Shown here in pieces: positions 1-64,000 of a stretch of DNA of 64,000 bases. Each line of letters opens with the position of its first letter. The stretch's first letter is position 1. This DNA comes from Boswellia sacra (lineage: Eukaryota; Streptophyta; Magnoliopsida; Sapindales; Burseraceae). A program made the translations under genes and the position numbers. The stretch spans positions 1-64,000 of the forward strand of contig SNVD02013041.1 in the NCBI GenBank assembly GCA_013180625.2, written 5' to 3'. The notes below the pieces were generated by a model that was not told the origin of the DNA, ran no database searches, and worked only from the letters and a program-made list of their open reading frames with translations.

Positions 1-1180
1 CAAACTCGCCCCCTTTGGATTACGAGTGGACTAGCTCATTATTGTCATTCTTAACCACCGTAACACAAGATTTCTTTGGAACGACTTGGACTGGACTTAC
101 CCACTTGCTATCCGAAATTGGATAAATCACACCCACATCTAACAATTTCAGGATTTCTTTCTTGACAACTTCCATCATTGGAGGATTCAACCCCGCTGTG
201 CTTCTCGAGTGGGCTTGGATCCTTCTTCTAATAAGATACGGTGCATGCATATGGCTGGGCTAATACCTTTGATGTCAGCGACTGTCCACCCAATAGCCGT
301 TTTGTGATCTCGGAGCACTCGGATGAGTTTCTCTTCTTGTAATGGTGCAAGACCCTTTGCTATTATGACTGGCAAAGTATCTTTCTCACCTAGGAATACA
401 TGCTTCAAATGATCGGGAAGAGGCTTAAGCTCCAAGGTAGGTGCTTTCATCACGGAAGGTAGAAGTTTCTCATTAAATAAAGGCAATTCAATGTACGAAA
501 CATCATACCTGTTTGTGGTGATAGCTATAGTCTCATCCAAGCTTGCCACAGCTTCCTCCACTTCTTTAGACACTTGTATCAACTTTCTCGATTCTCTGGA
601 ATTTTCTGCCCCGATGTGCTCACTAATGGCTACTTCCAAGGCATCCTTGCGAGTTAACTCAAAAAGTTGTTGTGCCAAAGAATCAATAACATCCACTGCA
701 AAAACAGAATGCAAGTCACTAGGGTACCTCATTGCCTCAAAAATATTGAAACGAATCACCTCGCCATTAAACTCCATGGTGAGAGTGCCATCATGAACAT
801 CAATCTTCGTTCGGGCAGTTTTTCAAGAATGGCCTCCCAAAAAGAATCGGTGTTGGATTGGGAGATGTCTCATCCTCCATTTCAAGAACATAGAAGTCTG
901 CTGGGAAAACCAATTGATTCACCTGCACAGCACATCTTCCACAACTCCCTTGGGATATGCATTAGAACGATCAGCAAGTTGAATTACAATACCAGTTTTC
1001 GCAAGAGGTCCAAGATTCAAAGAAGCATAAATAGAATATGGCATGACATTAATAGATTCTCCTAAATCTAACATAGCTCTTTCAAACTTGGTATTACCAA
1101 TGGTGCATGGAATGGTGAACGTACCTGGATCTTTGCATTTCGGAGGAATTTTTCTTTGCAATACAGCTGAAACATTTCCC
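1..1180 (-). pseudogene. pol: aspartic protease, linker and start of reverse transcriptase
   Basis: The protease segment has LDLGESINVMPYSIYASL, with the catalytic Asp at about 1068. The usual DLGA is DLGE here. A frameshift at about 920 separates it from the linker, which is open from 777 to 187 and contains FNIFEAMRYPSDLHSVFAVD. A second frameshift near 195 leads into the reverse transcriptase N-terminus, which has LNPPMMEVVKKEILKLLD and VIYPISDSKWVSPVQVVPKK. The polymerase palm and YxDD box lie beyond the window edge. The enzyme would copy element RNA into DNA, but this copy is disabled. Confidence 0.88.
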
Positions 1181-2942
1181 CCCACACTTACCTTCTCATT
1201 TCCTTTCAACTTCCTCTTGTTGGTGCATAACTCTTTGAGAAATTTTGCATAACGAGGCACTTGCTTGATAGCATCCAGAAGTGGTATGTTTACCTCGATC
1301 TTGCGAAAAGTTTCCAGGATTTCTTGTTCTTGTTCCTCCTTCCTTGATTTTGCAAATCTGCTAGGAAAAGGTGGAGGAGTAACATATGAAGGAATATGGG
1401 TTTTAGGATTTACCTTAGAAGATGATGTTTTATCTATGGTGGGAGTGGTGTCATCCCCTTCATCAGTTTGTGATTTCTTTGGTGGAATCTCTAATTGCTT
1501 CCCACTTCTCAAAGTTACAGCACTAGCATTCTCTCTTGGATTGATCACCGGCTGAGAAGGTAATTTTCCTGAGCTTTGACTCTCAAATTTGCTCATGTTA
1601 GTGGCCAATTGTCCCATTTGATTTTCCAGGTTTTGGATACTTGCCCTAGTTTCCTGCTGAAATTGCATTGTGTTAGTGGCAAGTGCTTTAACAATATCCT
1701 GGAGAGACATACCTGAATTTTGTGGAGCTGGTTGTGGTGCTGGTTGTGGTTGTGCTTGAAATGGTTGCTGCACCCTTGGTTGATTGAAACCTGGTGGTCG
1801 ATTTGGTATGGCATTTGGGCAATTGGTTGATGATTCCCATATCTTAAATTAGGGTGATCTCTCCATCCAGCATTGTAAGTATTGGAGAAAGGGTCATACC
1901 TTTGCCTTGGTTGTCCTGGAAATCCACCCATGGCATTGGCTTGTTCTGTATCTCCTTCTTGCAAAGTTGGACACATGTCGGTTGGATGGTCCATGGCAGA
2001 ACATACCCCACATGCATAAGATTGCTGCATATGTCCTACAGCCATTTTTTTTACAAGAGAGGTAAGTTCACAAAGTTGTTGTTCAATGTTTGAAGTACTT
2101 ACCTCATTTACTCTTTTTGGTAGTTGTGGCTCAAATTGACTGCTGAATTGTTGGGAGTTCGCTGCCATGTCACTAATCAAACGTCTTGCAACGTTCGGTG
2201 TTTTATTAACTAGTGCTCCACTACTAGCAGCATCAATGATACTCCTTTCCATTGGTAAGAGACCCTCATAGAAATATTGAATTAGGAGTCCATCACTAAT
2301 TTGGTGGTTTGGACAGCTAGCACATAACCTTTTAAATCTCTCCCAATATTCATGAAGTGATTCTCCATTGTGTTGTCGAATGCCACTAATATCTTTTCTA
2401 ATATTTGTAACTTTCGAGGCTGGAAAGTATTTCTCCAAAAAGAGTTTACTCATCTCATTCCAAGTGGTAATGGTACCTGGTGGTAGATAGTATAGCCAAT
2501 CTTTTGCCGAATCTGCTAATGAAGAATGGGAAAGCTCTCAATTTAATTTGCTCTTCAGAAACGCCAGTTGGCTTCATACTTGAGCATACCACATGAAATT
2601 CTTTGAGGTGTTTGTTCGGATCCTCTCCTGCAAAACCATGAAATGTAGGCAAGAGATGAATCAGTCCAGATTTAAGTTCAAAATCTATCTCAAATTGGTG
2701 CTTATGCATAGCGGTTGTTGATCAATAATTGGAGCCGCTAACTCCTTAAGAGTCTGATCGTTTTCCATCGCCAGTGCTTCCGATTCAGATTTGATTGAAC
2801 TGCAAGAAGATGGGAGGGAAGTATGTCGTGCAAGGTCAAATTCTGGAGGTGGAGTTGAAATTGACCGATTTAGCCTTAAATTCGAGGATTGGAGAAACTC
2901 CTTAATTCTCTTAAGTCGTTGATCCGCTTCTCCCTCGGACAT
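1180..2942 (-). pseudogene. gag of the Athila-type element, frameshifted
   Basis: The capsid/nucleocapsid precursor starts at ATG 2942 (MSEGEADQRLKRIKEFLQ) and runs through at least three frames. Recognisable parts in order are an N-terminal acidic region, a segment ending in FAGEDPNKHLKEF, the core gag helices (EMSKLFLEKYFPASKV, LHEYWERFKRLCASCP, IIDAASSGALVNKTP), one zinc knuckle (CGVCSAMDHPTDMCPT), a proline/glutamine-rich stretch, and a helix with NLENQMGQLATNMSKFES. Frame changes fall near 2700, 2520 and 1780. The protein would normally form the virus-like particle; here it is broken. Confidence 0.88.
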
Positions 2943-3024
2943 AAAAGCCTAAACACAAACAATCAGGAAATAACAATCAAGAATCAGTAGTAAAAACAGA
3001 ATAACAAATTGATTAGAAAATCAA

Positions 3025-3042
3025 TCCCCGGCAACGGCGCCA
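3025..3042 (-). other. Primer binding site, tRNA-Asp type
   Basis: The plus strand reads TCCCCGGCAACGGCGCCA, which is the 3' end of plant tRNA-Asp(GUC) including CCA. On the element strand it is the complementary primer site just inside the 5' LTR. It is a perfect 18-base match and fixes both the orientation and the LTR edge. Confidence 0.93.
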
Positions 3043-3048
3043 AAAACT

Positions 3049-4475
3049 TGATGCGTTCGAAACTAGCAAGTATACTAGTCGCACAAGTAATAAAGTGATA
3101 AGTAAGATATCGTTCCCACGAGGATTGATTCTAATTGAATTTGTTATTTCCAGCAACAATAAACTAAACAGGGGGGGTTTTGTTGAATGATTAACTAAAT
3201 GAAATAAGAATGCAAATTAAGAATAACAAAACAGAAGTTAATTTGAATGAAAGATCAATGAGAGACACTTGGTTAAGGGTTCTTTCTCTGCCACAAGATA
3301 TGAATTTGTGAATTAACATAGAATTGTAATCCAATTACAGCATTGAAGTTATCAACCGTAGATAACAACAAGCTCTGTTATCCCAATCTTTCCTTACTTT
3401 GTTGTTAAATAAAACAAGCTCTTTATTTAATCTCTATCCATTAAACAACCTAGAACAAGCTCTCTAAGTTTAATTCAATAGAAGCATTACGATGAGAAAG
3501 ATAGGTTGATCTAAGCAATAATCACACAAGTTCGGATTATTTAACCTAGGTTGTATTTTCCAATTGCAATCTCTGATCACAATTTTGCTACTAATGATTG
3601 GAAATTCATGACAATTACGGATCAAGATTTCTAATCTAGCAATAGACAACAACAGATTATATTCAGTTGGCCATTCCAAATACAATCAGTAAGCAATCAA
3701 TAGCATTAGATATGGGAAAATACAAGCAACTTCAATTAGAGAATTGGATAACAATTTCTTACACAATCAACTCACAAAATCCATATCAAGGGCTTTGAAA
3801 TCACCCTCAACCAATTCAGATTTAGTTACACATATTCAATCAGAATAACAAATACAATACAGAGAAATTCCAGAATTGAAAAGGAAAGAAAGAACTTAGC
3901 AAATTCTTTGAAAATCTTCTTTGTAGATGAATCTTCTTGGAATTGTAGTTCCTCCTCTTTCAAAATCTTCTTTCTCCTTCAAGAACTCCAAGGGATGAGA
4001 GAAATCCAGAAATGCAGCCTCCTCCCACGTTTTCCCCTCTTCAAGTTATGAAAATAAAACCCTAAAATGTGTTTAAATACTCTGCTACAGTAACTTGCTA
4101 CAGTGCCCCGTATTTAATAACATGCTACAGTGATATATGGAATTACAAATATACACTTCTCATACCATTTTTATCACAACTTTCGGTACACTACATAAAT
4201 TCGTGAACCGTAAATTTCTCCAGAAAATAGACTTCGAGAGCTTTTCAATGGTATATAGCATGTTATCCGGTTAATTGTATATCGATACAATCAACTCCAA
4301 GAAATTGGTTGACTAGCAGAGGTGAAAATGAAGGGTTTTACTCCAATTTTGTGTAAGTTCCTCCAAAACTCCTACAAACATCAAAAACCACACAAAAACA
4401 TAAAAATACCAAGGAATATAGCAAAGAAACATGGACGAATTGATATGAAAATGATATATAAATAGACACTTATCA
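3049..4475 (-). repeat. 5' LTR of the Athila-type element
   Basis: The LTR starts with TG at 3049, six bases beyond the primer site, and ends with CA at 4475. On the element strand its outer edge reads TGATAAGTGTC. It is 1427 bp long, within the usual Athila range. Near its inner edge (about 3113-3130) it carries the block tcgttcccacgaggattg, which the other LTR family in this window also has at the same relative place. It should hold the element's promoter and polyadenylation signals, but I cannot pick them out with confidence. Confidence 0.88.
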
Positions 4476-5238
4476 GGGAAGTAAAAAATATATTAGGCAT
4501 ACGATCTCTAATACAATGCATGCATGATCCTCATCAAATGTAACACATGGAATATTGAGAATTGTTCTCCTATGGACGGCATATACGGTGAGAGCACAGA
4601 AGTCCACGTATTTTACATAAATTAAATGCAAAGATTAGTTTAATTGACTTATGCAAGGATGGTATAAGGTCAAATGTAGCATATTGAAAAGTAGTGACTG
4701 GTCATTAGGGATTCTTTAGTGGATTGAAATGGAAAGCCCAAACGTTGTATAGAAATTCAGAAAAAGGAAAAAAAAATTGACATACCAACACATTTGTGGA
4801 CTCTCGTCAAATGTACCATAATTGTTAGCTAGACCAAATACTATGTTGTCCAAGCCGACAGAGGGTATAACATGACTTGTTAGTTTTCATACTTACTCAA
4901 TTATGCATACAATGAGTATTTATTAGTGGTCACCAGGGATTGAATGACCGAGTTTTTCCAAAACAGAACAAAGCATGAAAGTTGATAATTTAAGGACGAG
5001 AAAGCTTCATTTAATCTATGCAATATAAACATGTGACAAATATCGAGTTTAGGCCACAAATATAAATGTGTCATAATCATTAACTATTGTAGTTAGAGTG
5101 CTAAATCTTCAATGTTGTTGCTACCGTTGTTGCTAACCACTTCACCATTGTTAAGTCACTATTGGCGATCTTGCACAACTTGCATCTAGTACATAACACG
5201 TTTTTCATTAAGTAATAGCCGATGTAGACGTCGTTGTT
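4476..5238. other. Unassigned AT-rich DNA
   Basis: Between the LTR edge and the Mutator-like reading frame I see no coding segment, RNA gene or clear repeat. Confidence 0.5.
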
Positions 5239-5538
5239 TTATTTTATGCTTTGTCGAAGTTCACGATCTTCGATAGACCGTTTCTTGAAGTGAAAAATGA
5301 CTGTGCGCTCATCTCTGAGTTGGTAGAACCCTAACAAGTCAAGCAGGTCATCGTCTGATTCAATGAACATCATCTCACCATTCCATAGAAACCGGGCCCA
5401 AACCTTTATTTGTCTGTAGTCATGCACTCCTAGGGAAGGTATCCTCGATTGTATAGCCATGAAGACCATATATAAACAAACCGCGTCATCCTTCACTTGT
5501 ATCAGAGGAAAGTATTCGTGGCCACGAACATGAATCAC
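5239..5538 (-). pseudogene. Short ORF resembling the N-terminus of MuDR-type (MULE) transposases
   Basis: A 99-residue frame contains IKVWARFLWNGEMMFIESDD followed by a short loop and TVIFHFKKR. The pattern of a hydrophobic strand, a run of acidic residues (ESDDDLLDLL) and a final beta strand resembles the ubiquitin-like N-terminal module of plant MuDR-family proteins. No downstream MULE transposase domain or zinc knuckle is visible, so at most this is the front end of a dead element. A Mutator-like element would explain the neighbouring captured EHD exons, but I could not find convincing long terminal inverted repeats. The assignment is tentative. Confidence 0.35.
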
Positions 5539-6989
5539 GAAGTCAAATGATGATATTATTTACGTCTATCCTGCAAAACATTACATCCGCATTTATGTTG
5601 GGGAAAAGCTATAATTATTAACTATTTGGCAACGAAATACGATAAGGAAAATTAAGCAGTTTCAAAAGAACGAGAAAACAACAAGTGTCCAAACTGGATG
5701 TATAGCCACAAGTGTTGAATAAAAATTGATACTGCATAAACAGCGTTGTATGAAATACATACAATAATATGATGGAGATGAATACTTGCACCAAGGGAAT
5801 GATCACATTGGTCCTCCTAATGAGGGGAATCCACTTGTACAAGTTGAGAATAAATAGCAACAGCCTAGGTATGTAAGGGGGGTGTATTGACGCGAAGAGT
5901 CATCTAAAAAAAACTAAAGGACTTTGACAAGAAACATTAAAGTTTTCATAATCCATAATGGCGTGGACCACCATTATTAGAACTTTATTACAAACGTACG
6001 AGTTAATGACAGCAATGGAAAGTCGTGCTTAACCCTTTTCGGTCATACAACGATCCAGCAACTGGTCCAATATAGCAGTTTTTACTCTCCTCCCCTAGGA
6101 TATAATTTTAGCCACAATTCCATAGGCCCTCAATAAATTGGCTATTTAATGAAATTTTAACCTTCAACCGGATAATCCCATTGGATGTTATAATTAAAAT
6201 TTAATGTGTTTTATTATTTATATATCTGAAATCATTAACATGGATCTTCGGCATTGACTCGTAGTTTCAGTTCTCATTTTCTTCAACTCCCTAAAAATTA
6301 GGAGAAAAGGACAACACTCAGAAATGTTGGTATCGTAACATGTCTACGCCACACCATAACTTCAATATTATACAGTGAAGCATCTTACCATTTCTCTTAT
6401 CATATGAAGATCACGCAATTCTTGTATACCTCGTCCCATCAATAATAATTGACAAGAAAATGATAACCATTATTAGTTCTTTAAAAATAAATTTTTAAGT
6501 AATAAGTCCTACTGCTGCGGAAAGTATGGGATAGTAGGAGAACCCCTAAATCTTGGATATCCTTTTATTATAATAACATCATTACATTTATCTTCAGTCC
6601 TGTATCATCATATGTTTGAGATAATTTTTGTGTTCCACTCATCCGTTATCATTAAATGATAGTTGCGGGTGTCCAATCCTTCTTAATCAGTAGAGAAGAA
6701 GAAGAGAAAGAAGAATTAGTTAAATTCGAAGTAAAAAATTACATGAATTTCCATCTCTAATTGCTGGAAATTGAAATATATCATATAGTGGGGCAACAAT
6801 AGATATCTCTTCTTTTGTCTCTTTTAAGAATTGACAATACCCACCCATAATACCAGGTTAGAGTGAAAAAAGTGAACTAGTACAAGAACAAATGGTCAAG
6901 CCCCCTAAAGCATCTGATGTGTATTGTAGGCATTTGACTTTGCTAAAGCACTGGCCCACCTTTATATAATTGTTGTCATCCTCTATTCA
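5539..6989. other. Unassigned AT-rich DNA
   Basis: No convincing coding segment or repeat structure was seen. Short frames on the minus strand (for example near 5618-5860) lack any recognisable motif. Confidence 0.45.
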
Positions 6990-9170
6990 GAGCGATTTCT
7001 TCAATTCCTGAAGGGATGTCATATGTCGACATATCATCGACAGATTGTATCGACTTAGTTTTCAGCTTCTCAATTTTGACAAAGTTGTAAGAACCCAAAG
7101 TTTTTGTAAAATGCTCTACCTTTCAAAAATCCCCTGGGTGTAGATGGAACTACCACTGCACCTACATTACGAAAAAAACTAGTGAAAAATATACCATAAT
7201 CTCGTTATTCCAAGGTAGTGAAGCAGGTCCTGCACATGTCTGTCAAGAGAGTGGGAGAATTCGAACCTTGCCAAATTCTACTGCCAAATGATCAATGAGT
7301 CTCTCTTGAGTCTTTGCTTTGTCCACCATAGCTACCATTTCGTTGGTAAGATGACTGTTGATATAGCCATGTACTTTGGCAGCTCAAGCATGTTTTATAG
7401 AATCATTTATCTGTGTGAAACTATAAATTAATTTAAACCACAAATTTTTGATGTAAAAGAGCATAAAGACACCTGTTAACAGACCAGACAGGACATAACA
7501 TACATATAACAAACCCAGGTACGGATGAAATAAGAGACATATATACGAGGTATAAAACTGATCTTAAAGAAAATGGGTAAAAGACTTCTTATATTGTCCT
7601 TAAATATAAGTATGCAGGCATTGCATCTGTCCTCCAAATACGATAGATGAAACATTTGATAATCAAAGAAGGAAACAGGGGTGAATTAGTAGCACAACAT
7701 ATACTTATGTTAAAAGGGAATATAATTTAAAATGTTCTTGTTAAGCCCACTAATATGGTACTGAATAATATTGCATCTACGCTAACCAATTTTGTAACAC
7801 CAATGTGAATCCATCATTCATATCTGTGAATTCGAATGTCCAAATGATCAACTCTGTGTCCTCTTACACCCTCAATCCCTCAAAGACGCAAAACTGTTTT
7901 AATTAAAAACAATATTCAACCATTGAACTCTATTATCTCCTTGCATGGTGCAATTAATATAAATGGGCATAACTCCAAACCATCTTATACCAAAGGCTTT
8001 AAAAATAAAACATAAGCAAACCTAGTAGAAAGAGAAATCCTAACACTTCTGCAAAGTGGACAATAATTACAATAGGGATATATATATATACACACACACA
8101 GAGACAAACTAGAAAATTATCAATATACGTACAAATGACATCAAGTTCATACATGTGACAAATTGTCCTCAACTAATTAAACTCCTCCTAGTGTATTTGT
8201 GTAGTGGAAAACTCCTATTATGCATGCATAAAACTATTGTCATGATCGACATCTTCCGAGTGCTGGATAGTGATGTACGCCATGAGTCATTCCAGTAGAA
8301 GAATGTAACCAAGCCCCTCGAAGCTAGATGTTAATTGTAATACAACAGGTTTTGCAAATACAACAACCATAGAAGCTATTGTCTATGTAAAACATAACAA
8401 CTATTTTTTAATATCTGAGCACAGTTCTACAATTAGAAATTAGAACTTGAACCTTCTTTGAGGGTTTTGAAGAAAATCAAGAACCCGAAACTGAAGGCTG
8501 AGGTTGAGAGATACCTGTGATAGTGCCCATTATCACATCTATGACATAAAGCCAAATGTAAAAATCACCACCATTACCATAATGACAAACTTCTTACCGT
8601 TTGAATTAGGATCCTTAATCTTTCATGACAACAATTTCTTTTGAAAATATTAAATAAAAACATAAGAACTTGCATAGAGGTAAAACGAAAAATATAAGTT
8701 AGGCAAATAAAACACTTACTGCAATTAAAGTATCCAAACCTTCCGTTATAGCAAGTCTCAAAGTTTCAAAGTCAATTGCAATTCATGGAATATTAGTACC
8801 AATTGGATGACTATACAAGATATAAATTATAAGAAAATCAACAGAAAAAAAACAAAGTGCTTATCAAAAATTAAATGTTGAACACAATGTATCAACTTAG
8901 AATTTTATTTATTCGTACAAAACAAACTATCTCAAACAGTTTAGCATTGCTATTCAAGTGATCATTTTTTATCTCATGTCCATCTTGTGCTGGAGAAATT
9001 AACTACAAAACAAAAAAATAAGGTACTAAGTTTAGTAAAAAATAAAGTGACAATTGAAATTTGTGCCCCCTGAAGATACAAAAAGTGTAACCTGCATAGC
9101 AGCGATGAACTCTTCTACACCAAAATATCCCTACTGCTTCGTATTTGCAATTGCGCAAACCTTTGAAACA
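6990..9170 (-). pseudogene. EHD: EHD-family gene fragment (EH domain plus dynamin-related C-terminal part)
   Basis: Four separated minus-strand blocks match EHD proteins, endocytic membrane-remodelling GTPases. At 9092-9150 lies the end of an EH domain (VCAIANTKQ, stop, GYFGVEEFIAAMQ) followed by a GT donor. At 8720-8785 lies AIDFETLRLAITEGLDTLIA with a good GTAAGT donor. At 7263-7383 lies AAKVHGYINSHLTNEMVAMV continuing to LIDHLAVEFGKV. At 6990-7160 lies FHLHPGDF, stop, KVEHF and then KSIQSVDDMSTYDIP. In EHD proteins these are the helical region after the GTPase domain, in the same order. The GTPase core between 7400 and 8700 is not recognisable. In-frame stops (TAG at the EH domain, TGA before AAKVH) show a dead copy. 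Introns are retained, so it derives from genomic DNA rather than mRNA. Confidence 0.8.
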
Positions 9171-9830
9171 ACATCAGCAACAACAATGAAGTGAAGACAC
9201 AGAACTATAACCAACAAACAAGACGAAAACAAATTAAAGCAAGATCAAACAATAAGCACAAAAAACAAATGATTAAAATAACAAAATTACACGCTTGCGA
9301 TCTTGCCACGATTAATTTTACCAAGCGAAGAAATTTCGTTGCATCATTTCCCGTTAATCAACCATCACCACCTAAATTTAGAAGCAATCTTAAACGAAGT
9401 ATAAAACTATAATTTAAGTGTAAATTTATAAAATTTTTTTAATAACACCTATTGTTTATACATCTCAAGCTTCTTAAATTCTTAGTAACCATATATAAAC
9501 CAAATTTTCTGCTGAAATCAAAACAAGACCTTCACACCTGAATTAGCAAAACCGAACTACTCCTAGTATATCTTCTGCTGTTCCTTTGAACGCAAAGCCA
9601 TCGGACTCCATATCTCCATCCCTACAAAGAATGATGAAGAACGAAATCATTCCCTAGATTGTGTTTCTCCTGTAGGGAGCATTCAAAAATATGGGTAAAC
9701 GCATTGCCATCCGTTAAAGGATTTTAAATGAATCAATAGAGAAGGCTGGTGGAAGGTGGTTTAGGTTACGGTTAAAATTAAACTCTATATAATGGGATAT
9801 AATGTTGCCTTCCATTGATTTGGTAGGAAG
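9171..9830. other. Region upstream of the EHD exons, function unknown
   Basis: On the minus strand at about 9555-9612 there is an ATG-started frame MESDGFAFKGTAEDILGVV that looks coding in composition, but I cannot assign it to a family. It may be a 5' exon of another gene fused upstream of the EHD exons. The rest shows nothing I can name. Confidence 0.3.
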
Positions 9831-12000
9831 GAAGAGAATTATGGGTTTACGACTTTTACAAAGGCTCTTTTAGTAGTGTTACGAAATTTATAATGAATCA
9901 ATAGTTTATGGTCACTTATGTCATTTTACCTAATTTACATAATGATTTCGCTATAAAAGCAATCAGTGATATGCATCGTTTGCGACTACATACATATTGT
10001 TTACGAGTATTACACATAATTTTACGAATTTTACACACTTCGATACATCTTATGAAATTTTTTAGCTTTGTACCTTTTGATAGAACAGTAACATATTAAA
10101 CTTTTTTTACTTTACGTTAACTATTTTTACAAGTTGGTTTACGAGTTTCATATGTTATTTACGACTTTTACACTATATCATCAAGGGCCATTTTTACAAA
10201 TATGTACAGGTATTTTGGTCATTTAAATGACGATACGGAATAGTGTATTCACTACTTTTTACATGTTATTTACTATTTTTACAAGCAGGTTAACTATTTT
10301 AACACGGTCTTTTACATCTATTAGAAATGTTGCTTTTTATTTAACTATCACGAGTAGTTTTGAGGTTTTCAACTTTTTATTTTTTATTTTCGACTCTTAC
10401 AAGCTACATTATTATCTTTTTTGTTGTTTACAATTTTTTCATGAATATGTTTACGGCTATTTGTACAAAACTAAATAGTGATTTTCCCTAGCTAAAAGGT
10501 CAAATAGAATAGTAAATTGACAACTTATTTTACTTTGTTTTCGACATTTGCTACATCTTTTATTACTTTTACATATTTATTTACAATTATTAGAAAATTT
10601 TTAGATTTATTCCCCTCACGTAAATAGTAACATCGATTATGACTTTTTTATTTATACTTATGATTTTTACACATTGGACTATGATTCTTCTTTGGGCATT
10701 ACGATTTTTATACTATATAAATCTAGTCATTTTTCCTAATTTGGACAGCATTTTACGTTGAATTTTACATAACAAAATAGTATTTTTTACGTCTTTTTAT
10801 AAGTCATTTACAAAATTTACACATAAATTATTCGTTTTTACATACACAATTACAAGAAATTAAATTTGGTTTTCCACTTTTGCTATGAGATTTACAACTT
10901 TAATACGAGGGCTTTTAGCTTTGTACCTTTTTATAGAACAGTAATTTATTATACATTTTTTTATTTTAGCTTAACTATTTTCATAAGTTGGTTTACGAGT
11001 TTCATATTTTGTTTACGACTTTTACACTATATCGTGAAGGGCCATTTTTGACAAATATATATAGGTATTTCGGTTATTTAAATGATGATAAAGTATTTAC
11101 TACGTACTTTTTACATGTTATTTACTATTTTTACAAGAAGGTTAACTATTTTAATACGCTCTTTTACATCTATTACAAATGTTGCTTTTTATTTAACTAT
11201 CGCGAGCAGTATTGATGTTTTCAACTTTTTTTTCGATTTTCGACTTTTACAAGCTACTTTATTATTATTTTTTTTTTGTTTACAATTTTTACATCAATAT
11301 GTTTACAGCTATTTCTATAAAACTAAATAGTGATTTTCCCTTGCTAAAAGGTCAAATAGAATAGTAAATTGACAACTTATTTTACTTTGTTTTCGACATT
11401 TGCTACTTTTCTTATTACTTTTACATATTTATTTACAGTTATTAGAAAATTTTTGGATTTATCCCCTCAAGTAAATAGTAACATCAATTGCGACTTTTTA
11501 ATTTAAACTGATGATTTTTACGCATTGGACTACGATTCTTCTTTGCGTATTATGATTTTTACACTATATAAAACTAGTCATTTTTCCAAATTTGAACAGT
11601 ATTTTACGTTGAAATTTACATAACAAAATATTATTCTTTACATCTTTTTATAAGTCATTTACAAAATTTATATATAAATTATCCGTTTTTACATACACAA
11701 TTACGAGTTTAAGATATTTTAGTGTTGTGCTCCTCTGCGTGAAATGAAATTTGGTTTTCTACTTTTGGTATAAGATTTACAACTTTAATGCAAGGGCTTT
11801 TATTTTTTATTTGCTGTGTACAACTTTTACTTGAAAATGATAATTATTAAAATATTATAAATCAATATGGCGGGAACAATGGAGCTTTAGGCGGGAACAC
11901 AGCCAGTTAATGAAACTGTTTTTCCTTTTGCTGATGTGTTTCATCATTTGCTAGCCAAGTGTCATCCATTTATCCCCCATTTGAACAGTTTGTAAACAGT
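9830..12000. repeat. TTTAC-rich degenerate repeat region
   Basis: The plus strand is built of closely spaced variants of TTTACGA and TTTACAA separated by T-rich spacers, with very little G. No coding signal is present; the short open frames arise from the biased composition. Shorter DNA of the same style occurs in the other orientation at about 24300-24420. This suggests an interspersed family, perhaps the inside of a non-autonomous DNA transposon. Confidence 0.6.
10062..11802 (+). repeat. Tandem duplication, unit about 0.85-0.89 kb
   Basis: Unit 1 runs from about 10062 to 10915 and unit 2 from about 10916 to 11802. Landmarks repeat in the same order: TAGCTTTGTACC at 10063 and 10916, then a matching 'GGGCCATTTTT' block, then 'CTAAATAGTGATTTTCCC' at about 10471 and 11324, then a final 'CTTTAAT.C.AGGGCTTTTA' block. 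Unit 2 has a short extra segment around 11710-11745. The two units differ at many single bases, so the duplication is not recent. Confidence 0.85.
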
Positions 12001-12336
12001 CACTTGCTGTGCTCGTACTTCAGAAGGATTGTAGCCAGAGCTATATGTATTGAGCATGTTTTGAATTATAGATGTTAATCACAATATTGTTTCATATTGT
12101 ACTTGCATCATGAGTCACGTCAACGTTTTGGATTTCAATTGGTTAAGATTGAGTTAGAGAATTTGAGCTTCTTATTATAGTAGTTTTTTTTTTTTTTAAG
12201 ACGTGAAGCCATGGGGTAATGATATTTGGTACAATCCTTTTTTCTATTTTATTTTTTTATAGTGCTTATAATTAATTTATATAAATTTTTTAGATATAAA
12301 TTTGTTACACTAGAACTTGTTACTACTTTGTTAATT

Positions 12337-12450
12337 CACTACAAGAGAGCAAGGCATTTACTATGCCTATTAACGACGGTTTTGAAAAACCGAGGTGAGG
12401 TGAAAAGCTTTACGCACTATATAGCTGGGCCGGCTTGGTGAACCGTCGTA
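12337..12450 (+). mobile_element. CACTA-type transposon left end
   Basis: The sequence starts CACTACAAGAGAGCAAGG, typical of plant CACTA (En/Spm) terminal inverted repeats. Just inside is a subterminal inverted pair, ACGACGGTT at 12373-12381 and AACCGTCGT at 12441-12449. There is also a small hairpin in CGGTTTTGAAAAACCG. I found no matching right end downstream, so the element is truncated or its end is unrecognisable. Confidence 0.6.
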
Positions 12451-15400
12451 GACCCCACAACGATCTCACCCTAATCTGGCCTTGCCTCTCAATTTCCCTC
12501 TCCCTCGCCTCTTATCTCAAGTTCCCCCAAATTCAAAAACCCTATTTTCCTTCTTTCTCGCCTCTTCTCCCAAGTTCCTTCCACTTGAAAAACCCAAATT
12601 TCTTAATTTAGTTTCACCTTAAAGTGCTTCTCAACCCCAAATTTGCGATGATGATTCACTTTTTTGCTCTACTTCCAATCGCCTCTAGCTCCAATTCCAA
12701 GCGTACCTCCATGCCTCCCCTCTCCAGTCGTCTCTGCCATGGTAGTCTCCTCGGGTACGCTTCTAGATTCTCATGGTTATCTCATTTATTTTATACAATC
12801 ATCTCTGATATTTCCACAAAATTTTCTAGCTTTTGCACAAGGATTTATTCCATTTTCCCTTTTTTTTCCATGTTCTGAAAAATATCCGCATCTGACTTGT
12901 TTAAGTTTCTAATTTTTTTAGGCAAACACCAGTGAGAATCCCCACAGTTGTCCTTTCCTCCTAATTTTCAGATTTTGTGTTCTTCAAATCCCTAGATTAT
13001 TCTTTTGATTTCTTTGAAAGTAAGCTCTGTCTCCTCCTAACAATTATAATTAATTAAAGCTTTGAAAACTATTCAATCTTGCCTTAAGTGTTGTATAAAT
13101 TTCATGATTAATTTTATGATAGATTGATTATTGAATAGGTTAATTGATTAAAAGGATCCATCAAGAAGTGAGTTGGATGATTTTAGGTGACCGTGAGGGA
13201 GAATTAGGCTGTGGAGATCATTGTACAGGTAAGCCAAGCCCTTGACCAATTGACTTCTGGTCGTTCTGCAACGTCGTTCTGTGGTTCTACAATGTAATTT
13301 AATAACTTGTTGTTCTATGTCAAACTACTTATGGTAGTTATAGCTAAAATGTACTGGCAACTAGAAGCAATTAGTTTGGATCACTTTAGGATTGTTTAAT
13401 ATTAGCTTTTTATCTGAATGACTGATTTGGTAATTCACACTTATCAATGAAATGTGGGTAAGGCTGGGTAGTTGAATATTTGAATTTTGAGCTGTATACA
13501 TATTATCAGTATTATTATTTTGAATATTGGATCACCACTTAATTAGGGAAATTAAAACCTCGATCAACGTGATTGTAACAAAAATTTAGAATATCCAATA
13601 ATATGATCATGATATGTACTAATATACTATTAGTATATTTCTTACTACATTCAAACTTGTTGGAATATTACTAAAAAAATAAAACTGTAAATACACATAT
13701 GTTCAAATAAATCAAAATATTGAAATTGGATATATAAAATAAATTCTTTGGGTGGACTTGTTGAAATTTGTGTAGTGAATATTATGTTATTAAATATTTG
13801 AGATAATTAAACAAAGAAAATGGCAAAGAAGTTGGGTCTTATTATATATAAATTGCAAATAACTATATATTCTTATGCTTGACAAGTGATTAATTAACTC
13901 CCAGCATGTGAGTCTAAATGCATCCAGTCCGAGTATAACTTTGTAAATAAAGCTTACTAGCCCACTTTAATGTCTAAAGTGCTTAATTAATGCTATTCCA
14001 AATCGTCTATTTGAGAAGACAACTTTTTGGCGCTGTTGTTGCAAGGCTTTTCCCCAATCATTTGTATCAATAATTTCTTAAATCAGTTGTTCTGTTTGTT
14101 AGACAACTGCTTTCCTTCTTTAAGACATTGAGCATTGGGATTTATTTTGGTGCATTGTAGTAGCATTAGATTATGCTGCCAAGGGTTGTGTCGACTCTGA
14201 GGTGCTACTATCCTTCACTTTGTTTGTTGAAAGTTGAAAGTTTTTGCTAGGCCTATGACTAGGTAATTGTCCAATTTTCTCCGAATAATCAGCAGCTGAT
14301 TTCTTACTGTCTTTATATAAATTGCAGCCCCAAATAGAAATTGATTTAGGAGGTGAAATACAAGTTGTTTCCAGAAAAACATAAGCTTTGTTGACCATTG
14401 AATCTTGATGTCTTTGGATTTGATTGGATTGACAATCGGATATGTAGTTTGAGAGATTTTATTTCACTACATATGTGATCAGTAAACTTAGCAAGGAAAG
14501 GGAAACTTAAAATTAAAGTAATTTTTATTTTACTTTTTTTGTGTAGACTTTTAAGGATTTAACTTTATTATGTTAGCTAATTTTGAGTTTAAATATGATA
14601 TTTTAAACTTGGCTAATTTTAACCATCTCAACTACAGTTATCCCTTGTAATCTCAATGTCATTTAGACTGTTATTTTGATTCCTAAAACTTTTTCCATAG
14701 TTTTCCATTAGCACCAATTCTTTGTAAGTTTAACCATGAAATCTTGATTCTTGCTTTTCCAACATCTCAAGCAAGGCAATGTCAACCAAAAATGATGCCA
14801 GCAACTAATTGATCTTATCAATTTCAAAAACAAAACGATAAACTTGCTTAACTTTTTTTTTTTATATATTTTTTTCTCATAGCCAAAACTTTTAGACTTT
14901 TCTGTGTTCTCTAGATTTTTTTTTTTTTGTCTATTTCCATCCCAGAACAAACCACCAAAGTTGATTTTAGGGAAAGAGTGTATTTTTTCTTATGAAATTT
15001 ATTTTTAATGGCAAGCTTCTTAACTCTCTGTTCTGCCAGCACACTTGTTGAAAATATCAGGGGTTTGAAAACTTATTAGATAAGCTTTCAGTCCCATTGC
15101 TTGACGGATATGCTTTTACAATATCCTTTCACTAGATAAGCTTTATGTTTCAGGACTATTGCCTTATTTTTCTTAGTGTCTTTCTCTAAAAGAAGCAGTT
15201 TCATGACCATGTTCATATTAGAAGCTCAGTTAGCATAGAGCAAACGTTCCATTGAGCTTTAGAATTGAATTGAAAGTTGTCAAGTCACACTAGAGGAGGT
15301 AGGTTTATGATCCCTTTTGCTAGAATCTGCATGAAGATATGGATTTTTAATTTGACACGATTCAACTTGCAATTAATTTGTAAGCAATTGTTAATGTCTT

Positions 15401-16370
15401 TATAGCATTTTTAATCTGTATTTCTTTTATATTATTTGAATATCCAGAAGTTAAGCTTCAAAATGGCATTTACTTGTGTCATAGCTTATTATGTACCTTT
15501 TTTATATAAGTTTTAACGTTAGGCAAGCTGGAATGAAATGGAAATAATGGATTTCATATCATAACCGGACACAAAACAACATATTAGACAACTGAACTTT
15601 TGTACTTGTCATATTGTTATTGTAATTTTTTTCAGTTGGAAGCAAATGCACCAGAGATTGAATACATGATCTGGTTAGGTACTTTAAATTAGAGAAAGGA
15701 AAATTTAAGTGAGTGTGATCTGAGTCTTAGAATAGGCATTAGTTAATTAATTGGTTGTAATTATGTGTGTGAGTCCACAAAGCAGAATTTTACTTTGGTC
15801 AAATAGAAATGATAGAAGATCAGTCATTTCAGTTAAGCATGAATATTGCCCTTCCGTCGGTTCAAAAATTACTCGGCTCCACATATTATTTTCACTCATC
15901 TTTCAGTAATTTTTTTTTCCAAATATTAATCTTCTAAACTTATCCTTTGGTTTCAGCTCTCAATTCTTTCTGTATTATGCTTTGACGTACAAGAATATTC
16001 ATTGAAGGCAAAAGAAAAGGAGTAAAATAGGCTAGAGGAACCTATAGAAATAATTTTGCTTGAGAACCCAGTTATTGCCACTTATTAGGAATTTGTCACT
16101 CAGAATGTTGAGGAAATCCACTAGCTGATTCCCACTCTTAACTACGAACCAAACAAGGCATTGGTAAACTGGTAAGTTGATGTCTTCTATTGCTCTATTT
16201 AACTTTTGTTTTTGTTTTTGTTATGCTCTAAATGCATGCTGTGAATTGTTAATATTTTCAATTCATTAGTTATTCTATCCCATGCTTCACCCTGACATGT
16301 CACAATAAGCATGAGCACGTAATGCACTACTTGTGTTCTTTCTTTGCTTCATACTAGCTGGAAACCTAAG
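12451..16370. other. Non-coding stretch downstream of the CACTA end; possible captured 5' UTR
   Basis: At 12450-12780 the DNA is unusually C/T-rich for this window (repeated CTCGCCTC, CTTCTCC, CCCCAAATT), as plant 5' untranslated leaders often are. A captured gene start is possible, but no encoded protein is recognisable. A minus-strand frame at 14171-14398 (with KKSAADYSEKIGQLPSHRPS) looks coding-like but matches no family I know. The rest is AT-rich with no features I can support. Confidence 0.35.
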
Positions 16371-16374
16371 AAGG

Positions 16375-16800
16375 GAAAGCCTACAATAGCCAACAAACCA
16401 AAAACTAAACCAACCTATTGAGCAGCCTAATCAACCCACTAACATAAGGAAACTTTCCAGCCCACTAAACCAAAAAAGGAAAGATAGCAGCCTACTAAAC
16501 TAAAAAATAACTAAGCAACCCAAAACTATGTCACAACCGAAGCAAAGTGGGCAGCCCACTAAACAAATAAGAAAAGAAAGACAACAACCCACTAAATGAA
16601 CAAATAGCATACCACCCCAAAAAAAGACACCAGCTAATTAAACCTAAAAAATTATAGACACCAGCTCACTATATCAAAAAGAATTCTAAGTAGCCCACTT
16701 ACATAAGCAAAATTGCTAGCCCACTAAACCACAAAAATGAAAGACACAACCCACTAAACTAAAAAAAATTAGCAACCCAAAAATATGCCACAACAACAGC
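16375..16800 (+). repeat. Degenerate AC-rich minisatellite-like repeat
   Basis: The motif CAGCCCACTAAACCAAAAAA recurs in degraded form roughly every 40-70 bases, with variants such as CAACCCACTAAA and AGCCCACTTACATA. Related single copies appear near 17855-17930. Translation gives Lys/Pro/Thr-rich text with many stops (QPTKPKKER and similar), so it may be a decayed repetitive protein tail. No function can be assigned. Confidence 0.5.
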
Positions 16801-18450
16801 AGCTTTAAATGTGGAAGAAAGGTATTATGCTTTAAGATTAGGGTAAAAGGATTTGAAAAATTATCTTAGAATTCTCATTTGTTTTTAATTGTTGTTTTTA
16901 GTTGTCTAAAGGGTAACTATAAATAGTAAGGCAAATTCATGTAATAATCATCAGAGTGGTTGATTGCTCTCTCCTACAAATTCATTAATTTATTCTGGTA
17001 AGCTCTCATTTTTTATGTTGATTTCTTGGTACTTAATAATATTTTTTTAGAGGTGTTGCATTATTCATCATTTTAAATCTGAATAAAGTGTATGGGTTTT
17101 CTTTGAAAGGAAGAGGGCAAATTACTTGGCCAATAAAGAGAAAAAGAAAAAAGAAAGACACAGGCTGTGTTTTGGTAGAAAGAGGAAAATTTCCTTCTCT
17201 TTCACTGTAAATAGGCTTAAGTCTTTTTGTTTCTTGTGTTAAGTTTCCATATGGACCAAGATCAAAGACTCAATAGGAAGTTTTGGTTTATATATGTGTT
17301 AAACACTCCATTTAATCTACAATTTGCAGACCACTATATTAGATTTAATAAGGTATCAGTTTTTTTAGGATCTTGTCTTAGCTTGTGATATTTTCTGTTC
17401 TCTTACAGGGGTTAATAATGTCTTTGCACGTACCTTCCTGTCCAGTGAGAGTGTTCATTAACACTAAAAAATATCAGGCTGATTGCTCTCTTTTGCAGGT
17501 TCATTAGCCTATACAACTGATGTATATTATTTTTGTTAGTTGTGGTTGTGGACTAGTTTGTTTTGAATAACTTAAAATCTTGTGCTGCTTGCATTTTTGC
17601 ACCTTAAAAATTATGTTCTTGCATAGCATTTGACTAATTTGCAGTATGAACTACTAGCCAGCTTTTTATGATAATTTCTGGTGATCTTATCTTTGCATTG
17701 AAGTTATATAATGTGTTCATGCAAGTTAAGATATGATTTTTACTGCATCTCCTAAATGATTTCACTTCCTGGCTAAGTAGAAGTTGCTCCCACTGGCAGC
17801 TACCTAATGTTGCTAGCGATTTTGAGACAAATTCTTATGTTACACTCTAAACAAACCCATAGCAGGCCACTACACCCAAAACAATCGCAACCAGTCCAAT
17901 AGACCTAAAACAACCATAGCAGCTTGCATTAATTTACGAGTTATTCTATATAGTCCTCACTTTTTACTTCTTCAATCCTCACTTTTACTTTAATTTTTGT
18001 TTACAATTTTGTCCTAGACTAAAATTACTAAAGACAGACCAAAAAAAAAATACAAAATACACATACCTGATTATTTACCATATAATAATCTCTAATTCTC
18101 TTAAATAATTAGAAATCGTAATTTATATAAAAAAACACAAATTCAACTTTTGAATACCAATTCAAATAATGGTCATCAGTGGAGTGGATCGTTTGTGTAT
18201 CACATGCAATGGAATTGTATAGTGAGACAAATTTGAAAAATAAATTAATTTGATATATATTATTATTAACTGGAATAAAAAAGTAACTAAGATGTAGCAT
18301 CGATGGTAGGTGCTATAGTTCTTTTGGTGGGTGCTGGGGTGCCAGTGCTCCTGGATGCTTGGGTTGTATGATGTCCTACATCACAATAATCATGGCACTA
18401 GGCAATGAAAAATGAGACACTCCCTTTCCTGCACAAGAAGATTTGTAATT
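16801..18450. other. Unassigned AT-rich DNA
   Basis: No coding region, RNA gene or terminal repeat was seen apart from short AC-rich repeat remnants near 17855-17930. Confidence 0.4.
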
Positions 18451-18700
18451 CACTACAATAAAAATGAGAATAGATGACTGACACTTTATGATAAATATCA
18501 TTATATCATAAAAAGATGACAAAGTTATGATAGAATTATGATCTATCAGAAAATTGATGATGTACGTATAACATATTTTTTGTCTATCAAGAATTTATGA
18601 TAGAATATTGATAGAAATTAACTCTATCAAAAACTTTGTGACAGAAATTTATTATTGACCATGTTTGACCAATTTTGAAATTAATATTTTATTAATTAAA
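18451..18700 (+). mobile_element. CACTA-type left end with ATCAA/TTGAT subterminal repeats
   Basis: It begins CACTACAATAAAAATGAG and is followed by many short copies of TCTATCA and TGATAGA in both orientations up to about 18640, as expected for subterminal transposase-binding repeats of CACTA elements. No right end was found. It appears to be a truncated or MITE-like copy. Confidence 0.5.
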
Positions 18701-18916
18701 ATAAGAACAAAGCATTTTTTGGTCAAATAAAATTTTTTTTTTGAAATATGCAATATGGAACGGTGCATTTGAACCTCAATACAACAAAACCCAAAATTTT
18801 TTTGAGTCCCCAAACTCATCATCTAAACACTCGATCAACACTACTCCCTCTCTCATCCCAATGTCCTTGTCGCCGTTCAACGTCGTCCTCACTGCCATTC
18901 AACTAACACTCAACCA

Positions 18917-19240
18917 CACTACAAAAAAACCCAATTTTTGCTAAAGCCATTTGAGGTGGCTTTTAAAGTCGATTGCCTATCCCTATCACTCGCATGCACC
19001 TACGCTTTGCTCTGTGCTTGCCTCTAATAACAGCTCCACTTCTCACTCACAGGCCAATCTGGTCCATCTCACTACAAGAAAAGTTGGATACGACAACATG
19101 TTTTTCGTAATACGCACTGATGCATGTTGTTGAATGATGCATTCCGCAACGTGCATTTCTTGTATGTTGTGAAAAGTTGGAATTTGGAATATTAGAGGCC
19201 CCTGATGATCCTTTATTCAGTTATGATATTTTCCAGTTTC
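18917..19240 (+). mobile_element. Two further stacked CACTA-type ends (18917 and 19070)
   Basis: CACTACAAAAAAACCC starts at 18917 and CACTACAAGAAAAGTTGG at 19070. The second is followed by repeats around ATGCATGTTGTTGAATGATGC and ends in TTGTGAAAAGTTGGA near 19173, which partly repeats its beginning. Neither has an identifiable opposite end. The LINE begins directly to the right. Confidence 0.45.
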
Positions 19241-19242
19241 TT

Positions 19243-20606
19243 ATGATAGGAAGTTGGAATATTAGAGGCCTTAATGGCTTCTCTACGCAGCAGGCAGTTA
19301 AAAATTAGATTTCTAAGTATTCTTTAGGATTGACTGGTCTCTTAGAGACTAAGGTTAACCAGCAGAACCTTGCTTCAGTTGTATCGAATATTTGTCCTTC
19401 TTGGAAGTTCTTATCCAATATCACTGAATCAACTGCATGTAGAGTTTTGGTGTGTTAGGATCCTACTTTGTATAATTTGAGTGGCTTGCAACTTTCTCCA
19501 CAGTGGATCACTTGTCGGGCTACAAGATTATCAAATGGGGTTTCTTTTGGTTTGATCTTTGTTTATGGTTCTAACGATCCACGTCTTCATCGAAAGTTAT
19601 GGGACTTTATCAGAGCTTAGTCCATGGATTTTGGTGACTTACCTTGGCTGGCATTGGGTGATTTCAATGCAATTATATGCTCTTCGGATAGAGTTGGTGG
19701 GGATCAAGCTTGGCATGGTTACATGGATGAGTTTGGTCAGTGTATTCATGATGTAGCGTTGATCAGGGTACCATTTTTTGGGCTTCGGTATACTTGGCAT
19801 AATGGATAGTAGGTAGATGGTACTATTCTTAGGACTCTTGATTGGAGTTTTGGTAGCGCTTCGTGGTTCTTGACTTGGCCAAACACAACTTTTGAGGTTC
19901 TACCACGGGATGTTTCTGATCACAATGCTATGGTCATCAGATTTGGAGATCGACGTAGGTAAACCTCTAGTCCTTTCAAATTTTTGAACTTTTGGGCTGA
20001 CCGAGAGGATTTCTTAGAGATTGTTTAGAGAGTTTGGTCTCTGCCTGTGGACGGGGATCCAATGTTTCGAGTCACATAGAAATTGGGCTTGTTGAAACGT
20101 GAGTTTAAAGCTTTGCATGCCAAGGATTCGAGCCACATCTCTAGTAGGGTTATTGAGGCTAGGGCTCAGTGGGCTACGGCTCAGACTGCTCTAGATGAGA
20201 ATCCTTACTCCCTAGATTGTATTTTGGCTGAGAGGGACTTTGCTAAGCAGTATTCCCAATTGTGTAAGGATGAAGAGGCTTTCTTTCGGTAGAGGTCAAG
20301 GATCCAATGGCTCTCTCTAGGGGATCAAAATACCAACTTCTTCTACAAGTCTCTGATCTATAGACAGGTTTAGAATCGGATTCATCAGCTCAAGGATGAG
20401 GATGGCACCATCGTTACAAATCAAGGTGACCTAGTTCATTTGGCTGTAAGGTACAGAAATTGCTTATAGCTCCTTCTTGACCTTCTATTGTAGATGCTTC
20501 TCGATTTTTCTCTGGTAGAATTTATGAGGAGATGCTGCCTTCTTTGGTATGCCCTATTACTGATGATGAGATTAGATCAACTTTATTCTCAATTTCCCAT
20601 GATACT
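19243..20606 (+). pseudogene. LINE (L1-type) ORF2 fragment: AP-like endonuclease and start of RT
   Basis: From ATG 19243 the frame reads MIGSWNIRGLNG, the start of the apurinic-type endonuclease of plant LINEs. Then come LLETKV (catalytic Glu), LALGDFNAII at about 19651 (Asp and Asn), and SDHNAMVI at about 19915 (the Ser-Asp-His end of the nuclease), followed by the linker region. One frame continues without any insertion or deletion to about 20445 but is cut by ten stops, nine TAG and one TAA. After a frameshift the text continues as ITDDEIRSTLFSIS, the region just before RT. At about 20606 it is replaced by copia sequence. It would nick target DNA for target-primed reverse transcription; this copy is dead. 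Confidence 0.88.
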
Positions 20607-22560
20607 TTAGGTGGAGGTAGATACTTCATGTCTATAATTGATGGTTGCTCAAGAAAGGTGTGGATGTAATCTTGAAGACTAAGGAGGAGATACTGTAGAA
20701 ATTTAAACATTAAGAAAAGATGGTTGAAGTCTAAATGGGTAGAAAAGTTTAGAAGCTTAAAATTGATAATGGTTTGGAGTTCTTGGATAAAGATTTCAAC
20801 CGCTTTTGCAATAATGGGGGAGTGGTAAGGCATAAAATAGTATTCAATACATCATAACAAAATGGCTTTGGCTGAAAGAATGAATAGAATACTTCTTGAG
20901 AGGATAAGAAGTATGTTGTTAAGCGTTGGGATGCCCAAGAAGTTGTTCTACTGTTAAGGTATGGATACGTTGATCTTATAGCTTTTACATTGTCAATATT
21001 AAAGGAGATTGATGGTAATGAGCCTAGAAGCTATAAGGAAGCGATGGCTTGTAGAGATATGAGTCATTATAGCAGGCAATAAAGGAGAAAATGGATTCTT
21101 TGAATAAGAATTGTACCTGGATCTTGATTGATAACACTACTAGACAAAAGGTAATAGGTTGTAAATGGGTATTCAAACGGAAAGAAGACAATTATGGTGA
21201 AAGAAAGCCTTGATACAAGGTTAAGCTGGTGGCAAAAGGATTCACATAAAACAAGGGCATTGATTTCAATGAGGTTTTCTCTCTTGTAGTAAAACACACT
21301 TCTAATAGAGTACTACTAGCTCTAGTAAACCAGTTTAATATAGAGTTAGAGCAAATGGATGTCAAAACTGTGTTCCTTCATGATAATTTAGAAAAGAGTA
21401 TTGTGATGGCAGAACTGGAAGGTTTTATGAAAGTAGGAAATGAAGACAAGGTGTGTTTGTTGAAGAAATCCTTGTATGGCCTAAAGCAGTCATCAAGGCA
21501 ATTATATTTGAAGTTTGATGAGTTTATGATCAAACATGGGTATACCAAGAGCAAATATGATAGTTGCGTATACGTCAAATGATTGAAAAATGGAGTTAGG
21601 ATTTTCTTGTTATTATATGTTGATTGCATCAAAGAACATGGAAGAAATTCGAAAATTGAAAATGTAGCTAAATAAGGAATTTGAGATGAACGATTTAGGT
21701 TATGTTAAGAAAATTTTGGGGATAAAGATCAGTAGAGATAAAGATAGAGGCTTGTTATTTTTGTCTCAAGATGACTACATTCTCAAGATGCTTGAGAAGT
21801 TTAACATGGCTAGTGCAAAGAAACTGCAAACTCCTTTGATAGCTCATTTTAAACTTCCAATGACACAATCTCCTACTACAGATGTTGAGAAAGAGGAGAT
21901 GGCCAAAATTCCTTAAGCAAGTGTTGTTGGGAGTTTGATGTACTCCACGGTATGCATAACACCTGACTTGGCATATGCAACTAGCTTCGTGAGTCGGTTC
22001 ATCGCAAATCCGAGTCGACATCATTGGGAATCTATCAAGTGGATATTTGAATATCTCAAGGGTATTTCAAGCTACGAGTTAGTGTACAAGAGAAGCAAAA
22101 ACATAGATGAAAAGCTGATGGGTTATATGGATGTAGATCTTAAGAATGATCTTGATAAAAGAAGGTCGTTAATCGGTTATATGTTTACATTGTTTGGTTG
22201 CGCCATTATTTGAAAAGCCAATTTACAATTAGTTGTGGTGCTTTCAACAACTTAGGTACAGTATATTGCTGCTACATAGGCTGCAAAATAAGCATTGTAG
22301 CTGCAAAGGCTTGTTGGTAGGTTTGGTGTGAGATAAGACAAGGCAAAAGTATTTTGTGATAACCAAAGTGAATGTATCATAAGAGAACCAAACATATAGA
22401 CATCAAGTTGCATTTCATTAGAGATGTCATTGTTGAAAGAAATGCTTTAGTAGTTAAAATTCATACTAAAAGAAATCCAGCAGATATGATTACAAAGCCT
22501 GTTGCAAGTGTCAAATTCAACACCTGTTTGGATTTGATATGAGTAATGGAAGAACTATTT
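20607..22560 (+). pseudogene. copia pol: integrase, reverse transcriptase, RNase H
   Basis: The integrase part has RYFMSIIDGCSRKVW and, further on, KIDNGLEFLDKDFN and NGLAERMNRILLERIRSML. The RT part has CKWVFKRK, LVAKGFT, DFNEVFSLVVKHTS, MDVKTVFLHDNLE and LKKSLYGLKQSSRQLYLKF. The catalytic YVDD box is damaged: at about 21616-21626 the text is YVD followed by a frameshift, so the second Asp is lost. Then MNDLGYVKKILGIKI, LMYSTVCITPDLAYATSFVS and the RNase H tail up to about 22540 follow. Several stops fit C-to-T changes of Gln or Arg codons. Confidence 0.87.
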
Positions 22561-22639
22561 TAGCTTAAAGGTGGACATGGCTGGAATCTACTATGGTGGT
22601 TTACAGTTTGGAACACAAGCTTGATCCAAGGTGGAGATT

Positions 22640-23312
22640 TGTGAAGTCTATGGCTTAGCTTGTGTAGTGCAAGCAGAAATATGGCGCTGGTGCATAGCTG
22701 GAGCTACATAGGCGCATCAGGATATGGCATCAGACATTAAAGGCAGAAACATGATGTCATCGCGCAACATGTATTTCCCAAGCGCTCAACTAGAGGTAGA
22801 AGATGTGCACATGAGTGTAAGTAATCCTGCATAAGTGCGCAGGTTCTGGTTTGAGACACGCAGCAAGACAGAGAGTTCGTGCCGAAGCGCAGGTGAGTGC
22901 GAGTCTATTTCATAATAAAATTGGGATTTCGTGGCATGCAAGTAATTGACCTATAAGCCTTGAGTATAAATAAGAGACGTGTTTCCACTGTAAAAAATAA
23001 GAGCTTTGAGAGTAAGAAAACTTAGAGAGAAGAGAGTTAGGGATTAGAGAGATTGTGAGTTTCTTGAAGAGGAAGAAACTAAATTTCTTCTAATTGTCCT
23101 TATAAACACCCTTGTATCTCTTGTTTTTTACCATAGTGGATTGGCCATCACCAGCAACCGGACGTAGGATCACGATTTTGTGATCTAAACCAGTATAAAT
23201 TCTTTTGTCCTTGTGTTTTTACTTTGATCTACTTTGCTTGAGTGTGTATTAAATCTCCTAGACTAATTCCGTGATAAGCCGCTTGTGAGTATGTATGCCG
23301 CTCTTGTTCACA
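22640..23312 (+). repeat. copia 3' LTR (probable limits)
   Basis: The proposed LTR opens TGTGAAG at 22640, directly after a purine-rich tract (CAAGGTGGAGATT), and closes TTCACA at 23312, giving a short terminal inverted repeat. Inside are a TATA-like segment (gtataaataag near 22972) and a leader-like region with repeated GAGAGA, as in other copia LTRs. With no 5' LTR to compare, the right limit is inferred. Confidence 0.6.
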
Positions 23313-23812
23313 ACAACTTTGTCCAAGATTCTATCAACTTTAGATTGGTATCCATATGGTGAGTTAGATCTTTCCATGTCACTAAACACCGGCAGATAGT
23401 TCATCATTTTCCAAAGATTGTTCAATGTTGTTCAATGAAGTTGTTGCTGAGTAAAATTTCACCGAGAAAACGTAGACAAGTCCCGTAAATTATCTCTTTC
23501 TTTTGGTCCTAAAACAAGATATTATTGTTGTTTGATATAATAATTAGAAGGAAGTTATTCGAAATTACCAACATTTCTAAAGCTACTTGGCATTCCTCTA
23601 ATTGCATTTATCTTATTAATTCATACTGGGTTATTTCCAAGTTTGTGCAGAACCTTCAACTTAACTAGAGATCTCCAAAATAATAATAATAATTCCTATA
23701 TAAATAATTTTTGGGGCACGTATTAACAAAAATATAAATCAATATAATAAATTTTAAGTTATTGAACATAAATTTCAATAGACATTATAGAGTTTTGGAG
23801 TGTGCTAACAAA

Positions 23813-23869
<57 letters not shown>

Positions 23870-25090
23870 CAGTCAAATTCATGCTTGAGGTTGAAACTTT
23901 CATTCTACATATAATACTAGACGCATGAACAACAATTGCAAGCAAAAAAGAAGTATCGGAAATAAGTTATTCATGCATGATGGGCACAAACAAGATCCTT
24001 TCCAATTTGGTTATATGATGTTACCTTATCTTAAAATAAAATAATAATTCAATCAATCACGTGAATGCATTAATAATTAATGTTTTCATCATCAAGTCTA
24101 CAGTGGAAGCACACGAGGATACAAAAACCTGAACACATGATGAGTTGGCGTACACATATATGTTAAATATATATTACAGCAAATTCTGTATATATGATAT
24201 TAACATGCTACTCAAGATCTGATATATCTTAATTAAATACTTACTTTGCCGATGAGAGAGTTTGTGTGGTAACTTTAGGTTTTAGCTACGGTGCATTAGT
24301 TGTACCGGTGTATCACTTTTTAAAATTTTTCAAAATTTTGTGTTAAAGTTGTAAATTCTTGTATAAAAATCGTAAATGTGAAAAAAAGAAAGTTGTAAAT
24401 GAAAAATTATATAACTATTTTCAATTTTTTATAAATTATCTTTGTAACTTTGATATGCATTTGTCTTATGATATGAGTAGTCCTTGCAAGAAAGCTACAG
24501 GCATAATCTATTAATAGAATTTTATTATATATACAGATTCCTAGATCAAACAATGAAACTTTGCTTTTTACCTCTACTTTTGGCTTTGAATCTATCGAGC
24601 TTTGCATTAGAAATGAAATTAAATTATCATATATATTCCTATTACCATCTTGCTACAAAATTATACACATTCTCAAATCAAGATAACTTCACTCAATTAT
24701 AGTCTAGGATATGTATTATTAAATGATTTTTCATTTTAGAATAACATTATGTTTGAACTTATTAGATTAGATTTCAAATTATCACCCCTTTTGGTTTCTA
24801 TGCGACTAAATCAATATTTTATTTTTAGTTAATCTACGTTATGTTATCATATTAAAATGGTATATCTGATAATTTACATTTGACCAGTTAGTTAAAATTA
24901 CAATTACTTTTCAATTTTTTTTTAGTTTTTCATCCCACTCATAATTATCTGTCAATAATTGATTGGACAAAAAAACTACTAATCTCTTATATATTTAACT
25001 CTTTAATTATTTATAATTATTTAATTGGATGAGATCATCACTAATTAGTGAATCTATCTCGTAAAACCTTTCTCATTATTTATATGTGGG
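23313..25090. other. AT-rich DNA with an AT microsatellite
   Basis: An uninterrupted AT dinucleotide run lies at about 23820-23868. At about 24290-24420 there is a fragment of the TTTAC-type repeat seen at 9830-12000, here in the opposite orientation. No coding signal is present. Confidence 0.5.
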
Positions 25091-25140
25091 TTAATCCAGG
25101 ATAAATAGAATAGATGATAAATCACTTCTACTATAGAGAG

Positions 25141-25143
<3 letters not shown>

Positions 25144-25200
<57 letters not shown>
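25144..25200. repeat. TA microsatellite followed by GA run
   Basis: An uninterrupted TA run of about 55 bases followed by a GA run (25205-25226). The duplicated segment has a shorter TA run at the matching place (37458-37486), so its length has changed since the duplication. Confidence 0.9.
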
Positions 25201-25204
<4 letters not shown>

Positions 25205-25789
25205 AAGAGAGAGAGAGAGAGAGAGATTACAAATTGATAATTTGAAAAAGAGAGAAGATAGTTTGTGTAAGCAAAAGCATGTATTTCAAAACTTTCCATA
25301 GAAACAGCTCGCGCGTGGCGGTTGGATAAGCCAAGGGCAACTTTCTTATTGGTTTGCCCCCGTAGAGAATTAAAAATTTAACAAACCTGCTTAAAAATCT
25401 TTTTTTTAATTATTTTCATCCGTTAAGAATATATCTCCCTCCTTACGCTTATTTTAGTTTTATGTACGCACATTTTCAGTTGATTAAAACCAATCTATTT
25501 TATCAGCTCTTTATAAAATCTTTTATTTTCATTTTCTTTAAGAATTAAGTAAATACTGATGGATTAATTTTGAATTAATTTTTGGAAGATATATATAGAG
25601 CAATATTTAAATTGACAGATAAATAATATGAAAATATAATGTGGTCAATAATTATTTTTTGGAAATTAAAAAAACTTAACTAAGACTCTGAGGTTTATTT
25701 TAGAATTAGTATATTTCTTTTTCTTTTTTTTTTTTTAGTTTCCTAACCAAATTAGAAATGTTGGCTTGAGACTACAACAAAAAAGGGTT

Positions 25790-26480
25790 TTTGTGTCGGC
25801 CAAAAACTGACACATATCAAAATACATGTCGGTTCTTGCGCGACACGTATGGCCTTGACACGTATTTTGGTCAAACCGACACAAGAATATGTGTCGTTCA
25901 AAAAAAGACATGTATTAACAATTATGTGTCACTTAATAAGGGATTTTATTAAATATGTCATTTTTTGAACGACATATAATTTGTGTCGGTCAAAAAATGA
26001 TATACCTGTGTCATTCCCTGATCGACACATATCTAGTGTAGGTCAGAGAACGACATTGGTGTGTCAAATTATGACCGACACATATGACTTCTGAATCATA
26101 TGTGTCATACACTGAACGACACATAAATATTCACTAAGTGACACATATTCTGTTATCTATGTGTCGGTTATTGGCCGACACTAAATTTAAAAAAATTTTA
26201 TACGTGTCATTCGATGGCCGACACATATTTCGTTCACTAAGTGACACATATTCCGTTTTTTGGTGAATATATATGTGTCGGTTCTTAGCCGACACTTAAA
26301 CTTTCAAAAAAATTTATACATGTCATTCTCTGGCCGAAACATACTTCGTTTCTTAAGTGACACATATTCCGTTTTTTCGTAATCCTTTATGTGTCTGTTT
26401 TTGGCCGACACAAATCTTTAAAAAATATATAATACGTGTCAGGATGGTCTCATCCTGACACGTATTATATATTTTTTTAT
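25790..26480. repeat. Subterminal TGTGTCG repeats of the Pack-CACTA element
   Basis: The 9-12 base motif (A)TGTGTCGG(T) and its complement ACCGACACAT recur many times in both orientations, separated by 30-60 bases. In several places they form imperfect hairpins such as GTGTCGGTTATTGGCCGACAC around 26162. Similar motifs occupy the right end at 34630-34780 and a third site at 63160-63330. Confidence 0.8.
26420..26477. repeat. Perfect 27-bp inverted repeat with a 4-base loop
   Basis: Left arm 26420-26446 and right arm 26451-26477 are exactly complementary over 27 bases, with GTCT as the loop. The arm centre contains ACGTGTCAGGATG. It marks the inner edge of the left subterminal repeat zone; the subterminal motifs stop here and captured DNA begins beyond it. 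Confidence 0.9.
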
Positions 26481-28110
26481 TTTAAAAAAGTACATAAAAC
26501 TCAACAGACAAAAACACATTCCATAGCACTCTGCAAGGTGAATCGACTTTCAGACAGACAAAAAACAGGTGAAAGACAGAAAATGAACTATCAGTATTTA
26601 CATTCTGATAATCCAAAATCTAAATGCAAAACTATTATGGTTCAACTCATCCATTTATCACCACACAATGAAACAACAATAATTTCCACATTAAGCTTTA
26701 AAGTTCTGGACCTCAATTGTCAAATGTTCAGGCAGGAAACAAAAAGCTTTGCAGGTCTTGCTACAAAATTGACCAAAATAACTCAAAAAATAGAACCATA
26801 TCTTCAGCAGTAGATATCGTGAAGCATGAGGTGATTGGGTTTAAAAAGATAAACAAGTATAAGGAAGCATGCCTTCAATTCATCATCATAACCAACCAGA
26901 GAAAGTGCAAGTTCTGCATTTTCCTTGCCAACCTACATAAGCAAGGGTAAAATTCATACATGGAAGGTAGAATAGAATTTGTAACTCTCAATCATGGGAA
27001 AGGTCAAAGCATTGACTAACCACTCTAAAAGCAACCTGCTGAACTCTAGACAATCTATGATGCAGCAAATATGAGCTCAAACTACTTACAAGATACAGAA
27101 CCTAAGAAATTAGAGACATCAAATAAGAGAGCGAGGACCTAGCAGCATTAGCATAACACAAAACATATTCAACTAACACCTAGCCAAGTCAGGTAGGTTG
27201 CAAGCTAAATCCAAACAATAATGGTAATGGTGAAACAACAAAAACCAAGCCAACAGCTATAGAAAAGATTCAGTGCATATTGTAGAACAGAAAATTAGGA
27301 CATAAGAGAATAGTTTAATGCTAGTAACAAAGAAAATCAAATGTGCACATGAAAGAAGCAGCATTATTGACCATTGAGCATCAGTCGTCTTTCTCTACTG
27401 ATGTATCTATGAATTATATTGCATCATTCTGAATTTCATATTCTGTTGATGCAAACTTAATATTTAACAAGTGACATTGTCAACAAACTAGTGCCGGAAT
27501 CGGACAAGTTCAATATACTCATATGTTCAACACCATACATATGCTTCAACCCTATCTTTGCTATTATCTTTTGCCCCATGGGAAAAGCAAATTCTAAAAA
27601 ATTTTAAACAAAAAAGAAAAAACTCAACATCTATCACAAGGCATACTAAAAAGCTTACCAGAAAGATAGGAGTAGAACAAATGCAGCAAGAAACAGAATA
27701 TCAGGTCAAGCTGCAGCAATAAATTTATAATTTAAAACCACCCAATAAATTAGAACAAATGCAGCAAGAACAATGCTTGCCTCATAAGATCAATATAGCA
27801 TAAAAGAGAAAGACCAATAAATCCTTATACTGCACCAAGCTACACATCTATCCATCAATATCAAAATGAACACTGTAAAATAGAACAGATCTCTCAAAGG
27901 AGAACCATGCTAAAGCAGAGTGCTATACTATCAACATTTTAATTTTCATTTTTATTTCACTTCTTCCCTTTCCTATTCTGGTTTATCTGTAATTTCAAAA
28001 CACAGTTCTAACAAGATCTCTCAATTTATCCATCTGACATCAGATTCCATCATCAACACTTTAGCAATGCACAAAACAACCAAACAACATTCAAATCCAA
28101 AAACAAAAAT
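26480..28110. other. Non-coding interior of the Pack-CACTA element
   Basis: AT-rich DNA in which short plus-strand frames have no recognisable motifs. It may contain intron or untranslated sequence of the adjacent hydrolase fragment, but I cannot show this. Confidence 0.35.
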
Positions 28111-28113
28111 TAC

Positions 28114-28386
28114 CTGACTTTCGAGCTTGTAAGGATTAGGCAATTCTTTTTCTTCCCAATCTTTCCGACGAGGCCTAGAAGCCAATCCCCAACCAGGGCG
28201 ATCGAAAGCAGCAACTGGGCATCCAATCTGTCGAGCCAGCACCCCCATCACATGCCTCCATGAAAATACTCCTCCACTAAACCCATGCACTAAGACAATA
28301 CCAACCTGACCTTTTCCCTCTAAATCTAGCTCTAAAGTCCCAGTCTGCATTTCTTCCTCCTCCACGGTATCATCTAGGCTCTAAAC
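28114..28386 (-). pseudogene. alpha/beta-hydrolase gene fragment (one exon)
   Basis: A single minus-strand exon encodes about 90 residues typical of a plant alpha/beta-hydrolase family: QVGIVLVHGFSGG, then FSWRHVMGVLARQIGCPVAA, FDRPGWGLASRPRRKDWEE and LPNPYKLESQ. It ends at a good donor (CAG, then GTAATT). The HGFSGG segment is the oxyanion-hole region. The nucleophile elbow and the Asp and His of the triad would be in later exons, which are absent. A TAG stop lies upstream in frame at about 28378. The substrate cannot be told. It lies on the same strand as the TOR and CCT2 pieces. Confidence 0.82.
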
Positions 28387-28997
28387 AAGAATATCTTCAG
28401 AAAGAACAGTAGAAGTTGCAGAACCATCTAACAGTGGAGCATAGAGAGAAGAGCTTTGAAATTGCAGAACCATCCAACAGAACCATCCAAAATTTGATCC
28501 TACCTAGAGAAAAGCATGAGCATTAAAATTCAATGATAGGACAGTAATACATTGAGCTACAACAATTTACCGATGTGAATTCAAGCTAATAGAGCAATAT
28601 TTTACATAAAAAAAAAGAAATAAAATCAAGTAATTAAATAAAGTAATGCATATCTTTGCTAATTGTTTTGATAATAACTTTCTTCCATGCCACCCGCATG
28701 CCCTTATACTAAAAGGCCATCTTATAGGTCCAATTAAAGCATAAAACAATTAGATATTAATTAAAATTAATTAATTAAAGAGAGGAAGCTGGTGATCATT
28801 ACTAAAATTCTAGAAGAATTAGAATCATAGTTGAGAAATGTAAGTCACATGTTTACTAAAATTAATTAATTAAAGAGAGGATGCCTATAATGAATGGCAT
28901 ATGGCAGCTTACCTAGGATTAGATACCAAATTAAATGAACAAATGAACATTTATTAAGTAAGTATCAAATGAACAAGAAACTCAAAATCTGAGCTTC

Positions 28998-30785
28998 CAC
29001 TACAAGTAAAAGTCAATGAATTTTTAATTTAGAACATTTAATAAGCATTTGTTGTTGTCTCTAGAATAAGCAATAATGGAGTTGATTGTTGTCTTTCACA
29101 AAAAAGAACCCAAAAAACTAAGATCTATATTTTTAGCCAGAAAATGCAATAATAAGTTAGCATGATGTCATAAGTTCTATACCCATAATACCAATTTCGT
29201 ATTCTAATCATTAGAAGTTAAAGGAAGAAACAACATAAGAAAATAAGTATTTAAGTCCATTAAGTCAAAGCATTAGATTATACTACCAAGATTATATATA
29301 GAAAGTAGAAGAATGTGAGCAAACGGTAAGTAAAATGCAAACTGTTTGATCCATCTTCAATCCATCAGTCATATTAGCAATCACTATTAATATTGACCAA
29401 TACAGTGATTGGTTCGTTGACCTACTGTAACTGTTTGATCATCAAATTCAGAAACATGCAAGCATGGCAAATACATAAAAATAAATAAATAAACATAATT
29501 GTTACTGTTTTGCGATCTTTAACGTTGCTACGCTTTTTTGTGGCTATCGGCCTCCGGCTGAAGAGTCTCCAGAAAAGTTGCAAAGGTGCCTCATCAATTT
29601 AAAATATAGACCCAACCTGTCAAATTCCATACATTAGATAATGGATCTATATCCTTATTTTATTTTTAAGGATCGTGGATGGTCAGATCTATTAAAAAAT
29701 TCTTCTTCACAGGTAGAGAGACGGTTCTGCAAAATGAAAAAAAAAAAACCCACCATTTAACAAAACTGCAGAGACCTATTCCTCAATTGAAAAAAAAAAA
29801 AAAAAACAAAACAAAAACAAACAAGCATAAAATAAAAAGTTAAATCGAAAGGTTGAAGTAGACGAGTAAGGGGAATAAAATAATAGATGAAAAAGGCTAG
29901 AAGGTGAGCATAAACTTTCAAAGAAAAATGCCGAACCTCCCAATAACAATCTTTATTCTGCCACAATATTCTCTGGCCAGAGAAATCTCAATTTTTAAAC
30001 TTTCTTTTTCTCCTTGTTCTTTTTAATCTTCGATTGGAAAACAGCAATTGGAACATCCTTCTTCAGCTATAAATATTTTAATTTTGCCAAAAAAAAGTGA
30101 ATAAATATGAGCCGTATTTTTTTTAATGGAAACATGTCACAAAATCCTTTTAGTTTTTATGAAGTAGATTATTTGGCTTAAATTTTTCTACGATTTAGGG
30201 ACCTGTAAATAGGTGTAAACATCTCCAAACCTTGTATCGTTCATGATTTCAAATTAAGATTAAAAAAAGCCTAAAAATAGGCAAACCCACATGAAAAATC
30301 AAAAGTTAAAACTCCATAACAGATTATAAAACACAAAATCTGTTTACGTCACATAAAAACAAAACACAAAAATAAGAAAAAAAATAAGAAACCTAGATGG
30401 AGAATGAGGAAAAACAAGAGATTTAACTTGAAAAGGGTTGGTGAGAAACAACAAAAAAGATAAACTTTAACCTGAGAGAGAAAAAGAAGGAGAAAATAGG
30501 TGTGGTACAGCCTCTTTATGCATAGGTGACTAGAAATTGTTGTCGAGAAAGCGATGATGATGAACATTCAGAGAAGAGCGGCTAGGGCAGAATCAAGTGA
30601 ATTAGAGAAGGAGGGGAAATGGGTTTTTATAATAGCAAACATGTAATTTATTGGAATTTAATAACCGACAACTATGGTAATTAGGTGATTTGACTTTGAG
30701 AGCCTTGTAATATTTGATGGTTTTTTTAAAAACCCTCAGATAAATAAATAATGATGTGTCAAATATTTACAAAATTCTTGTAGTG
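28998..30785. mobile_element. Possible nested CACTA-like element
   Basis: CACTACAAGTAAAAG begins at 28998 and an inverted counterpart (minus strand CACTACAAGAATTTTG) ends at 30785. The outer three bases differ (ttc on the left, aag on the right), so there is no target duplication and the pairing is unproven. If real, it was inserted between the hydrolase and TOR pieces. The interior is AT-rich and non-coding. Confidence 0.3.
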
Positions 30786-30887
30786 AAGACAATCAATGGA
30801 CAAGAATCCGGAAAACATAAGTCAAATTAAAAAATTATACAATTTTTTTCTAGTAGCTCATTAATTAGACAAAACTCAGCCACTAAC

Positions 30888-32931
30888 CTGCACACGAGGG
30901 ATTAAACTTGTCAAAGTTTTGATAGCAGCATGCCTTTTATCTATTGAAGCATCCACTTTGAAAAAGCGAGTAAGTGCAGGGAGAAGCAGATGCATGTGTT
31001 CATCCAGTGTCCCTACATTTATTATTTATTTTATAAGGACCAGTAAACTGATTTTATTAAAAATAATAAATAGCTACAAGCTGGTTGATGGCAATGATCC
31101 ACCTAAAACATTAAAATAAAATAGATGAAAATATCACTTGAAAAAAAAATTCTAATCTCTACTAAAAAAACAAAAACAAAACAAAAACAAAAAAGAAAAA
31201 AGAAGGAGAAAGCGAAAAAGAAGAAGATTGTCAAATTGTGAAGAATCTGAAGACCACAAAGAAAATAAAAGGAGAACAGTCCCAAAGAAAATCATTACCT
31301 TTGTCAATAGTCTTCAAAAATTCTCCAACGTCACTCTAATCATAAAACCAGCTTTTCCTTCCACATCGCTTCCAAAATGATTATTAGCAAATAATGCAAT
31401 ATAAGAACCCAGCACAACAGATTAACTTCCACACCCTCTCTAAATAGTTTGAACCATAAGCGCTTCCATCCAACTAGAAGAAAACAAAACACGGTTGTTG
31501 TTTTCATTCTTTTCTCGTACTGTATTTTTGTTGTTCACAAGAATGCAAGAATGGATATGGTAATTCTAATATAATGCTTTACTGGACTAGAAAATCACAC
31601 GCTTCCACACTAGCAAAATGTTTGGACAAATTGTCACAGAATGGAGAATACTAACCACCAAACACTCCAAGGGTGTGGAGAACATCAAGAACATAGGTGT
31701 AGTCATTGCACCGTTCAGTCTCACTTAAAACTTGAATGCAACATGGAAGAATAGTAGGAAGATGTGCTATGAACTCATCATTCAGAGCCAAGCAAAGCTG
31801 TTCCACAAGATGCAGCACCTGAGAAAAGATCAAAAGCAAGGGAATGAGACATAATTGAGAATGAAATTGAAAAACAAATCAAACCATACAATATGCAGAT
31901 TACCATAACTGCCAAGGAAAAATACAGGAATATATATATATACACATACTGGAAGACCACGTGAAGTACGATTAGTAGCTGGCAAACTAAAGGATGACCA
32001 CAGTTCAGAAATTAGAGAGAACAATTCTTGCAAATATTTGCGAATATGCTACACAGGAACATTAATTCCAAACATTTTGAAATCCAAAAAATCAAAATAA
32101 ACAAATAAATGTGGTAATAGATTCCACAACATCTATATATACCTGATGCACGATAGACACTAGTGTTCCAAGGTTCCATGTTATAAAATCCCTCAGATAA
32201 TCAGCACATGTCTGAACAGTGTTAAAGAGATCGGGCAGCAACTACAGAATAATGGCCAAGGGGAAACCAGAATTCGTCTAGTATTATTCAATCAACAAAG
32301 TCTAGTGCAATAATATCAAAAGTCTAAGTAAAGAAAATGAAGAATTCAAGAATGGTAACAGCTAAATTTCACCATGCACGACTATCCTCGCATTTTAAAT
32401 TAATCTTAACTACTCTTGAATTTTAGATCAAATATAGGGCATCAGATAGAAGACAGACATTTCTTTGCATACGTTAAGTACTTCAGCATACATAATTCAA
32501 AACTTCTAGAACAAGATATTAAGAGCCTGTTTGGTTATGAATTTTGTGTTTAATGGAAAATCCAGATCATGATTCACATGAATGTCTTGCTCCCAAAACT
32601 AAAGATCCAACGACAGAGTATGAAGAAAAAGTTTTACCAGAGAAATTCGATCACAACTGAAAAGTTATTAGACAAACCTTTGGTAAGTAAGGAACACAAC
32701 CTAGGCCCATTGACTAACCTCCCAAAGAAAAAAATCAAATGACAAAAAATATGAAAGGAAACTAAGAAAATAGTGAAGATGTAACAAAGAAATCAGATGA
32801 GATTTTTTTTAAAAAAATTGTTTAAATACTAAACACACCTTGAATATGAACATAAGAGATCCAACCACCTTTTGGTAGCAACTAGCAAGAGAAGGATCCC
32901 TAAGAATTTGAATGAGAGAATTGATTGCAGC
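30888..32931 (-). pseudogene. TOR: TOR kinase gene fragment: six exons of the HEAT-repeat region
   Basis: TOR is the central growth-controlling kinase; its N-terminal half consists of HEAT repeats. Six minus-strand exons match a continuous stretch of it. They are 32839-32931 (LRDPSLASCYQKVVGSLM), 32678-32713 (SMGLGCVPYLPK), 32143-32241 (LLPDLFNTVQTC, DFITWNLGTLVSIV), 31950-32048 (HIRKYLQELFSLISELWSSF), 31656-31818 (VLHLVEQLCLALNDEF, RCNDYTYVLDVLHTL) and 30888-31012 (GTLDEHMHLLLPAL, IKTLTSLIPRVQ). All donors are GT and all acceptors AG. Exon lengths sum to 615 nt, 205 codons with no stop and matching phases (the last junction splits a Gly codon). The kinase, FRB and most HEAT repeats are missing, and no native start is present, so it cannot make TOR. 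It is a genomic-DNA capture rather than a retrocopy. Confidence 0.92.
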
Positions 32932-33320
32932 CTGATTCAATGGAACATAGAATTAAAATAAGTAAATTGATTGGGTGCTAGGCTATATCTTCAGGCCACC
33001 TCCTCTGCTTTAGTGATCGATGCACATTCAGTAGAACTAAGAAAAGAGGCACCTGACCTGCAATACACAAGAATTCAACATATCACATAAGTAGAGAAAG
33101 AGAAAATTACAGATCTACTCCACAGTAACTTTAGAAAGCAATTTTTAGCATAATAACCACCACCTAGACCTTCAAACAAAAGTAAGAAAAAAAAACCAGC
33201 AAAATTATTCAGTTTTTGCAACCAAGTTAAATTCCATCGTAGAAGTACAGTTACTCAAATCATAGCAAGATGCCAAAAATACAAGAGAGGTCCGCTGCCA
33301 GGAAAATAGCGTAGCCATCT
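32932..33320. other. Junction between TOR and CCT2 pieces
   Basis: This stretch contains the 3' side of the CCT2 fragment after its stop codon and the upstream side of the first TOR exon. I recognise no further exon, although about 33000-33055 on the minus strand reads as a short open segment (GASFLSSTECASITKAEEVA) that I cannot assign. Confidence 0.4.
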
Positions 33321-34283
33321 TTACAATCTATCTTTTCTCCTCCTTGGGGCACAAGTGATGATTTCATCAACTCTAAGAATCATCTCAGCAGCCTCAGTTG
33401 CAGAGAGTAATACAGCCTGCTTAACTTTGAATGATTCAAAGATACCCAGCTCAACCATATGTCTTACGTGTCATAATTTTAGAAATGCCAGTAACAGGTA
33501 AAAGCTACAGAAGCGAAAATAAATGATTAAAATTTGCAATAAAAGTCTAAAGCATCAAAAGAGCGATTAAACCTATAACTATAACCAATAACAAGTAGTA
33601 ACCGAAGAAGGATATAATTAGGTCTGTAATCTAAAACCTTTTCCCCATTAAATATTGAGGCCGTATTTTGGTTAGCATAGACTTATATAGATAGTAAAAT
33701 TTATACAATAATGTCCATTCCCAATGAGCTCCCTCAATCACTTTCCATGTGAATTTTCATAGTCGATCCAACGTCACACTAGATCTCAAAATAATTTTGA
33801 GTTGCATGGTAACAAGGAAGCCATGGCCTAAAATCAAAATGTTTCAAACAGTGTAACATTGCCTCACAAAAAAAGGTGCACTTTGTTCATATAAGGTGTA
33901 TAATAGACCATTTCAAACCCAACATACATCCAACTTGTTTTTAAACTACTTTGGTTTCAGAACTTATAGATCCAGATATGACATCAATTTCTGTTGTGCA
34001 TCCATCCTTCTGGTGCTCTGCATGAAGCTGGGCAATCAACTCAGCACTGTATAAACCAGCATTGTCAGCAATGGTTGCTGGAATGGCAACAAGTGCCCAC
34101 GAAAAAGCATCAATAGCATGAGACCTTTTTCTATGAGTCTTCCGTGCCAACTCATCCACTTCCTTTGCCATCACCATCTCAGGCCATACGCCTCCAAGCA
34201 AAACCCTGGTGTCATTAACTGTCTGAGACAACACGTACAAGGCATCATGCAAAGGCCTCTCAACCTCATCAAGCACATGGTGG
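33321..34283 (-). pseudogene. CCT2: Chaperonin CCT subunit beta gene fragment (last two exons)
   Basis: CCT beta is one of eight subunits of the cytosolic TRiC chaperonin that folds actin and tubulin. Exon one, 34283-33968, encodes HHVLDEVERPLHDALYVLSQ, LLGGVWPEMVMAKEVDELAR, SHAIDAFSWALVAIP and EIDVISGS. The second, 33458-33321, encodes [20 protein letters not shown] and [12 protein letters not shown] and ends in a TAA stop like the native C-terminus. The first exon starts at an AG acceptor. Its donor appears mutated from GTAAGT to ATAAGT at 33967, so splicing to the last exon is doubtful. No stop interrupts either exon. Everything before the last third of the protein is missing, so this is a non-functional fragment. 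Confidence 0.9.
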
Positions 34284-34321
34284 CTGCGATAAAATATTAA
34301 CATAAAATTAATTTGAAGTTA

Positions 34322-34432
34322 AAGTATAAACTTCAAATTTCTGTCTCTAATGTCTTGGATTCGGCTGCGAAACTGACTCCACAGCTTGACTACCACAACT
34401 CTCCAAGTCTTCTTCAATCGCCATTAGAGAAA
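34322..34432 (-). pseudogene. 5' end of an STY-type ACT-domain protein kinase gene
   Basis: From an ATG at about 34421 the frame reads MAIEEDLESCGS, then AVESVSQPNPRH, a TAG stop, then RQKFEVY. This corresponds to the start of plant STY46/STY8-like Ser/Thr/Tyr kinases, where NPR-QQRQK-EVYNEVL follows. The TAG replaces an expected Gln (CAG). Homology ends at about 34322. The sequence upstream of the ATG (to about 34560) is leader-like and may be the captured 5' UTR. If so, the whole minus-strand cargo could be transcribed from this side. The ACT and kinase domains are absent. Confidence 0.6.
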
Positions 34433-35079
34433 CACAGAAAGTAGATCAAATAATAATGACGAAGATGAAAACTTCTAAAGAGCCGATGAAGTTAGAGATG
34501 CAATGAAGAGCCGATGAAGTTAGAGGGGTGGCGGTGAAGAGGCCGTTGGAGAAGAAAAAGATGATAAAGTGTGGTTCTAGGGTTATAGCCTTTTATATTT
34601 TTATAATTTCTTTTTTATTTTTATAAGTGTAAATACTTGTCGCACATGAGAGTTACGTCACAGGGCATACCCGCTTTTTTTTTAAACGTGACATATATTA
34701 AGTTTGACCGAATTTAGAGTCTTATATGTGTCATTTCTCTGGGAAGCGACACCAAATTTGTGACACCAAAGCTCCATTTTCTTGTAGTAATACCATCTTG
34801 ATAGTAGCTCTGTTGAAATCTTTAAAGATCTTGTGACACGTGAATTTAGCCTTTATAATGATTATGATTATTTATTTACTCTCTATGTCTTAATATATTT
34901 CCACCAATCATCAATTACATTTTTTTTAATGTTTTATTCAAGTAAGGAGAGAAATTTAGTTCCATTTGAAAATGCCCTGACTTTTCTTTTTTCAAGCGGC
35001 AAACATCTAGGCACTACGCTCCCTCATAGTCTAGCACTGTCCAACAATTAGTTTAATACAACAATACCTTATACGATAT

Positions 35080-37455
35080 GTATCCAATGACTTGGTCTAA
35101 CAACGTTAGGGAGCATTGGTAAGAATTAGTATGGTTTACTTGACAATTAGGTCCATATAATGACGCAATTTTTTAGGTATAATAAAAATTAATTAGATAA
35201 ATCTTTATGAAATTAGTTAATATTACTAAAATTTTATAGTCCCTTAAAAGTCTAGGATAAGTCATCCACTTTGATGGAAAATATAAATTAAAGTTAGACA
35301 AAAAGTTATACTCATCTCTCTACCGATAAAAGATCAAAACCATAACTTATTGCTCTATCTAGCTACCTACTAAAAGTTAGGGGGGCGTTTCTTTTCTTTC
35401 GTTTCTTTTTGTTAGAAATCTGAATATATAAATAATATGTTTTTCCTTCAAATATGATAATAAGCCTTAAGTGCTTTATTTTTCTTAGTTTATATATTAT
35501 ACAAACAATTAGTAGTTGAAAAAATTAAAAGAAATTATTATAGTGTCATAAAATTAATATTTTTGGTTAATTTATTGTAAAAATAATGTGAAAATTAGAA
35601 TATATATATGTAAAAAAATTAGTTATGTAATTACTTAATTTTAAATGAATGATTCATAATATATTCTTATGGGAAACGTATCTAATGACTTGCATATAAC
35701 GATGCTAAGAGACATTAGTAAGAATTAATATGGTTGATCACATGACAATTAGGTTCATATAGTGACATAATTTATTAGGTGTAATAAATTATTAAATGGA
35801 TAAATGTTTACATAATTAATTATTATTACAAAATCGTTTTAGTCCAGTAAACGTCTTGGAGAAGTTATCCTACTTTGATGAAAAGTAGGAATTAAAGATA
35901 GATTAGAAAACTACATCTCTTCGCCTATAAAATATCCAAACCATCACTCATTATTCTATTTCTATATAACTATTAAAAGTTAGGGGGCATTTTTTTTCTT
36001 TAAATTTGAATATATGAATGATATGCTTGTTTTTGTTTTTATTTTTTTCCTCGTCAAATCTAATAATAAGTCTTAAGTTATTTATTCTTCTTAATAAGAA
36101 ATATTAAGAAACTAGTAATGTGCCCTATGTATTATACAAACATTTGTAAACTAGTCGAACATAATCAAAATGAATTATTATAGTTTCATAAAATTAACAT
36201 TTTTATTTACTTTCTAGTACAAATAATAAAAAATAAAAAATAGATATGTAAAATAAATAGTTGTGTAATTACATAATTTAAATGAATGATACATAATAAT
36301 ATATTCTCATGATATATTATTTAAAATTTATCATTTTCAATAGAATTCTAAGTCGTAGTAGGTTGAATTTAGAGAAACACATGATTTATGTAATAGGAAA
36401 CAATTAAATCAATCAGGATATTTTAGAACTTCAAAGTAAAGAAATCCTTTTGTTCATTTATACATTAAGATAAAAGCTAAAAAATTTATTAGATTTATAA
36501 TTGAGATGGATTTATCTTATTCTAATACTTTAACCAGAAAAAAAAAGAGTGGTGTTACTCTTATAATTCCAATTTGCAACATAAATTAATTTAACTTATA
36601 TCTTTATTTAATTAAATGAATAATTCTATTCAAAATAATACTATGCTATAGGAAACAGGATTTTTAGTGATAAAAAAGATAGTCACTCACAGTAAAGCAA
36701 AAAATTGTCACTAAAAGTTTTTGCAATGAAAAAAAAGTTTCTTGCATCATGAGAGCAAAAACACGGTTGTAGAGAGTTTTAGCAACTAATCTTATGTTTG
36801 GTAACGAGGTTTTAAAAACAAAATTACAAAATTCATAAACAAACACACCCAAAATTTAAAATTTTTATGGGCTTTGTTATGTTTCAAGCCTCTTAGGAGT
36901 TTGTCCTTTCCTTTTGGGCTTTTGATGTTTTTGGGCTAGACTTAGATGCCAATTTTAGCCCTTTCAATACTTTATTCGATAGTTACTCACATTTGTAGGA
37001 TGGGACACTAACGACATTTTCTTAGGAATTGACTGGAAAAAACAATTTAAATAGGTTGCATTTAAGTAACTATATTTCATTCCATCATTATTTTTGTCTT
37101 AAAAAATAGATATGTTTTTTGAATGATATTAGACATTAAAAAAAAAATTCTTTTAAGGATATTAGACAAAAACTAAGTCTAGCCCTTTCTTAACAATATA
37201 GGAGAAACAAACTACCCAGATTAACTCTCTTATACATTAATTAATTTTGAAATTACATGGCAATATTACTTTCTCTGTTTTAATTTGTTTAAGTAATTTA
37301 TTTTATTTATATAAGGTGAAAAAATGTGAGGTCCTTTTTGTTAGTGTCAATGTGTACTACACTTGCATGTGCCATGCACATGATGATTTTAGACCAGCTT
37401 GTGATAAAACAATAGGATGAATAGAATAGAAGATAAATAAAATTTATTATACAGA

Positions 37456-37489
<34 letters not shown>

Positions 37490-39630
37490 ATTATAATTTG
37501 ATAATTTGAACAAGGGAAAAGATAGTTTGTGTGGCACGTAAAATCCAGGGGAGAGGGTATGATTAACATGTGATGCCTTGCTTCAAGAAGAGCCCAAAGC
37601 TTGCATTTTAAAACTTTCCACACAAGAAGCTCGGGCCATCGCGAGAAAAGACGATGTGGGCAAGCCGAGGGCAACTATCTTTTCCTTTTGGCCCCGCAAA
37701 AATTAAAGAAATTTTTTTGCCCCCGCATAAAATTAAAGATGTAACAAACCAACTTAGCTATCCTTTTTTATTTTTTCTCTTAAGTACATACATTTTCCAT
37801 TAATTAAAAACAATCAATTTTATCAACTCTTTATAAAATCTTTTACTTTCATTTTCTTTATGAATTAATTAATCCTAATACATTAATTTTGAATTAAAAT
37901 TTGGAAGATATGTGTAAAGTAATATTTCAATTGATAGATAAATAATATTAATATATAATGTGGTAAATAATTTTTAGGGAAATTAAGGGAAAAAAAACTT
38001 AACTAAAGACTCTGAGGTTTATTTTAGAATTAATATATTCTATTTTTTTTTTAATTTCCTAACCAAATTAGAAACAGAAGCTTGAGAATTCCATCTTGAT
38101 ATTAGCTCTCTTGAAATCTTTAAAGATCTTATGACATGTGAATTTAGCCTTTATGAATGATTAAGATTAGTTATTTACTCTCTATTTCTTAATATATTTC
38201 CACGAACCATTAATAACATTTTTTTTAGTTTTATTCAAGTAAGGAAAGAATTTTGTTCCAATTGAATATACTCTGACTATGTTTTTTTTTTTTTTTTCAA
38301 GAGGCAAACATCAAGGCTCCATCCAACAATTAGTTTTATACCTCAATACCTTATACAATAAGTATCTAATGACTTGGCCTAACAATGTTAGGACGCAATG
38401 GTAAGAATTAATATGGTTTACATGACAATTAGGTCCATCTAATGACATAATTTATTATGTACAATAAATAATTAATTAGATAAATCTTTATGTAATTAGT
38501 TAATATTAATAAAATTTTATAGCCCATTAAAAGTCTTGAAAAAGTTATCCACTTTGATGGAAAATAGAAATTAAAGTTAGACAAAAAGTTATAGTCATCT
38601 GTCTACTGATAAAAGATTAAAACCATAACTTATTGTTCTATCTAGCTACCTAATAAAAGTTAGGGGGCGTTTCTTCTCTTTTCTTTTTTTTTTTTTTTGG
38701 GTTAGAAATCTGAATATATAAGTACTATGTTTTTTTTTCTTCAAATCTAATAACAAGCCTTAGGTTCTTTATTTTTATTAGTTTATATATTACAAAAATT
38801 ATTATCAGTTGAAAAAATTAAAAAATTAAAACCAAGTATTATAATTTCATAAAATTAATATTTTTGGTTAATTAATAGTATAAATAATGTGAAAATTAAA
38901 AAAACATATATGTAAATAAATTAGTTATGTAATTACTTAATTTTAAATGAATGATTCATAATATATTCTTATGGGATAGGTATCTAATGACTTGCATCTA
39001 ATGATGCTAAGACACATTGGTAAGAATTAATATGGCTAATCACATGACAATTAGGTCCATATAGTGACATAATTTATTTGGTGTAATACATTATTAAATG
39101 GATAAATCTTTACATAATTAACTATTATTACAAAAACATTTTAGTCCAATAAACTTCTTGGAGAAGTTATCCTACTTTGATGAAAAGTAGGAATTAAAGA
39201 TAGATTAGAAAACTAAATCTCTTTGCCTATAAAAGATCAAAACCATCACTTATTATTCTATTTCTATATACCTATTAAAATTTGGGAGCTTTTTTTTTAT
39301 TTTGTAAATTTGAATATATGAATGATATGCTTTTTTTTCTTTTCAAATCTAATAATAATTCTTAAGTTGTTTATTTTTCTTAATGAAAAATATTAAGAAA
39401 CTAGTACCATGCCCTATATATTATACAAACATTTGCAGATTATCAGTTATATTTTACATTAAACATTTGTAAATTACTAGTTGAACATAATTAAATTGAA
39501 TTATTATAGTCTCATAAAATTAATATTTTTATTTACTATACAGTACAAATAATGAAAAAATAAAAAAATCTATGCAAAATAAGTGGTTGTGTAATTACAT
39601 GATTTTAAATGAATAATTCATAATATATTG
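35080..39630 (+). repeat. ~600-bp units repeated twice inside each duplicated segment
   Basis: The block TAT(C/T)(C/T)AATGACTTG with its following text (landmarks GACAATTAGGTCCAT, CTTTGATG.AAA, AAAGTTAGGGGGCGTTTC and similar) occurs at about 35081, 35680, 38363 and 38981. The spacing within each pair is about 600-618 bases. The older event is therefore a dimer of a ~600-bp unit; the dimer was later copied as part of the larger duplication. No coding potential is visible. Confidence 0.75.
36560..37400. other. Spacer between the two duplicated segments
   Basis: AT-rich sequence without recognisable coding segments, element ends or repeats shared with the flanks. Confidence 0.4.
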
Positions 39631-39769
39631 TTATGATAAATTATTTAAAATTTATCATTTTAAATAGAATTCTAAGTCGTGGTAGGTTGAGTTTAGAGAA
39701 ACACATGATTTACAAAATAGGAAACAATTACATCAATAAGGACATTTTAGAACTTTAAAGTAAAGCAAT

Positions 39770-41027
39770 TGTTATGCAAAATTTGCAAATATTCGGAATT
39801 GAGCAAATAGTATAATGATGAGTGAGTTATCATTCCCACGAGGATTGGTTATTAATTACTAAACTTAATCTAACTATGATTTTATTTGAATAATCAAATT
39901 AAATAGCAAATTTAAAAGAATTAACCAACTAAATAACTGGAATAAAATTAAATACTAAGCCAAGAAATACTAAATTAAGATAAATTCAATGGTATTAAGC
40001 TCTAAAGTATCAGGTTTCACCTAATTTATATACTCTATTATTCAATCCAATTTAATTAATGTTTATCAACCTTGTTGCCAACCGATTTCTCTAAGGTATT
40101 TGTTATTCTTTTTCAAGTAATACCAATGTATAATTATAAGGAGAATCACATATCTGTCTCATCTAACAACTTATAATTATCCATTAAGCACTAGAAATCT
40201 TAGAGGATTGCACAAATCACAATTATATTTCTATCTCATGTGAATTCATGGTGAATCAATCAAGGACTAATATAAATTAGCTTCTCAGTCTAATTTATAT
40301 CTCAAATCATGCAATAGTTGGCCATATCATCACAAGCATTAAGAACATGAATAACTGACTCAACAAGAATTTGAATAAATTGAATTGAAATAATAGAGTA
40401 CCAAACTTGGCTACATCCTAACCCTAGAAAAAGAGAATTTAGATCATAATGCAAAGAAAAATAACACAAGAAAATCGAGTAGCATTCATAGAGTATAGAG
40501 GAGAAAGAAAGATTTAGAGATCTTGAAGATTCTTTGAAGATTCTCCCTTGAATTGTGCCTCGAAGGGTTGTAGATTGCTTTCTTGCCTCCTAAGCACCTC
40601 TAAGGATGTCTCTAATGCCTAAAGAAGACTAAAACTCGTTTATTCATAATCTATAAGCAAAAGAATTAGAGTCCAAAGTAAAACAGGATTCCTGAGAATT
40701 TTCAAAAATAAACTTGCATAAAAGCGCAGCTACAGTGGTGCGGGAGCACCAACTTTCTGCTTTCATAAGCTTTCTTGTTCTGGACCTTGCGCCACTGTGC
40801 CACTTGTGTTGCGTTGGAGCACCAAGTCTCTGATTTTGTAGTCCGAAGCTTTTCCTCTTTTGGCCCTCTTTACTCCTATTTTTGATGTGCTTTATCAGGA
40901 ATCCAATTCCATTCCAAAGAATCTGCATTTAACTAAAATAGCATATTATTTTCTCCTTATTTTGCTCAAAAACTAATCAAAAATTAAATTTAAGGTTTAT
41001 TAAATTAGTGAATAAAATTCACTAGCG
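39770..41027 (-). repeat. 3' LTR of the non-autonomous Athila-like element
   Basis: It starts TGTTATGCAAAATTTGC and ends CACTAGCG, where the expected terminal CA has become CG. In the first 105 bases I count 13 differences from the 5' LTR, many of them transitions, which indicates an old insertion. Confidence 0.92.
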
Positions 41028-42180
41028 AATACCCCCAAACTTAACATTTTGCTAATCCTCTAGCGAAACAAAAACAATTAATAAAAGTAACAAATATGTT
41101 TAGACCAACAATTATTCATGCAATGTTAAACTTGCACTGCGATTAGCCTAAAAAATTGTATCATTGATAACTCAAAAGAAATTTCAAACACGCAAAACCA
41201 TCTAAGATTCTTCTCAACATTAGTTCAGTCTATTTCCAATTCCTCGAGTGTGTGTGTGATGAGTCAATCTCACATTATTGAATGCAATTCAAATGAGATT
41301 ATGTAACAAAATGAGTCAAGTCAAATAAAACATTTATGTGCTGTATGAAAAGTAAGACTCCATAAGCTTGCTAGTCACGCTACTCTCCACTAATTTAAAC
41401 CAACTCAATTATCAATGATCAATAGGACTTTTAAAAGATTGTAATGTATAGCTAGGGTAATAAGGTTATGGAAACAGGGTAAATTTTTCGGTTCACGGGA
41501 GTGCCAACTTTCTGGTTTCACAAGCTTTGTTGTTCTGGATTTGCGCCGCTGTGCCACTTGTGTTGCGCTGGAGCGCCAAGTTTCTAATTTTGTAGTCCGA
41601 AGCTTTTCCTCTTTTGGCCCTCTTTACTCCTATTTTTGATGTACTTTATTAGGAATACAATTCCATTCCAAAGAATTTGTATTTAACTAAAAAAGCAGAT
41701 TATTTTTTCCTTATTTTACTCAAAAGCTAATAAATAATTAAATTTAAGGTTTATTAAATTAGTGAATAAAATTTACTAGCAAATACCCCCAAACTTAAAA
41801 TCTTGCTAGTCCTCGAGCAAAATAAAAACAATTAATAAAAGTAACAAAAATTGCATCATTGATAACTCAAAAGAAATTTCAAACTCGCAAAACCATCTAA
41901 GATTCTCCTCAACATCAGTTAAGTCTATTTCCAATTCCTCAAGTGTGTGTGTGATGTGTCAATCTCACATCATTGAATGCAATCCAAATGAGATTATGCA
42001 ACAAAATTAGTCAAGTCAGATAAAACATTTATGTGCTGTATGAAAACTAAGACTCCATAAGCTTGCTTGTCATGCTACTCTCCACTAATGTAGACTAACT
42101 CAATTATCAAGATCAAATAGGACTTTGAAAAGCTTGTAATATATGGCTAGGGTAATAAGGTTACAGAAAAAGGGTAAATT
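40740..42180 (-). repeat. Tandem duplication spanning the LTR/internal boundary, unit about 760 bp
   Basis: The segment from the LTR block GGGAGC(A/G)CCAACTTTCTG (40740) to GGGTAAATTTTTCGGTTCA (about 41498) is followed at once by a second copy starting CGGGAGTGCCAAC. The second copy runs to about 42190 before single-copy internal DNA resumes. It therefore contains the end of the LTR, the polypurine tract and adjacent internal DNA twice. It must have arisen after or during insertion, because the related copy at 60437-63137 lacks it. Confidence 0.8.
41028..41043 (-). other. Polypurine tract of the non-autonomous element
   Basis: On the element strand the sequence next to the 3' LTR reads AAGTTTGGGGGTATT, the usual plus-strand primer of this family. 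The same tract adjoins the LTR at 61727-61742 and, because of a local duplication, occurs again near 41785-41800. Confidence 0.85.
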
Positions 42181-43179
42181 TTCTTGTTCAAATTACTCGT
42201 AAAGCATGTAAAATCTCTCAACTTTATAAACTTTCTGCCCTAATCAACTCATATTTTCAATACAATTCTTGTCAAGCTTCAACTGAGTCTTACCTTCCCT
42301 TTTTGTGTTTGAACACCTACTTTATATTGCAACAAGTACATGCATCACCCTCATCTTGTCAACTCTTTTAACTGTTTACAAGATTCTTTCTCTTTCTCTT
42401 TTTGTTTTTCATTTTTAAATTTTTTTTTTCAACTGGATTATGCAATGTTGTTTCCCTTACGCTTTCTTTTTAGTTTGTGTAACAAGTTTTCGGCTAGTAA
42501 ATCCCAAACAAGTTGGCCTTAGGGTACTAGATGTTAAGACATCCCTAAGAGCTTACTTGCTTAAACTAAAAAGGCTATGGAATCAACTTATCTAGATTTT
42601 TTTTTTTTTTTAAGTAAAGACAATAATGCAAATAGCTGACTTTACAATGGGCTAAACCTAAGTCAAAATCATCAAACTCAACCTTTGATTCCAAACTACA
42701 TATCTAATCATGTCATATACCATCAAAACACCCCTCATCCTTCCTTATGCACCCTTTTTCATGCAACAGCCAAAAGCTTTGAAAAATTAACATGCTTATG
42801 AGTAAGGGACACTGTTTAGATATATTCTTTATATGGCTAGGATAAATTTGGTGAGCTAACAAAGAAAAAGGTTTCAATAGGCCAAAGGGGACAACTAGGG
42901 ATCAATTTCAATCATAGGTTGGCTTGAAAGGCTCAAACGTTCCAAAAATAGCCTAAATCATCTCCCTAATGTTGAGTCGTCTATGATTTCGCCTCAAGCA
43001 AAAATCAAGCAAGTTCTATAATTTTTTTGAAATTTTATAACTCATTTACATTACATAATCTTTCTTTAAATCAACAACCAATTTCAATGATCATGACTCA
43101 ATGTGCTCAAATATGGTGCAAGGAATTGAAAATAAGACCAAACTATCAATAAAGTCAAATCCATAGATTGCATGCAAAA

Positions 43180-43258
43180 TTTTTCAATTTCTAAGAGTTA
43201 TTTATGTCAAACAATCTTCATCTTATCCTCGGCCATCATAGTGCAATCAAAAAAAGAA

Positions 43259-43313
<55 letters not shown>

Positions 43314-43625
43314 ACACATTATATGCAAAACAAACAACAGGTGCAACACAAACAAACACAAACAATTATAGCTAAACAAAAACTAAATCGAGCAACTGCA
43401 CACATTATAAGAGTTGTTGTGCTATTTTCAATTTCTAAGAGTTATTTATGTTAAACAATCTTCATCTTATCATCGGCCGTCACAGTGCAAGCAAGAAAAA
43501 AAATAATTATATATATATATATATATGAAAACACACACTATATGCAAAACACACAAGCATATTCAAAACAAGCAAACACAAAAAGTTATAGCTAAATAAA
43601 AACTAAATAGAGCGATTGCACTCCC
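43180..43625. repeat. Tandem ~243-bp duplication with TA microsatellites
   Basis: CTAAGAGTTATTTATGT(C/T)AAACAATC begins at about 43191 and again at about 43434, each followed by CTTCATCTTATC(C/A)TCGGCC, a TA run (43264-43310 and 43507-43526) and an AC/CAAA-rich tract. It is an internal part of the retrotransposon. Confidence 0.8.
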
Positions 43626-44189
43626 AAACTTGAGAAGCATAGTGCCCTCAATGTGCACAAACAGCAAATAAAATATAGTTAAAGGCAGAAAACTTCTTTG
43701 AAGCTTAAGAGTTCGCAGGATCCTAGTCATCTAGAAGATCATCACCCAAACCATCGCCAAGATCTGCTCTAAGATCGACTTTAAGTGCTCCAATATATAC
43801 ATAATCATCACCCTGCTAGGCATTAACCTCCTTATCGGTGGCTAGATCCTAATGAAGCTCCTTAGTAGGCAACCACTCATCCTCAATAAATAGCAGTTGA
43901 GGAGGATACAAATCTGGATACGCCCCTTGACTAATGAAAAACTACTGGAACGTGCGCTAGGTTTCCATCATGTATGTTGTCATTTGTTTAATATAAGTGA
44001 CGTCTTGACATACTATAGCAAGCTCGCATCGAGTCGCCTGGAGCTCGTGCTCAAATCTATCTATCCGCTATGTATGGGTGAGCTGGAGGTGGAGGCTACT
44101 GCTGCTGTGGCTACTATAGAGGTGGCTGTCTCAAGTGTGCCCTCTCAAGGGCCTGGAGGAGTCTTACATCTATGATGGGCCATTACGGT

Positions 44190-44943
44190 GATCGCTCCTC
44201 AGCTACATCAATAAAAACCGTAGCGACTCGGCAAAGAGCTGTGATCAATGATGGATGTAGAAGCCCACCACTGGTTCTATATTGAATGCAATGGATTATG
44301 TTGTTCGCGATTAACTGCCCTAGATTAATTGTTATGCCTTACTTGTATGCATATAATAATGTGGCCTACTCCTTTGTAACCTCTCCATGATGAGTGTTGC
44401 ACAACATTTTTTTGCAAACGAAGATGTTCAATGCCCGTAACTCGACTTGCATGGCAGAGATTGGAAACATGCTGGCCTCTCTACGATGAGCTCTAGATGG
44501 CCCCCATTGTGTACCCGTTGGAGCAAGATATGCTAAAATTTCATCAAAGTTCGGATTGATCTTGTAGCGAGAGTACTCACATTCTTCGATGTCCCGTAGC
44601 TTGTAGAATCGGTTGATAATAGTAGGACTGAATGAAACTTGTTTCCCTGAGATAAACACATTATAACCATCCTCTCCTTAGCATTTGTGTAAAATTCCTG
44701 GACCACAGGTACAATGGCATGCTCCGACTGGCTCGTGTAAGTCTACCATACATCTTTGCTCTCTGGAAGCCATGAAACGTCATTAGATGTGTCAATACGT
44801 TGCTCTCAAAGGCAACTTTTAGCGAGAACTCTGTTGCGGTAACGAGCAACAGTTTCGACACTTTTGAAGATACGCCAATCAAATGCAGGAGCTGCTAAGG
44901 ATGATTCTTCAATAGTTAAGGCCTTCTGTTTCTTTGGTGCCAT
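44190..44943 (-). pseudogene. Extra ORF with 'putative plant transposon protein' type domain
   Basis: From ATG 44943 the frame begins MAPKKQKALTIEESS and continues with FDWRIFKSVETVARYRNRVL, then across frameshifts AIVPVVQEFYTNAKERMV, QGNKFHSVLLL or, in the neighbouring frame, VSFSPTIINRFYKLRDIEE, and then ILAYLAPTGTQW and MQVELRALNIFV. A basic start, a 'V.EFY.NA.E' strand and a 'V.F....IN.FY.L.D' strand are typical of an uncharacterised domain often found downstream of pol or alone in plant Athila/Tat-like elements. Its role is unknown. It lies where an envelope-like ORF would be in complete Athila elements. At least two frameshifts disrupt it. Confidence 0.6.
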
Positions 44944-44999
44944 GACCCTGTTCACAAGTTAAACAAGCACGTCTAGACATTTAAATGCTGCTTACATCC

Positions 45000-47104
45000 A
45001 ATCACAAGTTCATTAATTTTCATCCTGAGTTAACATAAAAATTGATTTTTGCGCACAAAAACCAGTAGCAATCCGAAATCAACATATGGAATCAAAACAT
45101 TCATTTAAATGAATAGCTTATGTGTAGAATCAATGAAAGAACTATATCGAATTCATAATACTCGAATAAGCCATAATTCCAAAAACTAGTGAATAATATA
45201 TGAATACTAAAGAAAACAACCAATTTGCATTGTTTAATGGTATGTAGGCATCCAATTTATCATATTATACTCAGGACTTTCTTTAAGTAATGTCCGATCA
45301 AAGCATCTAATGCAAACAAGAATATGTGTCAAATATCACTATAATTCCAAAATGTGACTGGCATAGGTACCGCAATAGTCACCAAGACTCCTGATTATGT
45401 GCATCCAACCAAGTGTAACAATTGCTATCACCTGTGGGTTTAATGTCAACTCAAAATCATGCGAATTTGAATTATATCAGTGATACATATTATTCAACCC
45501 TTATGCCAAACTACCATGAATAATAGCGCAACGACTACCCTTAGTAATAAAAGTTCTCACATGTACTCGTGAAAGCATAAATTATTCCATAGCAAAATGA
45601 GTCTCATGACAAAATTCAGATGAAATCAATCATGCATGGTTAATGCATCCAAATGCAAGTTGACATACAAAGAGATTGTTTAGCAAAAATCCTGCGGTGG
45701 TATTTCATTCAAGCAGTTGTGGAATTAGACCTCAATGTTCTTTTAGACATTCATACAGGATAGGTTTTTAAACCATCAACATCTCATGCACAATGTCATT
45801 AATAAATCTTTTTCAAGCAATAATATCACATGAATGTATAAATTTAATGAGCTGAACAGTTTGTTTATATAATCAAAGCAGCCTAATATCGTGCAAACAA
45901 AACCACAAAAAAAACTGCGGTCATAGCATCAATGCATCACAATCATATAACATCCAAAAACTCCCAAATATGCCATCCTTTACTCCCAAACTTCTCATTG
46001 TAACTCCACCCATTACAGTGGCCACAAATACTTCATAACAATGAACTATTGCATGTAAAGAAAAAGTAAGAGCTTTTGTTAAAACATAAATATAAAGTGG
46101 CTTATCTTGCTTACATGCAAAAGAGAGAAGATGAGAGGAATGCGAGTCTTATCAAGAGGAAACTAGGAAGAAGATGACTAGCATAGAACCTAGTGGTGTC
46201 AACGAGCGCCAAGGTTGATGAGATGACGATGGGTTTGATTGTTAGAGGTAAGGGCATCATAGGGAGGAAAGGGAGAGCAAAGGAGTTTTCCAAAAAAAGG
46301 GTAGCCAAGACTTTTTTTTTCTAAAAATCAAAGTTGCGTGCCATCGCATATGTTTCGTGCAAGAGCGTAAAAAAAAAAAAACCCAAATTGATTTTGCCCT
46401 AATTTGGCCACGCAGGTGCACGATCACAATGGCATAGGTGCACCAAGTTACTAGACTCAATTTTTAGGTGCAGGGCAAGATTCGCACTAAAGCACAACGG
46501 TGAAGAAAGGAGTGGGAATTTGACTTGTTTTATAACCAAAGTGGCGTAGGAGCACACTATAGGCCTAAAATTTAAGGTAACACTTATGCAGCAGCGCATG
46601 TAACATGGCATAGGAGCTCTATATTTCTTGCAATTGTATTACTATGGGTGCTAAAGGGCGCGGGCGTGCAAAAATCAAGTGCAAGGGGGCGCCATCTATG
46701 AGCTTAAAGTCTTGGGTCTTAGTTGCACAATAGCACAAGAAGTTTGGCGTAGTAGAGCCATGCTTCTGGGAAATTTAAAATTTGAAAGCAAATTTTCAGT
46801 GCAGCGGCACGACTTACCTACGCAAGAACGCGTGTACTCAGTCTCGTATGGCATCGTGGCATAGAACACATGGCATAAGGCTTTTACCAACACTCCCCCA
46901 AACTTGGCTTTTAAGTTGAAAATTTGCCTTAAAATACTAACACACAACATGAATGCATACATAAATTTTAAAAATAGAAAACCACACTTGAAAACAAAGA
47001 AAATAGTTAAACAACTAAAGCAAAATATAAAGTCCTAGCTTGGCTTGTGTTGCCTCCCAAGAAGCGCTTTGCTTTATGTCATCAGCCGGATGTGGTTATG
47101 TTCT
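45000..47104. other. Internal non-coding part of the Athila-like element
   Basis: There is no supported coding region. At about 46320-46880 the DNA is richer in GC and contains recurring GGCGTAGGAGC / GGCATAGGAGC motifs resembling the GC-rich block within the element's LTRs. Confidence 0.5.
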
Positions 47105-47870
47105 TCAAACTTCGTCAAGTAATGTGATGCTTTTTTGTGGTTCTACTTTACCACTTATGTAATGCTTCAGCCTTTGTCCATTGACCTTGAATGAAGTTTT
47201 GCTTGATTGTCCATTCTCCACTGCACCATATGGAAACACTTCGACCACTGTAAAAGGATCAGACCATCGTGACTTTAGGTTGCCTGGAAATAGCTGCAAT
47301 CAAGAGTTGTACAGCAGGACTTGTTAATTGGGAGAGAAGGTTTTCTAGAGAATTTGCTTGTCATGCCATACCTTGGTCCTTTCTTTGTAGATTTCTGCAT
47401 CTTTATAGGCTTCCTTTGGAAACTCTTCCGGCTTATTTATCTCATCAATTCGAAAATAATTTTCAATGTCATCCGAATATTTCATGGCATTAAAAACATT
47501 AGATACTACCTCTTTCTCTTGAACACGTAAACTCAACTCACCCTTTTGGACATCAATTAATGTCGTACCAGTTGCCCAAAACGATCGGCCCAAGATGATG
47601 GGTATTTCTTTGTTCTCCTCCATATCAAGCATAATGAAATATATTGGGAAGATGAATTTATCTACCTCGACCAGCACATCTTCAATCACTCCTCTTAGAT
47701 GCTTGATGGATCGATCAGCTAGCTGCAAAGAGACCGTAGTAGGTTGTGCCTCTTATAAACCAAGCTTTTTAAAAACTGATAACGGCATTAGATTTATACA
47801 TGCACCTAAATCATATACTGCATTAGTAAAGAAAGAGTCACCAACAGAACAAGGAAAGAAAAATCCCTAA
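47105..47870 (-). pseudogene. Protease fused to integrase C-terminus by internal deletion
   Basis: The minus strand first gives the protease (YDLGACINLMPLSVFKKLGL at about 47760-47815, with the catalytic Asp in DLGA). An uninterrupted frame then runs from 47728 to 47345: MQLADRSIKHLRGVIEDVLV, EIPIILGRSFWATGTTLIDV and FRIDEINKPEE. At about 47410-47440 it passes in frame into integrase C-terminal text, AYKDAEIYKERTKVWHDKQI. After stops this continues as VLLYNS, LFPGNLKSRWSDPFTVVEVF and KVNGQRLKHYISG. The whole of reverse transcriptase, RNase H and the integrase catalytic core are missing. The element therefore depended on a helper for replication. Confidence 0.85.
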
Positions 47871-48014
47871 ATCCTTGAGCTTTGGTGGCAGCTTCTTTTG
47901 CAATATGATGCTATATTCTTCAGTTAAAGCCACAGTCTTATGGTCTTCTAGTTTCCTTTTCTTGGATAGTATATCTTTCATGAATTTGACATAGCTGGGC
48001 ATTTGCTCCAAGGC

Positions 48015-49520
48015 TTATGCAAAAGGGATATTGATATGTAGCTTTTTAAAGACCCCCAAAAACCTAGAGAATTGTTTATCAAGCTTGCTCTTTTGGAGCC
48101 TTTGAGGAAAGGGAACTTTAGGAACTGGTTGTTGAGTGGGCAATGATGTATTTTGAACCTTGTTATCATTAGTCTTCATTGGTAATATGGTTGCAGTCAC
48201 TGGTTCTTCTTCTTCCTTCTCCTTTTGCTTCTCAACTTCCATTGGTTCACCTAACTCTTTACCACCCCTCAAAGTAATAACTTTGCAATGCTCTTTTAGG
48301 TTCACTTTAGTAGTACTAGGTAAATTACCTTGTAGTCTTCCTCCAATCATATTAGGTAGCTGACCTACTTGAGTCTCCAAGCTTCTAATTTGGGCTGATC
48401 GATTTTGAAAATTGTTGCCTGTTTCAGCCATGAATCTTTTCATAAAGCTGGTTGTGGTTGTTGTCAATTGGGCCAAGGCTTCTTTTAGAGATTATTTCTT
48501 TTCTTGTTGAGGAGGTTTAATGGCGTTTTAGTTGCTCCAAGAGAAATTTAAATGATTTCTCCAACCTGGTTTGTAGGTGTTGCTACAAGGGTTATTCCTG
48601 GGATGTTGTAATCAACATAGCTAGCTTGCTCAACCTGTCTTTGGAACGGGTTTCCTTTTTCGCACCCCTTACTAATTTGGTTGCCTGGGCAGTGTTCACA
48701 TACAGCTGCTGGAATATGGATGGCATTGGCTACCATAGTATGATTTTGTAGTTGCCTAGATAGTACAGCTATTTGTGCTTTCAAAGAGTCAATCTCATCT
48801 AAATTGTGAAGTCCAACTAGCTTTTTAGGTGCAGCTCTCTTACCATTCGATTGAAAGTTGTTCATAGCCATCTCTTCGATCAAGGCATATGCTTCATCTT
48901 GCATTTTCTTCATAAAAGCTTCTTCTGAAGCTGCATCTATTAGAGTTCTTGTTGAGTGTCCCAAACCATTGTAGAATGTTTGTACTTGCATCCATTTGGC
49001 TAGGCCATGATGAGGACACTTTCTAAGCAACTCCTTGAACTTCTCACATGCATCATAGGTAGATTCTCCCTCATATTGTGCAAATTTAAAGATCTCCATT
49101 CGTAGCTTGACTATCGTTGATGGTAGGAAAAATTTGGCAAGGAATTTTTGGGTTAACTCCTCCCAAGTAGTTATAGAATCTACAGGTAACAAATTCAACC
49201 AAATCTTAGCTCTATCTTTTAATAAAGGAAGAATGCAATCTAATAGCATCATACGTAACTCAATTAAACTTGAATGTTTCACAAATTTCAATAAAATTAG
49301 CACGATGAGCATTAGGATCTTTATTAGGTAGTCCACAAAATAGAGATGATTGAATTATCTGCAGAGTAACTGGCTTAATCTCAAAGTTGTTTCCTTGAAT
49401 GGTCAGCTTCCTTATAGCTTCATGAATTCCCATTATCTTAGCGAGCATGTAATCCATGAGTCTTGAATTAGTTGGAATTATAGCTCTTTTTCCATTTTCT
49501 TCCATATTGTTAGCCGTCAC
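48015..49520 (-). pseudogene. gag of the non-autonomous element
   Basis: ATG 49520 opens MTANNMEENGKRAIIPTNSR. A frameshift near 49260 leads into the capsid part (RAKIWLNLLPVDSITTWEEL, KFLAKFFLPSTIVKLRMEIF, STYDACEKFKELLRKCPHHG, RTLIDAASEEAFMKK), then a degenerate zinc knuckle (CEHCPGNQISKGC). A second break near 48540 leads to the helix LETQVGQLPNMIGGRLQGNL and an acidic stretch ending FLGVFKKLHINIPFA. The gene is recognisably Athila-like but interrupted. Confidence 0.88.
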
Positions 49521-49722
49521 ACTTGTTTGTTTGGACTTTTCACGTTTCTCCTTTCTATTCTTTCAACAGGTCCATTTTATCTCAAAATCCAAAAGTAATA
49601 GGTCCTTGTCTTCAAACTTTTGCATGCAACTGCCAATATCAAACGAAGCAAAACTTAAGTAAAAATTGAAAATAAAATTCAAACTAAACCCACGTTATTT
49701 AGTTGAATATTAATAAAAACAA

Positions 49723-49740
49723 TCCCCGGCAATGGCATCA
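49723..49740 (-). other. Primer binding site (tRNA-Asp type, three mismatches)
   Basis: The plus strand reads TCCCCGGCAATGGCATCA. Compared with the tRNA-Asp tail it differs at three positions, all explainable as C-to-T or G-to-A changes. Confidence 0.88.
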
Positions 49741-49746
49741 AAAACT

Positions 49747-51008
49747 TGTTATGCAAAATCTGCAAGTGTGCAGAATCGATCAAGTAATATAATGATGAGT
49801 GAGTTATCGTTCCCACGAGAATTGGTCATTAACTACTAAACTTAATCTAACTATGATTTTATTTGAATAATCAATTTAAATAGCAAACTTAAAAGAATTA
49901 ACTAACTAAATAACTAGAATAAAATTAAATACTAAGCAAAGGAATACTAAATTAAGATAAATTCAATGGTATTAAGCTCTAGAGTATCAGGTTTCACCTA
50001 AGTTATCTACTCTATTATTCAATCCAATTTAATTAATGGTTCATCAACCTTGTTGCCAATCGATTTCTCTAAGGTATTTGTTATTCTTTTTCAAGCAATA
50101 ACAATGTATAATGATAAGGAGAATCACATATCTATCTCATCTAACAACTTATAATTATCCATTAAGCACAAGAAATCTTATAGGATTGCACAAATCACAA
50201 TTATATTTCTACCTCATGTAAATTCATGGTGAATCAAAATATAAATTAACTTCTTAGTCTAATTTATATATCAAATCATGCAATAGTAGGCCAGACCATC
50301 ACAAGCACTAAGCACATAAATAATTCACTCAACAAGAATTTAAATAAACATCAATATATTGAATTGAAATAATAGAGTATCAAACTTGGTTACATCCTAA
50401 TCTTAGAAAAAGAGAATTTAGTTTGTAATGTATAGAAAAATAACACAAGAAAATCGAGTAGCATTCATAGAGTACAAAGGAGATGAAAGATTTAGAGATC
50501 TTGAAGATTCCTTAAAGATTCTCCCTTGAATTGTGCCTCTAAGGGTTGTAGATTGCTTTCTTGCCTCCTTAGCACTTCTAAGGACGTCTCTAGTGCTCTA
50601 AAGAAGATCTAAAACTCGTCTATTTATAGTCTATAAGAGAAAGAATTCGAGCCTGAAGTAAAACAGGAATCCTGAAAATTTTCAGAATTGCACTTGCGCA
50701 GGAGCACAACTACAGTGGCACGAGAGCGCCAACTTTCTGGTTTCGCAAGCTTTGTTGTTTTGGATCTTGTGCAGTTGCGCCACTTGTGTTGCACTGGAAC
50801 GCCAAGTCTTTGATTTTGTCGTTCGCAGCTTTTTCCTCTTTTGGCCCTTTTTACTCCTATTTTTTATGTGCTTTATTAGGAATCCAATTCTATTCCAAAG
50901 AATCTGCATTTAACTAAAATAGCACATTATTTTCTCCTTATTTTACTCAAAAACTATTCAAAAATTAAATTTAAGGTTTCTTAAATTAGTTAACAAAATT
51001 CACTAACA
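49747..51008 (-). repeat. 5' LTR of the non-autonomous Athila-like element
   Basis: It starts TGTTATGCAAAATCTGC and ends CTAACA, 1262 bp. It aligns along its whole length with 39770-41027 and with 60437-61726, including the block GTGAGTTATCGTTCCCACGA near its inner edge and a GC-richer stretch around 50695-50815. Confidence 0.92.
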
Positions 51009-51224
51009 GCAATCCTTTTGTTCATTTACACATTAGGATAAAAGCTAAAAAATTTATTAGATTTTTCAATTCAAATGGATTCATACTTTAACAGAAAACA
51101 AAGGTGGTGCTACTCTCATAAACTCACTCATAGACATTATTGCATGATTGTCATATCATTCACACTAATTAATTAATGTTATTAAAATTTAAAATTTACT
51201 CATCTAATTAAATTATGATACATC

Positions 51225-51527
51225 AGTTTATATAAATAAGTTTGTATTGATAGTTTGTAAAATTAGTATTGCTAAAAAAATAAACACACTTTTAAGATAC
51301 AAAATTAAGGCTAGGAGAGAGAACAGATTTGCTATACAAATCTAATGATTCATTGATAGATCAAGGTAAACACAAATCTCATATTTTAGTTTATTTTATT
51401 TAATTCATATATCTAATAATGTATTCAAACTATTATTGAATTTCTTATTACACTTGATAGCTGTCTAGGAAAATAATTTGAATGCTATCAACTTCTCTTA
51501 ACAAATAAGGTATATTCATTTCGTAAT
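51225..51527 (+). repeat. Left copy of a 303-bp direct repeat
   Basis: Identical to 56950-57252 except one base (C at 51517 versus A at 57242), with no indel. It starts AGTTTATATAAATAAG and ends TTTCGTAAT. It has no TG..CA ends, primer site or polypurine tract, so it is not an LTR. Confidence 0.95.
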
Positions 51528-51706
51528 TATTTATTGGTAGCATGTGTGAAAAGCCATTATTGGTAGCATTCCATCATTGCTACTGAAAGTGTTTGGTAGC
51601 ATTAAAGCACAAGCTATTGTAGGCCAAGCAACTAAAAGCCTTTAGATTTGATTGCATTTATGTGAGGCTATGAATTATTTATTGGTAGCATGTGTGAAAA
51701 GCCATT
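51525..51706 (+). repeat. 34-bp direct repeat at the broken left edge
   Basis: The text AATTATTTATTGGTAGCATG plus GTGAAAAGCCATT-type continuation occurs identically at 51525-51558 and 51673-51706, 148 bases apart. The first copy straddles the junction between the 303-bp repeat and the transposon remnant. Confidence 0.88.
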
Positions 51707-54379
51707 GACGTTTTTTTGTAACATTCATGGAACGCTATTAAGGTCCTTCTTGTAGCATTTTAATAAGGCTATAGCTTCAATTTTTAGAGCATTTTAATAA
51801 GGCTATTACTAATCTTTTTATCGCATATGTTACTAGCTATAAATAATTCTTTCGTATTAAGTACAGAATGCTACAAATGAACTTTTTATGGCATGCATAG
51901 AATGCCATGGAAAACCATTTCGTAGCATACACATATAGCTACAGACGTGGATTTCCTAACATGTAATAAATCCAAATTATTTTTGTTTCTATAGCGTCTA
52001 GTTGAAGTTGGTAACTGAGTTCTTATAACATTATACAAATGCTACTATAATATGATTTTGTAGCATGTCACTGCTATAACAATTATTCTGAATGTTTTAC
52101 AATTATTAAATGAGATCTAAACTATTTTAACAAAAAGATTTCATTCACCATATTTCATTAATATATAGTGAAGGACATCTTAACTAGCATGTATCAAAGT
52201 TACACAAAATATATATATGAAAAGTTTACCATACAACTCTCAAGCTCTAGGTACAACATACATCAAAGACCTCACATACATCATAGATCTTTTGGATGCT
52301 TGGTTTATAAAATCCAAAGTCCAAATTAATATGTAAGTCCTAGCCATTCAAAAATAGATCAACAAAATATTATTCCTTCTTTATTCCCATCCTGCGCTTC
52401 TTGTATATTTTTATGACCTGCGTCATTTATTCAAATGAAATATAATTATTTATATTTCAAAAAAGAAAACAACATGATAGTCTAAAGATATGATGGGATA
52501 TATTACTGTCATTTTAGTTTTCTTACACAATCATAAAGTAATAGAGAAGCATAGAGCAGTAGACTTGGAAATGCATGTGGAACTAAAAACCAAAGAAGAC
52601 AATACAATTTGAACTTTGCAAATTGATATTTCACTCACTATTCAGTTCATAAATATACACATATATATCAATAATATTATAAACTAATCTGACCTCAATT
52701 AATAAAAGCATGGTCAAGTTAAAGTCCGACGGTAGCTATTAACATATGTAATTTCAACAATATTACAAATAAGATTGAATTGAATTGAATCCTTGCTAAG
52801 CCCAGAAAATTGAATTGAATCCTTGCTAAGTTAAATGATAGTTGGCCACAAAGTTGTGTGAACAATAAGATTTGCTAGTTGGACATGCAAAGTCATGGAA
52901 ACCATTAAAATGTGACCTCAATTAGGATAAAAAAGATGAGATGCTAGCATCACAATGTGATGTGGCTATCTTTTTCTCCACCTAAGAATAAAAATAAAAT
53001 GTGAAAAAGATAGCCACAGCACAAGTTATAAAATAAATGCTTCAAAGAATAATGCTACAAATCGCAAGCAATACCTCAATTTTTCATCTAATTACATGCA
53101 TGTCTTCCTACATCTCCATATTTTTTCAAACAAAAGAGATTGCCTAAATTGTAGTTCATAAATACCAGTTCATACTGCACATTCACGTCAAATTTGCAAC
53201 TCAGTAGCTAAATCAGAAATGCACCCCCTCTTCTTTACTTTTCACCTTCACCTCCTTTATAAGAGATGTCCATTTTATGAGCATCTTCACCTATAGGAAA
53301 AATCACATTAACCAACAAATAAGGATACAACTTAAAGAGAAACAATATCCTAAACATAGATAAAGGTCTAATAAATTAAGATACTAAAAAAACTAATAAG
53401 AAATGAAGCATTGGTACTGCATAGGGACAACAATTTGAGATAAATTAAAATGTCTCATTTATAAGCATCTATTAGTAGCTAAGTTAATTACTACTCATGT
53501 TCACTAGGTGCCATAATTGTATAAAAGGTTTTAACATATAAACATTAGTTGTATTTATCGATTAGACAAATCAAAACCATCATAATTTATATAGTGACAA
53601 TGACCTCACAGCCCCATTTTTAACAATATATTATACAATTAAGTTTATGCAACACTATAATTACGAAAACTAAGAATAGCAATGAAAAAAGTAAAAAAAG
53701 ATTATTCGTGTAGGATTGGGCTAAGCAAACATTACAAGAAAATCACAACTTACAAAGTACAAGACTATACAACTCCATGCACACACACACACACACATAC
53801 ATATCACAACCAACTTATTATCATATCCAACAATATCCACTTTCAACAATGCATCTCGCAAGAGTACAATAGCATCTATATAGTTAAATGAAAGAAGTTA
53901 TTTCAAAACTTATGTGTGCTCTACTAGCTACAGATTATAACGAGCCATGTGATTAAAGTGTTAATGTGGCCATAATCGTATCGCAAGTAGTTACACAAGC
54001 TTCAATTAAGCAAGATTAAATTAATTAAAGTGTTAATGTGGCCATAGTCTTCTCTTCTATATTTGTTTTTCAAATGGAAATGAAAAAATAATTATATGCT
54101 CATGAAACAATCGACAAAGTACCAAATTATATTAAAAAAGAAAAATCATTGCTTGGAACCATGGTATAAGAGCCCCAAGCAATCATGAGCTCTACCAGAA
54201 AATCTGAAATATAATCTACCACCAACTCCACTTCTAAGTATAATTTTTGCAGCTAATCTGGATGTAGCAAATAGGACACCAACACCTTGTCACAGTGAGA
54301 TATTAATTAATTAATTACTAGCAAAATTCAATTTTGAACTAATTTTCTAAGCACAAAAGGTGAAATATGAAAGTTTTAC

Positions 54380-54655
54380 CTGACCAGGACCATGATAGCT
54401 AACTTCACTGCCACGTTCAATTTTATAAACTTGTAAAGGAGGAACTTTTAGGTTGAAATTAAGGTACTTTTCAAACCACCAGTGCCCATTGTGTAAGTAG
54501 AGCAATACCATAATAATGAGCGCATCTAGACATTCTTCATTGCTTTCAATCAAAGCCTTCTTCTCCATAACTATGTTTTTCTACCAGGACCATGCTGCAC
54601 TGTACGGAACTGGCTCCTTGTACAAATCGGAACATTCACACTTGAGCCAATCATT
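54380..54655 (-). pseudogene. LIP2: Lipoyl(octanoyl)transferase gene fragment (LIP2 type)
   Basis: LIP2 proteins move octanoyl groups from acyl carrier protein to lipoate-dependent enzymes in mitochondria or plastids. The minus-strand exon encodes ECSDLYKEPVPYSAAWSW, a TAG stop in place of Gln, then KNIVMEKKALIESNEEC, a shifted middle (LIIMVLLYLHNGHWW where LIVLQH..VYTLG is expected), then EKYLNFNL, VYKIERGSEV and SYHGPGQ. A proper GT donor follows. The catalytic Cys and Lys regions would lie in later exons, which are absent. It sits inside the transposon remnant, so it looks captured. Confidence 0.8.
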
Positions 54656-55869
54656 TAAGGTGATCAATCACATTTACCAATCACACTCTTTGAATCTTAT
54701 ATCAATAAGATTGTCGAATGAATGTTGTTATCAATTGAATCATATGATGATAATTAATTTAATTACACTTTCAATATTTCAAACTCAAAGCTGTAGATGC
54801 TTATATCTTAAACGTTTGGAGTCATTTATGAAGTAATTGTTTATCAAATGAAATAAAAATAATAATACTTAATGAAGTAATTGCTTACACCTACCAAAAT
54901 AATCACGAAATTAATAAATGGAAATGGAAATGAAATAAAAATAATAATACTTAATTACATTGATTATCACTTAATTCAGAATCAAATGTGTAAATTTTGG
55001 AAAACTATGGTACTCGTCTAAGTTTTAGAAGATTAATATTCCTGTCATGCAGCATATATATTGACCAGTAGGCATATGTTAACCACCATAAAAATCCAGA
55101 AGTGAGCAAGGGACAGGAATAATTGGCATTTTGCAGTACTTTTTACTGCCTAAAAAGGAGTTAGCTAGCAATAGGTTTTGAAGATCAGCCAAAAAAAAGG
55201 AAAAAAAAAAAAGAAATGTATCAAAAAATTAAATAATAAGCACCAGTACAAAATAACACCAGGTTATCATCCTTCTCTATTTCTAGGAAATAGAAAATAC
55301 AATTTCATCATTCTATTGATTAACAGTTGATCAAATTATGAAGTAATTGTTTATGAAATACATTCTATTGAAGGAAAAAATAATAGATAAATATAAGACA
55401 CTTCCACTCCAAATAAAAAAGACACATCCGATTGATTAAAAGGTGAAACGATTTTTAACTGCCAGAAATTAGCTTGTTCAGTCACAGAATTGCTTAGCCA
55501 GATGCTCAATCAATCATCAAGTTCATCCAACGGATTAGTTTATGAGTCCCTAGCAAGATCCCAGAATGATGTCAGTTTACAACAATTCATTTACCCTAAT
55601 TCATCAAAACTTTTCCAAAAGCTAAATTGACAAACAGGTAAGTAAAGAATAGCAGTGACAAGCACCTTTGACAACTCAGAAAATGCGTATCAATCTCAGA
55701 CTTCACCTCTGACAACGACAATTTCTAAATGGTAATGGGCAAATCTTAATATCACTTCCAATATATATGTCTTATTTAAGAATAAAGCAGTTAAAGAACA
55801 TCACTAACGCAAAAGGAAATGAATCTGCACTTACATGATTGTATCAGTTCTAATTAATTACAACTGAGC

Positions 55870-56170
55870 AGGCCTGGCGGTGGCAAAGCTGGACGACTGA
55901 AGAAAGGGAGCAGCTGTGGACCGTCGTGTGACGACGACGAGGGTGCAGCGCAGCTGTGAATGGTGGCCGATGCAAATCACAGAGGCAAACGACGGCCAAG
56001 CTTGAAGTAGATGAAAATCGGGGGCTATCGGTGTTGGACGATCAAGCGAAGGTGGACTAGATGCAGATCATAGACGGAGTCGCGGACTCGCGGTGGAGCG
56101 TCAACGGTGGTAGAACAGTCTGAGCAGATCGAGATTTGGGGGAGGGACGGAGGGTAGCGTGGCGGCTGTG
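55870..56170 (-). other. GC-rich leader-like segment, probably captured gene 5' region
   Basis: Far richer in GC than its surroundings, with recurrent CGTCGT/CCGCC-type text on the minus strand. It could be an untranslated first exon of the gene that supplied the LIP2 exon, but no protein is recognised. Confidence 0.35.
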
Positions 56171-56324
56171 CCAATTTGGGGAAGGTTATAATTGAAATAG
56201 GGATTTACGAAATTTATAAAGGTTGTTAAATATTTTGAAAATCCATATATGTTAAAACCTAACAAAATAGCCCCTATGAATTTTTATAAGCCCTTATATT
56301 TTAAATTTTTTTTATTTTTATCCT

Positions 56325-56475
56325 TTACTGTGCGGGGCAGGGCGGGTCAAACAGGTCTAGATGCAAGACCCGGCCCCGGACCTGCCCTTCACAGTACTCC
56401 TAAACCCGCCCCGTTTGTCCGGGTCCAACCGGGGCCCCGAACCCGACGGGGCAAATGTCCAAGCCTAAGTGAGAG
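56325..56475. other. GC-rich insert, possible hAT-type end fragment
   Basis: Contains GGGGCAGGGCGGGTC, GACCCGGCCCCGG and CCGGGGCCCCGAACCCGAC-like text with several self-complementary GC stretches. Similar GC-rich Ac/hAT-related repeats are common in plants. No terminal repeat or target duplication could be confirmed. Confidence 0.3.
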
Positions 56476-56949
56476 GGGGATTGAGGAAGTGAGCTCACTG
56501 GACTGATGTTGCCCTATTTGCAGTCAAAACGATGTAGTTTGAGCTTACTTTTTTTTCTTCTTTTTAATGATATGAATCAAAACGACATAGTTTCAAATGT
56601 ACAATTTATTTTTTTAGTTACTGTATGTTTTTGTTGAAAGTAGCTAATTAAAGATGGGAGAACATAATGTTGTCGATTAATTTTGTTATTAACAGTAGCT
56701 TTTATCAAATGCTATGGTTTTATTATCCTTTAGTTGCATTCTGCAAATGCTACCAATTTAAATGCTTTTATAGCTTCCAAAAAAAAATGCTATGAATATA
56801 TATGGGAAAGCTATCAATAATAAAATGCTACTTTTTAAGTTACATATCATAGCATTCTTTTCCTAAATGTTACAAAAAATAAACTTTTAGTAGCATCATA
56901 AAAAAAATGCTACAATGCAGTGCTACTAAATGTGTTATTTGTTGTAGTG

Positions 56950-57252
56950 AGTTTATATAAATAAGTTTGTATTGATAGTTTGTAAAATTAGTATTGCTAA
57001 AAAAATAAACACACTTTTAAGATACAAAATTAAGGCTAGGAGAGAGAACAGATTTGCTATACAAATCTAATGATTCATTGATAGATCAAGGTAAACACAA
57101 ATCTCATATTTTAGTTTATTTTATTTAATTCATATATCTAATAATGTATTCAAACTATTATTGAATTTCTTATTACACTTGATAGCTGTCTAGGAAAATA
57201 ATTTGAATGCTATCAACTTCTCTTAACAAATAAGGTATATTAATTTCGTAAT
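56950..57252 (+). repeat. Right copy of the 303-bp direct repeat
   Basis: This copy directly abuts a CACTA-type right end (TTTGTTGTAGTG, 56938-56949). It is followed by single-copy DNA leading to the CLPX pseudogene, so it is probably the original resident copy. Confidence 0.95.
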
Positions 57253-57722
57253 GTTTAATTTGATTTGGCAATAAAATAATATAGCTTTTTATTTTCCAAA
57301 AATTCTCCAGATATATATATATATATTATATAAATTTAAAGTAAATGTTTGAAATGAAAAAGCCTGAGAAGCTTGGTTAAATATTTGAAAATCCTAGGGG
57401 AATAAATGATTATTTTTAAATCTTAGGGAAAGAAATGGAGAATTACCCAAGAACTTAATCTAATCCTCGTCTAATATAACAAACAGGTAGGAGAAGACGT
57501 GAAGGAGAAGAAGTAGATACACATACTAACACTTGGGTCAAACTGTCAAATTTAGAAACTGTCATTACTATTACCATTTCCCGCTTGTTCCCCGTATCTT
57601 CTACTACTATCACTCCTATCTCATCACTTTCTCCCACTATAAATAATTTTAACTTAATTTCCCATTTGGATTAAATATCATCTCTTCAGTTTCAATTTCA
57701 ATTCTCACTCTTCACTTATCTT

Positions 57723-58975
57723 ATGCCTGGAATTTGGAGACGGAAGAAGCTCAGAGACTTCGCTTCACCAGCTTCCCTCCTCACTTCGCGCTCCCGCTTT
57801 ACTCCTCCCATCATCGGCCCCGTCCACCGTCTTACCCACCTAAGTTACCTCTCCCATGGCCGCCGCCACTTCTTCCTCGGCATCCAAGAGGGTTACAAAT
57901 GGGACACGGGCGGTGACAACAACAATAACAGCAACTATGGTAATAATTCTTATGCTCAAAGCACATGGATCCCCTCTTTTCTTCCTCCAGTCTCTCCCCT
58001 CCAGTTCCTGCTGTTGATACGGGTAGTTATCAGGCGTTTAGCATCTGTCCCAATTGTAAATCAGCTCACTTCTTCCATCCTTACAGGATTGCTTCTCTGC
58101 AGGGAAGCTTCGTGGAAATCAACCTCGGTAATAACAACAACAATAGGAGGAAGCTAAGGAAAGTTTGCACCGGGGAAGAGAAGGTGTCGTTTTGGGACAC
58201 TTTGAGGTCGTACGGAGGAGACCCACCACGGCATCCGCCTGGGAACGGCCTGGCTGTGCATATGCCTCCTGGGCCACCATTTGCGCCGGGTGTCAATGTG
58301 ATTAGAGGTGGTAGCGGAGGTGTGGGTGATGGGATGGTGGCGATGGTGGTGGTGGTGGATGAGGTGGGTCCAATCTGGGGAAGGATTTGCCTACACCAAA
58401 AGAGATTTGCAAGGGGCTTGATAAGTTTGTGATTGGTCAAGAAAGAGCCAAAAAGGTTTGGGAATTTTGGTTATTTATAGACTACCATTAGTTAATCACA
58501 AGCTGCTCAAACCTTACAATTGGTTATTGCATTTGTGTTGATTGCCCTTGGCAGGTGCTATCCGTGGCGGTTTATAACCACTATAGGAGGATTTACAATG
58601 CCTCTTCGCAAAAACGGTAAGTTTTTTATTACTTGTTATGATAGTGTTCTATTCCTTTCACTCAAATTTAATAGAAATTTTGCAAGCTTGAAACTTGAAA
58701 GATTGGGATTTTGATACTAGCTAGGTGAGGAGCGGAACCCCCAAGCATGGAGGCAGTAGATGATGACGATAATGTAGAGTTGGAGAAGAGCAATGTGCTT
58801 TTGATGGATCCTTCTGGATCGGGTAAGCTATCCAGTGTTGTGTACATGTATTTTTTTGTTGACATACGGCGAGAAAAAGAAAATCATTGGATAATTTGTG
58901 TGTTATAAAATAGGGAAGACATTACTTGCGAAAACGTTGGCTCGTTTTGTCGCGGATGCAACAACCTTAAAGCAG
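57723..58975 (+). pseudogene. CLPX: CLPX gene fragment: first four exons, frameshifted
   Basis: CLPX is the AAA+ unfoldase of the mitochondrial Clp protease. Exon 1 (57723-58455) starts MPGIWRRKKLRDFASPASLL (targeting region) and FLGIQEGYKWDTGGD. It lacks the first zinc-binding Cys pair, keeps the second (CPNCKSAHFF) and continues in a shifted frame with NGLAVHMPPGPPFAPGVN and, in another frame, [20 protein letters not shown]. Exons 2 (58555-58616, SVAVYNHYRRIYNASS), 3 (58725-58822, NVELEKSNVLLMDPSGSG) and 4 (58914-58975, KTLLAKTLARFVADATTL) keep GT-AG borders. Walker A is DPSGSGKT rather than GPTGSGKT. Exon 4 has lost six codons (NVPFVI expected before ADATT). Nothing homologous follows 58975. 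It cannot encode a working ATPase. Confidence 0.9.
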
Positions 58976-60436
58976 GTAATTCTGAATTTTTAGATTGTGG
59001 TTTTTATAAGAATTTGAGTTATTTGAGAATGTGATAATTGATGTTTGTTACGGTATTAATAATAGTCTATTACGCAAATCCCACTCTTAAAAGAAAAGGG
59101 GTAAATAATATTCTAATGATTTTTCTTATTTTATTTATTAGTTTTAATCTTGCAATCTAACTAAAAATTATATAAAGACATTATTGCCTTTCGTTTATTA
59201 GTCAATCATCGCGATGTTCGGGTTCAAGGGTTTAATGGATTAATTCTTAAAAACTCAAGGACGATGGTGGGGATAAATCCAAAAGTCCCATTGAGATAAA
59301 ATTCAGCCAAAACTCAAGGGCTATGGGTGAATTGTGGTATTAATCCATTTACTTTATTTTCGTGTACGTAATTCAAGGATTAAAACATTAAGATATTTAA
59401 AAGCTTCCGACTTTCTCACTGTAAACTACTTTCTTTTTCTCTTCTGGGTTTATCAGCAAAGCTTTTTCTGTTCAATGTACAGTAGGAAAGCTTTTTATAA
59501 GTTGCGAGAGTGGACAAGTTTCTTCTTTTGTCGATTTTTTCATGGTTTTTGGTTGATTCGTTGAGTCGTCAGCTCACTCCAACCCGGACCACGTGCTTTG
59601 TTTTTCTTATTGTTGTTTTAACCGTGGCTTAATTATTAGTTGAATTTTTCCATTCGAGAGAAATTATTAAGTTTTTACTGAAATCAACTTTGACCGTCAG
59701 CAACCCATTACAACACCTAATCAGCTAACCAATTGCAATAGCCCTCAACCACCAATTCCATCCAAACTGATTTGTTTATGAATTAGGGATTAGGGTTGAA
59801 ACTAATTGAATTCTAAGGTTTTGACGGGAATTAGGATTCTAAACTTTAGAATTCTTTTAATTATTTAGGGTGATGTGTTAAGCATAGTTATAATATAATC
59901 CAATATTTTAATTGAATTAAGAGTTTTTTTTTTAATTATATGGTGGTATTTACTTAAGAATTATTATTTTTAGTTTTTCTTTTCATAAGAATTTGATGTT
60001 TAAGTAAATATTGAGATATTTATTTAAAGAATATGCGGTAATATGGAATTTTGAAAATAATATTATAATTTATTTAAAGGACATATTGTTGGTATTGACT
60101 TTTGGAAATAATATTTGAATTTAAAATGCATTAAAAATGTGCAAACAAGAAAACGATTTTAAGCAATGTAAAGAGACTTGGCCTAGCTAAATTGTTTTAC
60201 ATGACAATATAATACAAGTCCATCACCAACCCAATCTTTACGGTAGTGTGATCACCAGACCAAACAACAGTCCATAACGTAAACTTAAAATCGCATTGAT
60301 GTCTACACTAATGAAATATCAAATGAAATGAAACTAACTATTTTCTTCCACCTAAGAGGACTATATTCACATAGAAATATTGAATTTGATTCCTTTCTCA
60401 TTCATATACACTTTGTATTCCATATGTGTTGAATAC
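58976..60436. other. Unassigned AT-rich DNA
   Basis: No continuation of CLPX and no other gene or element end is recognisable. A CACGTG box occurs near 59590 but without a gene to attach it to. Confidence 0.5.
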
Positions 60437-63137
60437 TGTTATACAAAATCCTTAAGTGCATAGAATCGTAACAAGTAATACAATAATGAGTGAGTTATTG
60501 TTCCCATGAGGATTGGTCATTAACTACTAAACTTAATCAAACTATGATTTTATTTGAATAATCAATTTAAATAGCAAATTTAAAAGAATTAACTAACTAA
60601 ATAACTGGAATAAAATTAAATACTAAGCAAAGAAATACTATATTAAGATAAATTCAATGGTATTGGGTACCAAGTTTCACCTAAGTTATCCACTCTATTA
60701 TTCAATCTAATTCAATTAATGTTCATCAATCTTGTTGCCAACCAATTTCACTAATGTATTTGTTATTCTTTCTCCAGCAAAAACAATGTATATTTGTAGG
60801 GAGAATCATATCTTTGTCTCATCAACTGCCTATAAATACCCATTAAGCACAATAAATTATAGACGGTTACACAAATCACAATCATATTTCTATCTCATGT
60901 TAATTTATGGCAAATTAATCAATGAATAATATAAATTAACTTCTCAATCTAATTTATATCTCAAATCATGCAATAGTTGACCAGACCATCACAAGCATTA
61001 ACCACATGAATAATTCACTCAACAAGAATTTGAATAAACATTAATATATTGAATTGAAATAATAGGGTATCAAACTTGGCTATATCCTAACACTAGAACA
61101 AGAAAATAAGTTCATAATGTAAATAACTTGGCTATATCCTAACCCTAGAACAAGAAAATTAGTTCATAATGTAAATAAAATTAGCACAAAATTACATAGA
61201 GATCATAGAATGCAAAGAAAGAACTAGAATCTTGAAGATTCCCTCCTTGAGTTGCCTCCCAGGGTTGTAGATTGCTTCCTTGCCTCCTAAGCACCTCTAA
61301 TGACACCTCTGATGTCCTAAAGAAGGCCTAGAAGTCGTCTATTTATAGTCTATAAGAAAAAGAATTCGAATCCGAGTTGAAAGAGGAATCCTAAAAATTT
61401 TCAGAATTGGTCTTGCACAGGAGCTCAGCTACAGTGGCATGGGAGCACCAACTTTCTAGCTTTGAAAGCTTTGTTGTTTGGATCTTGCACCACTGCGCCA
61501 TTTTGTGTTACATTGGAGTGCCAAATTTCTGATTGAGTAGTCCAAAGCTTTTCCTCTTTTGGCCTTTTTTACTCTTATTTTTGATGTGCTTTATTAGAAA
61601 TCCAATTCCTTTCCAAAGAATCTGCATTTAATTAAAATAGCACATTATTTTCTCCTTATTTTACTCAAAAACTAATCAAAAATTAAATTTAAGATTTATT
61701 AAATCAATGAATAAAATTCACTAACAAATACCCCCAAACTTAACATTTTGCTAGTCCTCGAGCAAAATAAAAACAATTAATAAAAGTAACAAATATGCTT
61801 TAGACCAAAAATTATTCATGCAAAGTTAAATTAGCATTTAGCAGTGCGGTTAGCCTTAAAAATTGCATTGCTGATAACTCAAAAAAAATTTCAAACTCGC
61901 AAAACCATCTAAGATTCTCGTCAACATTAGTTAATTAAGTCCATTTCCAATTCCTTGAGTGTGTGTGTGATTAGTCAATCTCACATCATTGAATGCAATT
62001 CAAATGAGATTATGTGACAAAATGAGTTAAGCAAGACTTTTATATGGTATATGAAACTGAGACTGCATAAGCTTGCCAGTCATGCTACTCTCCACAAATG
62101 TAGATCAACTCAACATCAAAGATCAAATAGGACTTTTTAAAGCTTTTAATGAATGGCTAGGGTATTAAGGGTATGGAAAAAGGGTAAATTTTTCGGTTCA
62201 AATTACTCATAAAGCATGTAAAATCTCTCAACTTTATAAACTTTCCATCCTCCTCAACTCATATTTTCAATACAACTCCATCAAGCTTCAATTAAATCTC
62301 TCCTCCCCTTTTTATGTTTGAACATCTACCCAATATGGCAAGAAATACATGCATTACCCTTATCTTGTCCACTCTTTTGACCGTTTGCAAGATTCTCTCT
62401 TTTATTTTTTTCATTTTTTGTTTCATCTTTTCAATTGGATAGTGCAATGTTGGTCACTTAAGCTTTCTTTTTAGTTCAAGTAACAAGCTTTCAGCTAGTA
62501 ACTCCAAGCCCGTTGGCCTTATGAAACTGGATGTTAAGACATCCCTAAGGGCTTACTTGCTTGAACTAAAAAGGCTACGAAATCAACTAATCCAAAAAAA
62601 ATTTTTATAGCGAGAATAATGCAAAGAGTTAAATTTACAATGAAATAGACTTCAATCAAAGTCATCAAACTCAAAATCAACCTTTAATCCCAAACTACAT
62701 AGCTAATCATGTCATATACCATCGAAACACCTCTCACTCCCCCTTATGCATCCTTATTTGTGCAACAACCAAAAGTTTTGAAAGATTAACATGCTTATGA
62801 GTAAGAGACATTGTTTAGATATATTCTTTATGTCGCTGGGATAAATTTAGTGATCTAACAAAGAAAAATGCTTCAAAAGGCTCAAAGGGGACAATTAGGG
62901 ATCAATTTAAATCATGGGTTCGTTCGAAAGGCTCAAATGATCCAAAAATAGCCTAAATCATCTCTGTAATGTTGAGTTGTCTATGATTTCGTCTCAAGTA
63001 GCAATCAACCAAGTTCTAGAATCTTTTCGAAATTTTATACTCATTTACATTACATAAGCTTTCTTGGAATCAATAAACAATTTCAATGATCTTGACTCAA
63101 TGTGCTCAAATATTTGTTCAAGGAATTGAAAATAACA
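60437..63137 (-). mobile_element. 3' part of a second Athila-like element of the 39770-51008 family
   Basis: The LTR (60437-61726, TGTTATACAAAATCC to CTAACA) is followed by the polypurine tract (61727-61742) and internal non-coding DNA. This internal DNA aligns with 41028-43137 but without the local 760-bp duplication. The match stops abruptly after CAAGGAATTGAAAATAA at 63137, where sequence of a different, CACTA-like kind begins. No coding part of the element is included. Whether it is a truncated copy or is interrupted by an insertion cannot be told from the window. Confidence 0.88.
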
Positions 63138-63400
63138 TATTCCTATACATGTCATTTGGTCAACCTGACATAAACCTTAATGTTGGTCAGTAAGGCGACA
63201 CATTTCTAGTTTGAAATTGGTCTTATGTGTCGATTTTCGTGAGTTATGTGTCGTCTAGTAGCTGACACGTACTTATGGAGTAGACATGTCAGTTTTTTAT
63301 CTGCATGTCGTTTTTTACCGATACTGATTTAAATCTTTGTTTAAAAAATATACTACTTGTCGATTCTTTTGAACTGGCAAGTAGTGTGTGTATATATATA
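63138..63400. mobile_element. Subterminal zone of a CACTA-type element related to 25770-34789
   Basis: The motifs TATGTGTCG, GCGACACAT and GCTGACACGT recur in both orientations, as at 25790-26480. The zone ends with AAATCTTTGTTTAAAAAATA followed by an inverted repeat (ACTACTTG 63352-63359, CAAGTAGT 63378-63385). This is the same arrangement as the hairpin at 26420-26477 but with a different stem sequence. The terminal CACTA itself is missing at the left junction. Confidence 0.6.
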
Positions 63401-64000
63401 TAGAGAAATCTGGTTTTTTATATAATATTATAATACTATAGATGCAGTATCACAAACACCCATATGCTATAAACTTAATAGGCAACAAAAATACAAAACA
63501 ATCAAATCCCAAAACACTATAAACTTAATCAAACCCAAATCCCATTACAAGCTAGCTCAGAACTACACATTCCAAACAAAGTTAGAAATCCAAAGTTGAA
63601 CTTAGATCAAAAGGAAACAAAGTTTAATTCTACAACATATATAGTACTAATTTCTTACTAATCAAACCCCATTACAAATCCAAAAATCAAACACAACAAA
63701 ATTAAACTACCAAAAACAAGCACAAAACTCTAAATTATGCACTATAATCAAGTGATAATTAATGAGTCCACTATACCCAGTTGTATTGCATATAACTATA
63801 AAAATTAATTGTTTATACAATAACAAATAAGCAATAAACATAATAAATGCAGCATCTCAACTCCAACAATCAAGAAAAGGTTGATAAGTTCAATTCATAA
63901 ATCCAAAAGCTAGCATGTGAACCATTCTAATTGAGAGAATCTTTAGACACTTTTGTGGCTCTTAGGAAATCCTTGGACACTAAACTAGTCTTTTTGGTTC
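63401..64000. other. Unassigned A/C-rich DNA
   Basis: Text rich in CAAA and ACAA with no coding signal. By position it would be the interior of the element starting at 63138. Confidence 0.35.

Follow-up and report, generated by a model that had tools for sequence, protein, structure and literature searches.

Gene-fragment mosaics between CACTA-type ends are an already known broad kind of locus, and the stretch of Boswellia sacra DNA described here belongs to this kind. The soybean CACTA element Tgm-Express1 is described as carrying five gene fragments in 5.7 kb (PMC1947982), and chimeric transcripts are reported for the Tpn1 family of Ipomoea nil (PMC5105172). For Pack-CACTA elements, two publications give the fusion of same-orientation neighbours as a model of capture (PMC8903248; PMC13317346). 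In the scheme of the former (its Fig. 3 legend), internal ends are lost by deletion or damaged by mutation, and its text gives a target-site duplication of 5 nt for rice and maize (PMC8903248).

Analysis of 64 kb of forward-strand sequence (64,000 nucleotides, the whole stretch analysed, hereafter the window) supports a CACTA-derived unit at 25770-34789 that holds unrelated gene pieces in one orientation. We think it probable that this unit is old, non-autonomous and now decayed, and that it acted like a Pack-CACTA element. The left CACTA-like terminus GACTACAACAAAA (25770..25782, plus strand) has a G in place of the first C, and the right terminus, reverse complement TACTACAAGAAAA (34777..34789, minus strand), has a T at this place. 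Both outer ends match CACTACAA[GC]AAAA at 12 of 13 bases, the terminal C being gone from each, and because both terminal bases are altered the unit no longer looks mobile. Past the first nine bases, the two outer ends are identical at 14 of 19 positions, a value reached by only 0.0001 of the window positions, whereas the same comparison of the left end with an internal end at 30785 yields 8 of 19. The left outer end is thus closer to the right outer end than to the internal one.

The left subterminal region (25786..26485) contains 28 copies of TGTGTC/CGTGTC/CATGTC-type motifs in both orientations as well as 116-bp tandem repeats, and is bounded by a hairpin whose two 27-nt arms match perfectly (26420-26446 and 26451-26477). 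These arms look younger than the decayed termini suggest, an observation that speaks against our favoured explanation. A motif matrix matched 31 times in 25770-26485 versus 50 times in the remaining 63,284 bases of the window, although it was trained on the left-end array itself. The right subterminal region (34632..34776) has four matches (34632, 34684, 34723 and 34742), and the last 150 bp hold three of them against a mean of 0.12 per 150 bp elsewhere. Subterminal repeats as in CACTA elements are accordingly present at both ends (31 matches on the left, three in the right 150 bp plus the one at 34632), which bears out the first-pass annotation in its description of inverted CACTA-like ends with such repeats. 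Elsewhere in the 64-kb window, related subterminal motifs form another cluster, placed at 63144-63405 or, more narrowly, at 63144-63300, with a hairpin behind it in the equivalent place, a point in favour of our preferred explanation.

Exact CACTACAAG 9-mers occur four times in the 64 kb, compared to 0.34 expected (none of 100 shuffles reaches four). One of them forms the internal end (30777..30785, minus strand), which has the orientation of the right end and two weak subterminal motifs within the adjoining 150 bp; next to it, a TATA-like and CT-rich leader-like stretch was noted by eye (30420..30640, minus strand). Another (28998..29006, plus strand) has no matrix-detected subterminal motifs within the next 150 bp and may be due to chance or belong to another family. 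A clean nested element at 28998-30785 was rejected on account of its flanks (TTC versus AAG) and the motif-free site at 28998. Both outer ends thus carry a non-canonical terminal base and the internal end an exact core, opposite to what the scheme of PMC8903248 describes, which counts against our favoured explanation. On readable internal or composite CACTA ends, nothing more specific than PMC8903248 was found among the literature matches listed.

Flanking duplications of 3, 4 or 5 bp were found neither for 25770-34789 (flanks TGA versus ATA) nor for 25770-30785, allowing a shift of either end by one base, and no 3-bp duplication flanks 28998-30785 or 28998-34789. The 3-bp target-site duplication of CACTA (En/Spm) elements was therefore absent from all four end pairings examined, which again tells against the favoured explanation. 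Since the duplication was looked for and not found, we do not formally assign the unit to the CACTA superfamily or to Pack-CACTA. Two other Pack-CACTA features are present, namely host gene fragments inside the unit (CCT2, TOR and hydrolase) and the lack of an own transposase within the ORF stretches scanned: no transposase domain was detected in 18 such stretches inside the unit (94 ORFs of at least 40 aa overlap 25500-35100), in agreement with the earlier statement that none is visible.

The exact internal end implies that two elements may be involved. They would lie side by side without ever having moved together, one spanning 25770-30785 (with an SMC2-like piece and the hydrolase), the other being the right part of an element that ends at 34789 (with the kinase-like piece, CCT2 and TOR) and has lost its left end. 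The excess of exact 9-mers, the two weak motifs beside the internal one, the leader-like stretch seen by eye after each right end and the lack of a target-site duplication for the outer pair all fit this arrangement, but the left end pairs far better with 34789 than with 30785, and 25770-30785 lacks a target-site duplication as well. We regard two separate elements as possible though doubtful, and the claim that both outer ends belong to one element is thus upheld by their pairing and weakened by the exact internal end and the missing duplication. A bolder idea, which we consider unlikely, takes the locus for a case of the proposed Pack-CACTA fusion frozen at an intermediate stage: two elements of the same orientation, one with its end at 30785 and its neighbour with its end at 34789, would have been joined via host TOR DNA. 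If true, the inner terminus would still be readable, and this single locus would allow one to deduce in which order the pieces were captured (TOR late).

The TOR piece consists of six colinear minus-strand exons (32839..32931; 32678..32713, a 36-bp exon with the sequence SMGLGCVPYLPK; 32143..32241; 31950..32048; 31656..31818; and 30888..31012), which together comprise 615 nt with no stop codon. With all five introns bounded by GT-AG, this structure points to derivation from DNA, not mRNA. When spliced, the piece (205 aa) matches mTOR chain 5h64_A with an E-value of 3.4e-34, and mTOR_dom was found in two of four scanned TOR pieces, one match lying under the cut-off. Exon 1 alone matched no PDB sequence, and exons 5 and 6 alone match TOR chains weakly (best E 0.0011 and 0.038), so that the identification as TOR rests on the spliced piece. 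The open frame was considered as a sign of constraint and dismissed: the piece has 11 private changes over 107 columns that do not vary among five comparison rows, and the leave-one-out values of these rows run from 3 to 13 at 110-119 columns. The five rows are drawn from 72 matches; as the search excludes full-length TOR by length, partial models are among them, and some may be gene fragments.

In Solanum verrucosum, a TOR-fragment protein model (P0158) carries PF14214, which we take to be a Helitron-type domain, and TOR pieces may therefore be captured via other routes. Together with the absent target-site duplication, this model would suit a gathering of the gene pieces by other means (Helitron, break-repair filler or an assembly join), the CACTA ends lying close to them by coincidence. 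The pairing of the outer ends and the subterminal repeats above window background speak against such a coincidence, which we regard as very unlikely.

The penultimate exon of CCT2 (33968..34283, minus strand) is open with an intact AG acceptor, but its donor reads ATAAGT instead of the expected GTAAGT, the putative original sequence as deduced from the protein letters of P0001. The last exon with the stop codon (33321..33470, minus strand) is given by its stop-to-stop ORF limits, its acceptor being uncertain. Both exons match the Cpn60_TCP1 domain (5e-25 and 2e-09), and CCT-beta is the best NCBIfam model for the piece (3.5e-30, under its whole-protein cut-off). Six private changes at 58 otherwise invariant columns, compared to 0-3 in eight of ten comparison rows and 7 and 10 in the other two (rows being 10 of 103 matches, some possibly gene fragments), make the CCT2 piece look relaxed.

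The alpha/beta hydrolase exon (28114..28503, minus strand) has an intact GT donor and an in-frame TAG (28381-28383). Its plant homology spans from about 28464, a limit judged by eye, down to 28114, and it matches Abhydrolase_6 (1.1e-05), while all NCBIfam matches are far under their cut-offs. With one private change at 43 columns (0-3 at 42-46 columns in comparison rows that represent seven of 36 matches and may include gene fragments), it shows no excess, which does not help a reading of decay. At 34347..34424 on the minus strand, an ATG opens a frame of 25 codons in all, which we liken to the N-terminus of STY-type kinases, and which ends in a TAG (34347-34349); leader-like sequence, judged by eye, extends upstream of the ATG to about 34600. 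One protein running from this ATG through all cargo is ruled out by the TAG. A short exon-like piece of 20 residues, VGKENAELALSLVGYDDELK (26873..26932, minus strand), is preceded by AG and presumably SMC2-like, a possible fifth gene piece; Pfam, NCBIfam and PDB sequences gave no match for it.

The first-pass annotation had counted at least four unrelated host genes, all on the minus strand and all with introns. Domain or sequence matches confirm CCT2, TOR and the hydrolase, which gives cargo of at least three unrelated plant genes, all of them minus; the kinase is a putative name for a piece of 25 codons. Introns are borne out for TOR, but not for CCT2 (donor GT lost), the hydrolase (one exon) or the kinase-like piece (no intron seen). 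Disabling changes affect three cargo pieces, comprising the TAGs in the kinase-like and hydrolase pieces and the ATAAGT donor of CCT2. These stops and the altered donor, together with the relaxed appearance of CCT2, argue against the view that the unit of captured cargo still gives rise to a chimeric RNA with a function, or to small RNAs directed at TOR or CCT2. This view, which could draw on the leader-like start, the single orientation and the intact splice sites and open frame of TOR, as well as on the chimeric transcripts initiated by the host F3H promoter that are described for Tgm-Express1 (PMC1947982), seems to us very unlikely.

Under the favoured explanation of a decayed Pack-CACTA-like unit, the unit would formerly have been mobile with transposase provided in trans, and the gene pieces would have been acquired as genomic DNA together with their introns. 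Growth may have proceeded partly via fusion of adjacent same-orientation elements, leaving the internal end at 30785, and the right end may have carried a host-derived leader able to start non-coding or truncated minus-strand RNA.

Compared to known systems, the unit resembles Tgm-Express1 in being CACTA-type and in bearing pieces of several unrelated host genes, introns as well as exons (PMC1947982). With the five fragments of the latter, multi-gene capture is already documented. Tgm-Express1 is inserted in F3H intron 2 and chimeric transcripts from the F3H promoter were cloned (PMC1947982), whereas the Boswellia unit has no detected target-site duplication and contains an extra internal end. 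With the Tpn1 family it shares, by description, En/Spm-type ends, subterminal repeats and a captured genic interior; unlike the Boswellia unit, the 339 catalogued elements have 3-bp target-site duplications (one of 5 bp, 14 mismatched), which in this catalogue are a selection criterion (PMC5105172). Pack-CACTA/Pack-TYPE elements of Arabidopsis, maize and rice likewise have CACTACAA ends and host coding DNA from several loci, and their neighbour-fusion model also involves elements in the same orientation (PMC8903248; PMC13317346). Whereas those elements were recognised via target-site duplications and copy clusters (PMC8903248; PMC13317346), the Boswellia unit was assessed within one window, and its internal core is exact where the fusion scheme has internal ends deleted or mutated (PMC8903248). 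Among the examples that bear on gene-piece collection by CACTA elements, the locus is a further case with several donors, and one whose internal terminus can be read.

The unit at 25770–34789 is bounded, as the first-pass annotation had claimed, by inverted CACTA-like ends. The left end at 25770 (GACTACAACAAAA) and the right end at 34789 (reverse complement TACTACAAGAAAA) each match the usual CACTA 13-mer at 12 of 13 bases, the first base being the one altered. Past the first nine bases they are identical at 14 of 19 positions, a value reached by 0.0001 of window positions, whereas the internal end at 30785 shares 8 of 19 with the left end (reached by 0.14). When seven further CACTACAA-like sites were set against the left end, those at 18451 and 56949 reached 11/19 and that at 18917 reached 10/19, so that A-rich composition explains part of the similarity among such ends. 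The outer ends pair better than the left end does with the internal one. Allowing a one-base slip at either end, no target duplication was found in the flanks (TGA at 25770, TTC at 28998, AAG at 30785, ATA at 34789) when 25770 was paired with 30785 or 34789 at lengths of 3, 4 and 5, or for pairings of the plus-strand core site at 28998 at length 3.

The expected subterminal repeats are present at both ends. A motif matrix trained on 28 motif copies from the left subterminal region (25786–26485) matches 31 times there versus 50 times in the remaining window (0.12 per 150 bp); the right end has three matches in the final 150 bp at 34789 and one at 34632. The same scan gave two weaker matches in the 150 bp adjoining 30785 and none at 28998. 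The left region is closed by a hairpin (26420–26477) with perfectly complementary 27-nt arms, which look younger than the decayed termini imply. A second cluster of seven matches (63144–63300), similar to the left end of the unit, precedes a correspondingly placed hairpin at 63335–63405 whose flanking sequence is similar to that of the first, although plain BLAST of 63144–63405 against the left region gave short weak matches only. We take it as the putative subterminal region of another, damaged family member; a search for its outer terminus found none.

The surroundings are plant-like DNA (GC 22–42% in 2-kb steps) with retrotransposon gag ORFs at 1596–2537 and 48551–49354 (minus strand) and an RVT_2-type reverse transcriptase at 21250–21579. 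An Rfam snoR71 match (49002–49108, plus strand; 58.7 bits, gathering 40) lies within the minus-strand gag ORF, and 44369–44677 matches PF20167 Transposase_32 weakly, under that model's cut-off.

All cargo pieces lie on the minus strand, running in that sense from the kinase-like start through CCT2, TOR and the hydrolase exon to the SMC2-like piece, and three of the five carry disabling changes. TOR is represented by six exons (32839–32931, 32678–32713, 32143–32241, 31950–32048, 31656–31818 and 30888–31012; 615 nt) with no stops and five GT-AG introns. Spliced, it matches mTOR chain 5h64_A residues 954–1142 (3.4e-34) and, among plant TOR fragments, reaches 81% identity over its full length, the closest full-length matches being Stylosanthes and Pistacia; its private changes are no worse than those of most partial models compared. 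Because the introns are kept, the piece is derived from DNA. Five plant protein models (P0147, P0158, P0174, P0181, P0185; labelled MMS19, PF14214, ATG101, PF00646 and aspartate transaminase) fuse a TOR fragment to unrelated sequence, as if TOR pieces had been repeatedly captured or duplicated, or mis-modelled.

The CCT2 exons were also recovered (Cpn60_TCP1, penultimate 5e-25, last 2e-09); for the penultimate exon CCT-beta is the top NCBIfam model (3.5e-30), under its whole-protein cut-off. Compared with the closest match, protein P0001 (82% identity), where read-through of the bordering introns appears alike too, the donor reads ATAAGT in place of GTAAGT, the original being inferred from protein letters. 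With six private changes at 58 columns CCT2 looks to be under relaxed constraint; the alpha/beta hydrolase piece, with one in 43, does not. The latter was likewise found (top match 74% identical over 80%; TAG at 28381–28383). By eye its homology appears to begin mid-exon near 28464, beside a 13-bp tandem repeat (28465–28490), and it is a single exon, so that the claim of introns throughout holds for TOR and fails here. The supposed STY-type kinase exons reduce to 25 codons (MAIEEDLESCGSQAVESVSQPNPRH) beginning with an ATG at 34424 and followed by a TAG; a putative resemblance to STY-type kinase N-termini gives the piece its name. A 20-residue piece at 26873–26932 may likewise resemble SMC2, which searches of Pfam, NCBIfam and PDB sequences did not confirm.

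The internal terminus merits a second look. CACTACAAG occurs four times in 64 kb versus 0.34 expected, a count reached in 0 of 100 shuffles, and one copy (30777–30785, minus strand) lies inside the unit, oriented like the right end and about 100 bases beyond the final TOR exon. An extra CACTA end lies between better-paired outer ends. The unit could be a fusion of two same-orientation neighbouring elements plus the DNA between them; alternatively, two elements may lie side by side. Fusion would follow, in outline, from the Pack-CACTA growth model, in which two same-orientation neighbours are mobilised together with intervening DNA (PMC8903248, PMC13317346). Under that model it is the internal ends that should be mutated or lost by deletion (PMC8903248), whereas here the internal core is exact and the outer ends are altered. 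Captured gene pieces as in this unit are described for Tgm-Express1, whose 5.7 kb hold fragments of five unrelated genes and which contributes to chimeric transcripts initiated at the F3H promoter (PMC1947982), for Ipomoea nil Tpn1 elements, which take up genic regions (PMC5105172), and for Chenopodium CACTA-like elements (PMC8978399); given these precedents, a gene-fragment mosaic between CACTA-type ends is of a kind already known.
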